From: Campylobacterales bacterium
GTDB taxonomy: Bacteria; Campylobacterota; Campylobacteria; Campylobacterales; QNZT01
Assembly: GCA_027023405.1 (NCBI GenBank)
Contig: JALVVN010000040.1
Location: forward strand, 34,809-79,288
Length of the DNA stretch: 44,480 nucleotides
Reading direction: 5' to 3'
The notes under the pieces are model-generated. The model ran no database searches. It had not been told where the DNA came from and saw only the letters and a program-made list of their open reading frames with translations. Made by a program: the position numbers and the translations under genes. This document shows, one piece after another, positions 1 to 44,480 of the stretch (positions within the stretch are counted from its first letter, which is position 1; each line of letters starts with the position of its first letter).

Positions 1-4
1 AGGG

Positions 5-829
5 TTAGGCAGTGGCATCCTCAAATTGAAGTTTAATCGCCTCTTGCAATGAAACAGTATCTAATCCATAGGACTTCGCAAGTTCTAGTGCATTTTGAAT
101 CTTTTGTTCCTGCTCTATGGCTTGTGTTGTCGTCACCGTTTTAACAACCTGAAGAATTTGTGAATAGACTTGGATATCTGCAGGAGCCTCTTCTGGATGG
201 TTCAAGTAGCGAATCGCATTACACATATTTTCATCAAAGTTCCACTCCTCAAAAACAATTGCCGTTACCTCTTCATTGCTAATTCCACAAAACTCCTTTT
301 CGAGTGCTTCAAGCTCCAAAAGAGTCATTGTTTTCTCTGCTTCAGCTGTGAATGCTTGTGTTGCCCCCTCCTCTTCAAGCAAGTTTGAGATGATGATTTT
401 ACCCATGTCCATTAAGAAGGATGTGAGAGAAAGGATATCAAGCTTACTACGATCTTTTTTCATCCAATTGACCGTCAATGAGTTTTGTGCCTCCGTCAGT
501 GCGATAAATCCTTTATCGTTGAGTCCGTAGGGTTTGATATTGAGATCGAGTTTTTTTTGCAAAAAAGATGAGAAGGCGAATCCTTTGACCGTATCCATCC
601 CAAAAATCGAAACAGCTTGTGTAATGCTTTTGACCTCACGACTAAAACCGTAAAGCGGGCTATTGGCGGCTTTGAGGATATTTGCCATCGTCATCGGATC
701 GGACTCGACTGCTTTGGCAAGCTCTCCGACCGAACCGTTTTCGTCGTTACAGATCGCCATTACTTTTGAAACGGTGTCATCAAGCGGAGGGAAGGATTTT
801 ACTTTTTCAACTATTGCATCTCTTGTCAT
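5..829 (-). CDS. HDOD domain signalling protein
   Basis: A 274-residue cytoplasmic protein made almost entirely of an HDOD domain. It opens with the usual 'FPPLDDTVSKVM' block, followed by the 'SDPMTMANILKAANSPLYG' segment and the 'SITQAVSIFGMDTVKGF' helix typical of the family. HDOD proteins are non-enzymatic relatives of HD phosphohydrolases that take part in signal transduction, often in motility and c-di-GMP contexts; the partner here cannot be read from sequence. No receiver, GGDEF or EAL domain is attached. The ATG at 829 has an AAGGAA ribosome site 6 nt upstream. A sigma-28-type promoter lies at 867-893, back to back with that of the next gene, which suggests a motility-linked role. 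The gene is complete: its TAA stop is at 5-7. Confidence 0.88.
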   Translation of the reverse strand: MTRDAIVEKVKSFPPLDDTVSKVMAICNDENGSVGELAKAVESDPMTMANILKAANSPLYGFSREVKSITQAVSIFGMDTVKGFAFSSFLQKKLDLNIKPYGLNDKGFIALTEAQNSLTVNWMKKDRSKLDILSLTSFLMDMGKIIISNLLEEEGATQAFTAEAEKTMTLLELEALEKEFCGISNEEVTAIVFEEWNFDENMCNAIRYLNHPEEAPADIQVYSQILQVVKTVTTTQAIEQEQKIQNALELAKSYGLDTVSLQEAIKLQFEDATA

Positions 830-866
830 GGTGGTTCCTTATGTGGAGTAATGTTATGTAGAGGTA

Positions 867-893
867 ATATCGGATCAAATAGACAAAAATTTA
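867..893 (-). promoter_or_regulatory. Sigma-28 (FliA)-type promoter for the HDOD gene
   Basis: On the minus strand TAAA (893-890) is followed after exactly 15 nt by TCCGATAT (874-867). This fits the FliA pattern TAAA-N15-GCCGATAA and the CGATWT -10 known in Campylobacterota. The predicted transcript start near 860 gives a leader of about 31 nt containing the ribosome site. The core is 10 of 12 consensus bases. No start site has been mapped, so this is a sequence prediction. Confidence 0.72.
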
Positions 894-921
894 GGTTTTC
901 GCCCTTAAGAGAATTACATAC

Positions 922-948
922 TAAAATATTTCACTTTTTATCCGATAT
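922..948 (+). promoter_or_regulatory. Sigma-28 (FliA)-type promoter for the subtilase lipoprotein
   Basis: TAAA (922-925), 15 nt, then TCCGATAT (941-948): the same architecture and the same -10 bases as the promoter on the opposite strand. The two -10 elements form the 10-bp inverted repeat 866-875/940-949. The predicted start near 955 leaves a 25-nt leader with an AGGAA ribosome site at 971-975. Confidence 0.72.
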
Positions 949-979
949 TGAAATAATTATTTTAAGATTTAGGAATTTT

Positions 980-2491
980 ATGCTTCGATATCTCTTTATC
1001 CTATTTTTCTCACTCCTATTCATTGGATGTGGATCCGACAAAGAAGGACCTACCAAAAGGGTGATCGCCTCACAAAATATCTATCGATCGGCACATAATG
1101 CACCCAAAGATCCGCTCTATGAAGATCAGTGGTATTTGCATGATCGATTTGGTATCGATATCGGTAATCTCTGGCAAAACTACCTAGGAGATGGAATCCG
1201 GCTCTCTGTTGTAGATGTCGGGATAGATATAACGCATGAAGATCTCAAAGGGAGCATCGATTTTGATGCTGCACACCGTTTTAGCGACAATAGCAACGAT
1301 CCCTCCCCCACAACCCAAGAGCTATATGATCCGCAAATTGATGCCAATCACGGCACTGCGGTGGCGGGTGTCATCGCTGCGGCACACAACGGTATAGGGA
1401 TGATGGGTATCGCACCCAATGTATCACTCATACCGCTTAATGTTTTTAGCCGAGCCACTGATCGTTCCTTTGTGAAAGCTATCTCTCTTGATGATGTGGA
1501 TATCTCATCCAATAGTTGGGGAGAGGATCTCTCAAGAGGATTTATTGACGATAGATTAGTTTTAGATGCCATCAATCAAACAATGAAGAAGAGTCCGACA
1601 ATCTATCTCTTCTCTAGTGGCAATGAAGCCTCCAATGCAGAGTTTAGCTCCCTGCTCACCAGTCGCTACACACTTGTCATCGGAGCAAGTACCAAAGGAG
1701 GTAGTATCGCTCCTTATAGCAATCGAGGGGCTAATCTTCTTTGCGTCGCGCCCGGAGGTGGAAATTTTGGACTTCTAACTACCGATCTAACGGGTGAAAA
1801 ATTTGGGTATGATACCAAGTGGCACCACTTAAATCTTCCAGAAAATTGTGCCTATAACTATACCGATAGTTTCAAAGGTACCTCAGCATCTACGGCTTTG
1901 GTCGCCGGTGTTGTTGCTTTGATGAAAGAGGCAAATCCCACACTCGACTATCGTGATGTTCGCTACATAATCGCGCACACTAGCCGACAAATCGATCCTA
2001 ACCATCCCTCTTGGATTGAAAATGACGAGGGGCTCTATTACAGTACTGCCTATGGATTTGGGCTGATCGATGCACAAAAGGCGGTTGAAGAAGCGAAGCA
2101 TTTTCGCCACTTGCCACCAATCATCAAAGCCCAAAAAGCACTCACCAAACTTAGTCTACCTATCTCTTCACAAACGCGTAACGGTGTAAGTCTCTCTTTT
2201 GAAATAGATCAAGATTTTGTCGTAGAGTATGCTGTTTTACATTTAGATGCTTCGTATAAACAGATCGGAGATTTAGATCTGCTATTGACATCTGCATCGG
2301 GAACGCAACTCCCGCTTTTGGAACATTCACCTCGTTTTGATACACCCTTGAAGCGTTGGGATTTTGGTGCGATCGGCTATATGGATGAATCTGCCAAAGG
2401 ATCATGGGAGCTTCGACTTATCACTCACAACCCACATCTACAAGGTCTTTTAAGAAGTGCCTCCCTCACTCTCTATGGGCATCAAAAGTAG
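980..2491 (+). CDS. Subtilisin/kexin-like S8 serine protease lipoprotein with P domain
   Basis: A 503-residue secreted endopeptidase. I start it at the ATG at 980 (AGGAA 4 nt upstream) because this places a lipoprotein signal at the N-terminus: hydrophobic stretch 4-16, then Gly16-Cys17. An upstream ATG at 851 would bury the signal and lies upstream of the promoter. The S8 triad is visible as Asp79 (SVVDVGID), His124 (DANHGTAVAG) and Ser302 (GTSAS), with the oxyanion Asn215 in SSGNEAS. Residues about 395-500 form a P/homoB domain (GDLDLLLTSASGTQ, GSWELRL, final SLTLYG), as in kexin and furin. It is probably anchored in the outer or inner membrane facing the periplasm or surface. The sigma-28-type promoter links it to flagellar gene expression. 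Its 3' end overlaps the next, oppositely oriented gene by 10 nt. Confidence 0.9.
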   Translation: MLRYLFILFFSLLFIGCGSDKEGPTKRVIASQNIYRSAHNAPKDPLYEDQWYLHDRFGIDIGNLWQNYLGDGIRLSVVDVGIDITHEDLKGSIDFDAAHRFSDNSNDPSPTTQELYDPQIDANHGTAVAGVIAAAHNGIGMMGIAPNVSLIPLNVFSRATDRSFVKAISLDDVDISSNSWGEDLSRGFIDDRLVLDAINQTMKKSPTIYLFSSGNEASNAEFSSLLTSRYTLVIGASTKGGSIAPYSNRGANLLCVAPGGGNFGLLTTDLTGEKFGYDTKWHHLNLPENCAYNYTDSFKGTSASTALVAGVVALMKEANPTLDYRDVRYIIAHTSRQIDPNHPSWIENDEGLYYSTAYGFGLIDAQKAVEEAKHFRHLPPIIKAQKALTKLSLPISSQTRNGVSLSFEIDQDFVVEYAVLHLDASYKQIGDLDLLLTSASGTQLPLLEHSPRFDTPLKRWDFGAIGYMDESAKGSWELRLITHNPHLQGLLRSASLTLYGHQK

Positions 2492-2499
2492 GTAGAGAG
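2469..2499. terminator. Convergent hairpin over two stop codons
   Basis: A 7-bp stem (CTCTCTA 2469-2475 with TAGAGAG 2493-2499) closes a 17-nt loop that holds the stop codons of both converging genes. There is no strong T-run, so termination efficiency is uncertain. Confidence 0.4.
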
Positions 2500-2745
2500 C
2501 TCATCGAGTGCCTTTTCGAGTGAGGGTCGATCTGCGTAGGTGAAACTGCTCACACTATGATCTTTTAAGTGCACAAAGATAGCATAGTGTACAATATCGA
2601 TCTTTTGATCATTTGCAATCTGCTCATCAATCCACTCGAGGCTGATTTGTGTCACTTCATCTCCATAGCCTGTTTTGATAATTGCAGCCGGATAGAGTCG
2701 GCTGATCTTATCCTTGTAAAAACTTTGACCTTGAATCTGAAACAT
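2482..2745 (-). CDS. Conserved-type small protein of unknown function
   Basis: An 87-residue soluble protein; I recognise no family. I start it at the ATG at 2745, which is preceded by CTAGGAGT with good spacing. The in-frame ATG at 2760 includes this ribosome site in its own codons, so it is unlikely. The sequence is acidic and mixed alpha/beta, with a central predicted beta strand (DIVHYAIFVHLKD) and a C-terminal helix (SLEKALDELSTYF). There is no signal peptide, membrane segment or cysteine cluster. It lies between two secreted-protein genes but on the other strand, and its end overlaps the subtilase gene tail to tail, so the two transcripts are antisense over about 10 nt. Confidence 0.6.
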   Translation of the reverse strand: MFQIQGQSFYKDKISRLYPAAIIKTGYGDEVTQISLEWIDEQIANDQKIDIVHYAIFVHLKDHSVSSFTYADRPSLEKALDELSTYF

Positions 2746-2785
2746 CGATACTCCTAGCATGTAAAACAGAGAGTTAGCACTCCTA

Positions 2786-2794
2786 TGTTACAAT
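2786..2794 (+). promoter_or_regulatory. Extended -10 promoter for the SGNH-hydrolase gene
   Basis: TGtTACAAT, an extended -10 (TG 2786-2787, TACAAT 2789-2794), sits 32 nt before the ATG at 2826. Campylobacterota RpoD promoters typically lack a -35 box, and none is seen here. A GAGG ribosome site follows. Confidence 0.45.
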
Positions 2795-2825
2795 AATTTA
2801 AAGAATTTATAAAAGAGGTTCAATA

Positions 2826-3773
2826 ATGATACAAAAATTCACTTTTTCCATCTTGGTTGCCCTAGCACTGTCCGCGTGCCAATCTAGCTCCGAGAAAACA
2901 GTTTCCAGTCTCAATTTACCACATAACTCAACCTCTAGCGATAACACTACGCAACTACCCATCGTACTTATAGGTCCCTCAACCGTTTATATCATCAGTG
3001 ATCTTGACAATGAACATCACGCAGATAATACACCATGTCAGCTTATCGGATGGGGTGATCTTCTCGCAGATGAAACGCTAAAAGGAGCCGATGTCTATAA
3101 TTTTGCAAGAGCCGGTAGTAGTGCGGGAAGCTATCTCAAATCACCGCAAGAGAGCAATGAAAACCCCCGACTTTACGGACCCAATCGCGATCACTATTGG
3201 GCAAAGGCAAAAGAGCAGATGCAAAAATTGGGACATGGTATTTTATTGATCCAATTTGGAGGCAATGATGCCCATCATTTAGAGAGACAATTTCCGTTAC
3301 GAGATACCAACGGTGACATTATCGACTACAACCATGACGGAAAACGCGATCTCAAAAGTGACAACGATGCAAGATGGCAACTCAAATATGACACTTTCGC
3401 AAAAAATCTCAAATTTTATATCGATGAAGCCAAGCAACTCAACTTTATACCAATCCTCATCACTTCACCCAATGCTCGTATGGTTCAAAACGGATCGATC
3501 CCAAATTCACGAGGAGATTACCCTAAAATCATGAAGCAACTTGCTCAAAAAGAGGGGATCGAAGTACTCGATCTACACCAAAAAACTCTTGATGAATACA
3601 ACAATCTTCATACCAATCAACAACTTAACCAACTCTTTCCACCCTGCTATCGAACCAATAACTCAAGAGATTTTATCCATTTTGAGAAAAAAGGCGCACA
3701 ACAAGTTGTAAAGTGGATTAAAGAACTATCTTGCAAGAATCCTCAAAGCAGGATCTGTAAAGAGTTTCGATAA
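2826..3773 (+). CDS. SGNH/GDSL-hydrolase lipoprotein (rhamnogalacturonan acetylesterase-like)
   Basis: A 315-residue lipoprotein: signal 1-17 with lipobox LSAC (Cys18). The SGNH blocks are in order: block I GPSTVY with nucleophile Ser52, block II around FARAGSSAGSYL (94-104), block III FGGNDAH with Asn147, and block V DFIHF with Asp282 and His285. The GPST form of block I and the RAGSSAGS block resemble rhamnogalacturonan acetylesterase-type esterases, so it is likely a deacylase acting on an envelope or environmental polysaccharide; the substrate is not known. Between blocks III and V lie two consecutive DxNxD loops (residues 160-171 and 167-179) that resemble EF-hand/dockerin calcium loops. 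Its stop codon lies in a hairpin shared with the converging gene. Confidence 0.82.
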   Translation: MIQKFTFSILVALALSACQSSSEKTVSSLNLPHNSTSSDNTTQLPIVLIGPSTVYIISDLDNEHHADNTPCQLIGWGDLLADETLKGADVYNFARAGSSAGSYLKSPQESNENPRLYGPNRDHYWAKAKEQMQKLGHGILLIQFGGNDAHHLERQFPLRDTNGDIIDYNHDGKRDLKSDNDARWQLKYDTFAKNLKFYIDEAKQLNFIPILITSPNARMVQNGSIPNSRGDYPKIMKQLAQKEGIEVLDLHQKTLDEYNNLHTNQQLNQLFPPCYRTNNSRDFIHFEKKGAQQVVKWIKELSCKNPQSRICKEFR

Positions 3774-3781
3774 CTCTTTAC
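3757..3781. terminator. Bidirectional hairpin terminator at a convergent junction
   Basis: A perfect 10-bp stem (GTAAAGAGTT 3757-3766, AACTCTTTAC 3772-3781) with a 5-nt loop. It spans the TAA of the SGNH gene (3771-3773) and the TAA of the minus-strand DUF4332 gene (3778-3780), so it can act on both transcripts. Confidence 0.65.
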
Positions 3782-4578
3782 GCTTGGAGTGAAGCGATCC
3801 AATCCTTGATCTCATCGACACTTGGAATTTCCAAATTGTTACTATTGGGATATTTATCATAATATTCTTTGAGTTGGGCATAGAGATGATAGGCATCCGC
3901 TTTTCGAAGATCTGCACGATTCTCAACACCGATTGCATAAAGCACTTCCGAAAACTCGCCACTAATCCCTTTAACTCTCATCAGATCCGCCATCGAAGCC
4001 CATGAACGAATCGTATCAAAATCGATATCAAGTTTCTGCGAAATCTTTTTCGTCGCCTTATCATCTCGTAGAAACTTCTCTGCCAAATAACAGCTATTAA
4101 AGACTCCTCTCTTTTTTAAACGCAGTGCAAAACCGGGACCGATTCCCTGAACCTCTTCAAGTTCATAGCACTCCGCATCTTTGTTACTAGAGTTCGCAGA
4201 TGCTGAGAGTAGTGCCTGTTTATGATCGTGCTCTTTTATCTCTACTTCTTCCAAACTTGCTTCCGGTTCCTCCGTGCTAGATATCTTTTCCTCACTTGTT
4301 TTCTCTAGTTCCGGCTTTGTTGAAATCTCTTGTTCTTCTAAAAGTCGATGTTTTCGTACCCAAAAATCTTTTTGGCTTTTCAATTTCTCTTCATAATCAC
4401 TGCGAAGCGTCTCGAGCTCCTCTTGACATTTTGCATCCTTCTCTTGTAACGCCTCTTTCAGTTTTTTATTTTCCTCAAGGCTGTGTTTATCTTTACCTCG
4501 CAACAACCAACCGATAATCCCACCAATTAGTCCGGCAAGCATCAAGCATGCAACGATCTCTGCTAAAATATATCCCAT
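3778..4578 (-). CDS. Membrane-anchored coiled-coil protein with DUF4332 helix-hairpin-helix domain
   Basis: 266 residues: one N-terminal membrane helix (about 5-27), a charged Glu/Lys-rich coiled coil (about 30-115), and a C-terminal DUF4332-type region. That region contains helix-hairpin-helix repeats, LEEVQGIGPGFALRLKKRGV (140-159) and DLMRVKGISGEFSEVLYAIGV (about 198-218). Such HhH repeats in other proteins bind DNA or proteins; whether this one binds DNA is not known, and the membrane anchor would hold it at the cytoplasmic face. Its ATG overlaps the stop of the upstream OmpA-type gene as TAATG, so translation is coupled and the two products probably work together, perhaps as a trans-envelope pair. 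Single-helix topology is read from hydrophobicity only. Confidence 0.72.
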   Translation of the reverse strand: MGYILAEIVACLMLAGLIGGIIGWLLRGKDKHSLEENKKLKEALQEKDAKCQEELETLRSDYEEKLKSQKDFWVRKHRLLEEQEISTKPELEKTSEEKISSTEEPEASLEEVEIKEHDHKQALLSASANSSNKDAECYELEEVQGIGPGFALRLKKRGVFNSCYLAEKFLRDDKATKKISQKLDIDFDTIRSWASMADLMRVKGISGEFSEVLYAIGVENRADLRKADAYHLYAQLKEYYDKYPNSNNLEIPSVDEIKDWIASLQA

Positions 4579-6527
4579 TATTTCATCTCCTTTAATATAA
4601 TTTCTACTCTTCTGTTTTTTGCTCTTCCTGATGCTGTTTCATTATCGGCAATCGGATGAGTCTCTCCCAATCCTTCTGCTTTAAGACGCTTAGCATCGAC
4701 ACCTTGCCGTATGAAAAATGCTTTGAGTGTCTCTGCCTTTTGACGGCTGATCTCAAGATTTTTCTCTTTTGTACCGATAGAATCGGTATATCCCTTGATA
4801 GTGACCTCTGTATTTGGACACAACTTTAAAAGTTTTGCAATCCTTTTTGCAATCTTCTGACTCGCTCGTTCAATTCCTTTGCGATTGAGCGTAAAATAAA
4901 TTTTCTCTTCAGAAAGGATACGATTAATAATATTTTGACATCGTACAAGGTGCTTTGCCGTCATTGGTGGAACACTTTTTTCTTGAAAGTCTTGTGTTTT
5001 ATCTCCCATCTCTTGAGTCTTATCTTTCACATTTTCCAGAGACTGCTTTTTCACCTTGGAACCCTCGACTTTTATTCGATATGCCTCGTAATCTTCTTGA
5101 ATCTTTTTTAATTCATCAGCGCTAACAATATGAAATTCGATGCGTCGATTGCGTGCTTTATGCTTAGCTGTGTCATTCGCAACAAGCGGTGAAGACTCAC
5201 CATATCCAAGCGCCACCACTTGGTCCGGCTTGATGCCCTTTTTGACTAAATATACTTTGACAGCATCGGCTCGTTTTTGACTCAATTTTAGATTATACCC
5301 TTCACTACCGTCTGAATCGGTGTGTCCGGCAATAACGAGATGGTTAAGATCGCAAGACGCAAAAACTTCTGCTAGTTTATTCAGTAGTGGATAGCTTTGA
5401 GATTTGATATGTGCCTTGTTGTAATCGAAATGTATCTTATGTGTTTTAAGTAAATGATTGATCTTTTCTTGACACTCTTTTTGACTCACATTGTTCATCT
5501 CTTTTTGTGCTACTTTGGGAGCCTCATTGTGTGCCTCTTTTTCGATCACTTTTGAAGCCTCTTTTTGAACCACTTTTTGAACCTCTCTTTGTACCTCTTT
5601 TTTCACAACTGGTTCACTTGTCTGATTCACTTCCTCTACATTACCTGTATGATGCGAGGCCATATCTTTTTTAGCTTCCGGCATCATTTCGGCAACAATT
5701 TTCGAGACATCAAGTGGTTTCATTTTGGGTGTTGCATGAAGCTGAGAAACGAGGTGATAGCCATGTGAGAATGTTTTGTCTATTGAACGCTCAATCCGAT
5801 CTTTTTGTGCATCACTCTCTACCTCTGCATGGAAAGTTAGATTGTGATCAAGTAAATGAAATTCACCGCTTTTTGTCTCTTTGAGCACATCCAATGCAGA
5901 CTTGAGATCTTCAACTGACACTTTCCCAATATCAGTACCTATCGTCAATTCATTGTTGACTTTCACATCACCAAACTGCTGTTTGGCATATGCGACTAAC
6001 GCTTCTGAACTCTTGAGATTGGGTACGATGCCTTTTAGATAGATAGTACCTCGTTTATCTTTGACGACATCGATTCGACTTGGCATTGTTACCACATGTT
6101 GAATCGGTTTGGGTTCTGTATGCTTCTCTTTTGAGTGGGTTATCTCTTTGGTGACATTCTCCTCTTTGGGATGCACTTTTTCAATCAAACTCTCTTTGAG
6201 TTTCGCCATTTTCGGCGTATCAGAGAGGGGCATTACCTTTGCATGGTTGATAACCTTAAAAACACCTTTGTCTAAAAGTGCCAACCTCCTTGCATCTTGA
6301 ATCGCTTCCGAACTAGGCGCATTCCCCTCCAGTATAAGCTCTCTCGTCGCAGTTAATCCCTCTCCTTTGAGCTTCACTTTTGCCCATGATGCACCATTGT
6401 CATCAAGACGATGTTGCACATCTGCTAAAATATGTTGACGAATATGATCCACCTTGTCTAAAAAACAAAAATAGGATATCGCTCCTAATAATCCTATGCC
6501 AAACAACAGTAACAACACCTTTTTCAT
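4578..6527 (-). CDS. Envelope protein with N-terminal BON-like region and two tandem OmpA domains
   Basis: 649 residues with an N-terminal hydrophobic segment (4-22) that acts as signal or anchor. Residues about 30-100 and 155-265 look like BON-type alpha/beta repeats (for example RGTIYLKGIVPN). A Lys/Glu/Val-rich linker with VQKE-type repeats runs from about 307 to 350. Two complete OmpA C-terminal peptidoglycan-binding domains follow: 355-468 (HFDYN, AGHTDSDGSEGYNLKLSQKRA, ARNRRIEF) and 530-648 (YFTLNRKG, IKGYTDSIGT, AKNRRVEI), joined by a charged helix (470-520). OmpA domains bind diaminopimelate-containing peptidoglycan; two in one chain is unusual. Upstream on the minus strand is a TATAAT-type -10 near 6563-6568 and an AAAGG ribosome site. 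Confidence 0.85.
   Translation of the reverse strand: MKKVLLLLFGIGLLGAISYFCFLDKVDHIRQHILADVQHRLDDNGASWAKVKLKGEGLTATRELILEGNAPSSEAIQDARRLALLDKGVFKVINHAKVMPLSDTPKMAKLKESLIEKVHPKEENVTKEITHSKEKHTEPKPIQHVVTMPSRIDVVKDKRGTIYLKGIVPNLKSSEALVAYAKQQFGDVKVNNELTIGTDIGKVSVEDLKSALDVLKETKSGEFHLLDHNLTFHAEVESDAQKDRIERSIDKTFSHGYHLVSQLHATPKMKPLDVSKIVAEMMPEAKKDMASHHTGNVEEVNQTSEPVVKKEVQREVQKVVQKEASKVIEKEAHNEAPKVAQKEMNNVSQKECQEKINHLLKTHKIHFDYNKAHIKSQSYPLLNKLAEVFASCDLNHLVIAGHTDSDGSEGYNLKLSQKRADAVKVYLVKKGIKPDQVVALGYGESSPLVANDTAKHKARNRRIEFHIVSADELKKIQEDYEAYRIKVEGSKVKKQSLENVKDKTQEMGDKTQDFQEKSVPPMTAKHLVRCQNIINRILSEEKIYFTLNRKGIERASQKIAKRIAKLLKLCPNTEVTIKGYTDSIGTKEKNLEISRQKAETLKAFFIRQGVDAKRLKAEGLGETHPIADNETASGRAKNRRVEIILKEMK
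5478..5609 (-). repeat. Degenerate VQKE-type linker repeat
   Basis: This stretch encodes residues 307-350 of the tandem-OmpA protein, where short units such as VVKKE, VQREV, VQKEA, IEKEA and AQKEM repeat. It is probably an extended or coiled linker between the BON-like part and the first OmpA domain. Such low-complexity units can change in length between strains. Confidence 0.6.
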
Positions 6528-6647
6528 TCAAAAACCACCTTTATGTTAAAAATATGGTGAATATTATATAATAAATACTGTTTCCTAAGTGTTAAAAGTT
6601 TATTTTAATTAACTTAAAAAAATATTTTATATTTATTGAGGTATTTT

Positions 6648-7586
6648 GTGAAGAATAACATTATTTTCGGTCCTCTTAATTCTCGTAGGTTTGGACTCTC
6701 TTTGGGTATCGATCTCAGTCCCGATGAAAAAAGTTGCAATTTTGACTGTCTCTACTGTGAATTGAGCGTTGCTCCTCTTTCCGACACAATCTCAAATCCA
6801 CCGATGATCACTGCCGTCATTCAGGCACTTCAAGAGGCACTCATCCAACATCCCGATATCGATGTCATTACCCTTACCGCCAACGGTGAACCGACACTCT
6901 ACCCGGAGCTCAAGACACTTGTTAGAGAAATCAATCAAATCAAACTGGATAAAAAGCTTCTCATTCTCAGCAATGCTTCAACGATTACCGATCCGAAAGT
7001 ACGAGAGGCGTTGCAAGAGATCGATATTGTCAAACTTTCACTCGATTGCGCAACCCCAACCTGCTTCAAAAAGATCGATCGCCCTCTCAAAAATATCGAT
7101 CTTGAGAAGATCATCGAGTGCATGAAACTGTTTCGAACAGAGTTCAAAGGGGATCTGATCATTGAAATTCTTATTGTCAAAGGGATTAATGACACCCTTG
7201 AAGAGATGCAAAAACTCAATGAGGTATTACAAACCGTTCAACCCGATAGAATCGATCTGGGTACAATCGAGAGACCGCCGGCATATCGTGTAGAGGGAGT
7301 CAGTGAAGAGAGATTGAGAGAGCTCAGCCAAGCTTTTGAGAATCTTCCGATACATATTATGCATCAGCATCCACCCAAAACCAAACTCGACTTTAACGAG
7401 GATGAGCTACTCAATCTGATCGCTATGCGTCCGCAAAGTCAAAATGATGTGGAAGTGCTCTTTAGCCCCCAAAGCCAATCCTCACTCAAAGCACTTCTCC
7501 AACAAGATCGCATCACTACGACAAAGATCGCGGGGGTGACTTTTTATCAATCCAAAGAGACCAAACAAAAACGCAAGGAGCCTTAA
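6648..7586 (+). CDS. Radical SAM protein (UPF0026/wybutosine-like Fe-S oxidoreductase)
   Basis: A 312-residue radical SAM enzyme. The 4Fe-4S/SAM motif is Cys30-x3-Cys34-x2-Cys37 (SCNFDCLYCE). The following TLTANGEPTLYPEL block is the SAM-binding GGE-like motif (here NGE), and LSNAST and VKLSLDC are later barrel strands. The start is the GTG at 6648, because GAGGT at 6638-6642 lies 5 nt upstream; a TTG at 6636 overlaps that ribosome site. The C-terminal region (about 230-300) is a winged-helix-like extension seen in this family. The reaction is not established for this subfamily. The stop codon directly abuts the ATG of hemJ, so a role connected with heme or a shared operon is possible but not shown. 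Confidence 0.85.
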   Translation: MKNNIIFGPLNSRRFGLSLGIDLSPDEKSCNFDCLYCELSVAPLSDTISNPPMITAVIQALQEALIQHPDIDVITLTANGEPTLYPELKTLVREINQIKLDKKLLILSNASTITDPKVREALQEIDIVKLSLDCATPTCFKKIDRPLKNIDLEKIIECMKLFRTEFKGDLIIEILIVKGINDTLEEMQKLNEVLQTVQPDRIDLGTIERPPAYRVEGVSEERLRELSQAFENLPIHIMHQHPPKTKLDFNEDELLNLIAMRPQSQNDVEVLFSPQSQSSLKALLQQDRITTTKIAGVTFYQSKETKQKRKEP

Positions 7587-8024
7587 ATGACCTATTATAG
7601 TTGGATCTTAGCTTTTCATGTCATGAGTGTAATCTCATGGATGGCGATGCTCTTCTATCTGCCCAGACTCTTTATCTATCATGTCGAGTATGCCGATAAC
7701 GGTAGCGCCTTTACAGATGTGATCAAAATTCAAGAGGAGAAGCTCTGGCGTATCATCGGACAACCGGCGATGATCGCTAGCCTGCTTTCGGGGCTATTGA
7801 TGATCTTTCTCAACCCCGCCCTATTTCATAGCGGTATCTGGCTCCACATCAAGCTTACTGCCGTTACACTCCTGATTCTCTACCATCTCTCACTCAACCA
7901 CTACCGCAAACAGTTAGCCCAAGGAAGTTGCACCAAGAGTGGAAAGTTTTTTCGCTTTTATAACGAAGTACCGACCTTACTCATGATCGTGATCGTTATT
8001 ATGGTTGTAGTAAGGCCTGTTTAA
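7587..8024 (+). CDS. hemJ: Protoporphyrinogen IX oxidase HemJ
   Basis: A 145-residue inner-membrane protein of the HemJ (formerly UPF0093) family, which oxidises protoporphyrinogen IX to protoporphyrin IX in heme synthesis in bacteria lacking HemG/HemY. Four membrane helices are visible. Family signatures are all present: the first helix with the conserved His11 (FHVMSVISWMAMLFYLPRLF), the WLHIKL block, and the C-terminal NEVPTLLMIVIVIMVVVRP stretch. Length is normal for the family. It starts directly at the stop of the radical SAM gene (TAA then ATG) and is followed after one base by another membrane-protein gene, so the three form one operon. Confidence 0.93.
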   Translation: MTYYSWILAFHVMSVISWMAMLFYLPRLFIYHVEYADNGSAFTDVIKIQEEKLWRIIGQPAMIASLLSGLLMIFLNPALFHSGIWLHIKLTAVTLLILYHLSLNHYRKQLAQGSCTKSGKFFRFYNEVPTLLMIVIVIMVVVRPV

Positions 8025-8025
8025 C

Positions 8026-8610
8026 ATGAAAGAGCGACTCAATTTTTTACTTTTGGGCATTTTTATTACCTCTATCATTGCGCTCTTTTCAAATCGAAGG
8101 CTTTTTGCCCTCCTCTCTGTAGGACTTCTTATCTATTTTATTGTCATTGTGAGTTTGCACTACCGACAAAAACGGCAAGCCAAACGCAAACCCCAATCCT
8201 CTCCTCGCAAAAGCAAAACTGAAAACGCACTCTCTAAACTCAAAGCAAAACGCGCCAAAGAGCAACAAAAAAGGCATGATTTTATCCACTCCCAGATCGA
8301 CTATATCGCAGACATTTGGGATCTGACAAAACAGCAGGAACGTACTTTCTACCGCTTTATCGATAAACGCGCCTATACCCAACTCTACTCGAGACTCACA
8401 GCGGCACTTCTGCCTCAACTCATCAAAATGATTGAAGAGTGTCTTGAGCGGGAAAAACGCGGATGCCAAAAGGAGATCAACCGACGCATCAATGAACTTG
8501 TAGCAATTATGAAACAAGAGATCAGCAATAAGCAAAAACGCTCAAAAGAGAATTTTGAAACGCTGACAAGCGTTTACGATCACCTCATCCAACAAACAAA
8601 AGAGGGATGA
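8026..8610 (+). CDS. Small membrane protein with cytoplasmic coiled coil, unknown function
   Basis: 194 residues. Two closely spaced hydrophobic helices (about 6-20 and 25-43) form an N-terminal hairpin, followed by a very basic stretch (QKRQAKRKPQSSPRKSK) and a long helical, charged C-terminal part (about 65-190). By the positive-inside rule the tail is cytoplasmic. I recognise no family or motif. It starts 1 nt after hemJ and ends directly at the stop of the converging TAXI gene, so it is the last gene of the radical SAM-hemJ operon. Confidence 0.7.
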   Translation: MKERLNFLLLGIFITSIIALFSNRRLFALLSVGLLIYFIVIVSLHYRQKRQAKRKPQSSPRKSKTENALSKLKAKRAKEQQKRHDFIHSQIDYIADIWDLTKQQERTFYRFIDKRAYTQLYSRLTAALLPQLIKMIEECLEREKRGCQKEINRRINELVAIMKQEISNKQKRSKENFETLTSVYDHLIQQTKEG

Positions 8611-9501
8611 TTACTCTTCATTAAACGCTTTGAAGGCACCTCGATGTTGTGGGATCGCTAACTCCTCTAAGAGTGTCTTTCTGGACATCCGATCAAAAAT
8701 CGGCGAACGCTTTTGAAACGCTTGCATATGTCTCAAGATGAGCTGTGTCAAGTGATAGACCGATGCTTCATCGTGATCTTTATTTGTCACTAGTAGCGAC
8801 TTCAAACTCAGTGTAATGATACTGTGATCTAATGATGGATACGCTTGTGCATCGATACGGGTTTTCGAAAGATAAGGATATTGTCGTACAAGCTGACTGT
8901 AAGGTTTGCCTTCGAGCTGATGAAGCGTCATGTGAGTGGTTTGCAACAACGAAGCAACATAGGCAGAAGGCTCTCTATCAATATAAAGAGCTCCTACCAC
9001 CTCGCGCTTTTTGAGTGCTTTCTCAAGTGCTGTGTCATTGAGGTCAACTAGTGTTGTCGAAGGGAGCTTGAGTTTGTCTCTCACTATCTCGATCAAGCCC
9101 TGAGAATTATCAATATGGTATGCAACATGCACACTCTTTCCTTTGCACATTTCAAGACGAGTACACTGACTCTTCGGATCGGTAATATAGAAGAGTAGTA
9201 GTTTATGCAGTGCAACAATAGAACGCAAAGAGTCACTACCTGAACTTTGTTGAAAATTGTACGCACGATCATTTCGTATGACGGCAAAATCGGCTTGATG
9301 CTTCACAAGTGCATTCAAAGGATCTTTAGTCGTTACAACGCGACACTCTTTTGCTTTGTTCTCTTGATTATACAGTTTGCATAGGTAAGTTGCATCAATC
9401 GATTTTTCATGGGAATTTTGGGTAACAGCGATTATCAACTCTTTTTCTCCACCAAAAAGAAGCGTTGACAATAATAACCACCCCAAAAGAGATCGAACCA
9501 T
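8611..9501 (-). CDS. TAXI-family periplasmic solute-binding protein (orphan)
   Basis: 296 residues with a Sec signal peptide (about 1-17, ending LLFG). The mature part has the TAXI/NMT1-like periplasmic binding fold: early strand ELIIAVTQN, then DFAVIRNDRAYNF, LHKLLLFYI and a central KSVHVAYHIDNSQG block. The C-terminal signature is clear (SVYHLTQLILRHMQAFQ, then IPQHRGAFKAFNEE, matching the usual IPLHPGA-K-Y-E ending). TAXI proteins normally deliver ligand to a fused DctQM TRAP permease, but no permease lies nearby, so it may serve a distant transporter or a sensor. An RBS (GGAGAG) precedes the ATG at 9501. The ligand is not predictable. Confidence 0.78.
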   Translation of the reverse strand: MVRSLLGWLLLSTLLFGGEKELIIAVTQNSHEKSIDATYLCKLYNQENKAKECRVVTTKDPLNALVKHQADFAVIRNDRAYNFQQSSGSDSLRSIVALHKLLLFYITDPKSQCTRLEMCKGKSVHVAYHIDNSQGLIEIVRDKLKLPSTTLVDLNDTALEKALKKREVVGALYIDREPSAYVASLLQTTHMTLHQLEGKPYSQLVRQYPYLSKTRIDAQAYPSLDHSIITLSLKSLLVTNKDHDEASVYHLTQLILRHMQAFQKRSPIFDRMSRKTLLEELAIPQHRGAFKAFNEE

Positions 9502-9562
9502 AGATTCTCTCCAGCATCTTTTTGGATATTATATCTAAAAATTTAGGAATTTGTTTAATTTT

Positions 9563-10219
9563 TTAATTTCCATTCCACATATTCGTTTGAATCGTACGCT
9601 CTGAATTTCGAAGCTTTTCACGAATTTTGATAATCGCTTTGTCTGCGACAGGTTTATCACTGGATACTTTTTCAGGATAGCCTGAAGTTAAAATGATTTC
9701 AAGAGCCTTCTCACTACCATTATAATGGACACTTTGAATAAACGCATACCGAAACTCTTTATGCGTACCGCAGCTATCCTTTATTGCCCGTTTTTTATCT
9801 CTCCCATGCCTTTCATAATAGCAGAGATGGAACTTCGGACAACCGGTCGCTATCGTGAGAAAGCCGTCACTTAAAAAAAGGAGGCTCAGTTCATACTCTT
9901 TTCTCGTACTCTTTTTTAAAATAGTATTACAAATTGGACCTTTCTTGCTTAACACAAGTGCTTCTACATCATCTGCCAACTTTAAACTCTTTTTCGCTTT
10001 ATTGATCAACATCTTTTCATAAGATTTTAATCTCTCACCGGAAAAATTCACATAATAAAAAAGCGCTATAAGTAGCAAGAGAATTGATAAAATCAAAAAT
10101 ATAACCGCCTGCATACCATCTACCGATGCCAGCAATATAAAGAGAAGCATCATACCCATAAAGATTCTTGGAGCGAAACAAGCTATCCCAAACTCAATCG
10201 TCTCAAAAAATCTCTTCAT
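9563..10219 (-). CDS. Membrane protein of unknown function
   Basis: 218 residues with two hydrophobic segments near the N-terminus (about 10-32 and 36-57), then a soluble C-terminal domain of mixed alpha/beta character (about 65-215) with scattered cysteines (CNTIL, GCPKFHLCYYERH, DSCGTH). I recognise no family. The pattern YAFIQSVHYNGSEKALEIILTSG looks like two beta strands in a PH-like or DUF-type domain, which is a guess from shape only. The minus-strand gene stands alone with 61 nt to the TAXI gene, and its ATG at 10219 faces the divergent operon beginning at 10323. Confidence 0.62.
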   Translation of the reverse strand: MKRFFETIEFGIACFAPRIFMGMMLLFILLASVDGMQAVIFLILSILLLLIALFYYVNFSGERLKSYEKMLINKAKKSLKLADDVEALVLSKKGPICNTILKKSTRKEYELSLLFLSDGFLTIATGCPKFHLCYYERHGRDKKRAIKDSCGTHKEFRYAFIQSVHYNGSEKALEIILTSGYPEKVSSDKPVADKAIIKIREKLRNSERTIQTNMWNGN

Positions 10220-10322
10220 TCATGCCCCTTCACTATTGTGCGTTTGAAGTATATCAGAAGTGAATTTAAGCCATCTTTTGCAACAATACCTCAAGGGTAC
10301 CTCTAATAAAAAGGGAAAATCG

Positions 10323-11201
10323 ATGCAGAGAGTCACTGTTTTTTTGCTACTACTTGGTATGGCGCTGTTTGGTCTCTCCTACTACAAAAATTATCTACTT
10401 ACACACAATATCGACCACACACTGACACAAGAGGGGCTTGTCCATCAAAAAGTGACTTGCAACGGCTTTGTCAATAGCACCTGTACTATCGATAATCCCT
10501 CGTACAAAGGGCACATGATTGCCAAGCGTCTTATGATAGAGTCTATCGATCCTCAAACCCTCATAACACTGCAAAAGGCTCAACAACATCACACTTTCAA
10601 AACCATACCGCTTCACCTCACTCTCATCGGTGTCAAAGATTCACTATGGGGGCTCCTTGCTCAAAAAGGGAATCGCATTACAAAGCAGTTTTTAGCACCC
10701 TACACCCAAGAGTACAACCTCACCGCTTCTCTCAACCTACACACCGATACTCAAACCGTTCAATCGATACAAATCACCAATCTCAAAGCCGATGAGAAAC
10801 TCATTCCCTATGAGATCAAAGGTGCGATCAACGATCTCGACAAAGCAACATCCATCCCCGATCTACAGATTTGTCTAAATCTCTCTCACAAACGCAAACT
10901 TTTTGATGATTTTGCCACACAGATGAGAGCCTGTTGTGCCCAAGATTTTCCTATGGAGTTTCAAACGATGGACAATGATCAACTCTATCACATCTTTCTT
11001 GACAAACTATCACAATTCCACTCTCCCATCATACCACTCAATGAGGCGATCAATGTCCTCAAAGATCCGACCAAAAAATCCCTCACCTTTACGCTCAAGG
11101 CAAAACAAAAAATTGCACTCAAACAACTTGCCTTACCGCTCTTAATGCTTGGTCCCAATGCACTTGAGCGCTATTACGATATCAGAGTCAAGGCGGAATA
11201 A
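10323..11201 (+). CDS. Single-pass periplasmic protein of unknown function
   Basis: 292 residues from the ATG at 10323, which has AAGGG 7 nt upstream; a GTG at 10260 would put an implausible polar extension before the membrane helix. Residues 3-21 form a signal anchor. The rest is periplasmic and repeats a beta-strand pattern, with cysteines in VTCNGFVNSTCTIDNP and RACCAQDF that may form disulfides. It resembles in style AsmA/DUF945-like beta-rich envelope proteins, but I cannot assign a family. It is the first gene of a four-gene operon; its stop overlaps the next ATG as TAATG. Confidence 0.65.
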   Translation: MQRVTVFLLLLGMALFGLSYYKNYLLTHNIDHTLTQEGLVHQKVTCNGFVNSTCTIDNPSYKGHMIAKRLMIESIDPQTLITLQKAQQHHTFKTIPLHLTLIGVKDSLWGLLAQKGNRITKQFLAPYTQEYNLTASLNLHTDTQTVQSIQITNLKADEKLIPYEIKGAINDLDKATSIPDLQICLNLSHKRKLFDDFATQMRACCAQDFPMEFQTMDNDQLYHIFLDKLSQFHSPIIPLNEAINVLKDPTKKSLTFTLKAKQKIALKQLALPLLMLGPNALERYYDIRVKAE

Positions 11202-11425
11202 TGGAGATAGAAGATCGGGTATTGTTACTGGGGATTTACAAGCGAAAAGAGGATGAGAGTCTCAAAGATATTCTCTTGATGCTCGAAGAGACAGGGCTCT
11301 TTAGGCTCAAAGAGGGCAAACAACGACTCAAAAAACTCAAGACAGAGGGTTACATCGATGCAGATCGTCTCAGCGTAACCGGTATCAAGAAAGCGCAAGA
11401 GATCGAACAGGAGTTCAAATTATGA
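11201..11425 (+). CDS. Small winged-helix-like protein
   Basis: 74 residues, soluble, no cysteines. The pattern EDRVLLLGIYKR, then a helix, a second helix (EGKQRLKKLKTEG) and YIDADRLSVTGIKKAQEIE looks like a single winged helix-turn-helix with the wing at 'YIDADRLSVTG'. It could bind DNA or act as a protein adaptor. It overlaps both neighbours (TAATG at 11201 and ATGA at 11422), so it is translated in step with the upstream envelope protein and the downstream rhomboid protease. The fold assignment is inference. Confidence 0.62.
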   Translation: MEIEDRVLLLGIYKRKEDESLKDILLMLEETGLFRLKEGKQRLKKLKTEGYIDADRLSVTGIKKAQEIEQEFKL

Positions 11426-11937
11426 TTATCATCACACCACTCTTGATCCTCCTCAATCTCCTCGCTTTTCTTGCTACAAACGGGGACTATCAAGCCCATC
11501 TCAAATATGGACTCAATACCCTCTTTTTTCAAAACCATTACTATTGGCAAATCTTTAGCTCGATGTTTATGCACGCAAATTGGAGTCATCTGTTGATGAA
11601 TATGGCAGTACTGTTTCAGTTTGGTATCTTGCTAGAGCGGGATCTCAATGCCCATTGGCGCTATCTTTTTATCTATCTTGTCGGGGGTGTACTTACTTCC
11701 ATCATCAGCCTCTATTACATTCGTCACTTTGATCCGAGTGTCAATCTTGTCGGAGCTTCAGGAGCGCTCTCCGTCCTCTTTGGGTGGTTCGCACTCAAGA
11801 TGCCCTCGATGCGAAACGGGCTGATTGTCACGATCCTGCTTATCTCGTTTGTTCCGCTACTCATCGGTATGCCGATTGCGTGGTATGCACACCTCATCGG
11901 ATTTGGGATCGGCTGGCTTATGGGCTATATCATCTAA
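11422..11937 (+). CDS. Rhomboid family intramembrane serine protease
   Basis: A 171-residue, six-helix rhomboid protease of the short bacterial type. The catalytic dyad is Ser113 in VGASGALS and His157 in WYAHLIGFGIGWLMG. The oxyanion-side HANWSHLLMNM motif (His51-Met61, with Asn60) is also intact, so it should be active in cleaving membrane-spanning substrates. Its start overlaps the small winged-helix gene by ATGA. The substrate is unknown, but the single-pass protein encoded first in the same operon is an obvious candidate. An SseB-like gene follows after 14 nt. Confidence 0.9.
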   Translation: MIIITPLLILLNLLAFLATNGDYQAHLKYGLNTLFFQNHYYWQIFSSMFMHANWSHLLMNMAVLFQFGILLERDLNAHWRYLFIYLVGGVLTSIISLYYIRHFDPSVNLVGASGALSVLFGWFALKMPSMRNGLIVTILLISFVPLLIGMPIAWYAHLIGFGIGWLMGYII

Positions 11938-11951
11938 AAAAAGGAGAACAA

Positions 11952-12695
11952 TTGAAAGAGTTAACACTAGAAGAACTACTACTCAAAGCATCAGAGGAAC
12001 CGGAGTATCGAGATGCATTTTATATCAAATTACTCGAAAGCAATCTCTATGTGATGGGAGGAGACGGCGCTGTCGCAGGTGAAGAGGTCGAGGGAGAAAT
12101 CGCACTTATGGAGTGGATCAGTGAAGAGGGAGAGGCGGCGATTCCTTTCTTTACCTCTTATGAACTATTAGAGAAAACAGCGGGAGATCAGCAAGTCTAT
12201 CTGGAGATTAACGGTGCCGTTCTCTTTTCCAGTGCAAAAGAGAACAACTTTGTGATGAATCCTGGTTTTGAAAGCTCTAAAATGTTTTACCCTGATGAGA
12301 TCGAGATGATGCTCACGACTGAATTTGAACCCTATGATGATGAGGGACCGGAATTTTCTGAAGATATCGCCATTCGTCCCATCACTAACAAACGATCAGT
12401 TGAGATGCTCAAAACACTCAAAAGCTACTTTACCCATACAAAAGGGGTTTTTAGAGCCTATGTCGCCGCGATGGATGAAAAGGGAAATGAGGATGAGTCG
12501 CACCTCGTCATCGGTGTTGAGATCGACGAGAATGTAGCATGGGATCCTATCTTCAAGGATACAACGGCAATCATTTTAGAAAAGGCTCCCGAAAAAGAGA
12601 TCGTCGATCTCTTTCAAATCGATCCTACACAAAAAGAGGGAATGAGTGCTTACTTCATCCATGAGATGAAACCTTTTTATCTGCGAAAAGGTTAG
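11952..12695 (+). CDS. SseB-like protein
   Basis: 247 residues starting at the TTG at 11952, which has AAGGAGA 5 nt upstream; a longer frame reaching back to 11784 only overlaps the rhomboid gene. The N-terminal half (LTLEELLLKASEEPEYRDAFY, then the AIPFFTSYELLEK strand-helix, VLFSSAKENNFVMNPGF) matches the SseB N-terminal domain. The C-terminal half (about 140-245, ending MSAYFIHEMKPFY) matches the SseB C-terminal domain. SseB is a cytosolic protein of unclear function, named for enhanced serine sensitivity in E. coli and found near secretion systems. It is the last gene of the operon, and its TAG is in the tetraloop of a shared hairpin. Confidence 0.82.
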   Translation: MKELTLEELLLKASEEPEYRDAFYIKLLESNLYVMGGDGAVAGEEVEGEIALMEWISEEGEAAIPFFTSYELLEKTAGDQQVYLEINGAVLFSSAKENNFVMNPGFESSKMFYPDEIEMMLTTEFEPYDDEGPEFSEDIAIRPITNKRSVEMLKTLKSYFTHTKGVFRAYVAAMDEKGNEDESHLVIGVEIDENVAWDPIFKDTTAIILEKAPEKEIVDLFQIDPTQKEGMSAYFIHEMKPFYLRKG

Positions 12696-12705
12696 CCTTT
12701 TCGCA
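12682..12705. terminator. Bidirectional hairpin with both stop codons in the tetraloop
   Basis: A perfect 10-bp stem TGCGAAAAGG/CCTTTTCGCA (12682-12691 and 12696-12705) closes a TTAG tetraloop. The loop contains the TAG of the SseB-like gene (12693-12695) and, on the other strand, the TAA of the EamA transporter (12692-12694). It is GC-containing, compact and symmetrical, so it can act in both directions. Confidence 0.68.
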
Positions 12706-13570
12706 CCATCAAACCTGCGACTACTATCAGTACAATCCCACCGACAGTCGCAAGATCGGGGATCTTATCTCCGAGCAAAAATCCAAAAAGTAGCGAAAGC
12801 GGAATGATCGTATAACTCACGATCCCAACAATTCCCGCCTTGGTAGAACTATAAGCTTTGGTCAAAAACCATTGTGAAGCGGTCGCTGTCACTGCCATCA
12901 AAAGAAGCAATCCCCATATACGCCATCCCACCGGAAAGACAAATTTTGCCAGAAGAAAATCGAGTCCTTCGGGAGAATAAAAGTGTGCGATCACAAAAAG
13001 AATCAAAGGGATCACCACTCCAATTCCCATAAATGAAAGCACAATCACCCGTGAGTCATAGATATGCTTGATCTTACGGATCGTCGTGTAAGCCGCTGCC
13101 GCCAAAAATCCACCTAACAATCCCAAAATATGCGCTATACCCACTTCCGCATCAAATGGTTTGGTAATCAGTACTACACCGCCAAAGCCAATAAGCAGTG
13201 CAAAAATCCCTTTGAGATCGAGTCGCTCTCCCAATAATACAAACGCCAAAATCGCAACAAAAAGTGGAGAAGTTTTGTTGAGTGTCACTGCTTCACCAAG
13301 TGGGATAGTCGTAATCGTATAAAAGAAAAAGAGCATCGCACTAAATCCAAACAACCCTCTCCAAATCAGAAGCTTCAAGTTACCCCCTTGGAGTGTCGGA
13401 GGGGTATGTCGCAAAGTGTAGAGGATAATAAGCACCCCGAAAAGGTTGCGGAAAAAGACGATCTCTAATGCACTCATATCTGAGCCGAGTATCTTTGCCA
13501 TCGCACCGTTGAGTGCCGAGAGCATCGATGAAAAGAACATAAATGCCACACCGGAATCAATACTGCGCAT
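12692..13570 (-). CDS. EamA/DMT-superfamily transporter
   Basis: A 292-residue inner-membrane protein with ten predicted membrane helices arranged as two EamA repeats (first about 8-136, second about 150-288). Typical blocks are seen: FFRNLFGVLIILYTLR in repeat 1, LGERLDLKGIFALLIGFGGVVLI at the end of repeat 1, and GFLLGDKIPDLATVGGIVLIVVAGL closing repeat 2. Family members export amino acids, nucleotides or other small metabolites. The substrate cannot be read here. The 3' end overlaps the SseB-like gene by 4 nt tail to tail. Confidence 0.85.
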   Translation of the reverse strand: MRSIDSGVAFMFFSSMLSALNGAMAKILGSDMSALEIVFFRNLFGVLIILYTLRHTPPTLQGGNLKLLIWRGLFGFSAMLFFFYTITTIPLGEAVTLNKTSPLFVAILAFVLLGERLDLKGIFALLIGFGGVVLITKPFDAEVGIAHILGLLGGFLAAAAYTTIRKIKHIYDSRVIVLSFMGIGVVIPLILFVIAHFYSPEGLDFLLAKFVFPVGWRIWGLLLLMAVTATASQWFLTKAYSSTKAGIVGIVSYTIIPLSLLFGFLLGDKIPDLATVGGIVLIVVAGLMVRKG

Positions 13571-13620
13571 TACCCCTCCTTGGAAAAGGAAGTATTGTAG
13601 CGACTTTTTCTAAGCGTGGA

Positions 13621-14175
13621 CTAAAAACCGAAAGTAATCAAAAGTGACCCATCATCCACAGAAACATTTTTGATAAAAGAGTTCATAAACTTTGAACGAT
13701 CCACTACATAGATAGGATTTTTTGCGAAGAGTTCATTGATCATAGGTTGCAACGCATCAATCAACGGCTTCTTCACATAGTCGAAGAGATCCACGCCGTT
13801 GAATTTCATCTGCTCTATTTTGGGAGCGCGTAAAAATATCTCACCCGTTTGGGCATTAAAAAAAGGAGCACCCGATAGGTAAAGTGACCCTTGTTGCTCC
13901 GCTAGAACATCGTTAGAATAACTCACTGTCGTACCCGCTATGACACGATTGGAACCTTTTTTCAAAATCGCCTTAGGATGCGTTAACTCAATCTCACCGT
14001 AGGGGAGATTATCGACAATAGGAAAGATATCCTCTAATCGAGAGCTCAACTCATCTTCCGACACCCGAAGTGTGACTCCTTTGCTAGAAATATTTTCAAT
14101 ATTTTGGATATTTTGCACACATCCCGTCATCCAAATCGTGACAATCACTCCTATAAAAAGAAAATATTTTCGCAT
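13621..14175 (-). CDS. DUF1439 (YceB-like) lipoprotein
   Basis: 184 residues from the ATG at 14175; an adjoining ATG at 14178 is equally possible by position, but the GAGAGG ribosome site is better spaced for 14175. The signal ends at the lipobox MTGC, giving a lipid-bound Cys. The rest matches the DUF1439/YceB pattern: an N-terminal helix (LRVSEDELSSRLEDIFPI), then amphipathic beta strands (GSLYLSGAPFFNAQTGEIFLRAPKIEQM) and a long helix before the C-terminal strands. This tubular fold resembles lipid-binding TULIP-like proteins; function is unknown. It sits next to the tRNA-Asn promoter, transcribed away from it. Confidence 0.78.
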   Translation of the reverse strand: MRKYFLFIGVIVTIWMTGCVQNIQNIENISSKGVTLRVSEDELSSRLEDIFPIVDNLPYGEIELTHPKAILKKGSNRVIAGTTVSYSNDVLAEQQGSLYLSGAPFFNAQTGEIFLRAPKIEQMKFNGVDLFDYVKKPLIDALQPMINELFAKNPIYVVDRSKFMNSFIKNVSVDDGSLLITFGF

Positions 14176-14256
14176 CATAACCTCTCTCAAACTGTTTCTA
14201 AAAGTATACCAAAGAAGCCCTTTATGCAAAATTTTTCATATTTTTTTGAAAAAGCC

Positions 14257-14285
14257 TTGACAAGTCGAAAGATTTGTTATATAAT
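14257..14285 (+). promoter_or_regulatory. Consensus promoter of tRNA-Asn
   Basis: TTGACA (14257-14262), a 17-nt spacer and TATAAT (14280-14285): both hexamers are perfect. The tRNA begins 22 nt after the -10. In this phylum most promoters lack a -35 box, so the full consensus points to a strong stable-RNA promoter. Confidence 0.85.
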
Positions 14286-14307
14286 ACCCGCTCTTAAATT
14301 AAGGTAT

Positions 14308-14382
14308 TCCGGATTAGCTCAGCGGTAGAGTAGGTGACTGTTAATCACTTGGTCACTGGTTCGAATCCAGTATCCGGAGCCA
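14308..14382 (+). tRNA. tRNA-Asn (GTT)
   Basis: A full cloverleaf can be drawn. Acceptor stem TCCGGAT/ATCCGGA (14308-14314, 14372-14378), D arm GCTC/GAGT, anticodon stem GGTGA/TCACT with loop CTGTTAA and anticodon GTT at 14340-14342. The T arm is ACTGG/CCAGT with loop TTCGAAT. Discriminator G is followed by an encoded CCA (14380-14382). It is a single tRNA, not part of a cluster. Confidence 0.97.
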
Positions 14383-14546
14383 CTTCATAACTAATATAAA
14401 AATCATGCACAGAAATTTCTCTTTAATATATATTGAGTACTTACATTGATTCTATTTTGAGGAACACACTATAACCACATTTTTCGATGATGAGTATGCA
14501 CTACGCCTATACTGTTTTTAGAGGTGCCCTTAAGGTATTGTTTGTA

Positions 14547-14555
14547 TGCTATAAT
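14547..14555 (+). promoter_or_regulatory. Extended -10 promoter of the MotAB/ZorAB-like operon
   Basis: TGCTATAAT: a perfect extended -10, 21 nt before the ATG at 14577. A TAGGAGA ribosome site follows at about 14566. It supports 14577, not the upstream 14487, as the start. Confidence 0.65.
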
Positions 14556-14576
14556 CGATCTTTTATAGGAGAAATT

Positions 14577-15707
14577 ATGAGAGTAGAACAAACAAATAGT
14601 GTGATGCCCCATATTGATCTCGGACTCACCTCCAATCGTAGCTGTCCGTTGGCTTGGTTCGTTCTTGTCTCGCTTCCGGCGCTACTTTTTGGTTTGGTGC
14701 TGATGGGGTATTTGGGGATGATCTCATTTCCGGTTCATCTGCATAGTGTCGTGATGATTGGGGTGATCTTCTTCATCTATCTCATCTTTGTCAAGCACAA
14801 TGCCTACTACGCGGGGTGTACCTTTAGCAACGCGATCGACGATCTTGAGGAGTCACTCGCTCACTATATCCACAACAACCGCCTCCAACTTGCCAAAAAA
14901 ACCAAATCAAACGCACCCTTTGACACCTTTATGCAGGAGTACACACAAACCTTGCGAAATGACAACTTCGCTTCTGTAGCTTCAACTATATTTCCCACAC
15001 TCGGTATTTTGGGTACTTTTATCTCGATCGCACTGACGATGCCGAGCTTTGCAATGTCTCAAAACGGTGCGCTAGAGAGGGAGATTGCCCAACTTCTTAG
15101 TGGTGTAGGCACCGCATTTTATGTCTCGATCTACGGTATTTTTCTCTCTATTTGGTGGATCTTCTTTGAAAAGGGTGGTATGAGTCGCTTTGAGAAGCTA
15201 ATCTCGCGTATCAAAGAGAGGACAAGGCACTACTTTTGGACAAAAGAGGAGATCGAGCAGATCCATTTTGTCAAGAGTATCGAAAATTTTGAGCACCTCA
15301 ACCAAATCTTTGAGAAGATCACGGCAAATGAGTTTATCGACAATCTTCAGCATATCCTCCAACAGCGCGTCGATCTCTTTGAGAGCGTGCTCCATCATGA
15401 GCAGGAGATCCTCCAAAAGAGCACCAAACATTTCAATCAAATTATGCGCACGACTCAAGCGACAACACAAAAAAGCACGGAAATGATGGGTGCGTACGAA
15501 CAGATTGCTGACTCTCTCTCAAATATGACACATCAAGTCGATCTGAGTACACAGCTACTAAAAGATATCTCACATAAATTGACGACAAAAGAGTCCAATC
15601 TCGATCTTGCATACCAAAAGATTCAAGAGAGCTTGAAAAAACTTGAAGCTGACAGCGAACGGCTGATTCGTCGTGCCCAAGAGCCGAAAATCATTGACAA
15701 CCGGTAA
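14577..15707 (+). CDS. MotA/TolQ/ExbB-family proton-channel protein (ZorA-like)
   Basis: 376 residues from the ATG at 14577 (promoter and AGGAGA lie just upstream). Membrane helices are at about 24-48, 55-74, 131-154 and 174-198. The last two carry the MotA/ExbB signature (FPTLGILGTFISIAL and GVGTAFYVSIYGIFLSIWW). The C-terminal tail of about 175 residues is cytoplasmic and strongly heptad-like, forming a coiled coil. By family it should form the pentameric ring around a dimer of the next gene's product and use the ion motive force to rotate. The topology and tail recall ZorA of the Zorya defence motor, but the tail is much shorter than in ZorA and no zorC/D/E-like gene follows. It is separated from its partner by 6 nt. 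Confidence 0.85.
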   Translation: MRVEQTNSVMPHIDLGLTSNRSCPLAWFVLVSLPALLFGLVLMGYLGMISFPVHLHSVVMIGVIFFIYLIFVKHNAYYAGCTFSNAIDDLEESLAHYIHNNRLQLAKKTKSNAPFDTFMQEYTQTLRNDNFASVASTIFPTLGILGTFISIALTMPSFAMSQNGALEREIAQLLSGVGTAFYVSIYGIFLSIWWIFFEKGGMSRFEKLISRIKERTRHYFWTKEEIEQIHFVKSIENFEHLNQIFEKITANEFIDNLQHILQQRVDLFESVLHHEQEILQKSTKHFNQIMRTTQATTQKSTEMMGAYEQIADSLSNMTHQVDLSTQLLKDISHKLTTKESNLDLAYQKIQESLKKLEADSERLIRRAQEPKIIDNR

Positions 15708-15713
15708 ATAACA

Positions 15714-16763
15714 ATGTATCAAAACAAGCGATCAAATGACGATCAAAACTTTTGGATCTCCTATGCCGACTTGATGGCGGGACTGCTCTTTGTCTTTATC
15801 CTCATTGTGGGGGCGATCCTGATCCGTTATCTCTTTGCCAAAGCGGCTCTCGCACAAAAGATCGCCGATCTCAACCAAAGCAAAACCGCGCTCATACAGA
15901 CAAATCGTAAGCTCAATCAAAAAGATCACGCCCTGCACTCTCTCAAAAATCGTATCTCCAAACTCTCTAGTGATCTCTCTAAAGACAAGAGCAAACTCGC
16001 CCAAACCACCCAAGCGCTCAATCTCAAAAACAGCGAACTTGCGAAGCTCAAAGATCTCCTACTCGGATATGAACTCAACCAAACCAAACTTGAGAGCAAC
16101 CTCACCCAAACGGAGCAAAAATTGTCGCAAAATGAGCATATTCTTAGGCTCAAAGATGATGAAGTGGCGATGCTCTCCAAAAAGCTTATGGAAGAGTCCA
16201 AAGCACATCAAGCACTCGTTGAGGAGCTTAACATCACCAAAGTCAAGATCAAAAACCTCACCGGTATTCGCATCAAAGTAATCAAAAACCTCAAAAAAAA
16301 GCTCGGTAACTCCATCGATATCGATGCCAAAAGCGGAGCGATCCGTTTCTCCTCCAATATCCTGTTTAATAAGGGCTCCTACAAGATCAAGCCTGAAGCT
16401 AAAAAACAGCTCCAAAAGGATATCAAACGCTACATCGACGCCCTACTCCTTGATCCGAAAATCCGTGAAAATATCGATAAGATCATCATCGAAGGACATA
16501 CCGATACAGACGGTAGCTATCTCTACAATCTTGAACTCTCACAAAAAAGAGCTCTCTCGGTTTTGCAATTCATTTACAAGAATGACCCAAAAAATCGGGA
16601 TCTTTATAAACGCTACCTCAGCGCAAGCGGTCGATCTTTCTCCGATCTGATACGAGATCCTCAAGGTAGAGAAAACAAAGAGGCATCAAGGCGTATTGAG
16701 GTAAAATTTCGCATCAAAAATCAAAAGGCAATCCGCGAGTTAGAAAATTTTTTAGATCGGTAA
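15714..16763 (+). CDS. MotB/OmpA-family stator protein with long periplasmic coiled coil (ZorB-like)
   Basis: 349 residues. A short cytoplasmic N-terminus leads into one membrane helix (about 20-42). The ion-binding Asp19 is in ISYADLMAGLLFVF, the MotB/ZorB plug-helix motif. Residues about 45-200 are a long coiled coil rich in Lys, Asn, Leu and Gln. The C-terminus (about 215-340) is an OmpA/MotB peptidoglycan-binding domain (ILFNKGSYKIKPEA, IIIEGHTDTDGSYLYNLELSQKRA, EASRRIEVKF). It should anchor the motor formed with the preceding gene's product to peptidoglycan. The very long spacer between channel and wall-binding domain is unlike MotB and ZorB. Function is unknown: motility, gliding-type transport, phage defence or envelope work are all open. 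Confidence 0.86.
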   Translation: MYQNKRSNDDQNFWISYADLMAGLLFVFILIVGAILIRYLFAKAALAQKIADLNQSKTALIQTNRKLNQKDHALHSLKNRISKLSSDLSKDKSKLAQTTQALNLKNSELAKLKDLLLGYELNQTKLESNLTQTEQKLSQNEHILRLKDDEVAMLSKKLMEESKAHQALVEELNITKVKIKNLTGIRIKVIKNLKKKLGNSIDIDAKSGAIRFSSNILFNKGSYKIKPEAKKQLQKDIKRYIDALLLDPKIRENIDKIIIEGHTDTDGSYLYNLELSQKRALSVLQFIYKNDPKNRDLYKRYLSASGRSFSDLIRDPQGRENKEASRRIEVKFRIKNQKAIRELENFLDR

Positions 16764-16768
16764 TTTTA

Positions 16769-16777
16769 TGGTATAGT
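16769..16777 (+). promoter_or_regulatory. Extended -10-like element before the DUF533 gene
   Basis: TGGTATAGT: TG, one base, then TATAGT (5 of 6 to consensus), 66 nt before the ATG at 16844. It suggests this gene has its own promoter apart from the motor pair. A perfect AAGGAG lies about 14 nt before the ATG. Confidence 0.4.
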
Positions 16778-16843
16778 ATTATGATGTCAGGCTGTGTTTT
16801 ATTTAAAACTAAATTATAAAGATAATAAGGAGAAGATATAACA

Positions 16844-17734
16844 ATGGATGCAATCGATACGATCAAGGTTTTAGGAAGCTTACTCGGAAGTGGTGGACTC
16901 TCAAAAGGGAGCGGTGGAAATGTACTGGGTAATATTTTGGGAAGTGCACTCGGACAATCAAGCCAACAACAAACCCAAGGCGGTGGAATGCTCGGTGATA
17001 TTCTTGGAAATTTGATGGGTGGCGGAAATGCCAAAACTACAACCGGCGGATCACTCGGTGATCTACTCGGTGGATTGATGAAAGGTCAAAATCAAACCCA
17101 ACAATCCCAAGGTGGCGGTTTGGGTGATTTGCTCGGATCACTCTTAAAAGGACAAAACACTCCCGCGCAAGCACCTGCAACCCAATCAAGCGGTATGGGC
17201 GACATCCTCGGAAATCTTTTGGGTGGCGGATCACAGAGTAGTAGCGGTGCGACTGCCGGTGGATTGGGCGGTCTTTTGACGGGCGCATTGGCAAAATATA
17301 TGCAATCCCAACATGCCGATCAGCCAAATCCTACACCAGAGAGCGCTGATCACCTTCCTCAAGGCGTCAATCCGCAAGATGCTATGTCACAAGCAAATAT
17401 TCTCATCAAAGCGATGATCAATGCTGCCAAAAGCGACGGACAACTCGACGAACATGAACAGCAAAAAATTCTTGCTAAACTTGGTGAACTCTCCCCTAGT
17501 GAGATCGCATTTTTGAAAAAAGAGTTTAGTGAACCACTTGATATCGATGCCTTTGTGAAAGAAGTTCCGCGAGGATTGGAGCAACAAGTCTATGCCCTAT
17601 CTCTTTCTGCTATTGATCTTGATACCAATAAAGAGGCACGCTATTTAGCTGAACTTGGTCAAAAACTTGGTATCTCTCCTGAGATGGCAAATGCGATCCA
17701 TGAACATTTAGGTGCACCAAAACTCTACGCATAA
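16844..17734 (+). CDS. DUF533 (TerB/YebE-like) protein with glycine-rich repeats
   Basis: 296 residues in two parts. Residues 1-150 are Gly/Leu/Gln-rich and contain about six imperfect copies of a unit like GGGLGDLLGSLLKGQ (near 24, 47, 68, 90, 116 and 139), separated by Gln/Ser/Thr linkers. Residues 180-295 form an all-helical TerB/DUF533 domain: ILIKAMINAAKSDGQLDEHEQQKILAKL, with acidic residues, then YALSLSAIDLDTNKEARYLAELGQKLGI. DUF533 is found in inner-membrane or soluble proteins of unknown function. The Gly repeats could form glycine-zipper-like amphipathic helices in a membrane. It follows the motor pair in the same direction after 80 nt. Confidence 0.8.
   Translation: MDAIDTIKVLGSLLGSGGLSKGSGGNVLGNILGSALGQSSQQQTQGGGMLGDILGNLMGGGNAKTTTGGSLGDLLGGLMKGQNQTQQSQGGGLGDLLGSLLKGQNTPAQAPATQSSGMGDILGNLLGGGSQSSSGATAGGLGGLLTGALAKYMQSQHADQPNPTPESADHLPQGVNPQDAMSQANILIKAMINAAKSDGQLDEHEQQKILAKLGELSPSEIAFLKKEFSEPLDIDAFVKEVPRGLEQQVYALSLSAIDLDTNKEARYLAELGQKLGISPEMANAIHEHLGAPKLYA
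16913..17290 (+). repeat. Gly/Leu-rich imperfect protein repeats
   Basis: About six copies of a 14-16 residue unit (consensus GGxLGDxLGxLxxG) spaced about 22 residues apart, within the DUF533 gene. The DNA copies are diverged, so they are old, but homologous recombination between them could change copy number. Confidence 0.65.
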
Positions 17735-17755
17735 ACGCATACTTTTACAAATTGT

Positions 17756-17785
17756 GTCATTGGTTCCACTTTTGGTTCCGATGAC
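17756..17785 (+). terminator. Two-tier hairpin between the DUF533 gene and mdh
   Basis: An 8-bp outer stem GTCATTGG/CCGATGAC (one G-U pair), a symmetrical TT/TT internal loop, then an inner 3-bp CCA/TGG stem with a CTTT loop. It lies 21 nt after the DUF533 stop. There is no T-run, so it may be a weak terminator, a leader structure or a processing site. Confidence 0.45.
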
Positions 17786-17816
17786 CTCTTCTCAGCCAAA
17801 ACAAAGTAAAAACCAA

Positions 17817-17822
17817 TATAAT
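17817..17822 (+). promoter_or_regulatory. -10 element for mdh
   Basis: A perfect TATAAT, 37 nt before the mdh ATG at 17854, in an AT-rich stretch. AAGGAG follows with 9-nt spacing to the ATG. No -35 is seen. Confidence 0.5.
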
Positions 17823-17853
17823 AATTTAATATTTTTATAAGGAGTATGCCGTA

Positions 17854-18798
17854 ATGGGTAGAAAAGTCGGAATAGTCGGAGCAGGAGCAGTCGGAGCAAG
17901 TGCAGCGTATGCATTGGCAATCAAGGGAAGTTGCGATGAGATAGTGTTGTATGATATCTTTCCTGAAGTGGCACTAGGTAAAGCGATCGATATCGGACAA
18001 GCGGCAACATTTGCGCCAAATGTAGCAACCGTTACTGCGGCAGAATCTCCCGAAGGGCTCAAAGATTGTGATGTGGTAGTCGTCACGGCGGGTGTGCCTA
18101 GAAAGAGCGATATGACCAGAGCGGATCTGCTCAATGTCAATGCCAAGATCGTCAAAGATGTCACGGAAAATATTGTCAAATATTCACCCGATGCCGTTGT
18201 CATTTGCGTCTCCAATCCTCTTGATGTGATGACCTATGTGATGCAAAAACTCACAGGCTGGGATCGAAGCCGTGTCATCGGTATGGCAGGGGTACTTGAC
18301 GGTGCGAGAATGGCATATCAAGTCACCAAAAAGTTAGGCTATGGTGCACCGACAACCCGCACAATGGTGATTGGCGAACATGGACTCAAGATGATCCCTT
18401 ATGCCGATGTATCGAGTGTAGGCGGTATAGCTCTCAAAGAGCTTTTGAGTGAAAAAGAGCTCGAAGATGTAGCGATCAAAACCAGAGACGGCGGTGCGGA
18501 GATCGTTAGCCACCTCAAAACTTCCGGCTACTATGCGCCGGGTAGCTCAATCGCCTATATGGTAGAAACGATTTTAGATGATACCAAGGCAGTACTTTCA
18601 GCCTGTGTGATGCTTGAGGGTGAGTACGGCTACAAGGATCAGACACTGGGTGTACCGATCGTCTTGGGTCGTAACGGTATGGAGAAGATCATCGAAATGG
18701 AAATGGATAAAACGACAAAAGCCAAGCTAAATGAAGCGGCGGAATCAATCAAAAGCGGTATTGAAATCCTCAAAGAAGAGGGATTTTTCAAAGCGTAA
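17854..18798 (+). CDS. mdh: Malate dehydrogenase
   Basis: A 314-residue NAD-dependent dehydrogenase of the LDH-like MDH type (about 310 residues usual). It interconverts malate and oxaloacetate in the cytoplasmic (reductive) TCA cycle. The nucleotide-binding GAGAVGASAAYALA motif is at 9-22 with acidic Asp34 after the second strand. The substrate loop AGVPRKSDMTR carries Arg83, the residue that separates MDH from LDH (Gln there), plus Arg89. Arg152 and the catalytic His176 in GEHG are present. It has its own promoter and converges with nfo. Confidence 0.95.
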   Translation: MGRKVGIVGAGAVGASAAYALAIKGSCDEIVLYDIFPEVALGKAIDIGQAATFAPNVATVTAAESPEGLKDCDVVVVTAGVPRKSDMTRADLLNVNAKIVKDVTENIVKYSPDAVVICVSNPLDVMTYVMQKLTGWDRSRVIGMAGVLDGARMAYQVTKKLGYGAPTTRTMVIGEHGLKMIPYADVSSVGGIALKELLSEKELEDVAIKTRDGGAEIVSHLKTSGYYAPGSSIAYMVETILDDTKAVLSACVMLEGEYGYKDQTLGVPIVLGRNGMEKIIEMEMDKTTKAKLNEAAESIKSGIEILKEEGFFKA

Positions 18799-18800
18799 TC

Positions 18801-19649
18801 TTAACTCTCCATAAAGCTATAGAGGAGTCTGATCTCCTCTGCCCAAATCGTCTCATCAATCGTCTCTAAGATGAGCGGTATATCATCCATTCGCGTATCA
18901 TTCATAATAAATCGAAACGCATCCAATCCGATCTTGCCTTTTCCCAAACTATGATGACGATCGACTCGAGATCCCAAATCGGGTTTGGAATCGTTTATAT
19001 GCATCCCCTTAAGATACTCAAAACCGACGATCTCATCGAAAGAGTGCCAAGTTTGTTCATATGCCTCTTTGGTACGAATATCATAACCGGCGGTAAACAT
19101 ATGACAGGTATCGATACAGACACCGACTCTGCTCTGGTCGATACTTTTGTCGATAAGATAGGCGAGATGTTCAAATTTATATCCGAGATTGCTCCCCTGC
19201 CCTGCGGTGTTTTCGATAACCAACGAAACCCCCTGTGTCTTTTGGAGTGTCTCATTCATCGACTCAGCGATGCGATCCAAGCACTCCTCTTCACTGATCT
19301 TTTTGAGATGGCTACCTGGATGAAAATTGAGCCGATCAAGTCCAAGCTGTTCACAACGGGTCACTTCATCAATAAATGCTTCGAGGGATTTTTGGCGCTT
19401 CTCCTCTTCCGGATGACCGAGATTGATTAGGTAACTATCGTGAGGAAGGATATGTTTAGGCAATATCCCCAATACTTCAAGTCTCTCTTTAAATTTGTCA
19501 ATCGTCTCCTGTTCATAGGGTTTGGCTTTCCATTGGCGCTGGTTTTTGGTAAAGAGCGCAAAGGCTTTTGCACCGATCGACTCTGCATTTTTAGGGGCAT
19601 TAAAGACCCCACCACTCGCACTCACATGCGCCCCGACAAATTTACTCAT
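18801..19649 (-). CDS. nfo: Endonuclease IV
   Basis: A 282-residue AP endonuclease of the Nfo family (about 280 residues), a TIM-barrel enzyme with three zinc ions that cuts DNA 5' of abasic sites in base excision repair. Characteristic segments are [14 protein letters not shown] at the N-terminus, [22 protein letters not shown], the metal ligands in VIENTAGQG and [14 protein letters not shown], and [22 protein letters not shown]. The ATG at 19649 overlaps the stop of the preceding lipoprotein gene as ATGA, so the two are translated in step although no functional link is evident. Confidence 0.95.
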
Positions 19650-20377
19650 TTAAGGCGTCTCAACTTGATAGTAAGATGATTTTTCGTATCTTTGAAGTAG
19701 ATACTACCCGGTGTGGTCTTATAGCGAATTGTATATTGAGGCGTATCAATCTTTTGCATAAAACCACCGGTAATGCGTCTAAGATTTTTCCCCCCGAAAA
19801 TAGGTTGCTTTGTAAGCACTTGGTTAATCAATTCCGGCGGATAAGCGGACGAAAGATAGTCTTGGTTAAACTCCTCTTTGGAAATACAGTTGTGATCTAC
19901 ACATACATCACTAGAGATTTTGAGTGTCACAAGCGGTTTTCCCGCACTCAAAACCTGTAAATCAATCACCCCGTTCTCCTCATGCATAAATGCCGCATCA
20001 GCATAAGCAAAGCGCTTGGTTTTGAGTGTCGCAACATAACTTTGAGAAATAGTCGGATCCATCACCGCTTCATCGCCCGCTTCAAGCGTAACCGGTGTCT
20101 GATCGATCTCCGTGCCGAGACTTGGTTGATCTGCGGAGGGTGTCGTGACATTAGTTTCATTTGTTTCTGTCGTTTCGACAACTGCACCCGGGATTAGCTC
20201 AGGATTGTTCAGGGGGTTGGAATTTTTTGCCGGTGTACCGAGTATCTGATGTTGTTTTGAGTTTGATGCTATCTGTGGCATATGAGGTCTATCGAGTTTT
20301 CCTCTGACAACAATAGGCTTTTGTCCACAACCGACTAATAATGACAGTGCAATGAGTGTAAATAGTAAATTTTTCAT
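19646..20377 (-). CDS. Lipoprotein of unknown function
   Basis: 243 residues from the ATG at 20377, which has AAGGAG 5 nt upstream; a longer start at 20407 would place polar residues before the signal. The signal (1-16) ends in the lipobox LVGC. Residues 20-110 are Asn/Thr/Pro-rich and probably disordered ([10 protein letters not shown]). The C-terminal half (about 115-243) is a compact beta-rich domain with a conserved-looking [17 protein letters not shown] pair of cysteines that may bind metal or form a disulfide. I recognise no family. It is co-transcribed with nfo by a 4-nt overlap, which looks like packing, not function. Confidence 0.7.
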
Positions 20378-20470
20378 ACTTACTCCTTTCAGTAAAGATC
20401 TTAACATATCAAAAGCAAATTTTAGATATATTCTCCCAATTTTAAATAATCAGAATAGTAAAGGATAACA

Positions 20471-21799
20471 ATGAGCATAACAGCGAAAAAGATCGATTCT
20501 GCGAATGCAGAGATTAAAAGTACCATCAGCGCGGAAATAATTGATAAAAAAGTAAATGAAGTTGCTAAAGTTGCAGCCAAAGATATGAAAGTTGATGGTT
20601 TTAGAAAAGGGAAAGTGCCGGTACATGTCGTTAAGGCTCGTTATGGTGATAAACTCCAAGAAGATGCGAAAAATGAGGCAATTCGAGAAGTTTATGAGGA
20701 GGGGCTTAAAGAGCTCAAACTAGATCCATCTGTCATTATCGGAGAGCCACAAGTCACTAAGTTTGAAGAGAAAGATGGAGGATATGAACTAGAAATATCT
20801 ATCGCAATGCGACCGGAGATCAAACTAGAGGGCTATAAAGATCTCATTCCAGACTTTAAAAAACCGTCCGTTACAAAAGAGGAGGAAGAGAAACGCCTTA
20901 CAGAGATGCTTGAGTCCGTTGCGACACTCAAGCCCATTAAAGATAATAGAGCACTCAAAAAGGGTGATTTTGCACTTTTCGATTTTGAGGGATTTTTAAA
21001 CGGTGAGCCATTCGCAGGCGGTAAAGCGGAGGGCTATACGCTAGAGATCGGAAGTGGTCAGTTTATTCCCGGTTTTGAAGAGGGCATGATCGGGATGAAG
21101 GTCGATGAGGAGAGAGATATCGAAGTCACTTTTCCCGAAAACTACAACTCTAGTGATTTGGCGGGCAAAGATGTTATTTTTAAAGTTAAATTGCTTGAAA
21201 TTCAAGAAAAAGTGGTTCCTGCCGATCTAGATGAGGAAGTGCTGAAGAAGTTACTTCCCGGTGAAGAGAAGCCCACTGAAAAGCTACTCAAAGAAAAAAT
21301 AAAAGAGCAATTGGAGAATGAAAAACTTGCTAAGCTTTACCAAGAAGAGGTGAAGCCAAGATATGTTGAAGCACTTGTCAAAAAGTACAAGATTGACCTA
21401 CCGAAGAACATTGTCGAACAAGAGGTTGATATGGCATTTAGAAACGGGCTCGCTTCCATGAGTCAGGAGGAGATTGAGAAAATTTCCAATGATGCCGATG
21501 CAGCCAAAGAGAAACGAGAAGAGTATCGAAAAGATGCGGAAGATAGTGTCAAATTGACTTTTATCGTTGATGAGCTTGCAAGAGAAGAGCAGATCGTCGT
21601 TGATGATCAAGAGGTCATGACTGCAATCTATATGGAGGCGCTACAAACTGGACAAGAGCCTCAAGCTTACATCAAGCAATATGAAGATCAAGGGCTATTA
21701 CCGGCAGTTAAGATGGCGATCATCGAAGATAAGCTCTTTGCAAAACTATTCAATGAAAAGAGTGAAGCACCGAAGAAAAGCACTTCTTCAAAAAAATAA
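20471..21799 (+). CDS. tig: Trigger factor
   Basis: A 442-residue ribosome-associated chaperone and peptidyl-prolyl isomerase. The N-terminal ribosome-binding domain has the VDGFRKGKVPVHVVKARYG signature (about 42-60; the usual tail-docking GFRxGKxP). The central FKBP domain (about 155-240) shows KGDFALFDFEGFLNGEPFAGGKAEGY and FIPGFEEGMIGMK, and the C-terminal helical cradle follows to a Lys/Ser-rich tail. AAGGATAACA before the ATG at 20471 gives the ribosome site. It heads the tig-clpP-GGDEF-like-def-comM run, in which tig next to clpP is a widely conserved pairing of folding and proteolysis. Confidence 0.97.
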   Translation: MSITAKKIDSANAEIKSTISAEIIDKKVNEVAKVAAKDMKVDGFRKGKVPVHVVKARYGDKLQEDAKNEAIREVYEEGLKELKLDPSVIIGEPQVTKFEEKDGGYELEISIAMRPEIKLEGYKDLIPDFKKPSVTKEEEEKRLTEMLESVATLKPIKDNRALKKGDFALFDFEGFLNGEPFAGGKAEGYTLEIGSGQFIPGFEEGMIGMKVDEERDIEVTFPENYNSSDLAGKDVIFKVKLLEIQEKVVPADLDEEVLKKLLPGEEKPTEKLLKEKIKEQLENEKLAKLYQEEVKPRYVEALVKKYKIDLPKNIVEQEVDMAFRNGLASMSQEEIEKISNDADAAKEKREEYRKDAEDSVKLTFIVDELAREEQIVVDDQEVMTAIYMEALQTGQEPQAYIKQYEDQGLLPAVKMAIIEDKLFAKLFNEKSEAPKKSTSSKK

Positions 21800-21820
21800 T
21801 TTTATTAAGGGGATAAAGAG

Positions 21821-22402
21821 ATGAGTTATGTACCGATAGTCATTGAAAAAACAGGTCGAGGAGAGCGAAGCTACGATATATACTCTCGACTTTTAAGAGA
21901 TCGTATTATTATGCTAAACGGTGAGGTCAATGATGCGGTTTCCGCTTCTATCGTCGCGCAACTCCTCTTTTTGGAAGCTGAAGATCCGGATAAAGATATC
22001 TACCTCTATATCAACTCTCCCGGCGGGGTGATCACTTCAGGTATGGCAATGTACGATACGATGAACTATATCAAACCGGATGTGAGCACTATCTGTATTG
22101 GTCAAGCGGCATCGATGGGGGCATTTTTGCTCTCTTCGGGCGCTAAAGGAAAACGATTTGCGCTACCCAATGCACGAATTATGATCCACCAGCCGCTTGG
22201 AGGTGCGCAAGGACAAGCCACCGATATTCAAATCCAAGCCAAAGAGATTCAGCGCATGAAAGACTCTCTCAACCAACTCATCGCTGAACAAACAGGAAAA
22301 CCCTTAGAGCAGATCGAAAAAGATACTGATCGTGACAATTTCATGAGTGCACAAGAAGCGGCAGAATACGGCTTGATCGATAAAGTACTTGAAAAGCATT
22401 AA
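21821..22402 (+). CDS. clpP: ATP-dependent Clp protease proteolytic subunit
   Basis: A 193-residue serine peptidase that forms the tetradecameric ClpP barrel and degrades proteins unfolded by ClpX or ClpA. The triad is Ser98 ([11 protein letters not shown]), His123 (MIHQPLGG) and Asp172 ([13 protein letters not shown]). It has the hydrophobic handle helix and the usual start [25 protein letters not shown], with no long propeptide. AAGGGGAT precedes the ATG. It lies 21 nt after tig. Confidence 0.97.
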
Positions 22403-22423
22403 GAAGATAAGAGAGGAAAAAAG

Positions 22424-23380
22424 ATGAGTATCACGCTTGATGAAAAACATAAACTCATTGATAGAAGTGTAGATCAAAACAAAAATAAAGCTGACATACT
22501 CAAAAAAGTTAATCTCACTTCAAAACAGGCATTGGCAGCAATGGCAAAAGAGAAGGTCATTGCAACGCCTGCAAACTACAAAAGTTACTTTGAAAATCAA
22601 CTTGAAAAGTGCGATCCTAAAGAGCAAAAAGAGCTTCAAGCTCTCATTGCATCTGAAGAAGAGGATGAGAGTGCCTATATCGCAACACTTGAAAAAGAGA
22701 TTCACAGTGCCTACCTACACATCAAAAAGATGGCAGAGATCATAGCAGCTTCCTATGTCAAGATCAATGAGACAAAAAAATTGACCGCCGATGTGATAAA
22801 AAATCCTTCACCGGCACAATTAAACGCCTATCAAGAGAAACTCACCAAAACAGTCGCACTTCTCAATAAAGAGCTCAAACAGACGAAAGAAAACTATCGT
22901 AAAACTGCGGAGATAATCTCTACATTCAGTAAAAATACGATGTTTGACAAAAAGTATGATGTTTATAACAAACAATATCTCCTCAAAACATTAGAGAGTA
23001 TAATCAAAAATGCCGAACTCTTTGACTATGCCAATACTCTCTTGGCTGTTCGAATCAAACCGGATATCTTCTCGCATATCAAACTCAACAGAGACAAAGA
23101 GATGCTCAACCGTACTTTGGCAAAACTCCTCTACAAACGATCACGCCGTAGTGATATCATTGCACACTACGAGGATGGAATCTTTATGATCGTTCTTAAA
23201 CATACAGATGTGAAACTTGCAAATATCACCATTGAGAGAATCAAAGATATGCTTGAGAGTGCAAATTTTATGATAGACGGCAATGAGATCGAGATCGCGT
23301 TGGATTTTGCGCTTCGTCCTATCGACAAAGAGGATATTAAAGAGCTCATCATTACCGAAACGATAGATAGTTTACAATGA
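22424..23380 (+). CDS. Degenerate GGDEF protein with intact I-site (probable c-di-GMP binder)
   Basis: 318 residues. The N-terminal half (about 1-165) is helical with a [15 protein letters not shown] segment also found at the start of many Campylobacterota GGDEF proteins. The C-terminal half (about 175-310) is a GGDEF fold: [16 protein letters not shown] replaces the DxLTGLxNRR block, and the active-site hairpin reads [18 protein letters not shown]. The catalytic GGDEF has become EDGIF (250-254), so diguanylate cyclase activity is not expected. The inhibitory-site RxxD (Arg241-Asp244) is kept at its exact distance of five residues. That pattern is seen in GGDEF domains that bind c-di-GMP as receptors. 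It starts 21 nt after clpP, and its stop overlaps def as ATGA, tying it to the protein-maturation operon. Confidence 0.8.
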
Positions 23381-23892
23381 TACGAGAAATTGTCACCTAC
23401 CCTAATAAACTCCTTAAAACGCGTTCTAAATCTGTTGAACAATTTGATCAAACTCTCCATACCCTGCTTGACGACATGTATGAGACCATGATTAACAAAA
23501 ATGGTATCGGTCTAGCCGCCATTCAAGTTGCAGAGCCGATCTGTGCTCTCATCATCAATCTCCCCGATGAAGATGACAAGCAAAAAAAAGAGGACTTGCT
23601 AGAACTCATCAATCCTGAAATCATTGAGATGGAGGGGAGCACAATTTATAAAGAGGGGTGCTTGAGCGTTCCCCAATATTATGAAGATGTACAACGGGCA
23701 GAATGGGTGCGAGTGCGCTACTGCGATCGTTTTGGAAAACAATATGAAATGGAGTGTGATGAGTTGTTAGCCATTGCGGTACAACATGAGATGGATCACC
23801 TTAAGGGTGAACTCTTTATCGAGAAACTCTCCTATCTAAAACGAAAGAAATTTGAAAAAGAGTGGAAAAAACGACTCAAAGAGAAGAAGTGA
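23377..23892 (+). CDS. def: Peptide deformylase
   Basis: 171 residues, the usual length. It removes the formyl group from the N-terminal methionine of new proteins. All three motifs are intact: GIGLAAIQV (43-51), EGCLS (93-97, metal ligand Cys95) and QHEMDHLKG, with His137 and His141 as ligands and catalytic Glu138. The metal is normally Fe2+. The ATG overlaps the GGDEF-like gene by 4 nt and comM starts 3 nt after the stop, so it is embedded in the operon. Confidence 0.97.
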
Positions 23893-23895
23893 TCG

Positions 23896-25413
23896 ATGAA
23901 GCGTGTCAGTTGCGCCACGCTTGACGGTTTTGATGCGAAAATCGTCGATGTTGAGGTGGCATTTGTCAGGGCACTCCCCTCCTTTGCTATCGTCGGCTTG
24001 GCGCAAACTTCGATCCAAGAGTCAAAAGAGCGTATCAAAAGTGCGCTGAGTGCTATCGATTTTAAGTTTCCTCCCCAAAAAGTCACCGTCAATCTCTCTC
24101 CCTCCGATCTCAAAAAAGAGGGGAGTCACTTTGATCTCCCTATTGCCCTTTTGATTGCCCTACAAAAGGAGGAGATCGATTTTGATAATTTTCTCGTATT
24201 GGGTGAATTAGGGCTAGATGGAACTTTGAAAGATACGCATACCATCTTTCCTTTGGTGCTCTCATTGGCACGAGATCAGCAGATCAAAAAAGTGCTTATA
24301 CCCGAAACCTCTTATGAAAAAGTATCTAAAATTCCTCATTTAGAAATCTTCTGCGCAAACAATCTGGAAGAAGCGATCAATCTCTTTAAAGATCCGCAAA
24401 ACCGATCCAAACTACCCTTGCAAACCCAAATAGATGCAAAAAAAATAGTGCTTGACAAACCTTACTACTATTTGGAAACCTATCCTGAAGATTTTTATGA
24501 TATCAAGGGGCAGGAGAGAGCCAAGCGTGCCTCGCTTATCGCCGCTGCCGGTATGCACAATATCCTCTATGAAGGAAGCCCAGGATGCGGAAAGAGTATG
24601 TGTGCGAAACGATTACCCGCTATCTTACCGCCGATGAGCCTTGATGAAATATTGACCAATGCCAAGCTTTTGGCACTTGAAGGTAAAGAGGCAGATTTTC
24701 TACCAATACATCTTTCTCGTTCTCCCCATAGAAGCGCTACACTTGCAAGCATCTTGGGAGGCGGTAGCAAAAGTGCCAAAATCGGCGAAGTCGCCTTGTG
24801 TGGTAATAACGGTGTGCTATTTTTCGATGAGTTACCCTACTTTTCCAAAGGTGTGCTTGAAGCACTTCGAGAGCCACTGGAAGAGAATCGTGTTCTCATC
24901 TCACGCGTCAATACCAAGATCGACTATCCTGCCAAATTTCTCTTTGTCGGGGCAATGAACCCCTGCCCTTGCGGAAATCTTTTGAGTTTGCATCGTGAGT
25001 GTCGATGCTCAGATCTAGAGATTCGTCGCTATAAAAATCGTCTCTCCGATCCGCTCCTCGATCGTATCGATCTCTATGTGCAAATGGAGGAGAGCGATCC
25101 CGATGATGAGAGCAGTATTACCTCCCAAGAGATGCACCACCAAGTCATCATAGCCTTTCAAATGCAAAAAGAGCGCGCACAAACTGACTTTAACGGTAAA
25201 CTCAATGATCAAGAGATTGTGAAATTTTGCACACTGGATAACGAATCGCAAACACTGCTTGACGAGGCAAGTCGTCGCTATCACCTCAGTCAAAGAGCGA
25301 TCAATAAGATTATAAAGGTCGCACGAACAATTGCAGATCTAGAAAAAAGTCACCTCATTGGTAAGCGTCATCTACTCGAAGCACTCTCTTTTCGCACAAA
25401 AAATCAAAAATAA
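23896..25413 (+). CDS. comM: ComM/YifB-family Mg-chelatase-like AAA+ ATPase
   Basis: 505 residues. ComM is a hexameric helicase that helps branch migration during natural transformation. The N-terminal ChlI domain (1-165) has FAIVGLAQTSIQESKERIKSAL and the VNLSPSDLKKEGSHFDLPIAL block. The AAA+ core has Walker A GSPGCGKS (227-234) and Walker B LFFDELPYF. The C-terminal part has the AMNPCPCG motif, CRCS and the helical lid. The cysteines in NPCPCG and CRC fit the family's zinc-like cluster. It begins 3 nt after def. Confidence 0.93.
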   Translation: MKRVSCATLDGFDAKIVDVEVAFVRALPSFAIVGLAQTSIQESKERIKSALSAIDFKFPPQKVTVNLSPSDLKKEGSHFDLPIALLIALQKEEIDFDNFLVLGELGLDGTLKDTHTIFPLVLSLARDQQIKKVLIPETSYEKVSKIPHLEIFCANNLEEAINLFKDPQNRSKLPLQTQIDAKKIVLDKPYYYLETYPEDFYDIKGQERAKRASLIAAAGMHNILYEGSPGCGKSMCAKRLPAILPPMSLDEILTNAKLLALEGKEADFLPIHLSRSPHRSATLASILGGGSKSAKIGEVALCGNNGVLFFDELPYFSKGVLEALREPLEENRVLISRVNTKIDYPAKFLFVGAMNPCPCGNLLSLHRECRCSDLEIRRYKNRLSDPLLDRIDLYVQMEESDPDDESSITSQEMHHQVIIAFQMQKERAQTDFNGKLNDQEIVKFCTLDNESQTLLDEASRRYHLSQRAINKIIKVARTIADLEKSHLIGKRHLLEALSFRTKNQK

Positions 25414-25436
25414 AAAAATCTGTTACGATCTGATAA

Positions 25437-25547
25437 TACCCAAATCTCGAAATAGAATTCTTTGAATTTGTATCATGCTCGTATATGTAAAGCCCAAGGA
25501 TGCAATGATGATACAAAGTCATGCATTTCTATTTCGAGATTTGGGTA
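25437..25547. repeat. 111-bp near-perfect palindromic element
   Basis: Two 40-nt arms (25437-25476 and 25508-25547) are inverted copies matching at 36 of 40 positions. The outer 21 bp are perfect (start TACCCAAATCTCG), then a 9-nt patch matches at 5, then 10 bp perfect (TTTGTATCAT/ATGATACAAA), around a 31-nt centre. As RNA it would fold into one long hairpin. It lies between comM (stop 25413) and the miaA promoter (25571). It might be a MITE-like element, a structured RNA or a bidirectional termination/processing site. No second copy was seen in this window. There is no flanking direct repeat that I can call. Confidence 0.72.
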
Positions 25548-25570
25548 ATAGTCTAAAATTTTTTTCATTT

Positions 25571-25579
25571 TGCTATAAT
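25571..25579 (+). promoter_or_regulatory. Extended -10 promoter of miaA (leaderless arrangement)
   Basis: TGCTATAAT, a perfect extended -10, ends 6 nt before the miaA ATG at 25586. A start 6-7 nt past the -10 falls on the ATG itself, and no ribosome site precedes the ATG, so the transcript is probably leaderless. Confidence 0.6.
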
Positions 25580-25585
25580 GAAACC

Positions 25586-26476
25586 ATGAAAGAGATAGCT
25601 ATCATTGGCTCAACTGCTTCAGGGAAAAGTGCCTTAGCGGTAGAGATCGCCCAAAAAGTACATGCAAATATCCTCTCGCTGGACTCACTCAGCATCTATA
25701 AAGGTGCCGATATTGTGTCTGCCAAACCGACGATAGAGGAGCAAGGTGGCATTAGACATTTTGGGTTGGATATTTTAGAGATTGATGCACATTTTAGTGC
25801 GGGAAAATTTATCGATCTCTATCATGAGGCACGAGATCAGTCCCGACGAGAGTCCAAACACCTCATCATTACCGGAGGAAGTGGTTTTTATCTTAAAATG
25901 CTATTAGAAGGCCTATCACAGAGGGTTGAAGTGAGTCAAGAGGTACGAAATGAGATCGCTGTTATCTTGCACGATCTTGAAAGTGCATATGAAAAAATCT
26001 TGCGGATCGATAGTGACTATGCCCAAAAAATCTCTCCACATGATCGCTATCGTGTCGGTAAATGGTATGAGATCTATCTCTCTCAAGGAGTAAGCGCAAC
26101 TGACTATTTTCAAATGAATCGACCACAGCCAAAGGCACTACCAATCGAAATTTTTGAAATCCAAACCGATCGAAAAGAACTAAGAAAAAAAATAGAAAAA
26201 CGCACTCAGCAGATGATCAGTTTAGGCTTAGTCGAGGAGATCTTTCATTTGGAAAAACAATACGGCAGGGCACCTCATCCGATGAAAGCTATCGGGATCG
26301 TAGAGACATTAGGTTACCTAGACGGTCAATACAGCTTGGAGAAAACAGCTGAACTGATCACAACGCATACCGCACAACTCGCCAAACGACAAGAGATTTT
26401 CAATCATACGCAATTTTCTCATACGCATAAAGATATTATATATAACTTAAAAAATAAACTACTTAATTATTTTTAA
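25586..26476 (+). CDS. miaA: tRNA dimethylallyltransferase
   Basis: 297 residues from the ATG at 25586, where the conserved start MKEIAIIGSTASGKSALAVEIA begins; a longer frame from 25475 runs through the palindromic element and is not credible. MiaA prenylates A37 of tRNAs that read UNN codons, using dimethylallyl diphosphate. The P-loop GSTASGKS is at 9-16, followed by SLDSLSIYKGADIVSAKPT, the GGSGFYLKMLLEG block, HDRYRVGKWYEIYLSQG and HPMKAIGIVE. Length is close to family members in this phylum. It has its own promoter and no ribosome site. Confidence 0.94.
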   Translation: MKEIAIIGSTASGKSALAVEIAQKVHANILSLDSLSIYKGADIVSAKPTIEEQGGIRHFGLDILEIDAHFSAGKFIDLYHEARDQSRRESKHLIITGGSGFYLKMLLEGLSQRVEVSQEVRNEIAVILHDLESAYEKILRIDSDYAQKISPHDRYRVGKWYEIYLSQGVSATDYFQMNRPQPKALPIEIFEIQTDRKELRKKIEKRTQQMISLGLVEEIFHLEKQYGRAPHPMKAIGIVETLGYLDGQYSLEKTAELITTHTAQLAKRQEIFNHTQFSHTHKDIIYNLKNKLLNYF

Positions 26477-26591
26477 CAAAAAATAATTATAGTAAACTTA
26501 AACTATTTAAATTTTCACTTAATACACAATAATTTAACTTTTAAGATTTTAAATGCTACTATTTTAAACACTTTTATTAAAAGGATATAAA

Positions 26592-27794
26592 ATGAAAAAG
26601 TTATTAGCGGTTTCAATTTTATTATCTTCATTGTTAGTTGCATCACAAAGACCTTATGAATTTGGTCTAACGGTAGGTGCAACATCAATTGAGAATGAAG
26701 ATAGTATCAAGCTCGATAACCCAACAGTGGGATTTAGTTTTCAAATGAACAAAACTGATGTCAAACCTCGGTTTGATATAGAATACGCATCACTCAATGA
26801 CACAGATGAGCTTTTTAGCGATCCAAGAAAAAATACTGATAGTCTATTGCGAACATCAATCAATGGAGTTTATGAATTTAATGATGACAATATGCATCGT
26901 TTGCTTCCTTATATCCTTGCTGGTGCCGGGTATGAGCGAGTCGGTCACGGAACAAAAAAGTATGCCTTTGACTCTAATCCGTTTGTACAACTTGGCGGTG
27001 GATTAAAATACAATATCAATGACAAGGTTGCTACACGCTTTGAGCTCAAAGCGCTTCAAATTGTCGGTGGTGATAAAGAGGAGAAAAATGAAATTATAGC
27101 ACTGCTTGGTCTCTCATTCCCCTTTGGTACTTTTGAGGAACCGAAGCCAGATATCACCGATAGTGACGGGGATGGCGTAATGGATGCACTCGATAAGTGT
27201 CCGAACACTCCAAAGGGTACCAAAGTAGATGGATCAGGATGTAAATTGCCTGAGATGGTCAATAAAACGGTCGTTCAAAAGGTTATCGAACCAGCTCCTA
27301 TGTCATTTGACAATGAAGAGTGCCCTATCAAAACCGATCTGCCCGATCGTGATCGAGATGGTGTAGAAGATAGTATTGATCAATGCCCCAATACCCCATG
27401 TGACTTCTCTGTCGATAAAAAAGGTTGCCCACTCAAAGCGATTCTTCGTATCCATTTCGATACAGCAAAATGGGATATCAGACCTGAATCACTACCGAAA
27501 GTGGAGAAATTTGCTGAGTTCCTTATTAAAAACAAAGGTTCACTCGTGCGCATCGAAGGACATACCGATTCACGAGGTAGTGACAACTACAACATGGTAC
27601 TCTCTAAGAAGAGAGCGGAAAGCGTAAGAAAGAAATTGATCGAATTAGGTGTCAGCCCATCACGATTAACAGCAGTAGGTAAAGGAGAAAAAGAGCCTAT
27701 CGCAACCAACAAAACAGCTGAAGGAATGGCAAAAAATAGAAGAATCGAAGTTCACTTAACCTATCCTACAGAATTACAGAAAGGGAGAAATTAG
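26592..27794 (+). CDS. OmpA/OprF-like outer membrane protein with thrombospondin type 3 repeats
   Basis: 400 residues: Sec signal (1-18), an N-terminal eight-strand OmpA-type beta barrel (about 20-180), and a linker with two thrombospondin type 3 calcium-binding motifs (DITDSDGDGVMDALDKCPNTPKGTKVDGSGC, about 187-217, and DRDRDGVEDSIDQCPNTPCDFSVDKKGC, about 252-279). A C-terminal OmpA peptidoglycan domain follows (about 283-392: ILRIHFDTAKWDIRPES, IEGHTDSRGSDNYNMVLSKKRA, AKNRRIEV). Architecture equals OprF/CadF-type porin-like proteins. It probably stabilises the envelope and may bind surfaces. The AT-rich 115 nt upstream holds the promoter; the next gene follows after 2 nt. Confidence 0.92.
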   Translation: MKKLLAVSILLSSLLVASQRPYEFGLTVGATSIENEDSIKLDNPTVGFSFQMNKTDVKPRFDIEYASLNDTDELFSDPRKNTDSLLRTSINGVYEFNDDNMHRLLPYILAGAGYERVGHGTKKYAFDSNPFVQLGGGLKYNINDKVATRFELKALQIVGGDKEEKNEIIALLGLSFPFGTFEEPKPDITDSDGDGVMDALDKCPNTPKGTKVDGSGCKLPEMVNKTVVQKVIEPAPMSFDNEECPIKTDLPDRDRDGVEDSIDQCPNTPCDFSVDKKGCPLKAILRIHFDTAKWDIRPESLPKVEKFAEFLIKNKGSLVRIEGHTDSRGSDNYNMVLSKKRAESVRKKLIELGVSPSRLTAVGKGEKEPIATNKTAEGMAKNRRIEVHLTYPTELQKGRN

Positions 27795-27796
27795 AG

Positions 27797-29275
27797 ATGA
27801 AAAGTTTAAAATATAGTCTTTTATCGATATTAGCATGCTCATATCTTTTGACTATGAGCGGTTGCTTGGATGATAGAACAAAAATATCACGAGGTGTAAA
27901 AGGATTAGGAGTGACAAGCCTTAATCCAACGCCAGATGACACAGATGGTGACGGACTCAGCAATGAGCGGGAAAAAGAGCTTGGAACCGATCCTAATAAT
28001 CCTGATTCTGACGCTGATGGATTGAAAGATGGCGGTGAAGTTGATGTAACGAAAACTGATCCCAAAAATCCTGATACTGACGGTGATGGATTGAGTGACG
28101 GTGATGAAAAATTGAAATACAATACCGATCCTCTCAATCCTGACACTGACGGTGACGGGCTAAATGACGGTGACGAGATCAATAAATACAATACCGATCC
28201 ACTCAAACCTGACACAGACGGTGACGGGCTAAATGACGGTGATGAAGTCAACAAAACGCATACCGATCCACTCAAAAAAGATACTGACAATGACGGTGTG
28301 AGTGACGGACTTGAAGTGAGAGGTGCAATCACCAAAGATACTTTTAGAAAAGATCCAAATGGAAATGAATATGGTGTAGACAATCCTGCCAATACGCATC
28401 ACAAAGATAACCCGGATGTGATCGATGCACTCGATCCGATGAATGACAGCGATATGGATAAGCGACCCAATAGACCTGAGACAGTTAAAGGAACCGATCC
28501 GCTTGATCCCAAAAGCTTCTATCCTTGGATTTATGAAACAAAAAAAGGTAAGAAAATGGTTGACGCCGGATTTGTTTATGTGCCGGCAATCGACGGCAAA
28601 GGTGGATTTTGGATGAGTCAATATGAAGCGAGAGCAACACAAGATCCGGCTACACCGAACTTTGAGAATTTTAATACCTATATCAATTCACACTTCAAAG
28701 TACTCAATTCAGGTGAGGCAACAGGATTTACCGGTGCAAACACTTCAGGTATCGATCTCAATAAAGTTGTCTTTAATGCTAATGGAGACTCATACAAAGG
28801 TATCTATGCCTTTGAAGCAGCGGGTGTCTTGGATGAATCTCAAATTGACGGCGGTTGGAAAATCAACTTGCCAAGTAAAGAGGAGTATGAACAAGTCCTC
28901 AAACTCTTCAGCGTAAGCGGAAAAGTAGATACAGTCAAAAACGGCATCCTCTATACCGATGGGCTAGTCGAAGAGGATTATGAGCGTCAAGTCTATGAGC
29001 TTCACAATAGTGTGCATGAATTTAGCTCCACTCTTGTCAAAGTAGACGGCTTTGTCAAGCCAGACTGGTGGACAGGCAAACTCTATGCCCCAGCACCGGA
29101 TGAGAAGGCTATCGCAGGATCAGCAAACAACGGTGAAACAGGTGCCAACGATCCTTATGCGGATGTGATTCAAAGAAATGACGGTACAGATATTCGATTT
29201 GGTGTATCCTATGGTGACACAAAACGAATAGGCTTTAGAGCTGCATCTGAGTACATAAAAGAGTCAAATAAGTAA
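27797..29275 (+). CDS. Lipoprotein with thrombospondin type 3 repeats and SUMF1-like C-terminal domain
   Basis: 492 residues: lipoprotein signal ending MSGC (Cys23), about five to six acidic DxDxDG repeats (residues 48-173), a spacer, and a C-terminal domain (about 255-485) with the layout of the formylglycine-generating/SUMF1 fold: FVYVPAIDGKGGFWMSQYEARA, WKINLPSKEEYEQVLKLF, ELHNSVHEFS and RIGFRAASEY correspond to its kyEVTn, RLPTEAEWE, GNVWEW and GFR blocks. Beyond the signal and lipid Cys the chain has no cysteine, so formylglycine formation is excluded and the domain is probably a binding module. Each repeat should bind calcium. It starts 2 nt after the TSP3-OmpA gene, so the two are co-expressed and probably contact each other on the surface. 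A tiny gene's worth of regulation follows at 29282-29328. Confidence 0.75.
   Translation: MKSLKYSLLSILACSYLLTMSGCLDDRTKISRGVKGLGVTSLNPTPDDTDGDGLSNEREKELGTDPNNPDSDADGLKDGGEVDVTKTDPKNPDTDGDGLSDGDEKLKYNTDPLNPDTDGDGLNDGDEINKYNTDPLKPDTDGDGLNDGDEVNKTHTDPLKKDTDNDGVSDGLEVRGAITKDTFRKDPNGNEYGVDNPANTHHKDNPDVIDALDPMNDSDMDKRPNRPETVKGTDPLDPKSFYPWIYETKKGKKMVDAGFVYVPAIDGKGGFWMSQYEARATQDPATPNFENFNTYINSHFKVLNSGEATGFTGANTSGIDLNKVVFNANGDSYKGIYAFEAAGVLDESQIDGGWKINLPSKEEYEQVLKLFSVSGKVDTVKNGILYTDGLVEEDYERQVYELHNSVHEFSSTLVKVDGFVKPDWWTGKLYAPAPDEKAIAGSANNGETGANDPYADVIQRNDGTDIRFGVSYGDTKRIGFRAASEYIKESNK
27938..28316 (+). repeat. 69-bp tandem repeats encoding TSP3 calcium loops
   Basis: Units of 23 residues (consensus DTDGDGLNDGDExNKYNTDP) are repeated in tandem, the first being one residue shorter. 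The third to fifth copies are very similar in DNA; two neighbouring 69-nt units differ at only about 15 positions. They suit slippage or recombination that changes copy number. Confidence 0.85.
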
Positions 29276-29281
29276 CATTTT

Positions 29282-29328
29282 CCCTCCAAAATATGTTAGA
29301 ATTTGGAACATCAAATTCTAACGGAGGG
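29282..29328 (+). promoter_or_regulatory. Palindrome and SD-sequestering hairpin before trxC
   Basis: An 11-bp perfect stem (GTTAGAATTTG 29295-29305, CAAATTCTAAC 29312-29322) with a 6-nt loop is continued by CCCTCC (29282-29287) pairing with GGAGGG (29323-29328), after a 7-nt bulge. GGAGGG is the ribosome site of trxC (ATG 29334). The same DNA includes an extended -10-like TGTTAGAAT (29294-29302), so it could be an operator instead. Confidence 0.6.
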
Positions 29329-29333
29329 TAATT

Positions 29334-29762
29334 ATGATAAATGTCGTCTGTCCAAACTGCCTACAAACCAATCGCATTCCAAAAAAAGATCACTACACCA
29401 AAGCCAACTGTGGCAAATGTAAACACTCACTACTAGACACCACTCCCAAGAGCGTTGATCACGAAGCCTTTTTGAAACATATCACACATAACGATATTCC
29501 GGTGATTGTTGATTTTTGGGCACAATGGTGTGGACCGTGTCGTATGATTGCACCCGCTTATGAGAGTGTGGCATCCAAGCTCCCGCTCAAAGCGAGACTC
29601 ATCAAAGTCAATACGGAAGAGAATCAGATCACACCGGCGGGTTATAATATTCGAGGGATACCGACCATTATCGCATTTCAAGGGGGAAAAGAAGTTGATA
29701 GAATCAGCGGTGCATTGCCTGAAGATCAACTTTTGGCATGGGTTTCGAGATTTGTGTCATAG
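29334..29762 (+). CDS. trxC: Thioredoxin 2 (TrxC-like)
   Basis: A 142-residue thioredoxin with an N-terminal zinc ribbon (Cys6-x2-Cys9 and Cys26-x2-Cys29) and the active-site WCGPC (Cys66, Cys69) in VDFWAQWCGPCRM. The cis-Pro motif RGIPTI and the GALPEDQL helix are normal. TrxC reduces protein disulfides and is associated with oxidative stress; its zinc ribbon tunes the redox response. The upstream palindrome suggests its own regulation. Its stop codon lies in the terminator hairpin shared with the convergent PDC protein gene. Confidence 0.95.
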   Translation: MINVVCPNCLQTNRIPKKDHYTKANCGKCKHSLLDTTPKSVDHEAFLKHITHNDIPVIVDFWAQWCGPCRMIAPAYESVASKLPLKARLIKVNTEENQITPAGYNIRGIPTIIAFQGGKEVDRISGALPEDQLLAWVSRFVS

Positions 29763-29783
29763 GGAAGAGTTACTCCTCCCTAT
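29759..29783. terminator. Hairpin over the stop codons of trxC and the PDC protein
   Basis: ATAGGGAAGAGT and ACTCCTCCCTAT pair at 11 of 12 positions across one base; a practical stem of about 10 bp with a small loop. It includes the TAG of trxC (29760-29762) and the TAA of the minus-strand gene (29770-29772). No clear T-run follows on either strand. Confidence 0.5.
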
Positions 29784-30678
29784 TTCTCCTCGCATCAGTA
29801 GATTTCAAATAAAATGAGAGCCCAAAGAGGAGCATCGTTACACCTGCTAGAAGCAGTACTGCAAAGATAATCTTCTCCGGACCTATCAAGGCAAACTTAA
29901 AGACCAACATCAACGCTTCAATAGAGAGTGCAATAATAATCGAGCCGAGAAATTTGATCATCGTACGATGAATATCACGCGACTTGGGATCGTGATGCCC
30001 CAAGACCTCTTCCTCAAAGATCGTTTTGACCAGATCGAAAATTGCTAGAGAGAGGGTGATGAGAATCGTAGATTCAAACATCTGTTTGATCTCCAACTTC
30101 TCAATCGAAAATCCATAAGTACTAATACTCTTGATACCATGAAAGAAGAGCAAAAACGAGACAAAAGCAAGAGCGGCGGAAAAAAGTGTATAAATCACCT
30201 TATTGCTATAACCAAAAACGGTGTCCAATCCAGTAGGGTGTGCGAATTTAATAATCTCTTTGAGTGCAATATCGATACATACCACATAACGCAATCTCTT
30301 TTTCTCATCATAGATTGGATAGGATGCCGTTACCGTCAATTCATTGGTCAGTGTCGATGGATAAGGGTTGGTAATCACACATTTTTTCGTACGAACCGCT
30401 TTGTAGTAGTAGGCTCTGGAGCTTTGATTGGTACCTTGATTTATGATTTGCTTGGTTTTGGTGAGCGTGTCACTAATCTGCACACCGCTTTTATCCAAAA
30501 TGTAAAATGCCTCAAAATTGATATTTTCTTTTTTGATATGCTTGAGTGCATCCATGATAACCGTAATCTTCGGATCAGGTAGATAATTGGGAATGCTACG
30601 ACTAAGAAGTAAGCACATATAAGCTCTTACTTGTGGGCGAACGGCTTCAAACTGTGCAATCTCATTGATATTAAACAT
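29770..30678 (-). CDS. PDC (Cache-like) sensor protein with four membrane helices and no output domain
   Basis: 302 residues. Residues about 1-150 resemble a PDC/Cache sensor: NFEAFYILDKSGVQISDTL, then RAYYYKAVRTKKCVITNPYPSTLTNELTVTASYPIYDEKKRLRYVVCIDIAL, the usual strand series of ligand-binding PDC folds. The C-terminal half holds four hydrophobic helices (about 165-185, 205-222, 240-262 and 268-290). No kinase, GGDEF, EAL or chemoreceptor signalling domain follows, so the output is unknown. No hydrophobic segment precedes the sensor, so it may be cytoplasmic, which is unusual for a PDC domain. RBS AGGAAG lies upstream of the ATG at 30678; the minus-strand -10 TATAAT is near 30718. Confidence 0.72.
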   Translation of the reverse strand: MFNINEIAQFEAVRPQVRAYMCLLLSRSIPNYLPDPKITVIMDALKHIKKENINFEAFYILDKSGVQISDTLTKTKQIINQGTNQSSRAYYYKAVRTKKCVITNPYPSTLTNELTVTASYPIYDEKKRLRYVVCIDIALKEIIKFAHPTGLDTVFGYSNKVIYTLFSAALAFVSFLLFFHGIKSISTYGFSIEKLEIKQMFESTILITLSLAIFDLVKTIFEEEVLGHHDPKSRDIHRTMIKFLGSIIIALSIEALMLVFKFALIGPEKIIFAVLLLAGVTMLLFGLSFYLKSTDARRNREE

Positions 30679-30821
30679 CTCTATTTCTTCCTAAATGATT
30701 AAAATTGCACTATTATATCGATTGGATGTTTTAAACAAGTTATAAGCATCTAAGGTTTTTAGAGCTGCCATTAAGTAACTCTTTAAAATAATCTTATAAT
30801 TTTTACCCATTAACCCCCATG

Positions 30822-30830
30822 TGCTATAAT
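30822..30830 (+). promoter_or_regulatory. Extended -10 promoter of the DUF937 gene
   Basis: TGCTATAAT, a perfect extended -10, 29 nt before the ATG at 30860; AAAGGAT is the ribosome site. The 181-nt intergenic region 30679-30859 otherwise shows only AT-rich sequence and the divergent promoter of the PDC gene. Confidence 0.6.
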
Positions 30831-30859
30831 ATTCATCACTTCAGATATAAAGGATAGAT

Positions 30860-31309
30860 ATGGACTTAGGTGATATTATCAATATGGGATCAAAACTTTT
30901 GCAAGACAAAGTGGGTGACAATGTGGATGCAAACTCCATTCAAGATGCATTGAGCGGACTGCTCTCCAACGAAGAGGGAGGATTTGACTTGAGCAATATT
31001 CTCTCCTCTTTAACAGGCGATAGTGACGATGGTGAGAGTGGAGGATTGGCAGATATTGTCTCTTCATGGATTGGAAGTGGTGAGAACAAGTCAATTGACA
31101 GCGGTATGCTTGGTAATCTGCTTGGAAGCGATAAGATCTCTGAGTTTGCTGAAAAATTAGGTGTTGATCCCGATACGGCAGCGAGTGGTCTTGCAGATGC
31201 TCTACCAAATATGGTAGATAAAGCAACGCCCGAGGGTGACTCTCTGCTTGATCAAGTAGGAGGTCTTGACGGTTTGATGAGTATGGCGGGAAAACTCTTC
31301 AAATCATAA
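30860..31309 (+). CDS. DUF937 (YidB-like) protein
   Basis: 149 residues. The DUF937/YidB signature is in the second half: GMLGNLLGSDKISEFAEKLGVDPDTAASGLADALPNMVDKATPEG, where the family's usual wording is nearly unchanged. The N-terminal half is acidic, Gly/Ser/Asp-rich and of low complexity (DSDDGESGG). The protein has no signal or membrane helix. Function is unknown across the family. Its Gly/Leu pattern GMLGNLLG echoes the DUF533 protein repeats at 16844-17734, which may reflect shared amphipathic-helix chemistry. It has its own promoter and a strong terminator. Confidence 0.85.
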   Translation: MDLGDIINMGSKLLQDKVGDNVDANSIQDALSGLLSNEEGGFDLSNILSSLTGDSDDGESGGLADIVSSWIGSGENKSIDSGMLGNLLGSDKISEFAEKLGVDPDTAASGLADALPNMVDKATPEGDSLLDQVGGLDGLMSMAGKLFKS

Positions 31310-31315
31310 ACTATA

Positions 31316-31344
31316 TTTAATAGGAGTTAAAAACTCCTATTAAA
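31316..31344 (+). terminator. Rho-independent terminator after the DUF937 gene
   Basis: A perfect 13-bp stem (TTTAATAGGAGTT/AACTCCTATTAAA) with an AAA loop starts 7 nt after the stop codon, followed by TTTCT. The AT-rich symmetry suggests it could act in both directions, but no gene converges here. Confidence 0.78.
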
Positions 31345-31448
31345 TTTCTATTAATAAAAATCCAAGATATTACGATATACTATCCTATATGCAATAGTGC
31401 ATAGTGTAAAAATTGTTTCGAATCAAAAAATAGAAAAAAGGAAAGAAT

Positions 31449-32156
31449 ATGGGATTGTATGATAGAGATTATATCAAATCAAATGCTGATACGCGTGTAG
31501 ATATTCCGGCACAGGAGCAGGGATACGAAGGTGGATTGGCACAGTTTATCAAGGAAACTTACCAGCTTTTTGCCGGTAGTTTGCTTGTCGGGGCGGCGGG
31601 AGCATATGTCGGTATGGGAATTCCGGCGATTGCTCACTACTATTGGGCATTTGTTATTTTAGAATTTGCCTTGATTTTTGGTATCGGCTTTGCTAGACAG
31701 AAGCCGGGCTTGAACTTGGCAATGCTATTTGCATTTGCCCTTGTTTCTGGGCTTACAATGTCTGTGATGATTGAGAGATTTGTCAGTGCGGGGGCAGGAA
31801 GTATCGTTGCTAATGCGCTCATCTTGACGACAGTAGCATTCGGTGGGCTCTCTATGTTTGCGATGAACACCAAGAGAGATTTTACGACGATGGGAAAATT
31901 TCTCTTTATCACGCTGATTGTCGTTGTTGTTGCGAGTTTGCTCAATGTCTTTTGGTTGCATAATCCTTGGATGCAAGTAGGGATTGCCTCTGTGAGTGCT
32001 ATCCTCTTTTCGGCATTTATTTTGTATGATACGCAAAATATTATTCAGGGAAATTATGGTCATCCGATAGATGGCGCATTGGCACTCTATCTTGACTTTA
32101 TCAACTTGTTTACTTCATTGCTACAGATTCTTGGAATCTTCGGGGATGAGGATTAA
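31449..32156 (+). CDS. Bax inhibitor-1/YccA family membrane protein
   Basis: A 235-residue inner-membrane protein of the BI-1 (UPF0005) family with seven predicted helices. Family blocks are FIKETYQLFAGSLLVGAAGAYVG at the first helix, ALVSGLTMSVMIERFV, FGGLSMFAMNTKRDFTTMG and the C-terminal ALYLDFINLFTSLLQILG with the conserved Asp near the last helix. Some bacterial members behave as pH-gated calcium leak channels; YccA in E. coli interacts with FtsH. Which applies here is not known. RBS AAAGGAAAG precedes the ATG. The stop codon TAA directly precedes the shared terminator. Confidence 0.9.
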   Translation: MGLYDRDYIKSNADTRVDIPAQEQGYEGGLAQFIKETYQLFAGSLLVGAAGAYVGMGIPAIAHYYWAFVILEFALIFGIGFARQKPGLNLAMLFAFALVSGLTMSVMIERFVSAGAGSIVANALILTTVAFGGLSMFAMNTKRDFTTMGKFLFITLIVVVVASLLNVFWLHNPWMQVGIASVSAILFSAFILYDTQNIIQGNYGHPIDGALALYLDFINLFTSLLQILGIFGDED

Positions 32157-32181
32157 GAAAAAGAGCGTTTAGCTCTTTTTC
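32157..32181. terminator. Bidirectional rho-independent terminator
   Basis: A perfect 10-bp stem GAAAAAGAGC/GCTCTTTTTC with a GTTTA loop immediately after the BI-1 family stop. The A- and T-runs in the two arms make it a good terminator on either strand. The TAA of the converging methyltransferase (32169-32171) is in its loop. Confidence 0.8.
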
Positions 32182-32873
32182 GACCTCCCCCACACAAATA
32201 TCACTTCAAACTCCAAATACTCCAGTGGATATGCTTGGATGAGCTTTTTTGTCTCTGTGTAACTTAGTTGACGATCCCCTCCACTCACGCCACTCCTTTT
32301 GATATAACGAAACTTTGAGAGATTATCCTCAAATGTAAGTTGGTACTCCTTGATCTCATGCTCAATATCAAAATATTTATCTACACTTTGAAGGAGCTCT
32401 GCACTATTTGGCAAAAAACTTTTTCGCTTTGTCAGTCGATAGATCGTCTCAAAAGTCTTATCACAAAAGATTGCAAATGCAATGTGATCGGTGTGGTGAC
32501 TGATCTGCCCAAGTGTCTTTTGGAGGTGTTGCGACCACTGAAGCGCAGAGGAAGAGATGACTAAATCAAATCTGCCCAAATCTTCATAAAGAAGTGGATC
32601 ATCAAAATTGGCACAAATGATTTCAATAGAGTGGTCGTTGGGATGCTTTTTACACATTTGCGGTGATTGATCAACTGCGACAAAACGCTCAAGCTCCCAA
32701 TCTATCAGTCGATAAATCGCTCCACTCCCTGCTCCAAGATCGAGAATCGAACGAGGCTGATAATCAATCTTGGCAAGAAGCGCCACAGCAACCTCTTTTT
32801 GGACAATATTGTACGCATCATAAGAGTCGGCACTCTTTGAAAAAGCTTTGATATGATTGGGATTTCTGGGCAT
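32169..32873 (-). CDS. BioC-like SAM-dependent methyltransferase
   Basis: A 234-residue class I methyltransferase. Motif I ILDLGAGSGAIYR (43-55), the acidic loop (VAVDQSPQM) and DLVISSSALQWSQ (post-motif II) are clear. The N-terminus (IKAFSKSADSYDAYNIVQKEVAVALL) is that of BioC, which methylates malonyl-ACP to start biotin synthesis. The whole match looks like BioC in length and block order, but other biotin genes are not nearby, so the symbol is withheld. It diverges from secG with overlapping promoters. Confidence 0.78.
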   Translation of the reverse strand: MPRNPNHIKAFSKSADSYDAYNIVQKEVAVALLAKIDYQPRSILDLGAGSGAIYRLIDWELERFVAVDQSPQMCKKHPNDHSIEIICANFDDPLLYEDLGRFDLVISSSALQWSQHLQKTLGQISHHTDHIAFAIFCDKTFETIYRLTKRKSFLPNSAELLQSVDKYFDIEHEIKEYQLTFEDNLSKFRYIKRSGVSGGDRQLSYTETKKLIQAYPLEYLEFEVIFVWGRSKKS

Positions 32874-32895
32874 GATTTAACATTACTTTCAAAAA

Positions 32896-32920
32896 AATTG
32901 GGTATAATCGCCCAATTATA
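32896..32920. promoter_or_regulatory. Overlapping divergent promoters inside a palindrome
   Basis: Plus-strand TATAAT (32903-32908) for secG and minus-strand TATAAT (32920-32915) for the BioC-like gene lie 6 nt apart and read towards each other's start site. A 7-bp inverted repeat AATTGGG/CCCAATT (32896-32902, 32911-32917) encloses the plus -10. The two polymerases could not be bound at the same time. Confidence 0.55.
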
Positions 32921-32938
32921 TCAAAGCAAAGGTTATTT

Positions 32939-33292
32939 ATGACTTCCGTTTTATTGGTTTTACAATTTGTGCTTGCAATCGCACTGAGTATCATTGTGCT
33001 ACTTCAAAAAAGTTCTTCGATCGGGCTAGGTGCCTATAGCGGGAGCAATGAGTCAGTCTTTGGCGCAAAAGGACCTGCCGGATTTTTAACAAAGCTCACT
33101 TTTGCCCTTGGATTGGCTTTTATTCTCAATACTTTGGCATTGGGCTACTACTACAATCATGCGAAGAAAAGTACCTTGATTGATGAAATCGACACCAACA
33201 AACTCGTACCGCAGGCACCTAAGAGTGTTCCGACAAATAAAAATGCATCGGATGCTCCAGTAGCACCGAAGGCACCTACAGAGAAAAAATAG
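32939..33292 (+). CDS. secG: Preprotein translocase subunit SecG
   Basis: 117 residues with two membrane helices (about 1-21 and 51-72) and the SecG loop [36 protein letters not shown] between them. The C-terminal tail (75-117) is a Pro/Ala/Lys-rich extension found in many Campylobacterota. SecG sits beside SecYE in the inner-membrane translocon and aids export. The gene starts at the ATG at 32939 (AAAGG upstream) and is followed by frr after about 10 nt, a conserved order in this phylum. Confidence 0.94.
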
Positions 33293-33302
33293 GAGGGTGG
33301 AT

Positions 33303-33863
33303 ATGCCGCTAAATGAGATATATAAACATCAAAAAGAGAGTAACGATAAGGCGCTTGAAGTATTGAAAAAAGATTTCTTGACCTTAAGAAGCGGGAAAGT
33401 CTCAACAACTATCTTGGATAATGTCAAGATCAACTACTACGATACTCCTACACCGCTTAACCAAGTCGGTTCTGTTTTAGCAACAGATGCAACAACGATT
33501 ACGATATCACCATGGGAAAAAAATCTCTTGCCCGATATCGAAAAAGCGATCCAAGAGGCAAATATCGGGGTCAATCCTAACAATGATGGTGAAACAATCA
33601 AACTTTTCTTTCCTCCAATGACAGTCGAACAGCGAAAAGAGAGCGCCAAACAAGCCAAAGCGATGGGTGAAAAGGCAAAAGTCTCCATCCGAAATGCACG
33701 ACAAAATGCCAATAATAAAATAAAAGCACTCGAAAAAGAGAAAGAGATCACAGAAGATGAGAGTAAACGAGCCCATGATCAAGTGCAAAAAAATACCGAT
33801 GATGCAGTTGCCAAAGTAGATGCGATGGTCAAAGAGAAAGAAGCTGAATTGTTGAAGGTGTAA
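33303..33863 (+). CDS. frr: Ribosome recycling factor
   Basis: 186 residues starting at the ATG at 33303 with AGGAGGG at 33291-33297; a GTG at 33297 is part of that ribosome site. RRF splits post-termination ribosomes together with EF-G. It has the L-shaped two-domain pattern: helical domain at both ends and a small beta domain (about 30-105). Characteristic blocks are [59 protein letters not shown] and [32 protein letters not shown]. Full length and unbroken. Confidence 0.97.
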
Positions 33864-33866
33864 ACT

Positions 33867-34481
33867 TTGGGTATTGATTTAGCGCAAGTGTACAGAGATG
33901 CCGGTGCGCTTTTAGAGGGGCATTTTCTACTCAGTAGCGGTAACCACTCCCAATACTACCTCCAAAGTGCTAAAGTGCTTGAAGACCCTGCTAGAGCGCA
34001 ACTTCTTACAGATGCGTTAGCACAAATGATATCAGAGAGTGGGATTGAGATCGATACAATCTGTTCTCCTGCCCTGGGTGGTATTTTAGCCGGATACGAA
34101 CTCGCAAGATCACTCAAAAAACGCTTTATCTTCACGGAAAGAGTTAAGGGTGAAATGACACTTCGGCGTGGATTTTCAGTCGATAAGGGTGAACGCGTGC
34201 TAATCTGCGAAGATATTATCACAACAGGTGGATCAGCATTAGAGGCAGGGAAAGCACTCGAACGAGACGGCGCAAAGATCGTCGGTTTTGCAGCATTGGC
34301 AAATCGCGGTTTTTGTCAGAGAGTCGGAAGTGAAAAAGAGATCAAACCAGAGTGCAAACTACCTCATGAATTACCCTTTTTCGCTTTGGATGATTTTGAG
34401 TTTGAGATCTATGAACCGCAAGCGTGCCCGCTTTGCAAGGACGGAAGTCAAGCCTACAAGCCCGGAAGCAGGGGAAATTAG
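33867..34481 (+). CDS. pyrE: Orotate phosphoribosyltransferase
   Basis: 204 residues from the TTG at 33867, 3 nt after frr, with AAGGTG about 7 nt upstream. It joins orotate to PRPP in pyrimidine synthesis. The PRPP loop is [15 protein letters not shown] (about 111-125), with [21 protein letters not shown] near the N-terminus and [15 protein letters not shown] before the central loop. It carries the C-terminal ACPLCKDG extension with two cysteines seen in related epsilonproteobacterial PyrE proteins, perhaps a metal-binding tail. The stop codon is in an 8-bp hairpin. Confidence 0.96.
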
Positions 34482-34496
34482 TAACACACCTGCTTC
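34465..34496 (+). terminator. Hairpin at the end of pyrE
   Basis: An 8-bp stem GAAGCAGG/CCTGCTTC (34465-34472, 34489-34496) with a 16-nt loop holding the pyrE TAG. A T-poor, A-rich run follows, so termination strength is uncertain. Confidence 0.4.
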
Positions 34497-34586
34497 TACT
34501 TTGATAAAAAAATCTATTTCTCCTTGATCTTTTCAAAATTTATTGTATGATAAAAGTATTTGCAACATAACTATAAAAGGGATTTC

Positions 34587-35639
34587 ATGAAGATACTCGT
34601 TACCGGAACTGCCGGATTTATTGGACACAATCTTGCCAAAAAACTTCTTGAGCGCGGAGATGAAGTAATTGGGCTTGATAATATCAATGACTATTATGAT
34701 GTCAACTTGAAATATGGAAGATTGGCTGATCTGGGTATCAAAAGAGAGGATATTAAAGAGGGGCAATTTGCCACATCCTCCACCTATCCACAACATAAAT
34801 TTATAAAGCTTGATCTTGCCGATCGTGAGAATATGGCAAAGCTTTTTGAGGAAGAGAAATTTGATGCAGTGTGTAACCTTGCCGCTCAAGCGGGTGTGCG
34901 CTACTCTCTTGAAAACCCAAATGCCTATATCGATTCAAATGTTGTTGGATTTATGAATATCTTGGAGGGATGTCGACACACAGGTGTAAAAAATCTCAGC
35001 TTTGCCTCAAGTTCATCCGTTTACGGTTTAAATAAATCCCAACCCTTCCGAACATCCGATCACACCGATCACCCGGTAAGCCTCTACGCAGCTACCAAAA
35101 AATCCAATGAGATGATGGCACATACCTATGCTCACCTCTATAGCATTCACGCTACCGGTCTTCGTTTCTTTACCGTCTATGGTCCTTGGGGTCGCCCGGA
35201 TATGGCTCCAATGCTCTTTACAGATGCGATTTTGAATGATCGTCCTATCAAAGTGTTTAATCACGGTAATATGAGTCGAGATTTTACCTATATTGACGAT
35301 ATTACCGAGGGCGTCATTAAAGTCATTGATCATCAGGCTGAAGTCGATCCTGCTTGGGATGCAAAAAATCCCGATCCGGGACGCTCAAGTGCACCCTACC
35401 GTATTTACAATATTGGCAATAATGAGCCGGTAAGACTGATGGACTTTATTCAAGCACTTGAAACAAAATTGGGTAAAGAGGCGCAAAAAAACTTCATGGA
35501 GATGCAACCGGGAGATGTACAGAGCACTTATGCTGATGTCAGTGACTTAATTGCCGATATGGATTATAAGCCTGATACTTCTATCCAAGAGGGTGTCAGC
35601 CGATTTGTCGATTGGTATCGAGAATTTTATCAAAAATAG
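34587..35639 (+). CDS. UDP-glucuronate 4-epimerase-like NAD-dependent epimerase
   Basis: 350 residues from the ATG at 34587 (AAAAGGGAT upstream); an earlier TTG at 34560 has no ribosome site. It is an extended SDR with NAD motif TGTAGFIGHNLA (6-17) and catalytic Tyr167-xxx-Lys171 (SLYAATKKS). The DSNVVGFMNILEGCR, MAPMLFTDAILNDRPIKVFNHGNMSRDFTYIDDITEG block is that of UDP-glucuronate 4-epimerases, which make UDP-galacturonate. The next gene makes UDP-glucuronate, its expected substrate, 15 nt downstream. The product would feed capsule, O-antigen or exopolysaccharide. Confidence 0.9.
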   Translation: MKILVTGTAGFIGHNLAKKLLERGDEVIGLDNINDYYDVNLKYGRLADLGIKREDIKEGQFATSSTYPQHKFIKLDLADRENMAKLFEEEKFDAVCNLAAQAGVRYSLENPNAYIDSNVVGFMNILEGCRHTGVKNLSFASSSSVYGLNKSQPFRTSDHTDHPVSLYAATKKSNEMMAHTYAHLYSIHATGLRFFTVYGPWGRPDMAPMLFTDAILNDRPIKVFNHGNMSRDFTYIDDITEGVIKVIDHQAEVDPAWDAKNPDPGRSSAPYRIYNIGNNEPVRLMDFIQALETKLGKEAQKNFMEMQPGDVQSTYADVSDLIADMDYKPDTSIQEGVSRFVDWYREFYQK

Positions 35640-35654
35640 AGAAGGAAAGTTAAA

Positions 35655-36977
35655 ATGAATATAGCAGTTGTTGGAACAGGTTATGTAGGATTGGTTACGG
35701 GAACATGTTTTGCAGAGATGGGTAACAATGTAATCTGCGTTGATATCGATGAGAAAAAGGTTGCTGATCTGAAAAAGGGTATCGTCCCCATCTATGAACC
35801 GGGCTTAGAAAAGATGGTGCTCAAAAATCATGAACTCGGTACGCTTAATTTTACTACCGATATCAAAGAGGCACTCGATAAGAGCGATATCTGCTTTATC
35901 GCTGTCGGTACACCGATGGGTGAAGATGGTAGCGCTGATCTTCAATATGTCTTGGCTGTCGCGAAAGCGATCGGTGAAAATATGTCACACCATATGTATG
36001 TGATCGACAAATCAACTGTACCTGTGGGTACAGCAGAGAAGGTGCGAAAGGTACTACAAGAGACACTCGATGCAAGAGGAAGTGACTTAACATTTGATGT
36101 CATTAGTAATCCTGAATTTCTCAAAGAGGGTGCGGCGGTTGCAGACTTTATGAAGCCTGATCGCGTTGTGATTGGTGCAGATAATGAGAAAGCGTTTGAA
36201 GTGATGCGAGAGCTCTATGCTCCATTTACACACTCCAGAGAGCGCTTTATCGCTATGGATATCAAATCTGCCGAAATGACTAAATATGCAGCAAATGCTA
36301 TGCTTGCAACTAAGATTAGCTTTATGAACGAGATCGCAAACATCTGTGAACGCGTCGGTGCGAATGTCAATATGGTACGACATGGTATTGGAAGCGATAG
36401 TCGAATCGGTTATAGTTTCATCTACCCCGGATGCGGATATGGTGGAAGTTGCTTCCCAAAAGATGTGCAAGCACTAGCCAAGACGAGTAAAGATTTCGGT
36501 TATGAGCCTAAACTCTTAGATGCTGTAGAAGCAGTCAATTATGCCCAAAAAAGAGTTTTGAGCGATAAAGTAATCAAGCGATTCGGTGAAGATCTTAGCG
36601 GTAAAACCTTTGCTGTATGGGGATTGGCATTTAAACCAGAGACTGACGATATGAGAGAGGCAAGTTCAATCACAATTATCAACGAGCTCACCAAAAGAGG
36701 CGCTAAAATCAAAGCTTATGATCCAAAGGCAGAACACGAAGCCAAAAGCTTCTATCTCAAAGATAACCCCAATGTCGAATATATGCCCAATAAATATGAT
36801 GCTCTTGACGGTGCTGAGGCGATGATCTTAGTCACAGAGTGGAAAGAGTTTAGAAGCCCGGACTTTGAAGAGATGGCAAAACGACTCAACAATCAAGTCA
36901 TCTTTGACGGACGAAACCAATACAATCGTAAAAAACTTCAAGAAAACGGCTGGGAGTATTTTGAGATAGGGGTATAG
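35655..36977 (+). CDS. ugd: UDP-glucose 6-dehydrogenase
   Basis: A 440-residue UDP-glucose/GDP-mannose dehydrogenase family member. It oxidises UDP-glucose in two steps to UDP-glucuronate with 2 NAD+. N-terminal NAD motif VVGTGYVGLVTGTCFA (5-20), GTPMGEDGSADLQYV, SNPEFLKEG, catalytic Cys266 in GYGGSCFPKDV, and the C-terminal UDP-binding domain with WGLAFKPETDDMREASS and FDGRNQYN. The UDP-glucose type, not the GDP-mannose or UDP-ManNAc type, is chosen from the PEFLKEG and the GYGGSCFPKD blocks. Together with the preceding epimerase it forms a two-step UDP-galacturonate route. Confidence 0.94.
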   Translation: MNIAVVGTGYVGLVTGTCFAEMGNNVICVDIDEKKVADLKKGIVPIYEPGLEKMVLKNHELGTLNFTTDIKEALDKSDICFIAVGTPMGEDGSADLQYVLAVAKAIGENMSHHMYVIDKSTVPVGTAEKVRKVLQETLDARGSDLTFDVISNPEFLKEGAAVADFMKPDRVVIGADNEKAFEVMRELYAPFTHSRERFIAMDIKSAEMTKYAANAMLATKISFMNEIANICERVGANVNMVRHGIGSDSRIGYSFIYPGCGYGGSCFPKDVQALAKTSKDFGYEPKLLDAVEAVNYAQKRVLSDKVIKRFGEDLSGKTFAVWGLAFKPETDDMREASSITIINELTKRGAKIKAYDPKAEHEAKSFYLKDNPNVEYMPNKYDALDGAEAMILVTEWKEFRSPDFEEMAKRLNNQVIFDGRNQYNRKKLQENGWEYFEIGV

Positions 36978-36994
36978 TTGATCGTTATTGAAAA

Positions 36995-37020
36995 ATACAA
37001 CCTCATATTCGAGGTTGTAT
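36995..37020. terminator. Terminator between ugd and typA
   Basis: A perfect 10-bp stem ATACAACCTC/GAGGTTGTAT with a 6-nt loop. On the minus strand it is followed by TTTT, so it serves typA best; on the plus strand it can act for ugd. It starts 18 nt after the ugd stop. Confidence 0.75.
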
Positions 37021-37045
37021 AACCTTATACACAAAGAGAGAAAGC

Positions 37046-38857
37046 CTATGCTTGCCCTTTCTTTGCCATTCTTTTTCGTGTCGTCGGATCAAGATACTTT
37101 TTGCGTATCCTAATACTCTCCGGTGTGACTTCTACAAGCTCATCCTCTTCAATCCACTCTAGCGCACTTTCGAGTGTCGGAGTCCTTGGCGGAACAAGCT
37201 TGATCGCTTCATCTGCACCACTGCTTCGGACATTGGAAAGTTGCTTTCCTTTGATAGGGTTGACATCCAAGTCGTTGCTTCGTGAGTGTTCGCCAATGAT
37301 CATTCCCACATAAACCTTATCTTGAGGTTTGATAAACATCACACCGCGATCTTGAAGGTTAAAGATAGAGAATCCGAGTGCGACACCTTGTTCCATCGAA
37401 ACGAGTGCACCGTTCATTCTGCTCTCTACGCCACTCGTAAGCGGTCTATACTCCAAAAAGGAGTGGTTCATCACGCCCTCACCCTTGGTGTCGGTCAAAA
37501 ACTGGCTACGAAAACCAATCAGTCCACGCGCAGGAATTTCAAACTCGATCCGCGTCTGTCCGTCACCCGTCGGCGTCATACTCTTCATCTCACCTTTTCG
37601 CTTACCAAGCTTTTCGATCACCGTACCGGTCAAATCTTCCGGCGCATCGATCACCAAATGCTCGTATGGCTCTAATTTAACCCCATTCTCCTCTTTGATA
37701 ATCACTTCAGGACGACCGAGTGAAAATTCAAACCCTTCGCGTCTCATATTTTCCGCCAAAATGGTAATCTGAAGCTCCCCTCTACCGGAGACTTTGAAGC
37801 TACCCTCTCCTGTACTCTCATACTTCATCGCGATGTTGGTCTGCATCTCCTGCTCCAATCTCTCAGCGATCTTGTTAGAGGTAACAAACTTCCCTTCTGT
37901 ACCTGCTAGCGGAGAGTCATTGACGCTCATCACGACTGAGAGTGTCGGCTCTTCGATATGGAGCGGATCAAGCCCCACCGGATTGGCACTATCAGCAACC
38001 GTATCTCCTACATCCAATGTATCAAAACCGGCTATCGCCACGATATCACCACTCATCGCTTCATCGATATCAATGCGATCGAGACCGTGAAATCCAATCA
38101 GCTTGGAGATACGACCATTGATCTTCTCTCCATCCGCTTTAACAAGCGTGACGCTCTCATTCTTTTTAATGCGACCGTTAAAGATCCGGGCGATACCGAT
38201 TTTTCCTACGAAGTTGTCATAGTCGAGTGTAAAGACTTGAAGTTGCAAAGGATTGTCCACACTGCCACTAGGAGCAGGCACCTCTTTGATGATCGTATCA
38301 AGGATCGGCAGGATATTGTCATCCGGATCTTCAAGATTGTACTTGGCATATCCATTTTTCGCTGCGGCATAGATCACAGGGAAGTCAAGTTGCTCTTCAT
38401 TTGCACCCAACGCATCAAAGAGGTCAAATATCTCATCGACCACACGATCGGGCTCTGCGGCAGGTTTGTCGATCTTGTTGATGACAACAATCGGACGAAT
38501 ACCAAGCTCTAATGCCTTCTTGACCACAAACTTGGTTTGAGGCATAACACCCTCTTGCGCATCGACAAGCAACAGTACACTATCGACCATCTTGAGCACC
38601 CGTTCTACCTCACCACCGAAGTCGGCGTGTCCTGGAGTGTCGATGATATTAATCTTAAAACCTTTATAGCTAATCGCTGTATTTTTTGCGAGGATTGTAA
38701 TACCCCGCTCCTTTTCGATATCATTACTATCCATCACCCGTTCATCTACTTGCGTGTGTTCCGCAAATGTACCAGACTGCTTCAGAAGCTCATCTACCAG
38801 TGTCGTTTTACCGTGATCGACATGCGCAATCACAGCAATATTTCTAATCTCTTGCAT
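37046..38857 (-). CDS. typA: GTP-binding translation factor TypA/BipA
   Basis: 603 residues, the usual length. It is a ribosome-bound translational GTPase of the EF-G family that helps ribosome assembly and stress adaptation. G1 [16 protein letters not shown]2 with [12 protein letters not shown]3 [12 protein letters not shown] and G4 [16 protein letters not shown] are all intact in the first 150 residues. Domains II-III and the C-terminal BipA domain follow, with the [22 protein letters not shown] block and the [34 protein letters not shown] ending. It is transcribed alone on the minus strand, back to back with the flagellar operon. Confidence 0.97.
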
Positions 38858-38963
38858 AAAATTCCTAATATATGTTTAAAATTTGCGCGATTATATCACA
38901 ATTTTATAGATTTTACATCTAATCGCTTCGATAAACCTAAAAACTCTTCATTTTTCGTCTACT

Positions 38964-38979
38964 TGGCACACATCGTGCT
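38964..38979 (+). promoter_or_regulatory. Sigma-54 promoter of fliK-flgD-flgE
   Basis: TTGGCAC-ACATC-GTGCT: GG at 38965-38966 and GC at 38977-38978 with exactly 10 nt between, matching the TGGCAC-N5-TTGCA consensus at the -24 and -12 elements. It lies about 40 nt before the fliK ATG at 39018. In Campylobacterota, hook genes depend on RpoN and the FlgR regulator. Confidence 0.85.
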
Positions 38980-39017
38980 CCAATCATAACAATTCATACA
39001 GGGCAAAAGGAGCTTCA

Positions 39018-40496
39018 ATGAACGGTTTAATTTTAAGTACTCCAACTAATCATAAAGATATTAAATATAATGACAAGAATAGTCAAAATGCTTTAAATAT
39101 ATCAGATAATGCACTCTTTGAAAAATTGGTCACAACACTTATTTCTGAAGAGAAGAAGAGCAAAAACGGCGATTTTTTACTTGCTAAACTGCTCAATATT
39201 CCAACTGAATTTGAAAAAAAGGGTAAACTACTCTCACAATTTTCCAAAGATGATCTCAAATCACTTTTGGATGATACCAAAAGTAACCCTTTGACACTTT
39301 CAGATGATAGTATAAAGCAAGATAAAGATGAATTACTTATCGGTGAACTCTTTGCCATTACTCTAGCACTCAAAGAGGGAGTAGAACCCTCTAAAATAGA
39401 AACTCCCGTTAAACATCTTCAAGACAAACTCAAAGATAAAAAGGTGTTCCAATCACTCAAAAAAGCAACCTCTCTCAAAGAGTTGCTCTCTATCGCTGAA
39501 AAAAACGGTATCAAAATCAAAAATTTTGAATTTTTTCAAGAGAAACGCGCACTTGACCCCAAAGACCAAAAACTTGTCCAAAAAATCACCTCTGCCAACC
39601 TCTTTCAACATGTTCAAAAAGAGGAACATAAAACTGTACATACGCATAAATATACAACAGAACACCGTCCAGCTAAACAGAATATACTGAGCAAACTTAT
39701 CAACAAAAGTGATGAAACTTTAGCCAAGGCTTCGCCACTCAAAACAGAGACATTTACGCTTTCAAAACAACATACTAAAAAATACACACCAAAAAAACTA
39801 TCCTCTGAATCAAAAGCAACTATCGAAACGGTATCAACGGTAGATACTGAGCTACAAAAACCGGATAGTAACTCTTCACATAAAACCACACACACTACCA
39901 AACATAGCCACACACTCCAAAATACCAAACAAGATCAACCATTAAAACAGCTTTTCGAAACTGTGAATCATACGGAAATAAAACCAAAAGAGGATCAGAC
40001 CATACAAGACAATCGGGAGAAACCGCATGCACTTGAACGACCAGAACATACCATCACACATGATAGCCCCAAAGTAGAGGCACCCTCCAAAGTGAAAGAA
40101 CCTGTCGAGATCAAACGATCTCTCAATACTTTTGCACAAGAGTTCAAAGAGCAGGTAGATAGTTATAAAGCACCGTTGATGAAAGTCAAAATGCAACTCA
40201 CACCGCAACACCTCGGCGATGTCGATGTGACACTGATAAACCGTGGTTCAACACTTCATGTCAATATCACCTCCAACCACAATGCCATGGCGATATTCAT
40301 GCAGAACCAATCCGAATTTAAAAACTCACTCGTCAATATGGGCTTTTCCGATCTTCAAATGAACTTCTCTCAAAACGATCAGGGTAAAAATCAGCAAGAA
40401 GCGGATCAGAAGAAACGACAAAACGGTTCATTTGAATCTTTTGAAGATGAAGAGGCACTTGATACTATCGATATCACACTTCCAAATTATATATAG
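39018..40496 (+). CDS. fliK: Flagellar hook-length control protein FliK
   Basis: 492 residues. FliK is exported during hook growth, measures hook length and switches export from hook to filament. The N-terminal and middle parts (1-360) are hydrophilic, Lys/Thr/His-rich and variable, as in all FliK proteins. The C-terminal Flg_hook domain (about 370-465) contains PLMKVKMQLTPQHLGDVDVTLINRGSTLHVNITSNHNAMAIFMQ and the LVNMGFSDLQMNFSQN block, which contacts FlhB. It starts at the ATG at 39018 (AAAAGGAG upstream). The assignment rests on the C-terminal domain and on the flgD and flgE neighbours. It heads a sigma-54 operon. Confidence 0.9.
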   Translation: MNGLILSTPTNHKDIKYNDKNSQNALNISDNALFEKLVTTLISEEKKSKNGDFLLAKLLNIPTEFEKKGKLLSQFSKDDLKSLLDDTKSNPLTLSDDSIKQDKDELLIGELFAITLALKEGVEPSKIETPVKHLQDKLKDKKVFQSLKKATSLKELLSIAEKNGIKIKNFEFFQEKRALDPKDQKLVQKITSANLFQHVQKEEHKTVHTHKYTTEHRPAKQNILSKLINKSDETLAKASPLKTETFTLSKQHTKKYTPKKLSSESKATIETVSTVDTELQKPDSNSSHKTTHTTKHSHTLQNTKQDQPLKQLFETVNHTEIKPKEDQTIQDNREKPHALERPEHTITHDSPKVEAPSKVKEPVEIKRSLNTFAQEFKEQVDSYKAPLMKVKMQLTPQHLGDVDVTLINRGSTLHVNITSNHNAMAIFMQNQSEFKNSLVNMGFSDLQMNFSQNDQGKNQQEADQKKRQNGSFESFEDEEALDTIDITLPNYI

Positions 40497-40505
40497 GAGA
40501 TCAAA

Positions 40506-41198
40506 ATGGCTATCACCAATATCAATCCTAAAACAGGTTTAGACAGTTTCACAGGATCGGTCAATCCAAAATCCATACTGGGCAAAGATGACTTTATGAA
40601 ACTTCTCCTTGCAGAACTTCAACATCAAGACCCAACTTCACCGATGGATACGGATAAGATCCTCAACCAAACTTCACAACTTGCCACACTCGAAGCACAA
40701 ACCAAAACCAACAAAGCACTTGAGAAGATTGCCCAAGCATTCGGTAACAATAAAAACTTCTCCGCCGTCTCAGCTATCGGCAAAATGGCAAAGCTCAAAA
40801 ATGAGATCACACTCAAAAAACAGCAAGACGGCTCACTTAATCCTGTCACCTTTAATCTCCATTTTGATAACGATATCAAAGAGGGAACGATCTATATCTA
40901 TGATGAGGAGAAAAATACCCTCGCTAAAACACTACCTATTCCAAAGGATAAAAAAGGCGTTCATACTTTTACATGGGATGGTAAAACCTCCAGTGGAGAA
41001 GACGCTAAAACGGGTAAATACAAAATTGTCGCAAAATATCAAGATAGTGATGGTAAAAATCTCCAAGGATCATTTGGCTCCAACAAAATTGAAGCGGTAA
41101 AATTTGAAAATGACAAAACATTTGTCAAACTCGGTGGAAATTATGTTGATTTTACCAATGTTGAAGAGATATATCAAGCTGATGGAGGTGCTTCATGA
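40506..41198 (+). CDS. flgD: Flagellar hook capping protein FlgD
   Basis: 230 residues. FlgD caps the growing hook and is needed for adding FlgE subunits. The N-terminus has the family motif LGKDDFMKLLLAELQHQDPTSPMDTDKILNQTSQLATLEA (24-63), here almost perfect. The middle holds the FlgD Tudor-like domain and FnIII-type segment (TIYIYDEEKNTLAKTLPI, HTFTWDGKTSSGEDAKTGKYKIVAKY). It starts 9 nt after fliK with AGGAG just upstream, and its TGA overlaps the flgE ATG as ATGA. Confidence 0.95.
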   Translation: MAITNINPKTGLDSFTGSVNPKSILGKDDFMKLLLAELQHQDPTSPMDTDKILNQTSQLATLEAQTKTNKALEKIAQAFGNNKNFSAVSAIGKMAKLKNEITLKKQQDGSLNPVTFNLHFDNDIKEGTIYIYDEEKNTLAKTLPIPKDKKGVHTFTWDGKTSSGEDAKTGKYKIVAKYQDSDGKNLQGSFGSNKIEAVKFENDKTFVKLGGNYVDFTNVEEIYQADGGAS

Positions 41199-42523
41199 TA
41201 ACCTCTCTCTACAACGGAATCGCTGGTATGAAAGCACACCAAAACGGTATCGATCTAATTTCTGACAATATTTCTAATGTCAATACTACGGGTTATCGAG
41301 CTACTACTCCTCTTTTTTCAACAATTTTTTCGCAACAACTCAATAGTGTCGAACTTGCTGATGACCCTACCGCCAATGATTTGGGTTACGGTTCAGTTTT
41401 CAACGGTTCTGAAACAAATTTCAATAACGGATCACTCATTGACAGTGACAATCAGTATGATCTTGCGATTCAAGGAAGCGGTTTTTTTGGCGTCAAAGAT
41501 ACCAATGGGGAGATACTCTATACTAGAGATGGGAGTTTTTCGAGAGATGCCAAAGGAATGCTTGTAAATAGTAACGGTGATTATGTCATGGGTATAAGTG
41601 CTTATAACATCCAAGGTGATCGTATTATCAACAATCCACATACAACAATCAAATCGCAAAAAGCAGGAAATGAAACCCCTATCCATATACCTGACTCCCT
41701 CACCTACCCTGCAAAACCCTCCACTTTTGTAAAGTTTGCCGGCTCACTTGATCCTTCCATCAAAACAAAAATAGACAAAAATGGCAAACGCGTTCAAATC
41801 CCCAATCTTGAAATCTTTCAAACCGAAGTACAGGACAATAAAGGAAACACCAATAAACTTGCTATCACCTTTACCAAACAGGTACCCCAAATCGGAGATT
41901 CAACAACATGGGATGCAAAAGCGGAATTGCGAGATGAAAACGGGGATCTGATTAGTACCAAAGAGGGAACAGTAAAATTTAATGGCTTTGGTGCACTCAT
42001 ATACAATAATCTCACCTCAATTGATAACAATGGTGCTCCACTTCGTATCGATTTGGGTACTACCTACAAAAGAGGGGTTGCACAGACAGGATATGATGGA
42101 CTACGATCGATTCAAGATGCACAAGAGAGAAGTGTGCAAAAAGATGGTGCTAAATCGGGTGAACTTGAGCAATATTTCATCAATGAGAAAGGTGAACTTC
42201 TTGCTTCATTTAGTAATGGTGTGAGTGTGCCGATTGCGAAAATAGCTCTTTATCATTTCAGAAATGAATCGGGACTAGAGAAAGTCGGTAGCAATCACTT
42301 TAAAGCAAGTGCCAATAGTGGTCAACCCACCTTTTTTATCGATAAAAAAGGAAATTTTGTCGATCCAAGCACGATTCAAAGTTCTAAGTTAGAGACATCA
42401 AATGTTGATCTCACCACTGCTCTAACAGAGTTGATTGCCATGCAAAAAGCATTTGATGCTTCGTCTAAAAGTATCACCACCAGCGATCAACTGATACAAA
42501 ATGCAATCAATATGAAAAGATAA
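41195..42523 (+). CDS. flgE: Flagellar hook protein, shorter FlgE paralogue
   Basis: 442 residues of the FlgE/F/G family. The N-terminal flagellar basal-body rod motif (LYNGIAGMKAHQNGIDLISDNISNVNTTGYRA) and the C-terminal helix (LETSNVDLTTALTELIAMQKAFDASSKSITTSDQLIQNAINMKR) form the D0 coiled coil. The middle contains DLAIQGSGFFGV and the YTRDGSFSRD hairpin. It overlaps flgD by 4 nt, so it belongs to the fliK operon. Campylobacterota often carry two FlgE proteins; this is the shorter. It may be the hook-forming one or a specialised segment; which one builds the bulk hook cannot be decided from sequence. Confidence 0.9.
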   Translation: MITSLYNGIAGMKAHQNGIDLISDNISNVNTTGYRATTPLFSTIFSQQLNSVELADDPTANDLGYGSVFNGSETNFNNGSLIDSDNQYDLAIQGSGFFGVKDTNGEILYTRDGSFSRDAKGMLVNSNGDYVMGISAYNIQGDRIINNPHTTIKSQKAGNETPIHIPDSLTYPAKPSTFVKFAGSLDPSIKTKIDKNGKRVQIPNLEIFQTEVQDNKGNTNKLAITFTKQVPQIGDSTTWDAKAELRDENGDLISTKEGTVKFNGFGALIYNNLTSIDNNGAPLRIDLGTTYKRGVAQTGYDGLRSIQDAQERSVQKDGAKSGELEQYFINEKGELLASFSNGVSVPIAKIALYHFRNESGLEKVGSNHFKASANSGQPTFFIDKKGNFVDPSTIQSSKLETSNVDLTTALTELIAMQKAFDASSKSITTSDQLIQNAINMKR

Positions 42524-42551
42524 ATTCAAATAGTTCAAACACCCAATTTTT

Positions 42552-42567
42552 GGGCACACTAGTTGCT
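42552..42567 (+). promoter_or_regulatory. Sigma-54 promoter of the second flgE
   Basis: GGGCAC-ACTAG-TTGCT: GG at 42553-42554 and GC at 42565-42566, 10 nt apart, with a full TTGC -12 element. It lies 36 nt before the ATG at 42605. A short CCCAA/TTGGG hairpin and a TTGCTA/TAGCAA inverted repeat flank it. Confidence 0.88.
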
Positions 42568-42604
42568 ATATCACTAGCAAAACCAACTCAAAAGGATGTA
42601 AAAT

Positions 42605-44398
42605 ATGATGAGATCATTATGGTCCGGTGTCTCCGGGCTCAAAGCACACCAAATTGCCATGGATGTAGAGGGTAACAACATCGCCAATGTCAATACAATC
42701 GGATTTAAGTACTCCCGCGCCAACTTCTCCGATATGCTCAGTCAGACCAGTAAAATCGCTACTGCCCCGCAAGGCAAATCAGGTGGTAAAAACCCACAAC
42801 AAGTCGGTCTAGGTACACAAGTCAACTCTATTACTAAAATGTTTGCGCAAGGATCGGTGCAAACAACAGGGAAAAATACCGATCTCGCTATCCAAGGAAA
42901 CGGTTTTTTTGTCTTGAGTGATGATGGTGGACGAACCTACAAATATACTAGAAACGGTGATTTTGTCTTTGATGCCAACGGTAACTTTGTGAACAATCAA
43001 GGTCTCATTGCACAAGGGTGGGTGAGAGACCCAAAAACGGGTAAAATTGACAATACTGCCCCTATCGGTGATATTATGATTCCACCAGGGTTAACCACTC
43101 CCGCGAACCCAACCTCAACACTATCACTTAAAGCAAATCTCAATTCAGGAGATCATATTGTTACCAAATCTCCTATCAGAGAGCTCGATAGCACCGATGG
43201 TTTGAAAGGAGGAAGAGATCCGGAAGAGGTTGATGATTTTAATGTGCTTTTTGATGCAGAAGGAAACTCATTTAATATCAAAAAGGGGCAAGGTGTCACC
43301 ATCTCATTTGACGGTGGTGCTACACAAAAAGATTTTGTCTATGAACCTGTATCGACTCAAATCGATCTCACCGGAGCAAGCGGTGAATATAAGTTTCGAA
43401 CAACTGAAGATCTTCGTGCTGCACTTCAACATTATATACACCAAACATCCCCTACAGCAACAGTTATTGTGAATGAAAAAGGAAAATTTGAAATTTCCAA
43501 TGCCGATCCGGCAGGTAAGGATCTCAATATTCGTGTGAGTGGAATCTCAAATGCCACCGTCGATGAAAATAAACAGCTCACAACCGTCATGAAGTCTTTT
43601 TCTGGACAACTCTCTGCAGGTAGTAATGGTATCAAAATTACACAAACTATTAATGCAGCAACCAATGCAGCTAGTATAGATGTCTTTGATTCACTCGGTA
43701 CAAAACACACAGTACGAATAGAGTTTAGAAAAGAGGGATATGTTTATGATGCAAACGGAACCAAAACCGGTGCACAATGGGCAATGAAAGTAATTGTTCC
43801 AGAGCCAGGTGAGATAGGCGGAACAATTCGTCCTAATCAAGTAGAAGGACAAATTGTTTTTAACTCTGACGGCTCATTAGCATCGTATACACCTGCTAGT
43901 ATAACATATACTGCCAACAACGGATCTGCACCCAACCAAACTATTCAACTAGACTTTGGAACAACCAATAAATTTGACGGTATAACTAGTTTTGATCGTG
44001 AATCAGCCAACTCGGGAAGAAACCAAGATGGATTTGCCGGTGGTGATCTTGATGGCATTCGTATCGATGAATCAGGTACACTTATTGGTTCCTTTACAAA
44101 TGGACGAAGTTTCGGTCTAGCACAAATTGCAATGGCAAAATTTACAAATGATATCGGTCTAGAAAGCGACGGTGGTGATGTCTTTATACAAACAGCTAAC
44201 TCTGGAGATCCGGTTATTGGTCAAGCAGCAATGGCAGGAAGAGGATTTATCCAATCGAGTGCGCTAGAGATGAGTAATGTGGATCTAAGCCGTTCTCTGA
44301 CACAACTCATCGTTGTACAAAGAGGTTTTCAAGCCAACTCAAAAACAATTACCACATCTGATCAGATGCTCAATACCCTCTTGCAACTCAAGCAATAA
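42605..44398 (+). CDS. flgE2: Flagellar hook protein, longer FlgE paralogue
   Basis: 597 residues. N-terminal D0 motif LWSGVSGLKAHQIAMDVEGNNIANVNTIGFKYSRANF and C-terminal ALEMSNVDLSRSLTQLIVVQRGFQANSKTITTSDQMLNTLLQLKQ are the FlgE/hook consensus. The middle has DLAIQGNGFFVLSD and YTRNGDFVFDANGNFVNNQG, then two large extra domains (about 185-330 and 340-450), which give a hook with more surface-exposed mass than in enteric bacteria. Flagellin-like DFGTTNKFDGITSF and the SFTNGRSFGLAQIAMAKF block are conserved in FlgE. It has its own sigma-54 promoter and AAAAGGATGT ribosome site. Symbol by analogy with the two-FlgE arrangement in this phylum. Confidence 0.9.
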   Translation: MMRSLWSGVSGLKAHQIAMDVEGNNIANVNTIGFKYSRANFSDMLSQTSKIATAPQGKSGGKNPQQVGLGTQVNSITKMFAQGSVQTTGKNTDLAIQGNGFFVLSDDGGRTYKYTRNGDFVFDANGNFVNNQGLIAQGWVRDPKTGKIDNTAPIGDIMIPPGLTTPANPTSTLSLKANLNSGDHIVTKSPIRELDSTDGLKGGRDPEEVDDFNVLFDAEGNSFNIKKGQGVTISFDGGATQKDFVYEPVSTQIDLTGASGEYKFRTTEDLRAALQHYIHQTSPTATVIVNEKGKFEISNADPAGKDLNIRVSGISNATVDENKQLTTVMKSFSGQLSAGSNGIKITQTINAATNAASIDVFDSLGTKHTVRIEFRKEGYVYDANGTKTGAQWAMKVIVPEPGEIGGTIRPNQVEGQIVFNSDGSLASYTPASITYTANNGSAPNQTIQLDFGTTNKFDGITSFDRESANSGRNQDGFAGGDLDGIRIDESGTLIGSFTNGRSFGLAQIAMAKFTNDIGLESDGGDVFIQTANSGDPVIGQAAMAGRGFIQSSALEMSNVDLSRSLTQLIVVQRGFQANSKTITTSDQMLNTLLQLKQ

Positions 44399-44480
44399 AA
44401 TATAGGACAGCTCTAAAAATATCCGATCCAATTGAGTCGGGTAAAAATAGATAAATAATAAGAGAAGTTAAAAAAGTAAG

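Follow-up and report, generated by a model that had tools for sequence, protein, structure and literature searches.

The gene pair and its products

The locus lies on the forward strand of the window, the whole stretch of 44,480 nucleotides from a Campylobacterales bacterium that was analysed, and consists of two open reading frames, both found where a reading of the sequence alone had placed them. Gene A (14577..15707) encodes a ZorA-like channel subunit of 376 amino acids, identified through PF01618, the ZorA models of NCBIfam and PADLOC, a structure model and a fold search. Gene B (15714..16763) encodes a ZorB/MotB-type subunit of 349 amino acids, for which ZorB models, PF00691, a structure model and a fold search provide the identification. 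Upstream of gene A, an extended -10-like element (TGCTATAAT, 14547..14555, forward strand) is recognisable as a pattern in the sequence. The sequence-only reading had given the pair its own extended -10 promoter, and the element does exist; however, no recognisable -35 match accompanies it and the consensus promoter scan does not list it. A promoter of the pair's own at this position is plausible but putative.

As had been noted, no effector, flagellar, Tol, Ton or zorC-E gene is found among the genes adjoining the pair. The only flagellar gene in the window is FlgE-like (42605-44398) and lies about 26 kb away. Just upstream of the pair is a tRNA-Asn gene (GTT; 14308-14382) with a perfect sigma-70-like promoter at 14257-14285. 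The window also encodes two more OmpA-domain proteins, one of 649 amino acids with a BON domain (4578-6527) and one of 400 amino acids with a beta-barrel (26592-27794).

The product of gene A had been read as a four-helix ExbB/MotA channel with a cytoplasmic tail, and both the domain search and the structure model bear this out. MotA_ExbB (PF01618) matches residues 119-213 with 36.2 bits against a cut-off of 22.9. The AlphaFold model (pLDDT 82; A and B were each predicted as monomers) places four helices of transmembrane length at residues 23-45, 55-74, 129-154 and 164-215, together with tail helices at 223-248 and 252-368. It also contains a cytoplasmic beta-hairpin at about residues 102-111, which is of interest because a cytoplasmic beta-sheet is a mark of Zorya-type A subunits in a published comparison (PMC12505986). 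The Thr/Ser residues of the third and fourth transmembrane helices, within the motifs GTF and GTAF, are conserved across relatives.

The B subunit carries the expected stator aspartate, Asp19 (codon 15768..15770, forward strand), in its single transmembrane helix and within the motif FWISYADLMAG. This residue is nearly invariant in the family, with two lineages lacking it. Two long helices (residues 9-119 and 129-197) precede an OmpA fold in the model, and an OmpA-like peptidoglycan-binding domain is recognised at residues 217-323 (PF00691, E 1.9e-12; coding part 16362..16682, forward strand). The intervening stalk spans approximately residues 41-197 (15834..16304, forward strand), as delimited by the model helices, a heptad test and reference distances. 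Its 157 residues agree with the roughly 155 residues of coiled coil that had been claimed. The claim that the linkers of Zorya and flagellar stators are shorter is likewise upheld: in B, 240 residues separate the stator Asp from the IEGHTD motif, whereas five ZorB proteins have 112-129 and the MotB of the same genome has 141, so the long linker of B is real. The stalk model has a low-confidence break at residues 120-128, where the chain might conceivably fold back on itself.

Kinship, distribution and descent

Both subunits have their best matches among Zorya proteins. At E ≤ 0.001, A is matched in NCBIfam by Zorya-type (ZorA) models only, and ZorA models lead across the A family. For B, ZorB ranks first in NCBIfam and PADLOC, and its match to PADLOC ZorB1 (E 7.9e-64) is such that defence-finding tools can mislabel the pair. 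Because the NCBIfam ZorA/ZorB scores of the window's A and B all fall far under the curated cut-offs, the two proteins are best regarded as relatives of ZorA and ZorB rather than as recognised members. Fold searches returned ZorA structures as the best matches of A (8qyh, 8qyd and 8vvn; E 2.8e-6), with TolQ/ExbB at only about 0.05, and ZorB structures as those of B (8vvi, 8qyd and 8vvn). In a tree of the core region, which has long branches and a weakly supported deep branch (74/55), the family forms a group of its own whose neighbours are ZorA1 and ZorA2, with MotA, TolQ and ExbB separate from it. Family models, fold search, the tree with its weak deep support and co-occurrence agree in placing the pair outside the flagellar MotAB and TolQR clades, as the sequence-only reading had supposed.

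Records of Sulfurospirillum, the Arcobacter group, Sulfurimonas, Sulfuricurvum and Sulfurovum all contain the pair. In a phylum-wide search of Campylobacterota, several families matched strongly; others, among them family f13, which looks like Helicobacteraceae, matched weakly or not at all. In family f10, probably Campylobacteraceae, A is carried by 126 of 134 good genomes. Adjacent A and B genes occur at 143 loci, a few of which come from genomes counted twice because two collections contain them, and such recurrence argues against a chance event. Descent appears to have been largely vertical, apart from some exchange or ancient duplication, since the joint tree of A and B requires 11 changes of family label; at least 8 are unavoidable, and random labelling would be expected to give 38. 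No match to A was found on phage or plasmid records, and those to B were partial and confined to plasmids. PRK09039-like matches on Paracoccus plasmids were set aside as uninformative: one has a low-complexity N-terminal half and no stalk, and the other lies behind uncharacterised genes. The pair thus seems to represent a widespread, mostly vertically inherited family and not a curiosity of one genome. Its counterparts in Campylobacter jejuni are presumably Cj0598 and Cj0599, judging by synteny; no functional study of either was found in the literature, where Cj0598 is listed as of function unknown.

No third gene accompanies the pair order-wide, and no neighbouring gene cluster was counted more than 30 times among the 143 adjacent pairs. 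The DUF533 gene at 16844, which had been put forward as a possible third component, was rejected, as the neighbourhoods of about 155 loci show no relative of it beside any other pair. PpiC and FbaA genes, counted 29-30 times among the 143 loci, represent local synteny within family f10 and not order-wide partners. Another stand-alone pair, with a type II-like ZorA of 890 amino acids and a ZorB of 248 amino acids, is found in genome G033 of family f13 (L101:4806-8224). PpiC and FbaA genes follow it immediately, and its genome has no ZorE.

The distribution of the pair is independent of the flagellum. FliG is absent from 31 of 62 carriers, including all 23 of family f6, and the source genome possesses FliG and a separate flagellar MotAB. 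The pair is therefore no flagellar stator, a conclusion in which the family models concur. The source genome also encodes a second MotA/ExbB-like protein of 426 amino acids with a weak PF01618 match (L005:150-2103; G000:C7 near 60460). Its gene adjoins that of a 226-residue protein with a single transmembrane helix and a stator-like Asp, and neither was assigned to Mot, Tol or Ton by these searches.

Zorya proper was rejected for want of its effector genes, which are zorC-zorD in type I and zorE in type II, encoded with zorAB: none adjoins the pair, and the 62 carriers were searched for ZorC and ZorE. None of them yielded ZorC, whose only match came from genome G043, a control with a genuine type I Zorya locus. 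ZorE was absent from the 62 carriers except for one partial match of 119 residues in genome G220. The control locus (L102:1185-8437) is complete, with ZorA, ZorB, ZorC and ZorD, and its genome belongs to the same taxonomic order as the carriers.

Heptad register of the stalk

Across the family, between 205 and 373 residues separate the stator Asp from the OmpA domain, but this variation follows a rule. Among 53 non-redundant stalks, 43 have a length equal to 2 modulo 7, and 6 more are offset from this register by 4. An offset of 4 corresponds to a stutter, which coiled coils tolerate. One register is common to 106 of 127 distinct proteins. On the tree, stalk length changed at least 44 times and the register only 9 times, versus 35-41 changes on the same tree for the control moduli 5, 6, 8 and 9. 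Hydrophobic residues of the stalk recur with a period of 3.48-3.50 positions. The length of the A tail, used as a control with weaker anchors, gave no comparable single dominant register. Stalk length is thus quantised in heptads, changing mostly by whole seven-residue steps. Because 44 changes of length need only 9 changes of register, the rule favours one continuous in-register coiled coil that would run from the membrane to the OmpA domain, and so speaks against the break that the monomer model shows at residues 120-128.

If straight, at 0.1485 nm per residue, the stalk of the window would measure about 23 nm and those of the family about 18-43 nm. A far reach into the periplasm presumes such an extended coil, and the longest stalks may exceed an ordinary periplasm; the literature yielded no usable periplasm dimension for Campylobacterota. 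Heptad insertions in Lpp of Escherichia coli widen the periplasm and break signalling (PMC5736177). These engineered insertions suggest that the length of envelope-spanning machines may co-evolve with the periplasm, and the heptad rule makes this testable.

A proposed wall-tethered motor and its alternatives

In the mechanism proposed for Zorya, binding of ZorB to the wall opens the channel, after which the ZorA tail recruits effectors (PMC11890865). By analogy, the pair should form a wall-tethered A5B2 motor. The transmembrane helices of a B dimer would serve as the axle, with Asp19 carrying the ion, and a two-stranded coiled coil of the length estimated above would connect this axle with a pair of peptidoglycan-bound OmpA domains. 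A pentamer of A, turning around the tethered axle, would sweep its helical tail through the cytoplasm. The stalk would act as a strut, and its length, altered mostly by whole heptads, would match the spacing of inner membrane and wall in each lineage. By analogy with Lpp (PMC5736177), the motor probably engages at a wall height or tension determined by this length, whereupon the A tail would act on a cytoplasmic or membrane partner encoded elsewhere.

We assign a probability of roughly 55% to the pair being a Zorya-type A5B2 ion-driven rotary motor with a resident, non-flagellar role in the envelope. A more specific version is offered as a tentative proposal: that the pair is a core, non-defence motor of Campylobacterota, that its strut is tuned in heptads to the distance between inner membrane and wall, and that wall height or tension provides the on-switch for the motor. 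Such a motor would share an ancestor with the Zorya defence motors, and either of the two may derive from the other by recruitment. Retention of a Zorya-type motor by most genomes in several families of a major bacterial group, relatives of Campylobacter among them, would in the absence of defence genes demonstrate that these motors have a resident job beyond immunity.

The near-core and mostly vertical occurrence of the pair is unlike that of patchy defence systems. Together with the missing ZorC and the single ZorE fragment among 62 carriers, the lack of a conserved neighbour and the absence of A from phage and plasmid records, it makes an anti-phage variant of Zorya unlikely. Such a variant would sense wall damage and recruit effector nucleases encoded elsewhere in the genome, as Zorya is proposed to do through ZorB and the ZorA tail, respectively (PMC11890865). 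It draws its appeal from ZorA and ZorB being the nearest relatives and from the helical cytoplasmic tail of A.

A wall-anchored 5:2-type motor with a stiff strut could also act as an energised force transducer which, like Tol, GldLM or AglRQS, exerts force on the wall or drags inner-membrane complexes along it; cell shape, division, growth of the wall and movement over surfaces are examples of what it might serve. Presence of the pair both with and without flagella would suit this role, but an outer-membrane protein or other partner linked to the pair order-wide was not found, and we consider the explanation improbable.

The requirement for ion flow can be approached through members that have lost the stator Asp. 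Five such members were found among those examined (L085, L089, L228, L235 and L260), four of them within a single genus-level clade and the fifth outside it, and the tree indicates two losses. All five retain open reading frames for both genes, lie on long branches of the joint A and B tree, and have also changed in the TM4 Thr motif (GTAF) of A. Joint loss would be expected if both residues lined one ion path, and the pattern fits such a shared path. The genes are apparently able to persist without it, which suggests that ion flow may be dispensable for some of the function. This persistence lends something to the idea of a mainly structural tether, a wall-spacing strut in which ion-driven motion is weak or dispensable, as does the effect of Lpp insertions on the E. 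coli periplasm (PMC5736177). Elsewhere in the family, however, the stator Asp and the channel residues are almost invariant, arguing for selection on ion flow, and the exceptions sit on long branches; a mere tether is accordingly judged very unlikely. An accessory flagellar stator or a part of the flagellar-motor scaffold, which membership of the MotA/MotB superfamily, the many flagellated carriers and the large periplasmic scaffolds of Campylobacterota motors (PMC5758724) might bring to mind, can hardly be the answer and is largely refuted by the 31 carriers without FliG; the closer kinship to Zorya than to MotAB and the separate MotAB of the source genome also count against it.

Of the known systems, ZorAB of Zorya types I and II is the closest to the resident envelope motor favoured here. 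The pair shares with it the best sequence and fold relationships of both subunits, a stator motif of the FWISYADLM type, the cytoplasmic beta-hairpin, a helical cytoplasmic tail and an OmpA-like domain, and with type I also the four-helix A subunit. It differs in a stalk that is longer by about 110-130 residues, in a shorter A tail, in its near-core, vertical occurrence, and in carriers without zorC or zorE homologues beyond one fragment. Flagellar MotAB and PomAB belong to the same superfamily and likewise have a stator Asp and an OmpA-like domain. The pair departs from MotAB in the absence of any MotA model match to A at E ≤ 0.001, in the longer linker of B and in its presence in genomes without FliG. 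With TolQR and ExbBD the pair has in common the PF01618 channel fold of A, whose fold match to them is weak (E about 0.05). TolR and ExbD are not known to possess an OmpA domain or a coiled-coil stalk, whereas B ends in an OmpA domain.

GldLM/PorLM and AglRQS are ion-driven motors of the 5:2 type that work outside the flagellum, and they are likened to the pair by description. GldM spans the periplasm with folded domains and is not known to have a coiled coil ending in OmpA. AglRS has been described as a non-flagellar motor of this kind (PMC12505986). The 'peptidoglycan-binding protein' families of the PRK09039 group (NCBIfam NF006543 and others) align with B over nearly its full length, with profiles of 342-350 positions; B scores 37-67 bits against cut-offs of 305-615 and so falls below the family threshold. 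Because PRK09039 has a comparable full-length layout, the architecture of the pair is not unique. The motor class itself is already known, and what is new is a heptad-quantised stalk on a stand-alone Zorya-type motor.
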